A stretch of DNA of 39,353 bases from Novosphingobium sp. (GTDB taxonomy: Bacteria > Pseudomonadota > Alphaproteobacteria > Sphingomonadales > Sphingomonadaceae), in the NCBI GenBank assembly GCA_027311705.1, contig DAICYJ010000053.1, forward strand, positions 1-39,353. The letters are read 5' to 3'. Made by a program: the position numbers and the translations under genes. The notes beneath the pieces were generated by a model. The model saw only the letters and a program-made list of their open reading frames with translations. It was not told where the DNA came from and searched no databases. This document shows positions 1 to 39,353 of this stretch, piece by piece. Within the stretch, counting starts at the first letter, position 1, and each line of letters opens with the position of its first letter.

Positions 1-1
1 C

Positions 2-181
2 CGCCGCATCGAGGACAAGTTCCCGGCCAAGGGCGGTGCGCCCGAAGCGCCGCCGCTGCCGCGCATCGAGCTGATGTGGGAACGTCGCGATCGCGCGCGC
101 GCGTGGCCCGGCTACCTGTTCGCTGCGGTGATCGGCGCTGCGGCTGTCGCCGGGGGAAGCTGGCTGGGGTGGTGGGGATGA
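2..181 (+). CDS. ubiB: C-terminal fragment of probable ubiquinone biosynthesis kinase-like protein UbiB (5'-truncated by window edge)
   Basis: Frame 2 reads ...RRIEDKFPAKGGAPEAPPLPRIELMWERRDRARAWPGYLFAAVIGAAAVAGGSWLGWWG*, with a C-terminal hydrophobic segment. It sits upstream of coaBC-dut, the usual alphaproteobacterial ubiB-coaBC-dut neighbourhood. Confidence 0.6.
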   Translation, partial: RRIEDKFPAKGGAPEAPPLPRIELMWERRDRARAWPGYLFAAVIGAAAVAGGSWLGWWG

Positions 182-1290
182 GTACTGCAATGTCCGGCCT
201 GCGCCTAGAAAAGCGCCACTTCAGCGCGCTCGATCTCTCGCGCCTGCTTGCCGCCTGCGCCGTGCTGTTCTGGCATTACCAGCACTTCTTCGTGCCGCCG
301 GTGGAATACGGCTTCCACGTCCGCCGCGAAGCGGTGACGCCGCTGTACCACCAGTTGTCATGGCTGTTCGATTATGGGCATGTCGCGGTCCAGTATTTCT
401 GGGCCGTCTCCGGCTTCGTCTTCGCTCACGTCTATCTGGCAGACAAGAACGCCCAGGGCCGGTTCTGGCTGGCCCGAGTTGCCCGCCTGTGGCCGCTGCA
501 CCTGCTCACGCTCATGCTCGTGGCGGTGATGCAGGCGGCCTATAACGGCATCAACGGCACCGATTTCATCTATCACCAGCAGGATATGAAGCATTTCCTG
601 CTCGCCCTGCCGCTTGCGCATTATTGGGGCTGGCAGGTCAACCAGTCGTTCAACGGCCCTTCGTGGTCGCTGTCGACCGAAATCCTCGCCTATGCCGCGT
701 TCTGGGTCCTTCTGCCCGCGCTGCGCCGTGCGCCGCTGATGCTGGCGCTGCCAGTGGCGGTGCTGTGCCTCGGCCTGTTTTTCGCCGGCGCGCCCAACCA
801 GCCGGTCGCCACCTGCATCGGCTTCTTCTTCGGCGGCGCGGCGGTTTATGGCATGGCCCTGCGCGGCTGGCTGCGCCCCGCCAGCCTGATCGCACTGGGC
901 CTCGGCTGCGTCGCGCTCGCGTTTGCGGCGGGCAAGCTGCTCCATTCCGAGGACGGCGCCACGCTCGCCGGCACTTTCGCCGCGCTGTTCCTCACCCTCG
1001 CCATCGATTTCGCCGACAAGCGCGATGTGCTCAAGATCGGCCGCCAGCTGGGCGATGCCTCTTACGGCATCTACCTGTGGCACTTCCCGCTGCAACTCGC
1101 GCTCGTGCTGCTGATCGACGAAACGCTGGGCAGCCGCGATATCGCCCGCCAGCCGGCTTTCCTACTGTTCTTCGTGCTCGCCAGCATCCTCACCGGCTTC
1201 GCCTCGCACAAATGGATCGAACGCCCAGCCCAGCGCGCGGTGCAAAACCTCGCGCGCCGGATCAGGGATACGCGCCCAGCGACTGCCTAA
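178..1290 (+). CDS. Acyltransferase 3 family membrane protein (OafA/YrhL-like)
   Basis: ORF with multiple TM segments; motifs LDLSRLLAACAVLFWHYQHFF and SYGIYLWHFPLQL typical of acyltransferase 3. ATG at 178 overlaps the upstream stop (ATGA). Confidence 0.85.
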   Translation: MSTAMSGLRLEKRHFSALDLSRLLAACAVLFWHYQHFFVPPVEYGFHVRREAVTPLYHQLSWLFDYGHVAVQYFWAVSGFVFAHVYLADKNAQGRFWLARVARLWPLHLLTLMLVAVMQAAYNGINGTDFIYHQQDMKHFLLALPLAHYWGWQVNQSFNGPSWSLSTEILAYAAFWVLLPALRRAPLMLALPVAVLCLGLFFAGAPNQPVATCIGFFFGGAAVYGMALRGWLRPASLIALGLGCVALAFAAGKLLHSEDGATLAGTFAALFLTLAIDFADKRDVLKIGRQLGDASYGIYLWHFPLQLALVLLIDETLGSRDIARQPAFLLFFVLASILTGFASHKWIERPAQRAVQNLARRIRDTRPATA

Positions 1291-1685
1291 GCCGCGATTT
1301 CTTCCAGCCGGTGATGCGGCAGCAAACGCCACGCGGCGAACAGCACCACCACATGGAACGCCTCGACCAGCATCGGCACCGCCCACCCGAAATAAGGGCC
1401 GACGACCACCAGATTCACCGCCCGCGCCGTCAGCGCCACGGCAAACAGCAGGCCCGGCACCAGCAGCAGGTCGCCATTGCGCCGCCACGCGCCCCACATC
1501 ATGCAAAACGCCGCCACGCCGAAGAACGCGGTAAAGTCGGCGCGCATCGTCGAAAGCCCGGCCACGCCCACCGGCGCGACGCTCAGGATTTTGCCGGCAT
1601 CCTGCGGTCCGATCAGAAACGAGATCGCCATGAACAGGTCGAACAGTCCGGCGAGGAAAATCAGCGCGGTAAGGACGAAACGCAT
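1287..1685 (-). CDS. Small multi-TM hypothetical membrane protein
   Basis: 132 aa from internal Met (MRFVLTALIFLAGLFDLFMAISFLIG...), about four hydrophobic segments; convergent with the upstream acyltransferase. Confidence 0.65.
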   Translation of the reverse strand: MRFVLTALIFLAGLFDLFMAISFLIGPQDAGKILSVAPVGVAGLSTMRADFTAFFGVAAFCMMWGAWRRNGDLLLVPGLLFAVALTARAVNLVVVGPYFGWAVPMLVEAFHVVVLFAAWRLLPHHRLEEIAA

Positions 1686-1777
1686 AAGGCACTCTCCATT
1701 CGCGCGCACTGTGGCCCATCCCGGCCCCTCACGCAAAAGCATTGCGCGCAATCCGGCACCATTGCACAAGCGCGCCC

Positions 1778-2968
1778 ATGCAACCCAAACGCATCCTGCT
1801 CATCGTCGGCGGCGGCATCGCGGCCTACAAGGCCTGCGAACTCGTCCGCCTGATCCGCAAGAACGGAGGCGAAGTCACCTGTGTCCTCACCGAGGGCGGC
1901 GCGCACTTCGTCACCGCGATGACGCTGGCGGCGCTCAGCGAGAACCCCGTCCACACCACGCTGTGGGATTTGAAAAATGAAGTCGAGATGGGCCACATCC
2001 AGCTCTCGCGGCAGGCCGATCTCGTCGTCGTCTGCCCCGCCACGGCGGACCTGATGGCGAAAATGGCCGCCGGCATCGCCGACGATCTCGCCACCACCCT
2101 GCTCCTCGCCACCGACAAGCCGGTCATGGCCGTGCCCGCGATGAACGTGCGCATGTGGCAACACGCCGCCACCCAGCGCAACGTCGCCACCCTGCGCGCC
2201 AGCGGCGTCACTGTGCTCGATCCCGATGAAGGCGCAATGGCCTGCGGCGAATACGGCCCCGGCAGGTTGCCCGAACCGGAGGCGATCTGGAACGCGATTG
2301 CCCGTTCCGGCACCGCCCAGACCGGCCCGCTCAGCGGCAAGCACATCCTCATCACCGCCGGCCCCACCCACGAACCGATCGACCCGGTGCGCTACATCGC
2401 CAACCGCTCCAGCGGCAAACAGGGCTTCGCCATCTCCGCCGCCGCCGCATTGGCCGGCGCGCGAGTCACTTTGATCGCGGGTCCGGTCAGCCTGGCCACC
2501 CCGCCCGGCGTCGCCCGCATAAACGTCGAAACCGCGCGCCAGATGGCCGCCGCCGTCGATGCCGCGCTGCCCGCCGACGTCGCGGTGATGGTCGCCGCCG
2601 TGGCAGACTGGCGCGCGGCAGACGCCGCCCCGCAAAAGCTCAAGAAGGACGGCACTGGCCAGATCCCGCCGCTGCACTTGGCCGAAAACCCGGACATCCT
2701 CGCCACCCTCGCCCGCGCCGCCAACCGCCCGCCGCTGGTGATCGGCTTCGCCGCCGAAACCGAAAACATCATCGCCCATGCTCAAGCCAAACTGGCGCGC
2801 AAGGGCGCAGACTGGATCGTCGCTAACGATGTGTCGGGAGACGTCATGGGCGGCGCCAGCAACACCGTCCACATCGTCACCGCAGCGGGCGTCGAGAGCC
2901 TGCCCGAAATGCCCAAGGACGCGGTCGCCACCGCGCTCGTTCAAAGGATCGCCGATGCACTCCGTTGA
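1778..2968 (+). CDS. coaBC: Bifunctional phosphopantothenoylcysteine decarboxylase/phosphopantothenate-cysteine ligase
   Basis: [28 protein letters not shown]..., [54 protein letters not shown] are CoaBC signatures. Confidence 0.97.
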
Positions 2969-3425
2969 CCCCACTCCCGTCCTGATCAAGCGCCTGCCCG
3001 GCAACGAAGACCTGCCCCTCCCCGCCTACGCCACCGAAGGCGCCGCCGGCATGGACGTGGTCGCGGCCGAAGACGTGGACCTCGCCCCCGGCGCACGCCA
3101 CGCGGTCGCGACGGGCCTCGCCGTCGCCATCCCGGCTGGCTACGAAATCCAGGTCCGCCCCCGCTCCGGCCTCGCGTTCAAATACGGCGTCACCGTCGCC
3201 AACGCTCCCGGCACGATCGACAGCGACTATCGCGGCGAACTCAAGGTGATCCTGATAAACCTCGGCGCAGAAGCCTTCGAAGTCCGCCGAGGCGACCGCG
3301 TGGCGCAACTGGTCCTGGCCCCGGTAACGCGCGGTTCGTGGCTGGAAGTCGAGGAACTGGACGTCACTGCGCGCGGCGAAGGCGGGTTTGGCTCGACGGG
3401 TGGGCTGGCGGCACTGCGGGGGTAA
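2955..3425 (+). CDS. dut: dUTP diphosphatase
   Basis: [68 protein letters not shown] and C-terminal GGFGSTG motif; overlaps coaBC end by 14 nt. Confidence 0.97.
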
Positions 3426-3449
3426 GGTTCAATGTCTGGAAATCGGCGG

Positions 3450-3749
3450 TTAGGTGACCATCCACCTGCGCACGAACACCCATAATGTGACGCCGGCGAA
3501 GTACGCGCCGCCTAGCGATGTCATAACAATCAAAGGCGTCAGGCCGATGCGCACGGGCGTCACTGGAATAGCGTAGAACATGTTCCGAATAATGGTGAGA
3601 AACGCGCCAACCACAGACAGAGCAATCCATGTCCGCACGGGCAGGTACCGGCAACGAAGTTCGGCATTGGAAGAGGGCGCCCGCTTCAAGATGTATGCGG
3701 TATCAGCCGATCCAAATGACTGCAACCGTAGCCACTTGGCACCAACCAA
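3450..3749 (-). CDS. Hypothetical small membrane protein
   Basis: 99-aa ORF with two hydrophobic segments in a less GC-rich stretch; no family recognised. Start codon lies next to a palindromic repeat. Confidence 0.4.
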   Translation of the reverse strand: MVGAKWLRLQSFGSADTAYILKRAPSSNAELRCRYLPVRTWIALSVVGAFLTIIRNMFYAIPVTPVRIGLTPLIVMTSLGGAYFAGVTLWVFVRRWMVT

Positions 3750-3750
3750 T

Positions 3751-3786
3751 CCCCCTCCCGCTTGCGGGAGGGGTTAGGGGTGGGCA
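3751..3786. repeat. Palindromic repeat family A, copy 1: CCCCTCCCGC-tt-GCGGGAGGGG plus TTAGGGGTGGGCAG tail
   Basis: Perfect 10-bp inverted repeat at 3752-3773 with 2-nt loop. 36 bp match the copy at 10129-10164 with 2 differences. Confidence 0.9.
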
Positions 3787-3840
3787 GCGGCACAGCGCAA
3801 AGCGCTCAGGCGCGGAGGCCAAAACCCCCGCGCCTGCGAA

Positions 3841-4551
3841 TCACTTCTTCTTTTCAGGCGCCACCGAGATGCGCACCGTTTCGCCGTTGTGACCGGGGAA
3901 ATCGGTAAACATCGCCTCGACCAGATTGGGCACGAGGTAGGGCAGGCGGTTCGAGGTGGAGGCGGCTTCCGCCTTGCCTTCAAACAGGCGCTTGCCATCG
4001 GCGCGGCGGTCGATCTTCATGTCGATGCCGCTGGTGTAAACGGTCGTCACGTCGACACTGTTGAAGCCCGAACCGCCATAGAAGAACGGATCGTACCAGC
4101 CATAACCCCAGCCACGGCCGAACCCGCCGCGACCGTAAAAGCCCGGCCGACCGAACCCGCCGTAACCACCACCCCAGCCCGGACCATACCAGCCGCCCCA
4201 GTAGGGATCGGAAAAGCCCGTGCTGCGCACTTTGTCGCGACCCTGATCCACGCCGTAATCGAAGCGCACGATCAGATCGGAGTTCTGCGGGTTGCCCGGC
4301 ACATAGCCGATATTCTGCAACCGCGCGGCAACGAGGCTGGCGTATTGCGAGAATTCCAACCCGCCCTGATCGCGCGGATCATCGGCCACGATGGCGAATG
4401 TCTGGCCCGCCGGTGCAGGCAGTTCGGCCTGAAAGCGCGAAACATTGGCGTTGAAATTGGTGGCGCAGGCGCTGAGGGAAAGGAGCAAAGGCACCGCAAG
4501 CGCCATTGAAACCCGGGTCATGCGGCTGCGCTTGGTCGTTTTGACAGTCAT
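3841..4551 (-). CDS. DUF4136 domain-containing lipoprotein
   Basis: MTVKTTKRSRMTRVSMALAVPLLLSLSACATNFNANVSRF (lipobox LSAC), then NSDLIVRFDYGV and a Gly/Tyr/Trp-rich internal segment typical of alphaproteobacterial DUF4136 proteins. Confidence 0.8.
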   Translation of the reverse strand: MTVKTTKRSRMTRVSMALAVPLLLSLSACATNFNANVSRFQAELPAPAGQTFAIVADDPRDQGGLEFSQYASLVAARLQNIGYVPGNPQNSDLIVRFDYGVDQGRDKVRSTGFSDPYWGGWYGPGWGGGYGGFGRPGFYGRGGFGRGWGYGWYDPFFYGGSGFNSVDVTTVYTSGIDMKIDRRADGKRLFEGKAEAASTSNRLPYLVPNLVEAMFTDFPGHNGETVRISVAPEKKK

Positions 4552-4709
4552 TATCGGCGACTCCTGTGTGCGGGCCCGCTCCCCCGGCAAGACTGGGCAC
4601 ACCATGGTGTTAGCATGCCCATACGCTAGGCGGGAGGTGCTGAATGCGCGTTGAACGGAGCCTGCAACATTTGTTGCATACCGGCTCATTTCATCCGATA
4701 TTCAACAAG

Positions 4710-5729
4710 TTATCCGCGAACGAGGCCCAGCGCGGTATACGCCTTGTCCAACGTCGGGGCAGCCAGCGCCCGCGCCTTTTCCGCACCCTTGCGCAGGATC
4801 GCGTCGAGCGCATCCCGGTCCTGCCGCAATTCGCGATAGCGCGCGGCCATCGGGCTCAACTTTTCGACCAGCAGTTCGCCCAGCGCCGGCTTGAATGCGC
4901 CGAAGCCCTTGCCTTCGAATTCGCGAAGCACGTCTGCCGGCGACGTTCCCGCCATCGCAGCATAGATACCGACGAGATTAGCGGCTTCGGGCCGGTCCTT
5001 CAGCCCTGCCACGTCGCCCGGCAGCGGTTCGGGATCGGTCTTGGCCTTTTTCACCTTCTGCATGATCGCGTCGGCGTCGTCCGCCAGGTTGATGCGGCTC
5101 ATGTCCGAAGGATCGGACTTGCTCATCTTGGCGCTGCCATCGCGCAGACTCATGATCCGGGCCGCTTCGGGCGGGATGATCGCTTCGGGCAGGGTGAACA
5201 CCGGCGCATCTTCGGAAGCGAAATCGTTGTTGAACTTCTGCGCAATATCGCGCGCCAGCTCAAGATGCTGCTTCTGGTCCTCGCCCACCGGCACATGCGT
5301 TGCCTGATACAGCAGCACGTCCGCCGCCTGCAGCACGGGATAGGTGAACAACGCCACCGAAGCGCCCTCGCGGTTCTTGCCCGCCTTGTCCTTCCACTGC
5401 GTCATGCGGTTCAGCCAGCCCATCCGCGCCGTGCCGTTCAGCAGCCACTGCATCTCGACATGCGCGGGCACCTGCGTCTGGTTGAACAGGATCGATCGAT
5501 CGGGATCGATCCCGCAGGCCACCAGCGCGGCCACCATCTCGCGCGTGCTGGCGGCCAGTTCCGCCGGCACATGCGGCATCGAAATGGCGTGCAGATCGGC
5601 CAGGAAATAGAGGCAGTCGTGCCCTTGCGCGGTCCATTCGTCCTGCATCGCCACCCAGTTGCGGATCGCCCCAAGGTAGTTGCCAAGGTGGAGATTGCCG
5701 GTGGGCTGGATGCCGGAAACGATACGCAT
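4710..5729 (-). CDS. trpS: Tryptophanyl-tRNA synthetase
   Basis: [25 protein letters not shown] (HxGH-like HLGN) and KMSKSDPSD (KMSKS) class I signatures. Confidence 0.97.
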
Positions 5730-5737
5730 CGGGTCGA

Positions 5738-7315
5738 TCACTCTGTCGTCTTGCGCCTGCGCCGCAGGAGGAGTTGCAGGTCGTCCTTCGAGAAGGCCCC
5801 GAGGAGAACGGTGGCGAGCCCATAGACCACGCCGCCCGCCGAAACCAGCACGGTCAGCGCGGCAAACCGCACCAGCCATGTGCCGTGGACGTAAGGAGTC
5901 ATGTAGCCCTGCGTCAGCCACAGCACCCCGCCCATCGCCAGCGCCGCCAGCGCCAGCCGGGGCGCACGCCGCCGCAGCCGTGCGTCCGCCGCGAAATGCC
6001 CGCGCTTCACCAGCGTGCGATAGAGCATCGCCACGTTTACGGTCGAGGCTATCGCCGTCGCCAGCGGCGGCCCCATGTGTTGCAGTGGCACGATCAGCGC
6101 GAGGTTGAGCACCAGGTTCACCACCATCGACATCGTGGCATAGCGCACCGGCGTTTTCGTGTCCTGCCGCGCAAAATATCCCGGCGTCAGCACTTTCACG
6201 AGGATGTAGCTCGGCAGCCCGATCGAAAACGCCGCCAGCGCCTGCGCCGTGAAATGCGTGTCGGTGGGCGTGAACTTGCCATAGCCAAACAGCGCGGCGG
6301 CAATCGGCTCACCCGCCACCACCAGCGCCACCGTCGCCGGCAGCGTCAGCAGTAGCGCCAGTTCCATGCCCCGGTTCTGCGTGTCCATCGCGGCGGCGGT
6401 TTCTCCCCCGCCCAACTGGCGCGAGATCGTGGGCAGCAGCACGGTGCCAAGGCCAATGCCGATCAGCCCCAGCGGCAGCTGGTTCAGCCGGTCAGCCATA
6501 TAGATATAGGTCACCGATCCATGTGCCAGCAGCGATGCGGCGAGCGCAGTCGAAACCACCAGATTGATCTGCACCGCGCCGGCCCCGGCAGCGGCGGGCC
6601 AGATCAACGCCAGCAACCGCTTCACCTCAGGATTGAGCCGAGGCCAGCGCAGCTTCAGCCGCACCCCATTGCGCTGGCACGCCCACGCCAGCCACGCCAG
6701 CTGCAGCGCGCCCGAAACTGAAACGCCGATGGCCTGGTTGCGCGCGGTGACCGCCGGATCAGCGTCGTGAAACAGCAGCAGCGCCGCAATCAGCGTCACG
6801 TTCAACAGGATCGGCGCGGCGGCGTTGACCCAGAACTTGCCCAGAGAATTCAGGATGCCGCCGAACAGCGACACCACGCTGATCAGCATCAGATAGGGGA
6901 TCGTGATCCGCGACAGCAGCACCGCAAAGGCGAACTGCTCATGGCTCACCCCGTTAAACTTGCCCGAAAGCAGCAGGGTGACCGGCCAGGCGAACACTTC
7001 GAGCAGCACGGTCATCGCGAACAGCACCGGCAGCAGCACCGCCAGTGCCTGTTCGGCAAACACCAGCCCATCGGTAAGTCCGCGCCCTTCCGGGTCCGCC
7101 ACCTTGCGGTTAAACATCGGGATAAACGCCGACGCGAACGCCCCTTCGGCAAACAGCGCGCGGAACATGTTGGGCAGCCGGAATGCGACAAGGAACGCGT
7201 CCGAAGCAAAGCTCGCGCCGACATAACGCGCGAACAAGCTGTCGCGCAGCAGTCCCAGCACACGACTGACCAGTGTCAGCCCGCCGATGGTGCCGGTCGC
7301 CTTCAGGAGGTTCAT
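5738..7315 (-). CDS. murJ: Lipid II flippase MurJ (MviN family)
   Basis: [68 protein letters not shown] is a MurJ N-terminal signature; 525 aa polytopic. Confidence 0.97.
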
Positions 7316-7349
7316 GCCATGCTCCCCCGGCGACCGGTCATCGTAGTAA

Positions 7350-7868
7350 TCAGGCCTGGCCTACCGGCTCGCCCATTTCTTCCTGCTGGCGCTGCTGCAT
7401 TTGCGCAAAGTACAACCCGTTGAAATCGATGGGTTCCAGCATCAGCGGCGGATAGCCGGCATCGCGGATCGCGTCCGAAATGATCCGGCGCGCGAACGGG
7501 AACACCAGCCGCGGACCTTCAGCGAACAGGAACGGATGCGCCTGATCGTCGGTCACGTTGCGCATGCCGATCAGCGCGCCATAGGCCAGCTCAACGATGT
7601 AGGCGGTGCCCTGCGCACCCTTCGATGTCACAATGATCTTCAGTTCGATCTCGTGCAGTTCCTCGCTCAGCGTGCGCGCGGCGATGTTGAAATCGACCTG
7701 CGTTTCGGGCGCCAATTCCCACTGGTAGCTTTCCGGCGCGTTCGGGTTCTCTACCGACAAGTCCTTGATATACTGCGAAATCAGGCCGATCGCCGGCGCG
7801 GTGTCTTCACCGTTGGGAAGGGGCTGATCAAGATCGAGGTTGCTGATGATGTTGCCTTCGTCGGCCAT
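7350..7868 (-). CDS. secB: Protein-export chaperone SecB
   Basis: IGLISQYIKDLSVENPNAPESYQW...ELKIIVTSKGAQGTAYIVELAYGALI...HPFLFAEGPRLVFPFARRIISDAIRDAGYPPLMLEPIDFNGLY is SecB. Confidence 0.97.
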   Translation of the reverse strand: MADEGNIISNLDLDQPLPNGEDTAPAIGLISQYIKDLSVENPNAPESYQWELAPETQVDFNIAARTLSEELHEIELKIIVTSKGAQGTAYIVELAYGALIGMRNVTDDQAHPFLFAEGPRLVFPFARRIISDAIRDAGYPPLMLEPIDFNGLYFAQMQQRQQEEMGEPVGQA

Positions 7869-7941
7869 GGCTCAAGCTTTCGTGGGTAAGGTTGCGATCA
7901 GGTTTGGCGCGCGCCTAGCACTTGGCCGGCCACGCGGCAAT

Positions 7942-7960
7942 CTAGGCCGTGACGGCCTAG
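7942..7960. promoter_or_regulatory. Perfect palindrome CTAGGCCGT-g-ACGGCCTAG in the secB / Tim44-protein divergent intergenic region
   Basis: 9-bp arms with 1-nt centre read directly; no coding feature covers it. Function unknown. Confidence 0.45.
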
Positions 7961-8129
7961 CCACGGTCAGGGTGCAAAAAATCCGACCCGTGAGGGCAAC
8001 GCATCGTCGTCCACGCGTTGTTCATTTGTCTTTTGTACCTATTTGATGCACGGTAGCGTCGTGTTTCTTGCCCGATTGCCGCCGGTTTGGCAGTGATTCT
8101 GGTTTGAACTCCATTCGGGAAGTCTGCGT

Positions 8130-8810
8130 GTGATTGTTGAGATTGTGATCCTGGCGATGATAGCGGCCTTCCTTGGGCTCCGCCTCTATGCGGTCCTCGG
8201 CCGTCGGCCCGAACAGAACGAAGAGCCGTTGGGCCGCCGGGTGGAACAGGCCGATCCTGCGAACGCACCCCGCGCCATCGCGCCCAAGCTGCCTGCAAAG
8301 GCAGCGATCAACGGACGTCCCACTCCCGCCCCGCTGCCCGATGCGTCGGGCTTCGAACCATCCGCCGAAGCGGGCATCCGCGCCATCATCGCGGCAGACC
8401 GCCGTTTTGACGTTGGTCTGTTCGCAGTCGGCGCGCGCGGTGCCTATGGCATGGTGCTCGAAGCGTTCTGGCGCGGCGACAAGGACGAGCTTGCCCAGCT
8501 GTGCGATCGTGACGTCTACGAAGGCTTCGCTGCCGCGATCGATGCGCGCGTTGCCGCCGGCGAAACGCTGGATTCGCGCCTGATCCGCATCGAGGAAGCG
8601 AAGATCGTTGCCGCAGACTACAACGCCCCGGTCGCGCGTATCACGATGAGCTTCGTGGCCGATGTCGCCTCGGTCACACGCGATTCGAGCGGCGCGGTCA
8701 TCGCCGGTTCGCTCGATGATGCGATCGAAAGCCGCGACCTGTGGACCTTCAGCCGCGACCTCACCTCGCGCGATCCCGACTGGCTGCTCGACGAAACCGA
8801 CGAAGCCTGA
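8130..8810 (+). CDS. Tim44/TimA domain-containing protein
   Basis: N-terminal TM anchor MIVEIVILAMIAAFLGLRLYAVLG, then AYGMVLEAFWRGDKDELAQLCDRDVYEGF and DLWTFSRDLTSRDPDWLLDETDEA, characteristic of bacterial Tim44-like proteins. GTG start. Confidence 0.9.
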   Translation: MIVEIVILAMIAAFLGLRLYAVLGRRPEQNEEPLGRRVEQADPANAPRAIAPKLPAKAAINGRPTPAPLPDASGFEPSAEAGIRAIIAADRRFDVGLFAVGARGAYGMVLEAFWRGDKDELAQLCDRDVYEGFAAAIDARVAAGETLDSRLIRIEEAKIVAADYNAPVARITMSFVADVASVTRDSSGAVIAGSLDDAIESRDLWTFSRDLTSRDPDWLLDETDEA

Positions 8811-8828
8811 AAACACCGTTGACCTGCC

Positions 8829-10040
8829 GTGGCTGACTTTTCGATGCGCGGCATGGCAGCGGGCTTGCTTCTGGCGCTCACGCTGCTGCCCGGCTGCGTC
8901 CGGCTGATCCCGGACACCGGCGGCCCAGCCACAGGGCTGCCGCAACCGGCCCCAACACCCTCTATCGCCAACGCCGCGCTCGCCGGCGTCCGGCTGGGCA
9001 CAAGCCCGGCAGGCCTCGGCTTCCGCGACGACAACGCCCGCGCAGCGCTCGCCTCGTTCATCACCAGTTGCCCGCGCCTCACCCGTCGCACCGATTCGAG
9101 CGGACTCACCGTCCCGTCCGACTGGCAGCCGGCCTGCTCCGCCGCCGCCACATGGCCGGTCGCGGATGCCACGCAGTTTTTCGCCGCACATTTCGAAACC
9201 GCCGAAGTGGCTGACGGCAGCGCCTTCGTCACCGGCTACTACGAACCCGAAATTGCCGGCGTCCGCGTGCGTCAGCCGGGTTACGACGTTCCTGTCTACA
9301 GCATGCCGCCCGATCTCGTCCGCGCCCGCCCCGGCGATGCCCCGCCGCTGCCCGATGGCCGCCAGCCGCTCGGCCGCTACGACGAATTCGGGGTGTTCAC
9401 ATCCTATTGGGATCGCGCGCAGATCGAGGACGGCGCACTTGCCGGGAAGGGCCTCGAAATCGGTTGGGCCGCCGATCCCGCCGAAATGTTCTTTTTGCAG
9501 GTGCAAGGCTCCGGCCGCTTGCGCGCGCCCGATGGCAGCGTGCTGCGCCTCGGTTTCGCCGGCCAGAACGGCTGGGACTACACCGGCATCGGCCAGATCA
9601 TGCGCGATCGTGGCCTTGTCGGCAGCGGGCCCGGCCAATACCCCGCATCGATGCAGGGCATCCTGCGCTATGTGCATGAAAACCCGAACGAAGGCCGCGC
9701 GCTACTGCGCCAGAACCGCAGCTATGTTTTCTTGCGCGAAATTTCAGGTGAAGGCCCCGTCGGCGCGCTGAACGTGCCGGTGCGGCCCCGCACCACCGTC
9801 GCCGCCGATCCCGCCTTTGTGCCGCTCGGCGCGCCGGTGTGGCTGCAACTCGATCGCCCCGAAGCCAGCGGCCTGTGGGTAGCGCAGGATACCGGCGGCG
9901 CGATCAAGGGTGCCAACCGCTTCGATAGCTTCTGGGGCGCCGGCGCAGACGCGCGCACCATCGCCGGCGGCATGGCCGCCCGCGGCCGCGCGCTGGTGCT
10001 GCTGCCCAAAGGCACCGTCGCCCGGCTGAACAACCGATGA
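8829..10040 (+). CDS. mltA: Murein transglycosylase A family lipoprotein
   Basis: Lipobox LLPGC; GYYEPEIAGVRVRQPGYDVPVYSMP, FFLQVQGSGRLRAPDGSVLRLGFAGQNGWDYTGIG, WVAQDTGGAIKGANRFDSFWGAG match MltA and 3D domains. GTG start. Confidence 0.95.
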   Translation: MADFSMRGMAAGLLLALTLLPGCVRLIPDTGGPATGLPQPAPTPSIANAALAGVRLGTSPAGLGFRDDNARAALASFITSCPRLTRRTDSSGLTVPSDWQPACSAAATWPVADATQFFAAHFETAEVADGSAFVTGYYEPEIAGVRVRQPGYDVPVYSMPPDLVRARPGDAPPLPDGRQPLGRYDEFGVFTSYWDRAQIEDGALAGKGLEIGWAADPAEMFFLQVQGSGRLRAPDGSVLRLGFAGQNGWDYTGIGQIMRDRGLVGSGPGQYPASMQGILRYVHENPNEGRALLRQNRSYVFLREISGEGPVGALNVPVRPRTTVAADPAFVPLGAPVWLQLDRPEASGLWVAQDTGGAIKGANRFDSFWGAGADARTIAGGMAARGRALVLLPKGTVARLNNR

Positions 10041-10618
10041 GACCCCCGCGCGGCCTCAGCCACGACGAGGCCGCGCTCTGGCGCAAGGTCGCGGACACGG
10101 TCACCCCTCTGCATCCCACGCCACCTGCCCCCCTCCCGCTTGCGGGAGGGGCTGGGGGTGGGCAGACACCAGAACCGCCCCCACCGGTAAAAAAGCCCAA
10201 AGGCCGCGTCCCCCCGCCGCGCCCCGTCGCGCCTCCACTCGCCGCCGCGCCGTCTACCCGCCCGCTCACCACGCACGGCCTCGACGCCAGCTGGGACCGC
10301 AAGCTGGCGCGCGGCACCATCGACCCCGATGTGACCATCGACCTCCACGGCATGAACCTCGACATGGCGCACACCCGCCTCATCGGCGGCATCGCGCAGG
10401 CGCTGGCCATGGGCGCGCGCGTCGTCTTGTTGATTGCGGGCAAACCCCGCCCCCACGGCGACCACGATCAACGCGGCGAACGCCGCGGCGCCATCCGCGC
10501 CAAACTGCTCGACTGGCTGGCCCACAGCAGCCACGCCAGCGCCATAGCCGCCGTCCGCCCCGCCCAACCCCGCCACGGCGGATCGGGCGCTGTGTATATC
10601 GTGCTGCGGAAGCGCTGA
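10037..10618 (+). CDS. Smr (MutS2 C-terminal-like) domain protein with a palindromic repeat in its linker
   Basis: C-terminal TIDLHGMNLDMAHTRLIGGIAQALAMGARVVLLIAGK...GSGAVYIVLRKR is an Smr domain. Residues 32-43 (PLPLAGGAGGGQ) are encoded by repeat family A. Confidence 0.9.
   Translation: MRPPRGLSHDEAALWRKVADTVTPLHPTPPAPLPLAGGAGGGQTPEPPPPVKKPKGRVPPPRPVAPPLAAAPSTRPLTTHGLDASWDRKLARGTIDPDVTIDLHGMNLDMAHTRLIGGIAQALAMGARVVLLIAGKPRPHGDHDQRGERRGAIRAKLLDWLAHSSHASAIAAVRPAQPRHGGSGAVYIVLRKR
10129..10164. repeat. Palindromic repeat family A, copy 2, in-frame inside the Smr-domain CDS
   Basis: CCCCCTCCCGCTTGCGGGAGGGGCTGGGGGTGGGCA; 10-bp perfect arms at 10130-10139 and 10142-10151; 34/36 identity to copy 1. 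Confidence 0.9.
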
Positions 10619-10626
10619 AAAACCCA

Positions 10627-10662
10627 CCCCCAGCCCCTCCCGTAAACGGGAGGGGCTGGGGG
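10627..10662. repeat. Palindromic repeat family A variant: perfect 17-bp inverted repeat with 2-nt loop
   Basis: CCCCCAGCCCCTCCCGT-aa-ACGGGAGGGGCTGGGGG directly downstream of the Smr-protein stop codon. Confidence 0.9.
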
Positions 10663-10676
10663 GAGCGCAAAACCAT

Positions 10677-10742
10677 CTCCCGCAGGCGGGAGGGGAGCGA
10701 GGCTTACTGAGCCGAAGGCGAGGTTAGCCGCAGCGGGGTGGG
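10677..10742. repeat. Second, asymmetric repeat unit: CTCCCGC-ag-GCGGGAG plus long tail GGGAGCGAGGCTTACTGAGCCGAAGGCGAGGTTAGCCGCAGCGGGGTGGG
   Basis: 7-bp perfect arms (10677-10683 / 10686-10692) followed by a non-coding-looking tail; adjacent to the previous palindrome. Confidence 0.6.
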
Positions 10743-10826
10743 CAAAGCACGCCTCACCGGCGAACGGCCGCTTTGGTGTGGAGAAACTGGCAAGTGAACG
10801 ACGGAAAAGTCGTGGCTCGCGGACGT

Positions 10827-11129
10827 TTACCGTTCGGTCTCACGCGGAAGCTTGCGGGCAATCAGGTCAAATTCTTCTGCCGAGAAACCGGTAAGCGTCG
10901 GCATTTCCCAATCGAAAAACCGCTTGTCAGCAATCGCGTGCAAGATCAGGCTCCGAACGCCAAAAAGTTCGTTTTGAGTCAGCCCTGTATGAGGAATCGC
11001 AATCTGCGCATCATTGACAATTCGGTCTGCGAGAACATCGGGGGACGGCGAAATGATGACAAGCTGATCCTCTTTCTCCAACGAGAGAAGCGTCTCAGAT
11101 ATGATCTTGCTTAGCGTGTCGTCTCTCAC
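10827..11129 (-). CDS. Hypothetical protein
   Basis: 100-aa ORF (MRDDTLSKIISETLLSLEKEDQLVIISPSPDVLADRIVND...), plausible globular composition, less GC-rich than its neighbours; no family recognised. Confidence 0.45.
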   Translation of the reverse strand: MRDDTLSKIISETLLSLEKEDQLVIISPSPDVLADRIVNDAQIAIPHTGLTQNELFGVRSLILHAIADKRFFDWEMPTLTGFSAEEFDLIARKLPRETER

Positions 11130-11456
11130 ACCAATCCCCGTGCCGTCGATCCTACGTTGATCGTTGATGGAGCCAATTTCCGTAAGGTCATCGCGTCACT
11201 CAACCCAAACAAGCCCAACCGCCATCTCCAACAGAATAAGTAACAGCCGCGTCTGTTGTTAATAAACCGCTGTCCTACACGCGTCGAATTTGAAACACTC
11301 GCCCCGAATCGCTCCTTGAAACTGGTAGAAATCCCGCCTTTCCGACACCTTACGCTCCGCGCAAGGACCGGCAGGCCAAGCGCGACAAAGCCACACCGCC
11401 CCCCGCAGTTTAACCCTCTGGACCCTGTCAACTGTGTCAACTTAGCCCCGCAGGCG

Positions 11457-12587
11457 TCAGCCCAGCGCCGCCAGCGCGATGCGGCGATAGATGCGCGCCA
11501 GCACGTGCAGGTCGGCCACCGCCACCGCCTCGTCGGTCTTGTGCATCGTCGCGTTGCACAGACCGAATTCGATCACCGGGCACACCGCGCGCAGGAACCG
11601 CGCGTCGGACGTGCCGCCCGTGGTCGAAAGTTCGGGCACCAGCCCCGTCTCCGCCTCCACTGCGCGTGAAACCAGCGCGGAAAAGTCGCCCGGCAGCGTC
11701 ACGAAGCTCTCGCCCGAAATCACCGCGCGCACCTCGCCGCCATGCCGCCCCGCAATCTCGGTTACTTGGTCGACCAGCCCCTGCCCGGTGTGCAGGTCGT
11801 TGAACCGGATCGAAAGCCGCGCCCGCGCCTCGCCGGGGATCATGTTGGTGGCAGGGTTGCCCACCTCGATTTCGGTGATCTCAAGGTTCGATGGCTGGAA
11901 CCAGTCGCTCCCCTCGTCGAGCACCAGCGCGTCGAGCTCCGCCAGCAAGGCCACCATGCGCGGGATCGGATTGTCGGCCAGATGCGGATAGGCGACGTGG
12001 CCCTGCGAACCCTTCACTGTCAGCCACATATTCACCGATCCGCGCCGGCCGATCTTGGCCATGTCGCCCAGCCGCACCACCGATGTCGGCTCGCCCACCA
12101 GGCACAGGTCGGGCAGCGCGCCCACGTGGCGCATATGCTCGATCAGCGGCACGGTGCCATATTTCGCCGGGCCTTCCTCGTCGCCGGTGATGATGAAGCT
12201 GATCGACCCGGCCTCGGCCGGAATGCCTGCCACCGCGCAGACCATCGACGCGATGGAGCCCTTCATATCCACCGCCCCGCGCCCGTGCAGCAGGTCGCCC
12301 CGGAACTCGGCCGCAAACGGCGCGCTGCTCCAGCCCTCGCCCGCCGGCACCACGTCAAGGTGACCGGCAAAAGCAAAGTGGCGGCTGCCGTCAGGTCCGG
12401 CCCGCAAGGCAAACAGGTTCTCCACCGGGCCTTCGGGCGGCTCACCCGCAATGAAGCGGTGGACCGCGAAGCCCAGCGGCACCAGCATCGCTTCCAGGCA
12501 ATCGAACACCGCGCCGGTCGCGGGCGTCACGCTGGGGCAATCGATCAGCCGCGCGGCCAAATCGACGGGATCGAGCGCCATCGTCAT
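11457..12587 (-). CDS. dapE: Succinyl-diaminopimelate desuccinylase
   Basis: FAFAGHLDVVPAGEGWSSAPFAAEFRGDLLHGRGAVDMKGSIASMVCAV, FIITGDEEGPAKYGT, GTSDARFLRAVCPVIEFG are DapE/M20 signatures; ATG at 12587 overlaps the upstream GST stop. Confidence 0.95.
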   Translation of the reverse strand: MTMALDPVDLAARLIDCPSVTPATGAVFDCLEAMLVPLGFAVHRFIAGEPPEGPVENLFALRAGPDGSRHFAFAGHLDVVPAGEGWSSAPFAAEFRGDLLHGRGAVDMKGSIASMVCAVAGIPAEAGSISFIITGDEEGPAKYGTVPLIEHMRHVGALPDLCLVGEPTSVVRLGDMAKIGRRGSVNMWLTVKGSQGHVAYPHLADNPIPRMVALLAELDALVLDEGSDWFQPSNLEITEIEVGNPATNMIPGEARARLSIRFNDLHTGQGLVDQVTEIAGRHGGEVRAVISGESFVTLPGDFSALVSRAVEAETGLVPELSTTGGTSDARFLRAVCPVIEFGLCNATMHKTDEAVAVADLHVLARIYRRIALAALG

Positions 12588-13249
12588 GATACCATCGGGT
12601 TGTCGAACTGCTCGATCGCCCAGTCCTCGTCCTCGGCAGCGGCGACCCACGCCTGCATCCAGTCGTGCTCCCACACCGCTTCCATATAGGCGTGGGCAAA
12701 GCCCGGCACCGGCACGCCATAGGTGGTGAATCGCGACACGACCGGGGCATAGATGATGTCCGCCGCGCTGAAACTGCCGAACAGGAAGGGCCCGCCCTGC
12801 CCGAACCGCGCCCGCGCCTCTGCCCACAGCGTCAGGATGCGCACGATGTCGCCGCGCACCTCGTCGGTCACTTCGACGCCTTCCACGCGCTTGCGGATGT
12901 TCATGGGCAGCTGACGGCGCAGCGGCAGGTAGCTGGAATGCATTTCCGCCACCATCGACCGCGCCATGCCCCGCGCCGCATCGTCCTTGGGCCAGAAGCG
13001 GTCGCGGCCGACCTTGTCGGCGAGGTAATCGATGATCGCCATGCTGTCCCACACCACGGCCTCGCCATCCCACAGGATCGGCACTTTGCCCGACGATGGC
13101 GCAAGATCGTCGGCCTTGCGCGCCTCGTCCCAGTCCTCGCCATACAGCGGAACGGTGATTTCCTCGAACGCCACGCCCGATTGCTTGCAGGCCAGCCAGC
13201 CGCGCAGCGACCAGCTGGAGTAATTCTTGTTGCCGATGATCAGCTTCAT
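12584..13249 (-). CDS. Glutathione S-transferase family protein
   Basis: MKLIIGNKNYSSWSLRGWLACKQSGVAFEEITVPLY..., GKVPILWDGEAVVWDSMAIIDYLAD. Confidence 0.92.
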   Translation of the reverse strand: MKLIIGNKNYSSWSLRGWLACKQSGVAFEEITVPLYGEDWDEARKADDLAPSSGKVPILWDGEAVVWDSMAIIDYLADKVGRDRFWPKDDAARGMARSMVAEMHSSYLPLRRQLPMNIRKRVEGVEVTDEVRGDIVRILTLWAEARARFGQGGPFLFGSFSAADIIYAPVVSRFTTYGVPVPGFAHAYMEAVWEHDWMQAWVAAAEDEDWAIEQFDNPMVS

Positions 13250-13332
13250 GTCCTGCCTCTGCACTGCGCGCGAACGATGTCGATTAGCCATTCAGAAACA
13301 ACGTGTCGAGGCTGAACGAATGCTGCCATTTG

Positions 13333-14085
13333 TCACAAGCTGCTCAGCAAATGGCCCCCGTCGACCGGGATTACCGCCCCGGTCATGTAACGCGATGCAT
13401 CCGAAGCAAGCAGCAGCAGCGGCCCATCAAGGTCCTCCGCCTTGCCCAGCCGGCGCTGGGGAATGCGCTTGATCAGTGCTTCGCCTGCCGGGCTGGCAAG
13501 GAAATCGGCGTTGATATCGGTGCTGATATAACCGGGCGCGATGGCGTTCACGCGGATACCGAAGCGCGCCAGTTCCAACGCGAGCTGCTTGGTCAGCTGG
13601 ATCACGCCCGCCTTCGACACTGCATAGGGAGTCAGCTGGTTACCTTGCCGCAATCCCAGGATCGAGGCCAGGTTGATAATCGACCCGCCCTGGCCGCGCG
13701 TCTGCATGCGGCGTGCTGCCTCGGTCGCCACCAGAAATGCGCCGCGAAGGTTGGTGCCGACGATGGCGTCGAAATCCGCAGCCGTCTGCTCCAGCACCGG
13801 CTTGCCGTTGGTCACCCCGGCGTTGTTGACCAGAATGTCGATGTCGCCAGCCGCATCCAGGGCCGCAACAATACTGCCCGCATCGCAAACGTCGATCGCC
13901 ACGGCAGAAGCTTTGCCGTCCAGCGCGGTCAATTCATCGACCAGCCGGTCGAGCGCCACCTTGCGCCGCGCAGCCACGACCACTTCGGCCCCGGCCTTTG
14001 CCAGCACATGCGCGAAATGATGGCCCAAACCACTGGAAGCGCCGGTCACGAACGCGCGCTTTCCGATCAGGGGCCGATCCGCCAC
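13333..14085 (-). CDS. SDR family oxidoreductase
   Basis: GKRAFVTGASSGLG, DILVNNAGVTNGKPV, YAVSKAGVIQLTKQLALELARFGIRVNAIAPGYISTDIN. GTG start inferred (VADRPLIGKRAFVTG). Confidence 0.93.
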   Translation of the reverse strand: MADRPLIGKRAFVTGASSGLGHHFAHVLAKAGAEVVVAARRKVALDRLVDELTALDGKASAVAIDVCDAGSIVAALDAAGDIDILVNNAGVTNGKPVLEQTAADFDAIVGTNLRGAFLVATEAARRMQTRGQGGSIINLASILGLRQGNQLTPYAVSKAGVIQLTKQLALELARFGIRVNAIAPGYISTDINADFLASPAGEALIKRIPQRRLGKAEDLDGPLLLLASDASRYMTGAVIPVDGGHLLSSL

Positions 14086-14093
14086 GTCGTGTC

Positions 14094-14759
14094 CTAGATT
14101 TCCGAATCTTCCAGCACTGCCGCGCGCAGTTCGGCGATGCCCATCTTCAGTTCGGCCGATGTAACGTGAACCTTGGGGAACGCCGCCGTATGCTTGCGCG
14201 CCGCTGCCTCGGTCGATGCGATCACGGCGGCGAGGTCGCTGGCCTTGATCTTGTCGGCCTTGGTCAGCACCAGCCGGTATCCGACGGCGGCCTCGTCGAG
14301 CATCGCCATCATCTCGTCGTCCACGGTCTTCACCCCGTGGCGGCTGTCGATCAGCACCAGCGTGCGCTTCAGCACCGCGCGCCCACGCAGGAAATCGCGC
14401 ACCAGCTTGCGCCATTGTTCCACCACGGCCGGCGGCGCCTTGGCAAAGCCATAGCCGGGCATGTCGACCAGCCGCATCACCGTCGGCTCGCCCACTTCGA
14501 ACCAGTTCAGCTCCTGCGTGCGCCCCGGTGTCACCGACGTGCGCGCGATCGACTTGCGCCCGGTGATGGCGTTGAGCAGCGACGACTTGCCGACGTTCGA
14601 TCGGCCCGCAAACGCGATTTCAGGCGCGCCGGGATCGGGAATGAACTTCAGGCCGGGCGCGGACTTGAGGAAATCGACCCGCCCTGAAAACAGCTGGCGC
14701 GCGCGCTCTTCCAGCGCCATCAGGCGCAGGCCTTCCTCGTCGGGGCCGGTCTGGCTCAC
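14094..14759 (-). CDS. engB: Ribosome biogenesis GTP-binding protein YihA/YsxC (EngB)
   Basis: EIAFAGRSNVGKSSLLNAITGRKSIARTSVTPGRTQELNWFEV (G1), LVDMPGYGFAK (G3), LTKADKIK (G4). GTG start inferred. Confidence 0.96.
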   Translation of the reverse strand: MSQTGPDEEGLRLMALEERARQLFSGRVDFLKSAPGLKFIPDPGAPEIAFAGRSNVGKSSLLNAITGRKSIARTSVTPGRTQELNWFEVGEPTVMRLVDMPGYGFAKAPPAVVEQWRKLVRDFLRGRAVLKRTLVLIDSRHGVKTVDDEMMAMLDEAAVGYRLVLTKADKIKASDLAAVIASTEAAARKHTAAFPKVHVTSAELKMGIAELRAAVLEDSEI

Positions 14760-14769
14760 AATATCATCC

Positions 14770-16569
14770 TCAGCGGCCTTTCGGCGGCGTTGGAGCCACC
14801 GTCTTCTTTTCGCGCGCAACCGAACGGTCAATGTCCAGCTGATCCTTGCCCGCCTGCGCTTTCAGCTGCGGGTGGCGGCTATAGAGGAACTTCTGCTGCG
14901 CGATGGTCAGGATGTTCGACGTGATCCAGTAGATCAGCAGGCCGGCGGCGAACGGCGCCATCACGAACATCATCATCCAAGGCATGATGCTCATCACCTG
15001 CTGCTGCGCCGGGTCCATCGCGGCGGGTTGCAGCTTGAACTGCGCCCACATCGTCACGCCCAGCAGGATGGCGAGCAGGCCGATGGCGAGGAAGCTCGGC
15101 GGGGTGAACGGCAAAAGGCCGAACAGGTTCAGCACGTGCAGCGGATCGGGCGCGGACAGATCCTTGATCCACAACGCAAAAGGCTGGTGGCGCATCTCGA
15201 TGGTCAGCACCAAGACCTTGTACAGCGCGAAGAACACCGGAATTTGCAGGAAGATTGGCAGACAGCCGGCAAGCGGATTCACCTTCTCCTGCTTGTACAG
15301 CGCCATGATTTCCTGCTGCTGCTTCTGCTTGTCGTCCTTGAAGCGTTCCTGCACCGCCTTCATCTTGGGCTGCAGGGCACGCATCGCCGCCATCGAGGCG
15401 AACTGCCTTTGCGCAATCGGGAACATCAGACCGCGCACGACCAGCGTGAGGAGGATGATTGCCACACCGAAGTTCTTCACTGCCTTGAACAGGGTGTCGA
15501 GCAGCCAGAAGATCGGCTTTTCGAACCAGCGGAACCAGCCCCAGTCGATCGACAGCGACAGGTTGGTCACCCCCTGTTGTTCATAGGCTTCGAGAACGCC
15601 GTTCTCCTTGGCCCCGGCGAACAGGCGGACAGTTTGCGTCTGCGACTGGCCGGGTGCGACATTGACCACCGGATAGACGAGGTCGGCGCGAAACAGGCCG
15701 TTGCCCAGCGAACGGAAATCACCCTGCGGCTTTACGCCGGCATCTGGCACCAGCGCGGAAAGCCAGTAGATGTCGGTGAACCCGATCCAGTTGGCCTGTC
15801 CGACCGGCGTAACTGTGCCGGCCGTCGCCACGTCCTCGTAGTTGTTGTCGAAGGTTACCGAACCGTCGAACGCGCCGATCGGGCCGGAATGCAACTGCCA
15901 GGTGTCAAGGCTCGCGGTCTTGTCGGTGCGGTTCACCAGCGCAAAGGGCTTGAGCGAAACCGGCGCGGCACCTGCATTGGCCACCGACTGCGTCGCGGTG
16001 ATCATGTAGTTCGCATCGATCGCATAGCGGATCGCGTACGTCTGGCCGGTCGGGCTGCTCCACTTGAGCGTCACCGGGGTCGCCGGCGTCAGCTTCGTGC
16101 CCTCTGCCTGCCACACCGTGCTTCGGGCAGGCGCGACCGCGCCGTTTTCGCCAACCCAGCCGAACTGCGCATAATGCTGCGCCGGAGTGCCTGCGGGCGA
16201 GAACATCCGCACCGGGGGGCTGGTCTTGTCGATGGTTTCGCGGTGGCGCACGAGCGTCAGGTCGTCGACCACGCCGCCGACGAGGTTGATCGAGCCCTTC
16301 AGGCCCGGCGCATCGATTGGCACGCGGTTGCCGGCGGCCAGCGACTGCTTCAGGTCCAGCGCTTCGAGCGCAACATCGGCCGGGGCCTGCAACCCGCCCT
16401 CGCGGGTGGGCTTGGCGGGCGTAGCGTTGCCTGGCGTCGCGGCAGGGGCGGATGCGGCAGCCACCGGCCTGGCCGGCTTCGGATAGAAATACTTGAGCCC
16501 GAAGTCCCAGCCGACCAGCAGCAGGCCCATAAGGACCACCGTCCAGATCAGGTTGCGCTGATTGTCCAC
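14770..16569 (-). CDS. yidC: Membrane protein insertase YidC
   Basis: 599 aa; MDNQRNLIWTVVLMGLLLVGWDF, NFGVAIILLTLVVRGLMFPIAQRQFASMAAMRALQPKMKAVQERFKDDKQKQQQEIMALYKQEKVNPLAGCLPIFLQIPVFFALYKVL. Confidence 0.98.
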   Translation of the reverse strand: MDNQRNLIWTVVLMGLLLVGWDFGLKYFYPKPARPVAAASAPAATPGNATPAKPTREGGLQAPADVALEALDLKQSLAAGNRVPIDAPGLKGSINLVGGVVDDLTLVRHRETIDKTSPPVRMFSPAGTPAQHYAQFGWVGENGAVAPARSTVWQAEGTKLTPATPVTLKWSSPTGQTYAIRYAIDANYMITATQSVANAGAAPVSLKPFALVNRTDKTASLDTWQLHSGPIGAFDGSVTFDNNYEDVATAGTVTPVGQANWIGFTDIYWLSALVPDAGVKPQGDFRSLGNGLFRADLVYPVVNVAPGQSQTQTVRLFAGAKENGVLEAYEQQGVTNLSLSIDWGWFRWFEKPIFWLLDTLFKAVKNFGVAIILLTLVVRGLMFPIAQRQFASMAAMRALQPKMKAVQERFKDDKQKQQQEIMALYKQEKVNPLAGCLPIFLQIPVFFALYKVLVLTIEMRHQPFALWIKDLSAPDPLHVLNLFGLLPFTPPSFLAIGLLAILLGVTMWAQFKLQPAAMDPAQQQVMSIMPWMMMFVMAPFAAGLLIYWITSNILTIAQQKFLYSRHPQLKAQAGKDQLDIDRSVAREKKTVAPTPPKGR

Positions 16570-16624
16570 TCTGCCTCGCGTTCTTCGTTATAACTGGTGG
16601 GGAAAAGTTCGGGTCGCCGGTTCT

Positions 16625-16834
16625 TCAGGGCACCGGATCATAACCGTGTCCGCCCCACGGGTGGCAGCGCAATAGCCGCTTCGTTGCAAGCCAGCCACCC
16701 TTAATCGCACCATGCTTTTCCAGCGCTTCAATGGCATATTGCGAGCACGACGGAGCATAGCGGCATGTTGGCGGCAGCACCCGCGATGGCCCCAGTTGCC
16801 AGCCGCGCGCGATCAGGATCAGCAGGCGCTTCAT
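16625..16834 (-). CDS. yidD: Membrane protein insertion efficiency factor YidD
   Basis: [69 protein letters not shown]; recovered as an internal start of a longer listed ORF. Confidence 0.96.
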
Positions 16835-17259
16835 TTCCGCTTCGGCCCCCTGCCACCACCTCGACGGGGCGGATCGCCCTTGCCTGCGGCGGCACGGCCC
16901 AGCGCCTGCACCAGTTCCGCCCGCATCGACGCAAAATCGCGCTCCACGCCGTTCTCGCGGCCGATCAGGACATGGTCGGCCCCCGCCAGGCCCTGTTCGG
17001 GCAGCAGCTCGCGCAGAAGGGCACGAAAGCGGCGCTTCATGCGGTTGCGAACGACGGCATTCCCGATTTTCTTGGTCACGGTCACGCCAAAGCGCTGCGA
17101 TCCGTCCTCGCGCGAACGCGGGTTCACCAACAAGACGAATCCGGGTCTTGCGACCCGGATCCCGTGGTTGGCGGCCAGAAAGTCCGCCCTCTTGCTGATG
17201 CTGATCAGCTTTTTGGCAGCCGGTTGCGGCGTGTGACGTTCTGAAAGAACGTCCGCCAT
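16831..17259 (-). CDS. rnpA: Ribonuclease P protein component
   Basis: [23 protein letters not shown]...[30 protein letters not shown] (RNR motif); located between rpmH and yidD. Confidence 0.96.
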
Positions 17260-17282
17260 CAAACCGGCGCTCAGGCTTTCGC

Positions 17283-17417
17283 TCAGGCCGAAAGCTTCTT
17301 GCGACCGCGCGCGCGGCGCGCGCGCAGGATGTTGCGACCGCCCACGGTGGCGCTGCGGGTGCGGAAACCGTGGCGACGGGCGCGCACAAGGTTGCTGGGC
17401 TGGAAAGTGCGCTTCAT
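17283..17417 (-). CDS. rpmH: 50S ribosomal protein L34
   Basis: 44 aa translated directly: [44 protein letters not shown]. Not in the supplied ORF track (below its length cutoff). Confidence 0.98.
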
Positions 17418-17574
17418 CGGACTGCTTTCTGGTTCGAATCAATTGGTCCACGCCGCCGCAATCGACGGGGCGGGAATCAGGGGCCGGCAACTAAGGCAGA
17501 GGAGCGCGCGCGTCAAGTATTCGCCAGCCGCACCTGCGCTTGCCGCCTGTGCGAACTTTCGGTAGGCCGCCTGC

Positions 17575-18903
17575 ATGGCCGCCGATCCCGATCATAATGA
17601 AGGCCAGCCGCAACGCCACTACGGATCGATGCGGCGCACGCGTCGCATTCCGGCGCTGGCCATGCTGGCGGTGGTGGCCACGGCCCTGCTGGGTACGTTC
17701 ATCCTGATCTTCGCCACGGTGGAGGCAGAGCGCGTGCAACGGCTGCAGGCCTCGCGCACATCTGCCGTGATTGCCGCGCTCAATGGCATCGTCACCGCCT
17801 CGCTGAACGGCGAAACCGCCCAGCGCGGCTATTTCATCACCAACGACCGGCGCTATCTCGAACCCTATTTTCGTGGCCGGCAACGCTACGCGGTCGAAAT
17901 TGCGGCGCTGCGGTCGCGCATGGCTCTCGACGGGTCTGCCCGCAATGCCGCGCTGGTCGATGAGATCGCCCGTCTCGGCGATGCCAAGTGGGCCGAGCTC
18001 GATGGCACGGTGGCCTTGGTCGGGCAGGGCCGCATCGCCGATGCCCACACCCGCATCCTCAGCGACGAGGGCCAACTGGCGATGGACGGGCTGCGCACCG
18101 CCGTCACCCGGCTCGATGGCCTCGAACGTGCCCGGCTCGATTCCGCGACCCGCGCCGCATCGAAAGCCGAAGCCCGCGTTGTGCCGTCGCTGGCGCTGTT
18201 GTTCGTTGTGATCGTGATCGCGCTGGGGCTGGGCCTGTGGCAAGCGTTGCACACCGCCCGTGCCGAAGCGGCGGCCGCCAACGCCGATATGATCGCAGAA
18301 GCACGCGATCGTGCCGACTTGCTGGCCAAGGAACTGAACCACCGGGTCAAGAACCTGTTCGCGGTGATCCTTGCCATCGTGAAGATGTCCGCGCGCGGCG
18401 ATACTGCCGCCGCCCCGGCGGTGGACCGCATCGCCAAGCGCATCCACGCGCTCGTCACCGCACACGATGTAACGCAGGGGTCGCACGGCGACACCCATGT
18501 CGACATCGCCGATCTCGTCGGCAAAGCGATCGCGCCCTATCGCTCGTCTAGCGAACGGTCGGAACTGGAGGGCGGTTCGCTGGTCATTCCCGGCCGCCAT
18601 GCCGTGCCGCTGGGCCTCGTCCTCCACGAACTGGTGACCAACGCGGTGAAATACGGCGCATGGTCCGCACCCGGCGGACTGCTCAACGTGCGCTGGCACG
18701 AAGCGGAAGGCCGCGTTCGCCTGTGCTGGGAAGAACGGTCCGCAGCGCCTCTACCCCCGCGCGAAGAGGGCGCCAAGCCTGGCCGCGAAGGCTTCGGCAC
18801 GATGCTCATCCGCAGCTCGGAACGCCAGCTGAACGGCAAGATCGCCCGCCGCTATGAAACGCACGGCATCGTTGTGGAGATCGATTTTCCGATGGAGGGG
18901 TAG
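17575..18903 (+). CDS. CHASE3-like sensor histidine kinase of the HisKA_2/HWE type
   Basis: Two TM segments flanking a ligand-type domain (GETAQRGYFITNDRRYLEPY), then LAKELNHRVKNLFAVILAIVKMSARG and HELVTNAVKYGAWS; C-terminal FGTMLIRSSERQLNG. Confidence 0.92.
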   Translation: MAADPDHNEGQPQRHYGSMRRTRRIPALAMLAVVATALLGTFILIFATVEAERVQRLQASRTSAVIAALNGIVTASLNGETAQRGYFITNDRRYLEPYFRGRQRYAVEIAALRSRMALDGSARNAALVDEIARLGDAKWAELDGTVALVGQGRIADAHTRILSDEGQLAMDGLRTAVTRLDGLERARLDSATRAASKAEARVVPSLALLFVVIVIALGLGLWQALHTARAEAAAANADMIAEARDRADLLAKELNHRVKNLFAVILAIVKMSARGDTAAAPAVDRIAKRIHALVTAHDVTQGSHGDTHVDIADLVGKAIAPYRSSSERSELEGGSLVIPGRHAVPLGLVLHELVTNAVKYGAWSAPGGLLNVRWHEAEGRVRLCWEERSAAPLPPREEGAKPGREGFGTMLIRSSERQLNGKIARRYETHGIVVEIDFPMEG

Positions 18904-18936
18904 GAGGCAGCAGCTGCCGCCCCCCCCATCCTTACA

Positions 18937-21249
18937 TCACGTCGAGTGCTTCGCATCCCGCGTCGATTGCACCATGCCCGGCGTGATGAACCCCAGCGGG
19001 CTCGGTTCCATCGCGCGCTTCTTCAGCTCGCCCTTCATCCGGCCGTACTCTTCTTCCATCTCCGCCGTCACCGTGGCGCGCGAATCCGCCAAGGCCTCGG
19101 TAAAGTCGGCACCCGTCACCTGCTGCACATCGCCCCCGGCGCGACGGATCGCACTGAGGCCTGCACGCCGCACCACGTCTTCCAGATCCGCACCGGTAAA
19201 CCGCTCGGTCTGGCGCGCCACCGCTTCCAGATCGACATCGTCCGCCATCGGCATGGAACCGGTGTGGATGCGCAGGATGCGCACCCGCCCTTCCATGCTC
19301 GGCGTGCCGACATAGACCAGTTCGTCGAACCGGCCCGGCCGCAGCAAGGCAGGGTCGACCAGATTGGGCCGGTTGGTCGCGCCGATCACCACCACCGATT
19401 GCAGTTCTTCCAGCCCATCCATTTCGGCGAGGATGGTGTTGACCACCCGCGCCGTCACTTGCGGCTCGCCCACGCCCGAACCGCGCGCCGGCACCAAGCT
19501 GTCGATCTCGTCGATGAACACCACGCACGGTGCCACTTGCCGCGCACGGGCAAACAGGCGCGCGATCTGCTGCTCGCTTTCGCCGAACCACTTGCTCAGC
19601 AGGTCCGACGATTTGATCGCGATGAAGTTGGCCTCCGCCTCCTTCGCCACGGCCTTGGCCAGCAGGGTCTTGCCGGTGCCGGGCGGGCCATAAAGCAGGA
19701 AACCCTTGGCCGGCCGGATACCCAACCGGTGAAACGCGTCCGGGTTCTTGAGCGGCAGTTCTACGCCCTCGCGCAGTTTCTCCTGCGCCTCGTCCAGGCC
19801 GCCGATATCGTCCCAGCCCACGGTCGGAGCCTGCACCATCACTTCGCGCATCGCCGAAGGCTGCACGCGCTTCAGCGCCTGAACGAAATCGTCGCGATCC
19901 ACGCGCAGGCTGTCGAGCACGTCCTGCGGGATGGTCTGCTGCTCGAAATCGAGCTTGGGCATGATCCGCCGCACCGCCTCGATCGCGGCCTCGCGCGCCA
20001 GTGCGGCAAGGTCTGCGCCGACGAAACCATGCGTGGTGCGTGCCAGTTCCTTGAGGTCGACGTCTTCGGCCAGCGGCATGCCGCGGGTGTGGATGCCGAT
20101 GATCTCGCGCCGCCCGCTTTCATCGGGCACGCCGACCACGATCTCGCGGTCGAACCGGCCGGGCCGGCGCAGTGCCTCGTCGATGGCGTCAGGCCGGTTG
20201 GTCGCCGCGATCACCACCAGATTGGACCGCGCCTGCAATCCGTCCATCAAAGTCAGCAACTGGGCGACAAGGCGTTTCTCCGCCTCGCCCGTCACCTGGC
20301 TGCGTTTTGGCGCGATCGAATCCAGTTCGTCGATGAAGACGATGGCGGGGGCGTTCTTGGTCGCTTCCTCGAACACCTCGCGCAGCCGCTTCTCGCTCTC
20401 ACCATACGCCGACCCCATGATTTCGGGGCCGTTGATGGTGTAGAAGCTGGCGTCGCTTTCATTGGCCACCGCCCGGGCCAGCCGCGTCTTGCCGGTGCCC
20501 GGCGGGCCATGCAACAGCACGCCTTTGGGCGGATCGACGCCCAGCCGCGTGAACAATTCGGGATAGCGCAGCGGCAGTTCGACCATCTCGCGCAACTGGC
20601 GGATGGTGTCGCCCATGCCGCCCACGTCGTCATAGTTGACGTCGGCGCGACTGCTGCGCGGCTCCTCGTATTCGGCGCGCATTTCGACTTCGGTGTTCTC
20701 GTCGATGTGGACGATACCCTTGGGCACCGTGGAAACGACGGTCAGGCGGATCTGGGTGAGCGCAAAGGCCGGTGCATTCAGCATCTGGCGCAGTTGCGGC
20801 GGCATATCGCCCCGGTTTACCTGCTGCTGGCCCGCCGTGGCGACCAGATCGCCGGTCACCAGCGGACGGCCCGCGAAGTTGCGCTTCAGCGCCAGCGCGG
20901 GGCCTTGCAGCCGCAGTTCGCGCTGCGCCGGGGCAAACACCACGCGCTGCGCCGGGCGCGAATCCGCCTTGCGCACTTCCACGTGCTCGCCCGAACCCAC
21001 ATCGGCATTGGCCCGCTGCAAACCGTCGAGCCGGATCACTTCCAGCCCTTCGTCTTCGGGATAGGGCAGCACGGCACGCGCCGCCGTGGAGCGCTTGCCG
21101 ACGATTTCGATGACATCGCCTTCGGTCACGCCCAGCGCACCCATCACCGCGCGGCTGATGCGCGCGATGCCGTGCCCGGATTCTTCCTGCCGCGATCCCG
21201 CGACCTGAAGACGCACGGCTTTTGTGTCGAGTGTAGCTGCGTCTGCCAT
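18937..21249 (-). CDS. CDC48/VAT-type double AAA+ ATPase
   Basis: N-terminal CDC48-N-like domain (LQVAGSRQEESGHGIARISRAVMGALGVTEGDVIEIVGKR). Two Walker A (HGPPGTGKTRLA, YGPPGTGKTLLA) and two Walker B (VFIDELDSIAPKR, VFIDEIDSLVPAR) motifs. Confidence 0.97.
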   Translation of the reverse strand: MADAATLDTKAVRLQVAGSRQEESGHGIARISRAVMGALGVTEGDVIEIVGKRSTAARAVLPYPEDEGLEVIRLDGLQRANADVGSGEHVEVRKADSRPAQRVVFAPAQRELRLQGPALALKRNFAGRPLVTGDLVATAGQQQVNRGDMPPQLRQMLNAPAFALTQIRLTVVSTVPKGIVHIDENTEVEMRAEYEEPRSSRADVNYDDVGGMGDTIRQLREMVELPLRYPELFTRLGVDPPKGVLLHGPPGTGKTRLARAVANESDASFYTINGPEIMGSAYGESEKRLREVFEEATKNAPAIVFIDELDSIAPKRSQVTGEAEKRLVAQLLTLMDGLQARSNLVVIAATNRPDAIDEALRRPGRFDREIVVGVPDESGRREIIGIHTRGMPLAEDVDLKELARTTHGFVGADLAALAREAAIEAVRRIMPKLDFEQQTIPQDVLDSLRVDRDDFVQALKRVQPSAMREVMVQAPTVGWDDIGGLDEAQEKLREGVELPLKNPDAFHRLGIRPAKGFLLYGPPGTGKTLLAKAVAKEAEANFIAIKSSDLLSKWFGESEQQIARLFARARQVAPCVVFIDEIDSLVPARGSGVGEPQVTARVVNTILAEMDGLEELQSVVVIGATNRPNLVDPALLRPGRFDELVYVGTPSMEGRVRILRIHTGSMPMADDVDLEAVARQTERFTGADLEDVVRRAGLSAIRRAGGDVQQVTGADFTEALADSRATVTAEMEEEYGRMKGELKKRAMEPSPLGFITPGMVQSTRDAKHST

Positions 21250-21401
21250 TGGGCTTGCCTCTTTCGTCCGCGTTGCTTTCCTGATCACTGAACTAGGAAG
21301 CGGACGGCGGCTTTTCAAACGCGGCGCGAGGCAGAAGGTTGCGCCAGGTCCACCGGATGGGGCGGAGCACGCGCTAACCCATTGATCGCAATTCCGAAAT
21401 G

Positions 21402-21432
21402 AAAAAAAGCCCGGCTGTTGCCAGCCGGGCTT
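21402..21432 (-). terminator. Rho-independent terminator (minus strand)
   Basis: On the minus strand: AAGCCCGGCTG-gcaa-CAGCCGGGCTT, 11-bp perfect stem, followed by a T tract (plus-strand A run 21402-21408). Confidence 0.85.
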
Positions 21433-21475
21433 GGAAGTTTGGGAGAGGATGCCTGAAAGGCAGGATCTGAATGTC
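21402..21475 (-). ncRNA. Candidate small RNA ending in the intrinsic terminator
   Basis: Minus strand: short hairpin TGCCT-ttc-AGGCA (21462-21450), pyrimidine-rich linker TCCTCTCCCAAACTTCC, then terminator. No convincing ORF. 5' end not determined. Confidence 0.4.
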
Positions 21476-21668
21476 ATCGATCATACAATTGTGCAAGTGC
21501 GAAATCGGTCGATTCGGTTGCAGTTTTTGCATGCCGCTATGCCGAAATGGCGAAAAGACGCCGTATCTCATGGTGAATCCGGCCGTCACAGACCGCCACG
21601 CCTATCAAAAAGATCAGATTTGCCAGGTGAATCATTGCATCGCAACACGGCCAGTTCACGGCCAAACA

Positions 21669-22136
21669 TCAATCTGCACAGCCCCGCGCGATGTCGGGCC
21701 CGATTTCCCGCACAGCAGTAAAGCGGTAAATCCGGTCCGACATGCCATCGCTGCACTGCCCGGCTGCCACTTTCAGCATCAGGGGCTTGCCATCAAGCGC
21801 ACCGACGTATTCGGCGCCGTCAGCGGTCTCGCGCCGCGTGACGGTGATGCGGATGCCGCTGACGAACTCGGGCGTTGAATAGACCAATGCTTGTCCGTCC
21901 ACCTCTGCGCCCCAGAACGGTTCGGTGCCGACCGCCTTGAACGTGCGGGGCACCGGCGAAGGCTTGGATTGCACTGCGTCCCTCGACATCGCTGGTGGCG
22001 CGGGCAACGCGGCGGCATCGCTGGCCGTGTCATCCACGGGCGGCGCAACAGGCTTGTGGCAACCCGCTACTGCAAGCATTGAAATGGCGGCGGCTGCAAG
22101 CAGGGCTGCCCATTCGGGGCGGTTTCGCGGTATCAT
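21669..22136 (-). CDS. Putative lipoprotein with a GTEPFWG motif (COG3650-like)
   Basis: Lipobox-like MLAVAGC; FKAVGTEPFWGAEVDGQALVYSTPE and MSDRIYRFTA. Confidence 0.7.
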   Translation of the reverse strand: MIPRNRPEWAALLAAAAISMLAVAGCHKPVAPPVDDTASDAAALPAPPAMSRDAVQSKPSPVPRTFKAVGTEPFWGAEVDGQALVYSTPEFVSGIRITVTRRETADGAEYVGALDGKPLMLKVAAGQCSDGMSDRIYRFTAVREIGPDIARGCAD

Positions 22137-22332
22137 GTCATTCTCCTGCTCTTCGGATTGCTGCGGCGCACGCGGTGGCAGCCTGCTGGCTCGGCAAATC
22201 GGGCAAGCAACGCAGTGTGACCGCCGGAACCCGAGTTTGACTTCGTGCTGCACTGCAGTATAAATCCAAAATTGCGGTATTCTGGCGACACCGACTTGCA
22301 TTTTGCCAGCCGCGACAGCGCCGGAGGGTTCC

Positions 22333-23571
22333 TTGATCACTGTTAAAGAAGCACTTGATCGGAACAAGGGAATCGGGCCAGGGTTCCACCTGCTGCGCCA
22401 CGTGTTGTCTGTGGCGATCGTCATATGGCACACGCGGCAAGCTATCTGGTGGAGCTACAGCGCCAAGGCGCTGGCTGCCGAAGGCAAAATCGCCAGCGGA
22501 TTGTCGCGGGCCTCGGAATACAATCTGGAAGACATGATACGACCGGCGATTCATTCGCTGGTGGCGATCTTCTTCGTGCTCAGCGGCTTTCTGGTCATGG
22601 GTTCCGCCCTGCGTACGCGCGGCACCGGGAAATTCCTGACCAATCGCGCGCTGCGGATTTTCCCGGCCCTTGGCGCGGAAACGCTGTTGTCGGCGTTCAT
22701 TCTCGGCCCGGCAACCACCACGTTGGCGCTCGGTGCCTATTTCACCCATCCGGAATTCTTCGGCTATTTCGGCAACATCGTCGGCTGGCTGCACTATACC
22801 CTGCCGGGCGTGTTCGAGAACAACCCCTACCCGCGCATCATCAACGGGCAGTTGTGGACGCTCCACCCGGAGTTCATGTCCTATGCCACGATGGCCTTCT
22901 TCATGGCCACGACGCTCGCCTTCAAGCGCCGTGTGCTGCTGGTGATCGGCATGGCTATGATCGCCACGACAACCGCGCTTTATGTCTACGATCCGGTGAC
23001 GTTCGACGTCAAAGGCGAGAACATGTTCCACCCGTGGTACGTGGCGATGCTGTTCTGGTTCGGCGCCGTGGCATTCCATTATGCGGACAAAATTCCACTG
23101 AAGTTCAGCCTGTTTGTGGCCAGTGCAGCCGCTTACTGGGCGATGATGTTCTTCAACGTGCTGGCCCCGCTGGCAGGTTTCTGCCTCACCTACATCACTG
23201 TCTATGTCGGCATGACGGCGTTTCCGTGGTGGGACAGGCTGGTGAAGTCGGATTATTCCTACGGCGTGTACCTCTACCACTTCCCGATCATCCAGCTGGT
23301 GATCTGGCTGCTGCTACCCACGCCGGTTGCGCAGATGAGCAATCCAGTTCAGCTGGCGATCGTGTTCCCCACCGCGCTGGCCGTCACGGTCGGCTTTGCC
23401 ATCCTGTCGTGGCGCTACATCGAAAAGCCGGCGCTGAAACTGCGCAAGGTCTTTGCCCGCACCGAACCGATCACGGGCGAGATTCCGCCCGCATCGGCCG
23501 GGCACCACGGCTTTGCGATCCCGGCAGACGAGCCGGAAACCGAAGCCACTCCGGTGCTCAAGCACAGCTGA
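22333..23571 (+). CDS. Acyltransferase 3 family protein (second copy)
   Basis: Multi-TM; LRHVLSVAIVIWHTRQAIW, FFVLSGFLVMGSA, YSYGVYLYHFPIIQLVIW. TTG start proposed with GGAGGG about 5 nt upstream; ORF extends to 22303. Confidence 0.85.
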   Translation: MITVKEALDRNKGIGPGFHLLRHVLSVAIVIWHTRQAIWWSYSAKALAAEGKIASGLSRASEYNLEDMIRPAIHSLVAIFFVLSGFLVMGSALRTRGTGKFLTNRALRIFPALGAETLLSAFILGPATTTLALGAYFTHPEFFGYFGNIVGWLHYTLPGVFENNPYPRIINGQLWTLHPEFMSYATMAFFMATTLAFKRRVLLVIGMAMIATTTALYVYDPVTFDVKGENMFHPWYVAMLFWFGAVAFHYADKIPLKFSLFVASAAAYWAMMFFNVLAPLAGFCLTYITVYVGMTAFPWWDRLVKSDYSYGVYLYHFPIIQLVIWLLLPTPVAQMSNPVQLAIVFPTALAVTVGFAILSWRYIEKPALKLRKVFARTEPITGEIPPASAGHHGFAIPADEPETEATPVLKHS

Positions 23572-23589
23572 CTGCAGGCGGCTGACCGG

Positions 23590-24369
23590 TCAGTGCGCCA
23601 GCAGCAGCGGCACCTGGCTCCGGTCCAGCATTCCGCGCGATACGCCGCCCAGCAGCAATTCGCGCAGGCGGCTTTTGCCGAAAAGGCCCATGACGATAAG
23701 GCCGGCACCCAGCCTTTGCGCCGTTTCCTCGATGGTGTGGGCGATCGTGCCGTTGCGCTCAGCCTCGTGGCAATCGGCGTGGATGCCGTGGCGCGAGAGA
23801 TAGCAGGCGGCATCGCGCGCGGGGAAGTTCTCTTCCTTTTCGCGCACCGTCAGCACGTGCACAGCGCTGGAAAGCTGCAGCAGCGGCAGGGCGGCGTGCA
23901 TCGCGGTGGCGCATTCACGCCCACCGTCCCATGCGATCAGCACGGGCGCGTCGAACGTCAGCAGGGGCACCCCGCGCGGCAGCGCCAGCACCGGGCAACG
24001 CACGCCAAGGCCCACTTCTTCCAGCCGCGGATCTTCCAGGCTGGCCACGATCACGTCGGCAAAGCGCGATGCGCCTGCCACGCCTTCGACCCGCCCCATA
24101 TCGACGACCGCAACATCGAATGGCACGTCCTGCCGCGAAAGTCGTGCGTCCAGATCGGCAGCCAACTTTTCATCAAGATCGCGCACCTGCGTGATCGCAT
24201 CGGCTGAAAGCGCAGCGCCGCCAAATGGCTCCCACAGCGCCATTTGCGCAAATGGCGTGGCAATCTGGAAGGTAACGTGGCCATCAATCGCGCGGGCCAG
24301 CGCCAGTGCAGTTTCAACGCGATCATCGAGCGAAGCGGCGCTATCGGCCGGGCAGAGAATGGAGCGCAT
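23590..24369 (-). CDS. Universal stress protein family protein (tandem USP domains likely)
   Basis: MRSILCPADSAASLDDRVETALALARAIDGHVTF...; C-terminal GAGLIVMGLFGKSRLRELLLGGVSRGMLDRSQVPLLLAH is a USP ATP-binding motif. Confidence 0.9.
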   Translation of the reverse strand: MRSILCPADSAASLDDRVETALALARAIDGHVTFQIATPFAQMALWEPFGGAALSADAITQVRDLDEKLAADLDARLSRQDVPFDVAVVDMGRVEGVAGASRFADVIVASLEDPRLEEVGLGVRCPVLALPRGVPLLTFDAPVLIAWDGGRECATAMHAALPLLQLSSAVHVLTVREKEENFPARDAACYLSRHGIHADCHEAERNGTIAHTIEETAQRLGAGLIVMGLFGKSRLRELLLGGVSRGMLDRSQVPLLLAH

Positions 24370-24445
24370 GGGGATCCTCCTTCTTGGTTGCCGCAAATCT
24401 TTCGTATCTGGCACCATCATACCATGATCCACGTCAATTCGCGCG

Positions 24446-25330
24446 TCATCCGGCATCTGGTTCGATTTCCAGCATCGCGGCACGGCGGAACAGTTCGAGG
24501 ATGAGCGGGTCACGCTCCTGGGCGCGGATGGCGGCTTCAAAGCGGATCTGCCGTGCGGGACGCGGCAGCACCTCCAACAAAGCACCGCTCGCCAATTCGG
24601 CCCGCACCATCGTTTCGGGCAGCACCGCCGCGCCTCCGCCCAGCAGCACGATCTCGATCAGCGTGCGCACATTGTTGCAGGTGCCGATGCCGCGCGGCTC
24701 GATGCCGTGTTCCGCCAGCGTTTCCAGCATCACCCCGTGCAGCGGCGAATGGCTGGGCAACGACCACACCGGCAGCGCCTGCGCAAATCCGCCCGCCTGC
24801 GCCGTCGCCCGACTTGCCACCCACACCAACGCGACCGATCCGATGGGGGCGGTGCGAATGCCGGGGCTGGCCACCGGTCCGGCCAGGAACACCAGATCGC
24901 TCGTCCCACCCAGCACCTGTTGCAGCATGCGCGCCGTCAGATCGAGTTCGATCTCCAGCGTCACGCCCGGCAGATCGGCCTCCACATCGCGCACGAAACG
25001 CGGCAGGCAACTCGCGGCCGCAATCTCGCCGGTGCCGATGCGGACAACGCCGGTCGCGCCAGCAAAATCGCTCGCCTTGAACAGCGCGCGTTCAAAACCT
25101 GCCCATAATGGCTCGAAATCGTGCACCAGATCGCGCCCGCGCGCGGTCAGCATCATGCGCCGCCCTTCGCGCCGAAACAGCGCAACGCCCAGCTGCGATT
25201 CCATTTCGCGCACGCGCGCCGAAATGGCAGGTTGCGTGGTGTTGAGTCGTTCCGCCGCCGCCCGAAAGGTGCCCAGCCGCGAGATCCACAGCAGCGTTTC
25301 AAGGTGATAGATGGCCAGCCGTTTCATCAT
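24446..25330 (-). CDS. LysR family transcriptional regulator
   Basis: N-terminal HTH LETLLWISRLGTFRAAAERLNTTQPAISARVREMESQLGVALFRREGRRMMLTARG; divergent from SCOT genes. Confidence 0.95.
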   Translation of the reverse strand: MMKRLAIYHLETLLWISRLGTFRAAAERLNTTQPAISARVREMESQLGVALFRREGRRMMLTARGRDLVHDFEPLWAGFERALFKASDFAGATGVVRIGTGEIAAASCLPRFVRDVEADLPGVTLEIELDLTARMLQQVLGGTSDLVFLAGPVASPGIRTAPIGSVALVWVASRATAQAGGFAQALPVWSLPSHSPLHGVMLETLAEHGIEPRGIGTCNNVRTLIEIVLLGGGAAVLPETMVRAELASGALLEVLPRPARQIRFEAAIRAQERDPLILELFRRAAMLEIEPDAG

Positions 25331-25366
25331 TCACTCTTATCATATTTCATAACAATGTATCGCTAG

Positions 25367-25381
25367 TTCGGATCAATTGAA
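25367..25381. promoter_or_regulatory. Candidate LysR-type box (TTC-N9-GAA, T-N11-A)
   Basis: TTCGGATCAATTGAA in the LysR/SCOT divergent spacer. Confidence 0.3.
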
Positions 25382-25417
25382 CCCGCTACGCTCGCCAGAA
25401 CAACCAGGAGAGTCGAT

Positions 25418-26128
25418 TTGGCCCGAAAGCTTTTTCCAGACGCGGCGGCCGCCCTTGAAGGGCTGCTGGAAGACGGACTGCTCATTGCCTGCGGGGGCTT
25501 CGGCCTGTGCGGCATCCCCGAACGGCTGCTCGATGCGGTCCGCGATTCGGGCGTGAAGGACCTTACCTTCGCCAGCAACAACGCCGGCATCGACAACGAA
25601 GGCATCGGCAAGCTGCTGCGCACGCATCAGGTGAAAAAGATGATCTCGTCCTACGTCGGCGAGAACAAGGAATTCGAACGCCAGTATCTTTCGGGCGAAC
25701 TCGAAGTCGAATTCTGCCCGCAAGGCACGCTCGCCGAACGCATGCGCGCCGGCGGCGCGGGCATTCCGGGCTTCTATACCAAGACCGGCGTCGGCACGCT
25801 GGTGGCCGAAGGCAAGGAAGTGAAGACCTTCAACGGCCAGGACTACATCCTCGAACAGGGCATCTTCGCCGATCTCTCGCTGGTCAAGGCATGGAAGGCC
25901 GATGAAACCGGCAACGTGATCTTCCGCAAGACCGCGCGCAATTTCAACGTGCCCGCCGCCACTTGCGGCAAGGTCTGCGTCGTCGAGGTTGAAGAAATCG
26001 TCCCCGTCGGCAGTCTCGATCCCGAGGCGATCCATCTGCCAGGCGTCTACGTCCAGCGCCTGATCGTCGGCGCGCCTTACGACAAGAAGATCGAATTCCG
26101 CACCGTACGCGAAAGGGAGGCCGCATAA
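25418..26128 (+). CDS. scoA: 3-oxoacid CoA-transferase subunit A
   Basis: [82 protein letters not shown] are SCOT alpha signatures. Confidence 0.96.
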
Positions 26129-26763
26129 TGGCTTGGACCAGAGATGAAATGGCCGCCCGCGCCGCGCGCGAATTGCAGGATGGTTTCTATGTGAACCTCG
26201 GCATCGGCATCCCCACGCTGGTCGCCAACCACATCCCCGCCGGGATGACGGTGACGCTCCAGTCCGAAAACGGCATGCTCGGCATCGGCCCCTTCCCCTA
26301 TGCGGGCGAGGAAGACGCCGACCTGATCAATGCCGGCAAGCAGACCATCAGCGAACTGCCGCAGTCCGCTTATTTCGACAGCGCGGCCAGCTTCGCCATG
26401 ATCCGCGGCGGGCACATCGACCTCACCGTGCTGGGCGCGATGGAAGTCGCTGAAAACGGCGACATCGCCAACTGGATGGTGCCCGGCAAGATGATCAAGG
26501 GCATGGGCGGCGCGATGGATCTCGTCGCCGGCGTGAAGAAGATCATCGTGGTGATGGAACACTGCGCCAAGGACGGCAGCCCCAAGTTCATCCCCGCCTG
26601 CACCCTGCCGCTCACGGGCGTGGGCGTGGTCGATATGGTGATCACCGACCTCGCCGTGTTCGCCCGCGCCGATCACGCCAGCCCCTTCCGCCTCGTCGAG
26701 CTTGCGCCCGGCGTCACGGCAGAGGAAGTGAAGGCCAAGACCACCGCGCACTACGTGGATTGA
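26128..26763 (+). CDS. scoB: 3-oxoacid CoA-transferase subunit B
   Basis: [38 protein letters not shown] (catalytic SENG), [14 protein letters not shown]. Confidence 0.96.
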
Positions 26764-26802
26764 TTCGGGGGGACATGCGCGGCCCCGCCACGGAGCCCGC
26801 GC

Positions 26803-27486
26803 ATGTCCTTCACCCTCATCACCGCCAACCGCAATTATTCGAGCTGGTCGCTGCGCCCGTGGGTGCTGATGAAGGGCTTGGGCATTCCCTTCGCCGACCG
26901 GCTCGAACCGTTCACCAAGCCGGTGAACTACGATGACTTCCGCGCCTTCTCCCCCACCGGCCAGGTGCCAGTCCTGATCGACGGCGAGACCACGGTGTGG
27001 GATTCCCTCGGCATCGCGCTCTATCTGGCAGACCGCTACCCCGCCGTCTGGCCCACCGACCCAGCCGCCCGCGCTTTCGCGCAAAGCGTGGTCACCGAAA
27101 TGCACGGCGGCTTTTCGGCGCTACGCAACGATTGCACCATGAACGTCGGCGTCCGCGTAAAACCCCGCCCGATGCGCGAAGCCCTGCTGCGAGACGTCGC
27201 CCGCGTGCGCGAAATCCTCGAACAAGGCCTGACGAATTTCGGCGGACCCTACCTAGCGGGCGAAACCTTCACCGTGGCCGACGCCTTCTATGCTCCGGTC
27301 GCCTACCGCATCCGCACGTATGGTCTGGACGTGGGCAAGGGCCAGGCATGGGTCGACCACATGCTCGCCGTCGAACCCATGCGCCAATGGGAAGCCGAAG
27401 CGCTGGCCGAAAGCTGGCGCGAGGAAAGCCACGAAGCGGAGCTTGCGGCGGCTGGCGAGATCGTGGCGGATTATCGGGTGGGGTGA
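26803..27486 (+). CDS. Glutathione S-transferase family protein (second copy)
   Basis: MSFTLITANRNYSSWSLRPWVLMKGLGIPF..., GQVPVLIDGETTVWDSLGIALYLAD; shares the N.NYSSWSLR motif with the GST at 12584-13249. Confidence 0.93.
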   Translation: MSFTLITANRNYSSWSLRPWVLMKGLGIPFADRLEPFTKPVNYDDFRAFSPTGQVPVLIDGETTVWDSLGIALYLADRYPAVWPTDPAARAFAQSVVTEMHGGFSALRNDCTMNVGVRVKPRPMREALLRDVARVREILEQGLTNFGGPYLAGETFTVADAFYAPVAYRIRTYGLDVGKGQAWVDHMLAVEPMRQWEAEALAESWREESHEAELAAAGEIVADYRVG

Positions 27487-27516
27487 GGCCCCAATATACA
27501 CATCTCAAAACCACCC

Positions 27517-27548
27517 CGTCGCCCCGGGCTTGACCCGGGGCCCAGCTT
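27517..27548 (+). repeat. Palindromic repeat family B, copy 1 (left flank of GIY-YIG gene)
   Basis: CGTCGCCCCGGGCTTGACCCGGGGCCCAGCTT; 8-bp perfect stem GCCCCGGG/CCCGGGGC with CTTGA loop. Confidence 0.92.
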
Positions 27549-27564
27549 CCCTTCAACTCGGCTG

Positions 27565-27864
27565 ATGGATCGGGAACAACGTGGCGGCTGGGTCTACATC
27601 ATGGCCAATCGCTATCGCGGTCCGATCTACGTCGGGGTTACCGCAAACCTGCCACAACGGATCTTCCAGCACCGCGAGGGTGGCGGTTCAGAGTTCTGCG
27701 CCCGCCACAACTTGCACAGACTGGTATGGGCGGAGCGCGGCGACACTGTCGAAGACTGCATTGCTCACGAAAAGCGCGTGAAACGATGGCGGCGTGAATG
27801 GAAGTTTGCGTTGATCGAAAAGGCAAACCCGGATTGGGCGGACCTCTACGATTTTCTTGTGTGA
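27565..27864 (+). CDS. Small single-domain GIY-YIG endonuclease
   Basis: GGWVYIMANRYRGPIYVGVTANLPQRIFQHREGGGSEFCARHNLHRLVWAERGDTVEDCIAHEKRVKRWRREWKFALIEKANPDWADLYDFLV: GIY (VYI), YIG (YVG), conserved R and E. Confidence 0.95.
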   Translation: MDREQRGGWVYIMANRYRGPIYVGVTANLPQRIFQHREGGGSEFCARHNLHRLVWAERGDTVEDCIAHEKRVKRWRREWKFALIEKANPDWADLYDFLV

Positions 27865-27883
27865 TCGGGCATTGCGCCGAAAC

Positions 27884-27915
27884 AAGCTGGGCCCCGGATC
27901 AAGTCCGGGGCAACG
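27884..27915 (-). repeat. Palindromic repeat family B, copy 2 (right flank, inverted relative to copy 1)
   Basis: Plus strand AAGCTGGGCCCCGGATCAAGTCCGGGGCAACG. Its reverse complement matches copy 1 at 29/32 positions. Confidence 0.92.
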
Positions 27916-27957
27916 TAGGTGTGAGGCCCATGGGGTGGAAATACCATCCCCCAGTTT

Positions 27958-27989
27958 CGTCACCCCGGGCTTGACCCGGGGTCCAGCTA
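27958..27989 (+). repeat. Palindromic repeat family B, copy 3
   Basis: CGTCACCCCGGGCTTGACCCGGGGTCCAGCTA; 29/32 to copy 1; stem ACCCCGGG/CCCGGGGT intact. Confidence 0.92.
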
Positions 27990-28004
27990 AACTTGGGGCC
28001 ACCC

Positions 28005-29147
28005 TCACCCCTTCCGAAACGGCGTATATCCCCCCAGCGTCAGCACATCCTGCGCCACGCCCGCCCGCTCGCGTTCCAGAAAATCCGCCACCGCCCGCCG
28101 GAAACCCTTGTCGGCGATGTAATGCGCGGACCACGTCTGCACCGGTTCATACCCCCGCGCCAGCTTGTGCTGGCCTTGCGCGCCGGCCTCCACCCGCTGC
28201 AATCCCAAGGCGATCGCAGCATCGATGGCCTGATAATAGCATAGCTCGAAATGCAGGAACGGCTTGTCGATCACCGATCCCCAGTATCGGCCGTACAGCG
28301 CCTCGCCGCCGATGAAGTTCAGCGCGCCCGCCACCGGCACGTCGTCGATGAAAGCCAGCACCAGCAGGATGCGGTCGGCCATGCGCTCGCCCAGCAGGGT
28401 GAAGGCCGCCCGCGTCAGGTAGGGAGTGCCCCACTTGCGCGCGCCGGTGTCCTGATAGAATTGCCAGAACGCGTCCCAGTGTTCGGGCAGGATCGCCGCC
28501 CCGGTCAGCGCGCGGATCTCGACACCCTCCTGCGCCGCCGCGCGTTCCTTGCGCAGATTCTTGCGCTTGGCGGACGATAGCGCGCCGAGGAATTCGTCGA
28601 AGCTGGCATATCCCTGATTGCGCCAGTGGAACTGGATATCGGCGCGCGGTAGCCAGCCCGCCTCTTCGAACAGCGGCAGTTGCGCCGGCTCGATAAACGT
28701 GGCGTGGGCGGATGAAAGCCCGTTCTGTTCGCACAATTGCTCCGCCACGCGCAGCAGCGGCACCGCCAGATCGGGCCGCGCCGCATCGCCCTGCCCGGTC
28801 AGCAGGCGCGGGCCGGTGGCGGGGGTGAACGGCACGGCAATTTGCAGCTTGGGATAATAGTCACCGCCCGCCCGCTGCCACGCATCGGCCCAGCTATGAT
28901 CGAAAACATATTCACCCTGGCTGTGCCGCTTCAGATAAGCGGGCAGCGCAGCGACCGGTACGCCGGCCTCGTCCTCCACCACGATCGGCAGCGGCGACCA
29001 GCCGGACCGACCGCCGACGCTGCCCGATTCTTCCAGCAGCGACAGAAACATGTGGGATGTGAAGGGGTTATCGTCGCCCGCCAGCCGATCCCAATCGGCA
29101 GCGTCGATCTCCGCAACCGCCTGATGAATGCGCGCGGTGATGCTCAC
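28005..29147 (-). CDS. COG3146-type GNAT/FemAB-like N-acyltransferase
   Basis: NPFTSHMFLSLLEESGSVGGRSGWSPLPIVVEDEAGVPVAALPAYLKRHSQGEYVFDHSWADAWQRAGGDYYPKLQIAVPFTPATGPRLL is typical of this family. GTG start at 29147. Confidence 0.9.
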   Translation of the reverse strand: MSITARIHQAVAEIDAADWDRLAGDDNPFTSHMFLSLLEESGSVGGRSGWSPLPIVVEDEAGVPVAALPAYLKRHSQGEYVFDHSWADAWQRAGGDYYPKLQIAVPFTPATGPRLLTGQGDAARPDLAVPLLRVAEQLCEQNGLSSAHATFIEPAQLPLFEEAGWLPRADIQFHWRNQGYASFDEFLGALSSAKRKNLRKERAAAQEGVEIRALTGAAILPEHWDAFWQFYQDTGARKWGTPYLTRAAFTLLGERMADRILLVLAFIDDVPVAGALNFIGGEALYGRYWGSVIDKPFLHFELCYYQAIDAAIALGLQRVEAGAQGQHKLARGYEPVQTWSAHYIADKGFRRAVADFLERERAGVAQDVLTLGGYTPFRKG

Positions 29148-29917
29148 CCCAATCCCGCGCCTTCCGCGATCGGCGCATCGGCATGCGTCGCCGCCCGTTC
29201 TGCAAGATCGGCAGAGCGCACCGTCCACGTCAGGATCGGAAAGCCCCGGCGGCGTTGCGCCGCCGCAAACGGACTGGGCAGATCACGCACATCATACGCA
29301 AGGAAATCGGCCTGCGCATGCCAGAAGGCATATTGCCGGCGCACCCGCGCGAGCAGCGTGCGCTTGCCTTCCTCGGTCATTACCAGCCCATGGACCACGT
29401 GCGGCGAGTAGCGCTTAAACCAGCGCGAAACGCGCGGGTCGAAGCTCATCACTGCCACCGGGCCGCGATACCCTTCCAGCAGCCGGCGCACTGCGAGGCA
29501 CAGTGGCGCGACGCGCACCTCACGCTTCGATTTCACCTCGATCAGCAATGGCACCTGCCCGTTCACCTGGTCGAGCACCTGCCGCAGGCTGGGGATGGTG
29601 TCGGTGCTTCCCGCCAGCGCGATGGAGCCGATCTGGGTCACGCTACGGTCGAGCAATTCGCCCGTCTCGCCGGTCAGGCGGTCCAATTCCCAATCGTGGA
29701 ACACCACCGCCTGCCCGTCGCTGGTGCGCTGCACATCGCACTCGATGCCCAGCCCGCGCGCAATGGCGTTGGCAAAGGCCGTCGACGAGTTTTCAGGCGC
29801 ACCGGGCGCATGCAGACCCCGGTGCGCATAAGTGTGGCCTCGCAGCCAGCCGACGCGCTGCGCCGACGGAGCCGGCGCGAACCAGCGATCAAGCAGTGCG
29901 AACAGCAAAAACAGCAT
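29144..29917 (-). CDS. Glycerophosphodiester phosphodiesterase family protein
   Basis: YAHRGLHAPGAPENSSTAFANAIARGLGIECDVQRTSDGQAVVFHDWELDRLTGETG is the GDPD HR...ENS...E.D...HD motif set. Confidence 0.94.
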   Translation of the reverse strand: MLFLLFALLDRWFAPAPSAQRVGWLRGHTYAHRGLHAPGAPENSSTAFANAIARGLGIECDVQRTSDGQAVVFHDWELDRLTGETGELLDRSVTQIGSIALAGSTDTIPSLRQVLDQVNGQVPLLIEVKSKREVRVAPLCLAVRRLLEGYRGPVAVMSFDPRVSRWFKRYSPHVVHGLVMTEEGKRTLLARVRRQYAFWHAQADFLAYDVRDLPSPFAAAQRRRGFPILTWTVRSADLAERAATHADAPIAEGAGLG

Positions 29918-30374
29918 CAATTTCCACCGCAGCGCCCAAAGGCAGGACCGGAACGCCCACCGCGCTGCGCGCGTGACGTCCAATGTCGCCAAACGCGGCA
30001 ACCATCAATTCGGATGCACCGTTGGCCACTTTGGGCTGATCGGTAAACGTGCCGGTTGAACTGATGAAAGCGCCCAGCTTCACCACACGCTCGATCCGGT
30101 CGAGCGAACCCAGTGCAGCCTTGGCCTGTGCCAGCAGCATCAGCCCGCATGCCTGCGCGGCTGCGGCACCTTGTTCCAGCGATACGTCCTCGCCCAGCCG
30201 GCCAGTCACCAACTTGCCATCGATGAACGGCAACTGCCCGGAAACGTGGAGCAATCCGCCGGCCAGCACCGTCGGCACATAGGCGGCCACCGGCGCTGCC
30301 GGCTGCGGCAGCACGTGGCCGATTTCCGCCAACTTGTCGGCAACGGAATCGGCTGCGATGGTATCAGGCATCAT
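29889..30374 (-). CDS. RidA family (YjgF/YER057c/UK114-like) protein
   Basis: GGLLHVSGQLPFIDGKLVTGRLGEDVSLEQGAAAAQACGLMLLAQAKAALGSLDRIERVVKLGAFISST; terminal RSAVGVPVLPLGAAVEIDAVFAV. Confidence 0.93.
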   Translation of the reverse strand: MMPDTIAADSVADKLAEIGHVLPQPAAPVAAYVPTVLAGGLLHVSGQLPFIDGKLVTGRLGEDVSLEQGAAAAQACGLMLLAQAKAALGSLDRIERVVKLGAFISSTGTFTDQPKVANGASELMVAAFGDIGRHARSAVGVPVLPLGAAVEIDAVFAVRTA

Positions 30375-30996
30375 TCTCTCCGTGCATTTGCTTAACGATC
30401 CAGGGCAGCGCCTTGTCCCATGTATCGATCCGCGCATGGGCGTGGCCCGCTTCGTGCGCGCAATCGATATGCGGTGCAAGCAACGGCTCTCCGCACAAGT
30501 GCAGTCGGATCACTTCGGGGGTGATTTGCGACGCGGAATCATGATGCTGGGGCAGATCGTCGATAAACAGCGCGCGGCTCGGCTTGTATTCGTCCAGAAT
30601 CGCCCGCAGCGCCGGCCCTTTCGGCCCCGTGTTGGTGAACACGCGGACATCGATGCCCACATCCTGCAGCTGGCGGGCGCGCGCTTCGCGGCGTTCGTCG
30701 TTCAGGTTGGTCAGGATCACCACATCGGCGTTGCCGGCCAGCGTATTCATCGCATGGACCGCCCCGGCAATGGGCTGCTGCGTGTGCATCTGTGTATCGA
30801 AGAAGGCACCCAGAAGGCGCCAGATTTCCTTGGGCTCCACCAGTTCGCCCGATCCGGCATGGCGCATGGCCTTGCCGAAATCGTTGTGTTCCAGTGTAAA
30901 ATCGATGCCGTGGACGTCGGCCAGCCACGCCTTGTACGGCGCGACCATGTGCAGCAGCACTTCGTCGCAATCGCTGATGATCAGCGGGCGGCTCAT
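30364..30996 (-). CDS. HAD family hydrolase
   Basis: LIISDCDEVLLHMVAPYKAWL (DxD variant), VVILTNLNDERREAR, PSRALFIDDLPQHHDSA. Confidence 0.85.
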   Translation of the reverse strand: MSRPLIISDCDEVLLHMVAPYKAWLADVHGIDFTLEHNDFGKAMRHAGSGELVEPKEIWRLLGAFFDTQMHTQQPIAGAVHAMNTLAGNADVVILTNLNDERREARARQLQDVGIDVRVFTNTGPKGPALRAILDEYKPSRALFIDDLPQHHDSASQITPEVIRLHLCGEPLLAPHIDCAHEAGHAHARIDTWDKALPWIVKQMHGENDA

Positions 30997-31352
30997 GTCA
31001 GTTTCCTTCGGGCAGCAATGATATGTTCGGGCCTTATGTCGAGCGCGTCCGCCGCAGCGACAAGGTCCGATTCCTGATTGGCGAGAAAATCGAGCACTGC
31101 GCCCAGAATGGACGAATCCGAAAGACCTTCCCGCAACGCTTCGGGGGTAAGCCCGGTCAGCGCGAGAAAGCGATCAGCGCGCGCTTCGTCGGAAAGCACC
31201 CAGCCGAGCGCCTGCAACGCCAGCGCGGCGGGATCGGGCAGGGAAACGGGCTCGCGGATGATTGTCAGGGCCTTTCCGGGGCAATAGACGTGCGGTGGGG
31301 TGTTGTTAGGTGGCGTTCGGGTTTGGTTCGGGATACGGTCGGTCAGTGACAA
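30993..31352 (-). CDS. DUF3572 domain-containing protein (start codon uncertain)
   Basis: ALQALGWVLSDEARADRFLALTGLTPEALREGLSDSSILGAVLDFLANQESDLVAAADALDIRPEHIIAARRKL. The listed N-terminus overlaps the divK start and is probably too long. Confidence 0.8.
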   Translation of the reverse strand: MSLTDRIPNQTRTPPNNTPPHVYCPGKALTIIREPVSLPDPAALALQALGWVLSDEARADRFLALTGLTPEALREGLSDSSILGAVLDFLANQESDLVAAADALDIRPEHIIAARRKLT

Positions 31353-31708
31353 AAAGAATTATGGTTGTCGAGGACAACGACCTCAACCGCAAGCTGTTCT
31401 GCGACTTGCTGAAGGCCAACGGCTTTACCGTCGAGCCGGTGGCGGATGGACGTGAAGCTATTGAAACTGCACGCATTTTTGTGCCGGAATTGATCATCAT
31501 GGACATCCAGATGCCCAATGTGTCAGGTCTGGAACTGATCGAGATCCTCAAGAACGACGAAGCCCTGCGCGCGATTCCGGTGCTAGCGGTTACCGCCTAT
31601 GCCGCCAAGGGCGATGAGGACCGCATCCGCGATGCAGGGGCAGAGGGCTACTTGGCGAAGCCGGTGTCGATCGGGCCGTTCATGCAGGCGGTAAGAAAGC
31701 TTATCTGA
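31346..31708 (+). CDS. divK: Single-domain response regulator DivK
   Basis: VTKRIMVVEDNDLNRKLFCDLLKANGFTVEPVADGREAIETARIFVPELIIMDIQMPNVSGLELIEILKNDEALRAIPVLAVTAYAAKGDEDRIRDAGAEGYLAKPVSI. GTG start. Confidence 0.95.
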   Translation: MTKRIMVVEDNDLNRKLFCDLLKANGFTVEPVADGREAIETARIFVPELIIMDIQMPNVSGLELIEILKNDEALRAIPVLAVTAYAAKGDEDRIRDAGAEGYLAKPVSIGPFMQAVRKLI

Positions 31709-31715
31709 CAAATAC

Positions 31716-32315
31716 TTAGTGCGTGATGATGGGCAAGACATGCTCAAGCAGGAACATGAGCAGCGTAGCGCACAATCCGGCGATGAAAATACCATATGCC
31801 ATTGTTAGATAACGATATTTCTTGCGCTGGAGCACTTGTCCACCCTGATAAATATCGTGCAGCATCGTGCGGAAAACCGTTTCATCAGCGCGCATGTCCG
31901 TCAGCAGGCTTTCGGTCCATGCGTTTTCGTCCATTGCAGAAAAAACGCCGAAGAACAGTCGGTTAGGCTGAGAAATCTTCGCTCCGGCCGCAGGCTTTCC
32001 ACCGATCGAAGGCAGCACCGCAATCACCGCGCATAGCGCCGAAGCAAAGGCAAAGCACGCCAGCACGATCACCGACCAAGACAGCGGCCCATTCCGGGCC
32101 TGTCCGACGGCAATCGAAAAAACGACGAACGTTGCGCCCATCAGGATCGAGGCCTTGCTATCGGCCATTTGGCTAAGCGTGAGTTGCATCTGCTGGACTG
32201 TTCTGACCAAGTGTATGGCATGGTTAGAAAATCCCGAAGGTGATAGCACCGATGGCGTGGCTGGCACGGGTACTGCGTCGGGCCGTTTTTCATCCACCAA
32301 GGTGTTCTTCTCCAT
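31716..32315 (-). CDS. Pycsar-effector-like (PycTM / DUF5706) membrane protein
   Basis: LVRTVQQMQLTLSQMADSKASILMGATFVVFSIAVGQ, LFFGVFSAMDENAWTESLLTDMRADETVFRTMLHDIYQGGQVLQRKKYRYLTMAYGIFIAGLCATLLMFL. The A(D)xKAsIL motif and TM pattern match PycTM-like proteins as I recall them. Confidence 0.7.
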   Translation of the reverse strand: MEKNTLVDEKRPDAVPVPATPSVLSPSGFSNHAIHLVRTVQQMQLTLSQMADSKASILMGATFVVFSIAVGQARNGPLSWSVIVLACFAFASALCAVIAVLPSIGGKPAAGAKISQPNRLFFGVFSAMDENAWTESLLTDMRADETVFRTMLHDIYQGGQVLQRKKYRYLTMAYGIFIAGLCATLLMFLLEHVLPIITH

Positions 32316-32446
32316 GTGCAATGACCAGGTCACCACAATTCGACGGGGGATGACACAGTGGCACAGCGCTTGACAAGCGGGGCCACTCGCCGCTTTTCAG
32401 CCGCATTGATACGGCAGGGGCGTTTCCTGCACTTTGGAGAATACCG

Positions 32447-32686
32447 ATGGACCGCGCCGAAACCGCCGCAAGGATCGCGGAGCTGATCGACCCCTTCAAC
32501 AAGAAGGGCATCGAAATCACTGATAACACAAGCTTTGCCGGCGATCTCGAATGGGACAGCCTGACCGTGATGGACTTCGTCGCCGCGATCGAGGACGAGT
32601 TCGATATCATCATCAGCATGAACCAGCAGGCCGAGATCGAGACGTATGGCCAGCTGGTTGATGCCGTGATCAAACTGCAGGGTTAA
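32447..32686 (+). CDS. Acyl carrier protein (sphingolipid-associated)
   Basis: 79 aa; TSFAGDLEWDSLTVMDFVAAIEDEFDIII with phosphopantetheine-Ser context; directly upstream of spt. Confidence 0.92.
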   Translation: MDRAETAARIAELIDPFNKKGIEITDNTSFAGDLEWDSLTVMDFVAAIEDEFDIIISMNQQAEIETYGQLVDAVIKLQG

Positions 32687-32692
32687 GCCAGA

Positions 32693-33892
32693 ATGTCCGA
32701 TCTTTTCAGCAAGTTCGACCCGCTGATCCAGCAGCGCCAGGCCCTGCTTGATACCGGCGTGACCGATCCGTTCGGGCTGGTGATGGAGCGCGTGATCTCG
32801 CCCACCGTGGCAGTATGCAGCGGCCGCGAAACGATCCTGCTCGGCACCTACAACTACATGGGCATGACCTTCGACCCCGATGTGATCGCGGCGGGGAAGC
32901 AGGCGCTCGACGACTTCGGCGCAGGCACCACCGGCAGCCGCGTTCTCAACGGAACCTACGCCGGGCACCGGGCGGTTGAGGAGGCGTTGAAGGATTTCTA
33001 CGCCATGGACCATGCCATGGTGTTTTCCACCGGATATCAGGCGAACCTGGGCATTATCAGCACGATTGCCGGCAAGGGCGACTACATCGTGCTCGACATC
33101 GACAGCCACGCCAGCATCTGGGACGGCTGCAAGATGGGCGATGCCGAAGTGGTGCCGTTCAAGCACAACGACATCGAGGCGATGGAAAAGCGCCTGAAAC
33201 GCATTCCCGAAGGCGCGGGCAAGCTGGTGGTGCTGGAAGGCGTCTATTCGATGCTGGGCGATATCGCCCCGCTGAAGGAAATGATCCGCGTCGCCAAGGA
33301 AAATGGCGCGATGGTGCTGGTCGATGAAGCGCATTCGATGGGTTTCATCGGGCCGAACGGGCGCGGCGTGGCGGAAGATCAGGGCTGCCTCGACGACGTG
33401 GACTTCGTGATCGGCACGTTTTCCAAGTCGGTCGGCACGGTAGGCGGTTTCTGCGTTTCCAACCATCCGAAGTTCGAGATCCTGCGGCTGGTCTGCCGGC
33501 CTTATGTGTTCACCGCCAGCCTGCCGCCGAGCGTGGTAGCGACCGCCGCGACATCGATCCGCAAGCTGATGCATGGCGAGGCAAAGCGCGCGCACTTATG
33601 GGAAAATTCGCGCACGCTGCACAAGGGCCTGCGCGATCTGGGCTTCAAGCTTGGCACGCCAGAGCCACAGAGCGCGATCATCGCGGTGATCATGCCCGAT
33701 CTGGAGCGCGGCGCTGGCATGTGGGAAGCGCTGCTGAACGAGGGGCTGTACGTGAACCTTGCGCGTCCGCCAGCGACCCCGGCAGGCATGACGCTGCTGC
33801 GCTGCTCGCTGTGCGCAGAACATTCGGCGGAGCAGGTGCAGACGATCATCGGAATGTTCGAACGCGCGGGCAAGGCTGTGGGTATCATCTGA
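32693..33892 (+). CDS. spt: Serine palmitoyltransferase
   Basis: ILLGTYNYMGMTFDPDVIAAGKQALDDFGAGTTGSRVLNGTYAGHRAVE, LVVLEGVYSMLGDIAPLKEM, LVDEAHSMGFIGPNGRG, GTFSKSVGTVGGFCVSNHPKFE closely resemble recalled Sphingomonas SPT sequence. Confidence 0.96.
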   Translation: MSDLFSKFDPLIQQRQALLDTGVTDPFGLVMERVISPTVAVCSGRETILLGTYNYMGMTFDPDVIAAGKQALDDFGAGTTGSRVLNGTYAGHRAVEEALKDFYAMDHAMVFSTGYQANLGIISTIAGKGDYIVLDIDSHASIWDGCKMGDAEVVPFKHNDIEAMEKRLKRIPEGAGKLVVLEGVYSMLGDIAPLKEMIRVAKENGAMVLVDEAHSMGFIGPNGRGVAEDQGCLDDVDFVIGTFSKSVGTVGGFCVSNHPKFEILRLVCRPYVFTASLPPSVVATAATSIRKLMHGEAKRAHLWENSRTLHKGLRDLGFKLGTPEPQSAIIAVIMPDLERGAGMWEALLNEGLYVNLARPPATPAGMTLLRCSLCAEHSAEQVQTIIGMFERAGKAVGII

Positions 33893-34674
33893 TGAAGGCG
33901 GTGCGGGGTGTGTTGATCGCGGCGGGATTGCTCGCCGCGATGCCGGTGCATGCGCAAGGCGCGGCAACGATCACGTTGCCGGCTAACACCGCACCGGAGG
34001 GCATGGTGGAGCAGCCGTGCCCCGAAGGATCGGCGCGCCTACAACCGCAGGCCGACTGGGCCTGGCTTTGCAGGTATCAAGCGCAGAACCGGCTGCTGGG
34101 TAGCCGGCCGCGCGTGGTGTTTATCGGCGATTCGATCACCGAGTTCTGGCTGCCGAAATCGCCGGCACTGTTCGCGGGCGGCACCATTGACCGGGGGATC
34201 AGCGGGCAGACCAGCCCGCAAATCCTGTTGCGGTTCTATCAGGACGTGATCGCCCTGCGACCGCGCGTGGTTCACATCATGATCGGCACCAACGATCTTG
34301 CCGGTAACACCGGGCTGAACAGTCCTGAGGAATTTACCAACAACATCAAGGCAATGACTGATCTGGCGCAAGCCAACGGGATTGCCATGGCGATCGGATC
34401 GATCCCGCCGGCGACGCGATTTCCGTGGAAGCCGGCGCTGACACCGGCGGCGCAAATTGTAGTGCTCAATCGGTGGCTGGCGGATTTCGCAAAGGCACGC
34501 GGAGCGGTGTTCGCCGATTATTATGCGGTGCTGGCGGACGAGCAGGGTGCGATGAAGCCGGGGTTTTCGGGCGACGGGGTGCACCCCACGGCGGCCGGCT
34601 ATGCCGCGATGGAACCGGTGGCTCGCAAGGCCATTGCCGAGGCGCTGAGGCTGCCAGGCAAGCAGCGCCGATAG
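33892..34674 (+). CDS. SGNH/GDSL hydrolase family protein, secreted
   Basis: Signal peptide MKAVRGVLIAAGLLAAMPVHAQ; VVFIGDSITEFW (block I), MIGTNDLAGN (block III), DGVHPTAAGYAAM (block V). Confidence 0.93.
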   Translation: MKAVRGVLIAAGLLAAMPVHAQGAATITLPANTAPEGMVEQPCPEGSARLQPQADWAWLCRYQAQNRLLGSRPRVVFIGDSITEFWLPKSPALFAGGTIDRGISGQTSPQILLRFYQDVIALRPRVVHIMIGTNDLAGNTGLNSPEEFTNNIKAMTDLAQANGIAMAIGSIPPATRFPWKPALTPAAQIVVLNRWLADFAKARGAVFADYYAVLADEQGAMKPGFSGDGVHPTAAGYAAMEPVARKAIAEALRLPGKQRR

Positions 34675-34701
34675 GCATTTGATGGTTCTGTACTCAACAA
34701 G

Positions 34702-34730
34702 CGCGGCCCTTCGACAAGCTTCGGGTGGAC
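34702..34730. repeat. Degenerate sphingomonad-type interspersed repeat (CGGCCCTTCGACAAGCTTCGGGTGGACGG)
   Basis: Single copy in the window; resembles the recalled CCTTCGACAAGCTCAGGGTGAGCGG-type motif. Intergenic. Confidence 0.4.
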
Positions 34731-34765
34731 GGATTTCGTTTGCCGGCTTTTAGGAAATTCCCCCC

Positions 34766-35038
34766 TTAGTTCAGCGTGATAATGCCATTTACCGCGCGGT
34801 ATTCCTGTGGGCCGATGAGGCGGTTATGCGCCACGCGGATTGAGTGGAGCGCGGCTTCGATTTCGCGGCGCCAGTGATCGAGGAAGCGTTCGAGGCGGGG
34901 GAAACGCGGGGCCAGATCATATTGCTGAAAAGCGAACATCTGCAGCAGGCTGGGATGATCGGGCAGGTAATAGTGGATCTGGATCGTGGTGAGGCCGTAG
35001 CCTTCGATCTGCCGCGTGAAATCGACATCTGCCGCCAT
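34766..35038 (-). CDS. usg: Usg family protein
   Basis: MAADVDFTRQIEGYGLTTIQIHYYLPDHPSLLQMFAFQQYDLAPRFPRLERFLDHWRREIEAALHSIRVAH; SD AGGAGGG upstream. Confidence 0.85.
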   Translation of the reverse strand: MAADVDFTRQIEGYGLTTIQIHYYLPDHPSLLQMFAFQQYDLAPRFPRLERFLDHWRREIEAALHSIRVAHNRLIGPQEYRAVNGIITLN

Positions 35039-35061
35039 TCGCTTCCCTCCTATCAGATGAG

Positions 35062-35092
35062 GAGGCCTGGCCGGGCGAAACGGTCAGGCCTC
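35062..35092. promoter_or_regulatory. Hairpin in the usg leader
   Basis: GAGGCCTG...CAGGCCTC 8-bp arms plus 3 further inner pairs across one mismatch, 24-54 nt upstream of the usg start. Confidence 0.35.
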
Positions 35093-35180
35093 GAAAAACC
35101 TGAAGTTGACTCGCCAAGGATCGCACAAACCAGATTGGCGTCAAGAGCGGGCAGTCACCCTTGTTTGGGAAAGGAATTCT

Positions 35181-35819
35181 TCAGGAAGCGGCGAGGGTGG
35201 CGTGGGCGCACTTTTCCTGGGCAGCCTTGTTCCCGCCACCGCCAAGCATGGTCGCCGCGACGAAGCCGGCAATAACGAGCACGACGAAGCCGACAGTGAC
35301 AAGGCCAAGATACTTGTCGATGAAGCGCTTGATCGGTGCACCGAACAGGCGGAACAGCACGCCGACGACCATGAAGCTGATCGAGCGGGAAACCAGACTG
35401 GCGAGAATAAACGGCACCAGCGGCATCGAAATGAAGCCGGCGGTGATCGTCAGCAGCTTGAACGGGATAGGCGTGGCACCCTTGATGACGATGATCTCGA
35501 CCCCGTATTCGCGCAGATAGCAGGCGGCGCGGGGGAAGCTTTCGGTCAGGTGCAGGGCCGCAAGGAGCTGCGTGCCGACGCTATCGTACAGGAAGTGACC
35601 GATCGCATAGCCGAGCATACCGCCCAGAACCGAGGCAATGGTGGCGATGGCAGCGAAACGCACGGCCTTTTTTGGGTCGGCAAGGCACATCAGGCCCAGC
35701 AGCGGATGCGGCGGGACCGGGAAGAAGCTGGCCTCCATGAAGGCGAACAGCGCCAGCCACCATTCGGCCTGCGGGTGGGCGGCCTTGGCCATCGTCCAGT
35801 TGTAGAGGCGGCGAAGCAT
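35181..35819 (-). CDS. VTT/SNARE-associated domain (YqaA/DedA-like) membrane protein
   Basis: WWLALFAFMEASFFPVPPHPLLGLMCLADPKKAVRFAAIATIASVLGGMLGYAIG...IIVIKGATPIPFKLLTITAGFISMP. Confidence 0.9.
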   Translation of the reverse strand: MLRRLYNWTMAKAAHPQAEWWLALFAFMEASFFPVPPHPLLGLMCLADPKKAVRFAAIATIASVLGGMLGYAIGHFLYDSVGTQLLAALHLTESFPRAACYLREYGVEIIVIKGATPIPFKLLTITAGFISMPLVPFILASLVSRSISFMVVGVLFRLFGAPIKRFIDKYLGLVTVGFVVLVIAGFVAATMLGGGGNKAAQEKCAHATLAAS

Positions 35820-35914
35820 CGGTCGGTCAACTCGCTTGGTTGCACTGCGGCATTAGGCGAGCCGGCGGGAAAGCGCCAGTCGATGCACGAACTAACCTGA
35901 TTGGTACATTTTTC

Positions 35915-35943
35915 TTGACATCGTGACGCTGTTTCAGTACAAA
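35915..35943 (+). promoter_or_regulatory. Candidate sigma70-type promoter upstream of the GTA-like cluster
   Basis: TTGACA-17 nt-TACAAA, about 84 nt upstream of the TerS-like ATG. Confidence 0.4.
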
Positions 35944-36026
35944 ACATGAACATCGCAAAGGATCGAGTCGCTGCCCCCACCGGCGGCTCTGCTCCCTGCC
36001 CCGGTCATTGAAAGCGAGGATGGTGC

Positions 36027-36530
36027 ATGGTCGAACCGAAACGACCTGCGTCCGGCAAGGTCCGGACGAAGATCGGTGCTGCGCTTGTGCAGGGCGAAGA
36101 CAAGAGCAACCGCCATTGGCGCACAATCTTCCTTGCCGAACTGGCCGAGACATCGAACGTAACTGCCGCATCCGCCGCCGCCGGGGTCCACCCCAGCCGC
36201 CCCTACAAGGTGAAGCGCATGGAACCGGGCTTTGCCCGCGAATGGTACGGCGCGCTGCTGGAAGGATACGAGCACCTGGAGATGGAATTGCTGCACCGCT
36301 TGCGGTTTGGCGATCCCAAGGAAACAGACCGGAAATTCGACAACGCCAATGCCATGCGCCAGCTGGCGACGCACCGCGATTCGGTAGCCCGCGAACGGGC
36401 GATCCGCGACAACGAGGACGTTGGCGCGATCAAGGCTTCGATCGAGGCCAAGCTGTGTGGGCTGCGCGAGAAGATCCTGGCGCGCCGGGCGGGCACCGAT
36501 GGCTTTGTCTCGGTGCAGGATAATGGTTGA
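36027..36530 (+). CDS. Small terminase subunit-like protein (GTA gp1-like)
   Basis: HWRTIFLAELAETSNVTAASAAAGVHPSRPYKVKRMEPGFAREWYGALLEGYEHLEMELLHRLRFGD; 8-nt overlap with terminase large subunit. Confidence 0.75.
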   Translation: MVEPKRPASGKVRTKIGAALVQGEDKSNRHWRTIFLAELAETSNVTAASAAAGVHPSRPYKVKRMEPGFAREWYGALLEGYEHLEMELLHRLRFGDPKETDRKFDNANAMRQLATHRDSVARERAIRDNEDVGAIKASIEAKLCGLREKILARRAGTDGFVSVQDNG

Positions 36531-37857
36531 AATTGCCCCGGATACCGAGGCGTTGGCCTGGATCGCCGAGGCGACCGAAAGCGATTTGGCGGACTTTGTC
36601 GACAAGATGGGCGAGGAAGAGGCGCAACTGTGGCGCTGGCTGTGGCTGACCGAAGCAAGGACATCGCAAATGGCCCCGGACGGCGACTGGCGACTGTGGC
36701 TGGTGATGGCCGGACGCGGGTTCGGCAAAACACGCGCAGGTGCCGAATGGGTTCGTGCGGTGGCGGAGGCCGATCCTGATGCGCGGATCGCGCTGGTGGC
36801 GGCTTCGCTGCACGAGGCGCGCAGCGTGATGGTGGAAGGCGAAAGCGGCCTGATGGCCGTGTGCCCTCCCCGCCATCGACCACGGTATGAGCCTTCGCTG
36901 CGGCGCATCGTGTGGCCCAACGGCGCGCAGGCGCTGCTCTATTCGGCAGCAGAGCCCGAAGCCTTGCGTGGCCCGCAACATAGCCATGCCTGGTGCGACG
37001 AGATAGCCAAGTGGGACGACGTCAACGGGCAGGCCCATCGTTCATGGGACAACCTGCTGCTGGGCCTGCGAATGGGCGACCGGCCGCGTGTGGTCGCCAC
37101 GACGACGCCGCGCGCCGTGCCGCTGGTGCGGCGGTTGCTGGACCAGAGCGACGACGTGATCGTGACGCGTGGCAGCACGCGGGACAATATCGCCAACCTG
37201 CCCAGCCGGTTCATCGCCGACGTGGAGCGCGAGTTTGCAGGCACTTTGCTGGGTCGGCAGGAACTGGATGGCGAATTGATCGAGGACCTGCCCGGCGCGC
37301 TGTGGACGCGGGGCCTGCTGGAACGCTGCCGCGAAGCGGCTGCCCCGGCAATGACACGGGTGGTGGTGGGAGTAGATCCTCCGGCGAGCGCGCATGGCGA
37401 TGCCTGCGGGATTATAGTCTGCGGGATCGGAGAAGATGGAATCGCACGGGTTCTGGCTGATACGTCTGTCGAGAAAGCCAGCCCGGAGCGATGGGCCCGC
37501 GCCGTTGCGGACGCCGCGCAAGCCTGGTCTGCGGACCGGGTGGTGGCCGAGGCGAACCAGGGTGGAGCAATGGTGGAAGCGGTGCTGCGCGCCGCAAACG
37601 CCGTGCTGCCCCTGCGCCTTGTTCACGCAAGCCGCGGCAAGACGGCGCGGGCCGAACCGGTGGCGGCTTTGTATGAAGCCGGCCGGGTGCGGCACAGCGG
37701 GCTTTTTGCCCGGCTGGAAGACGAGCTTTGCGGGTTCCTGCCCGGCGGCACCTACCAGGGGCCGGGCAGGAGTCCCGACCGGGCGGACGCCTGCGTTTGG
37801 GCGCTGACCGACCTGATGCTGGGCCGCGTGGGCGAGCCACGGATCTGGTTCGACTGA
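36523..37857 (+). CDS. Terminase large subunit / DNA packaging ATPase (GTA gp2-like)
   Basis: LVMAGRGFGKTRAGAEWVR (Walker A), ALRGPQHSHAWCDEIAKW (Walker B region), VVATTTPRAVPLVRRLL; C-terminal nuclease-like VVGVDPPASAHGDACGIIV. Confidence 0.92.
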   Translation: MVEIAPDTEALAWIAEATESDLADFVDKMGEEEAQLWRWLWLTEARTSQMAPDGDWRLWLVMAGRGFGKTRAGAEWVRAVAEADPDARIALVAASLHEARSVMVEGESGLMAVCPPRHRPRYEPSLRRIVWPNGAQALLYSAAEPEALRGPQHSHAWCDEIAKWDDVNGQAHRSWDNLLLGLRMGDRPRVVATTTPRAVPLVRRLLDQSDDVIVTRGSTRDNIANLPSRFIADVEREFAGTLLGRQELDGELIEDLPGALWTRGLLERCREAAAPAMTRVVVGVDPPASAHGDACGIIVCGIGEDGIARVLADTSVEKASPERWARAVADAAQAWSADRVVAEANQGGAMVEAVLRAANAVLPLRLVHASRGKTARAEPVAALYEAGRVRHSGLFARLEDELCGFLPGGTYQGPGRSPDRADACVWALTDLMLGRVGEPRIWFD

Positions 37858-37910
37858 GATTGCGGGGGTGGTGACCGGCGTGGCCCACCCCCGATCAGAA
37901 GCACGAAAGC

Positions 37911-37940
37911 CACCCCAACCCCTCTCCCCAGTGGGAGGAG
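37911..37940. repeat. Degenerate copy of palindromic repeat family A between terminase and portal genes
   Basis: CACCCCAACCCCTCTCCCCAGTGGGAGGAG resembles the reverse complement of copy 1 (CCACCCCTAACCCCTCCCGCAAGCGGGAGGGG). Confidence 0.45.
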
Positions 37941-37990
37941 TGATGAACGCCCCTCCGGGGTTCTCCGATCATTTTTCGGAAAGGCACGAC

Positions 37991-39157
37991 ATGTCATTTT
38001 TGCAGAGCCTGGCCTCCGCCTTCAAGGGCGAGGCGGTGACCCCGCGCGCGCCCTTGGGACGCAGTTTCATTTCGCCGTGGGCCGAAGCCTTCGACTGGCG
38101 CGGCGGCGATGCGCGGGGGCCGTTGAATTACCCTCTGGCGATCCGTGAAGCCTATCTGAAGAACCCGGTGGCGCAGCGTGCGGTGCGGCTGGTGGCCGAA
38201 AGCATCGGCGGCGCGCCGGTGGCTGCTTCCGACCCTGTGCTGGGCAAGCTGGTGAGCGCGACGAGCGCCGGGCAAGGCCTGCTGGAAACGCTGGCGAGCC
38301 AGCTGCTGCTGCATGGCAATGGATACGTGCAGGTTCTGCGCGATGCCGAGGGCGAGGTTGCCGAGCTTTACGCCCTGCGGCCCGACCGCGTGTCCATCGT
38401 ACCCGACGCCGGCGGGTGGCCCACTGCGTTCCAGTACAAGGTGGGCGAGCGGGCGATGGTGCTCGACGCGGTGGACGAATGGGGCCGCGCCAACGTGATC
38501 CACATTCGCGCGTTCCATCCTTCCGACGACCATTACGGTGCCGGCTGCCTGGAAGCGGCCGACGAGGCGGTGGCCATCCACAATTCGGCGGCGCGCTGGA
38601 ATCGGGCATTGCTCGACAATGCGGCGCGTCCTTCCGGGGCACTGGTTTACGATCCGGGCGATCCGGGCGCTGCGCTGAGCGCGGAGCAGTTCGAGCGGAT
38701 CAAGGCCGAGCTTGCTGCCGCCTATTCCGGGCAGGTCAACGCCGGGCGGCCGATGCTGCTGGAAGGCGGGCTGAAGTGGCAGAACATGTCGCTGACCCCG
38801 GCGGACATGGACTTTGCCACGCTGAAAGCGGCGGCCGCGCGCGACATTGCGCTCGCGTTTGGCGTGCCGCCGATGCTGATGGGCCTGCCGGGCGACAACA
38901 CTTATGCCAACTATCGCGAGGCCAACCGCGCGCTGTGGCGGCTGACGCTGCTGCCGCTGGCCGGCAAGATCCTGTCGGCGTTGACGCAGGGACTCGACGC
39001 TTGGTTCCCCGATGCGACGCTGACCGTTGATCTGGATCGCGTGACCGCGCTGGCAGAAGACCGGCAGCAGTTGTGGTCGCAAGTTTCGGCCGCCGATTTC
39101 CTTTCCAACGACGAGAAACGGCAAATGCTGGGCATCGCTGCGGAGGCGGCACGATGA
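37991..39157 (+). CDS. HK97-family phage portal protein (GTA gp3-like)
   Basis: YPLAIREAYLKNPVAQRAVRLVAESIGGAPV, LLHGNGYVQVLRD, MGLPGDNTYANYREANRALWRLTLLPLAGKI. Confidence 0.94.
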   Translation: MSFLQSLASAFKGEAVTPRAPLGRSFISPWAEAFDWRGGDARGPLNYPLAIREAYLKNPVAQRAVRLVAESIGGAPVAASDPVLGKLVSATSAGQGLLETLASQLLLHGNGYVQVLRDAEGEVAELYALRPDRVSIVPDAGGWPTAFQYKVGERAMVLDAVDEWGRANVIHIRAFHPSDDHYGAGCLEAADEAVAIHNSAARWNRALLDNAARPSGALVYDPGDPGAALSAEQFERIKAELAAAYSGQVNAGRPMLLEGGLKWQNMSLTPADMDFATLKAAAARDIALAFGVPPMLMGLPGDNTYANYREANRALWRLTLLPLAGKILSALTQGLDAWFPDATLTVDLDRVTALAEDRQQLWSQVSAADFLSNDEKRQMLGIAAEAAR

Positions 39158-39353
39158 AGCGCGAGGACATGCTGGCGCGGCTGCTGGCGCAGGCCGGGAC
39201 CGAGGGTTCCGAGATGATCACGCTGCGCGCGATCGTGGAAGAGGCAAGCGATCTTGGCGCGGTGCGCGTGCTGGAACGCATGGGCCTGGCCGACGAGGGC
39301 GCGCACGAAGACCTGGCCGAATTGCGCGAACTGCTGCGAGCCTGGCGCGATGC
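39154..39353 (+). CDS. Hypothetical protein of the GTA-like cluster (DUF6127-like), truncated by window end
   Basis: MKREDMLARLLAQAGTEGSEMITLRAIVEEASDLGAVRVLERMGLADEGAHEDLAELRELLRAWRDA...; ATG overlaps the portal stop. Confidence 0.6.
   Translation, partial: MKREDMLARLLAQAGTEGSEMITLRAIVEEASDLGAVRVLERMGLADEGAHEDLAELRELLRAWRD

Follow-up and report, generated by a model that had tools for sequence, protein, structure and literature searches.

The window, a stretch of 39,353 nucleotides of Novosphingobium sp. DNA, includes a short gene coding for a GIY-YIG nuclease, located between two inverted copies of a 32-bp repeat (Table 1). The initial annotation had described this arrangement as a 300-bp gene with the CCAGCTT sides of both repeats pointing inward and a third copy further out, and the coordinates and sequences of all these elements were confirmed. 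DNA folding predicted the same structure for each copy, a 4-nt tag (CGTC or CGTT), an 8-bp stem and a 5-nt loop, with fold energies between -10.3 and -11.4 kcal/mol (z -3.0 to -4.4). The unpaired tags of the three copies are CGTC, CGTT and CGTC, CGTT being a one-base variant. When the 32-mer pattern was searched with up to three mismatches, 100 shuffles of the window gave 0 matches; these shuffles and the control genes described below ruled out chance or GC-driven palindromes as the source of the repeats. The core 19-mer occurs seven times in the 3.2-Mb genome bin, three times at the window GIY-YIG gene and four times in inverted pairs, some of them imperfect, whose members lie 60-90 bp apart.

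Table 1. Features of the GIY-YIG locus in the window
Feature	Position	Strand	Remarks
Left CGTC-tagged REP, CGTCGCCCCGGGCTTGACCCGGGGCCCAGCTT	27517..27548	+	Tag CGTC, stem 8 bp, loop CTTGA, tail CCAGCTT; gene-facing
GIY-YIG nuclease gene, 99 aa	27565..27864	+	Pfam match, AlphaFold2 model, alignment
Right REP, inverted copy	27884..27915	-	29/32 identical to left REP; gene-facing
Third REP copy, solo	27958..27989	+	42 bp outside the unit, adjoins a femAB-like gene
Proposed mobile unit REP-GIY-REP	27517..27915	+	Minimal ends

The product of the gene matched PF01541 (GIY-YIG) with an E value of 1.5e-10 and, according to Pfam, consists of a bare GIY-YIG domain. Searches of defence, phage and NCBIfam libraries gave no family assignment. 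The protein was modelled with AlphaFold2 (pLDDT 89), and structure comparison showed that the modelled fold resembles those of UPF0213 (BH0048) and of the Slx1 and UvrC GIY-YIG domains. The residues that match the GIY-YIG active site are kept (Y11, Y22, G24, R32, H36, E69 and N88), and Y22, G24, R32, E69 and N88 were invariant in a 50-sequence alignment. The closest solved structures were 1zg2 and 1ywl by sequence and 1zg2 by fold. The UPF0213/YhbQ-like proteins have the same fold and size as the window protein, but they form a separate sequence group that is 31-38% identical to it. Comparison with other members of the clade gave dN/dS values of 0.06-0.12, with dS near saturation, which at the sequence level indicates purifying selection on the window gene with respect to its clade. 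Frameshifts or stops break the gene at L048, L286, G109:C7 and G016:C7, and the disrupted copies in L048 and L286 remain between intact REPs. Members of the family in AP027312, AP027319 and AP027322 carry the label 'excinuclease ABC subunit C' despite being bare GIY-YIG proteins ~99 aa long.

The repeats were compared with the CGTC superfamily of REPs described by Di Nocera, De Gregorio and Rocco in 2013 (PMC3733652). REPs of this superfamily have an unpaired CGTC or TGTC (or CCTC) tag, a stem of 8-9 bp, a loop of 4-5 nt and mostly a CCA tail, and they are found predominantly as head-to-head dimers, mainly in Alphaproteobacteria; Novosphingobium aromaticivorans is named among the carriers (PMC3733652). 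The window repeats agree with this description in tag, stem (8), loop (5) and tail (CCA), and the inward orientation of the copies, both around the gene and in the short pairs, corresponds to the head-to-head dimers. A-T pairs at both the first and the second stem position were not found: the gene-flanking copies start with G-C, and the third copy starts with A-T followed by C-G. We filed the repeats under the CGTC REPs by tag and geometry because this trait is a statement of frequency ('almost invariably') and not a criterion (PMC3733652). Across the family, a CGTC or TGTC tag adjoins the stem at 90 of 97 loci, compared to 9% of control positions, and the stem measures 8-9 bp in 79/96, the loop 4-5 nt in 92/96, and a CCA tail is present in 49/96. 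In 2013, the CGTC REPs showed no association with transposase genes and were apparently without a dedicated transposase, and GIY-YIG genes were unmentioned (PMC3733652). While those authors had no enzyme, here a cognate gene family lies inside the dimers. In some genomes the common sequence reaches ~40 bp past each REP, and in the G003 copies (L274-L279) this outer sequence includes the complementary arms GCGGACGT and ACGTCCGC. Di Nocera et al. describe REP dimers in H. neapolitanus that are enclosed by outer palindromes (PMC3733652). A search of 378 kb for one form of the GCGGACAT-type outer motif, which is found beside several REP-B units, showed no enrichment near REPs, and outer inverted arms were in no clear excess across the family.

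An enrichment of the repeats at GIY-YIG homologues had been anticipated from the window and was borne out in a survey of 65 GIY genes from named genomes, which belong mainly to Alphaproteobacteria and in smaller part to Gammaproteobacteria and other phyla. Inverted-repeat flanks with a score of at least 18 were found at 80% of these genes, compared to 1.8% of 382 control genes, which were the other genes in the same loci (Fisher p 1e-47), 3.1% of short control genes and 0/515 random intervals; ~20% of the homologues had no detectable repeats. The rates at control genes ruled out terminators or generic intergenic hitchhiking as the origin of the association. When the window genome and its order were considered, 24 of 27 GIY-YIG genes had inverted flanks with a score of at least 20. 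The window genome has two further short GIY-YIG genes, each flanked by a different palindrome, and paralogues within one genome bear different REPs. The same layout, each time with its own repeats, was found at the homologues of Neisseria, Azospirillum, Aeromonas and Sinorhizobium, and a looser version at that of Planktothrix. The Neisseria gonorrhoeae homologue, flanked by CGTC-1 repeats, is 46% identical to the window protein over 86 aa.

The type of repeat and the protein that it surrounds vary together. REP similarity tracked protein identity (Mantel rho 0.41, null maximum 0.086), and the result was unchanged after removing pairs with common neighbours (29/4560), which ruled out common ancestry of the loci as the cause of the covariation. 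At loci without common neighbouring genes, the median REP similarity went from 0.52 at protein identities below 45% to 0.97 above 75%. On a tree of 96 proteins, short in columns and with its deep forks unresolved, REP type changed 23 times, compared to 53.5 times when shuffled, and the proteins with the CCCCGTGCTTGACACGGGG REP type form one clade (support 100/95). The REPs were then counted in 150 genomes of the genus, with gene subfamilies A and B assigned by identity in the search table. The repeat was present in 17/17 genomes with the matching gene subfamily and in 64/133 without it, with means of 19.1 and 3.2 copies per genome, respectively. Co-occurrence gave Fisher values of 1.2e-5 for gene A and REP-A and 1.6e-11 for gene B and REP-B, p-values that overstate independence because the 150 genomes are mutually related. 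Genomes with gene A only had means of 15.8 REP-A and 1.1 REP-B, those with gene B only 6.3 and 5.8, and those with neither gene 2.5 and 0.6. Thus, in these 150 genomes the copy number of the repeat follows the matching gene subfamily. Equal abundance of the repeats in genomes lacking the gene, which the initial annotation had named as a refutation, was thus not observed, although REP-A is widespread in genomes that lack gene A and abundant in some with no detected gene (19 copies in G004, 14 in G024).

The genes next to the window unit, GST and femAB, are not adjacent in the relatives compared. At the femAB side, examined in 30 loci including that of the window, the REP-GIY-REP unit was found only in the window and in the relative G088, which also has the third REP copy; G084 keeps the REPs with the gene absent, and most relatives have unrelated sequence. 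These results, together with the presence of homologues with the same repeat elsewhere, indicate that the gene is not simply inherited vertically at this locus; vertical inheritance without the repeats was among the refuting outcomes named in the initial annotation. Among the relatives compared, none had an exact empty site corresponding to the window unit.

Further evidence on mobility came from the sister subfamily, in genomes carrying REP-B units. G003 has two full units that are 97.6% identical and occupy different loci, as well as four short REP-B pairs, and G063 has three full units at 89-90% identity, also at different loci, and two short pairs. In these two genomes, and more weakly in G064, the short pairs consist of both ends of a full unit with the middle missing and with varied break points; one of them matched a full unit over 45 bp at 98% and 112 bp at 99%. 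Most of them have their best match in the full copy of their own genome. The short pairs contain gene remnants with different deletion points and, therefore, those loci formerly held a full unit. As deletion derivatives of a gene-bearing unit, they tie the gene and the REPs into one unit, and in sharing both ends with the gene-bearing copy they exhibit a trait of insertion sequences and MITEs. No such derivation from the gene unit was visible for the short REP-A pairs of the window genome.

In Azospirillum (where the site lies between sufB and sufC), Sphingobium and Sinorhizobium, close relatives lack the unit at the orthologous locus. Three orthologous sites without gene or spacer hold one palindrome, built from the outer arms of both REPs. 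Slippage between the short direct repeats of the stems suffices to produce such collapsed palindromes, and an enzyme is not required. Collapsed REP palindromes were recorded in L251 compared with L252 and L259, in L087 and in L091. A clean empty site attributable to a single event was not resolved, as the absent sites were collapsed palindromes or unrelated sequence. Target-site duplications are a general feature of insertion sequences that HUH elements lack; none was found here, and direct repeats at the unit ends were no commoner than in mismatched pairs. A 12-nt direct repeat (11/12) surrounds the window unit at 27480-27491 and 27918-27929; it was rejected as an insertion mark, since mismatched pairs give the same kind of repeat and the family-wide pattern was indistinguishable from chance.

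These findings are probably best explained if the gene, together with the inverted CGTC-tagged REPs on its two sides, constitutes one autonomous mobile unit, of which the short pairs are non-autonomous derivatives. We infer that movement is brought about by the nuclease, which would recognize, bind and cut the hairpin of its own cognate REP. The substrate would probably be DNA in single-stranded form, made accessible at replication or on uptake, and the cut would be located at or beside the REP. Copying or relocation of the unit to new sites could then fall to host repair or replication, with the short inverted REP pairs taken along in the way that RAYT transposases take REPINs. GIY-YIG enzymes hydrolyze DNA rather than transesterify, and we know of none that rejoins DNA. 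Since there is no transesterification, host functions would be needed for strand transfer and completion. A broader proposal, to which we give slightly less than even confidence, is that CGTC REPs, which make up one of two large REP superfamilies, are the ends and relics of an unrecognized class of autonomous elements, whose sole protein is a GIY-YIG nuclease acting on its own hairpins with no covalent transposase intermediate, and that a second, untagged palindrome class may pair with a sister GIY-YIG family.

The initial annotation had suggested that the GIY-YIG family mobilizes these hairpins in the manner of RAYTs. Mobilization gained support from the deletion derivatives of the sister subfamily, and the enzymatic part of the suggestion stays at the level of what we infer. 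Like the window unit, the REPtrons and REPINs of the RAYT/REP systems place a small nuclease gene between inverted REPs that are cognate to it, include short REP pairs that are non-autonomous and occur as several families per genome, and target duplication was not seen here either. However, RAYTs belong to the HUH/tyrosine enzymes, form a covalent intermediate and act on GTAG REPs, while this system combines GIY-YIG with CGTC REPs, and the HUH motif and Y1 catalytic tyrosine of RAYTs are missing from the window protein, which is a GIY-YIG by Pfam and fold. We do not claim membership in the RAYT group, and the likeness that we suggest is restricted to the way of working.

Because completion would be left to host repair, the main rival is homing into existing REP pairs, where the nuclease cuts pairs that arose otherwise and repair from a gene-bearing copy inserts the gene. 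GIY-YIG is a classical domain of homing nucleases, the termini of full and short units are identical, and gene-free sites can still hold a collapsed REP palindrome, all of which would agree with homing. Nonetheless, the gene remnants, with their differing deletion points, point to loci that formerly had the full unit, and the common sequence of ~40 bp outside the REPs in G003 looks as if the whole unit moved, and we consider homing unlikely. A host function is somewhat less likely still. It would make the protein a domesticated Ssn-type single-strand nuclease without self-mobility, and the REPs its recognition sites, which steer or limit DNA uptake and recombination. A 2025 Nat Commun study by Chenal and colleagues is said to describe Ssn proteins as GIY-YIG single-stranded DNA nucleases that cut cognate repeats in Neisseria and elsewhere, and Neisseria Ssn reportedly modulates natural transformation. 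The N. gonorrhoeae homologue with its CGTC-1 flanks, which we take to be Ssn, and the purifying selection on the gene are consistent with such a role. On the other hand, the patchy presence, the several paralogues per genome with their own REPs, the shifting loci, the broken copies and the deletion derivatives look selfish. A selfish element and a host role can coexist.

The gene could also be a bystander among REPs that gather in permissive intergenic regions or act as terminators. Although the usual place of REPs is downstream of coding regions (PMC3733652), the 40-fold excess over other genes, the match between REP type and protein clade and the gene-bearing deletion derivatives make a passive association highly improbable.

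In comparison with the proposed mobile unit, Ssn shares with the window protein the small GIY-YIG domain, the cognate dispersed repeats and the Neisseria homologue, but it has reportedly been described for single-strand cutting and transformation, not as a mobile unit; to our knowledge, that work includes neither a mobile unit with deletion derivatives nor a link to CGTC REPs. Recognition of the repeat by the enzyme may thus be already known from Ssn. Full-text searches, whose scope did not reach the 2025 Ssn paper, found no literature joining GIY-YIG to REPs. The novelty supposed in the initial annotation is narrower in that the enzyme family is presumably Ssn and the repeats are the CGTC REPs of 2013. 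The identification of the repeats as CGTC REPs, the family-wide covariation and the autonomous and non-autonomous unit structure, which amounts to a REP/MITE life cycle, appear to be new. The origin and spread of CGTC REPs have been open since 2013, when no enzyme was linked to them, and a candidate is now supplied. With a cognate gene inside the REP pair, covariation and deletion derivatives, the question can be tested directly, using a 99-aa protein and a 32-nt oligonucleotide. Should the unit move DNA, GIY-YIG would be added to the small set of chemistries known to power mobile elements in bacteria; if the nuclease only cuts, many natural enzyme-hairpin pairs of differing specificity are at hand.

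The sister UPF0213/YhbQ-like family is a possible second case of pairing between GIY-YIG proteins and palindromes. A different palindrome class (CCTGAGCyTGTCGAAGG or GTGTCGAGCGAAGTCGAGAC) flanks 7/15 of the UPF0213/YhbQ-like loci sampled (G000:C49:4143-4382, which is L009/L304, and L295-L302). Close homologues (74-78%) with weaker CGTC-type inverted flanks were found in IMG/VR contigs filed as viral (L042-L046), and Sphingobium sp. DEHP117 (L101) has a tandem array of three REP-GIY-REP units with near-identical spacers between them.
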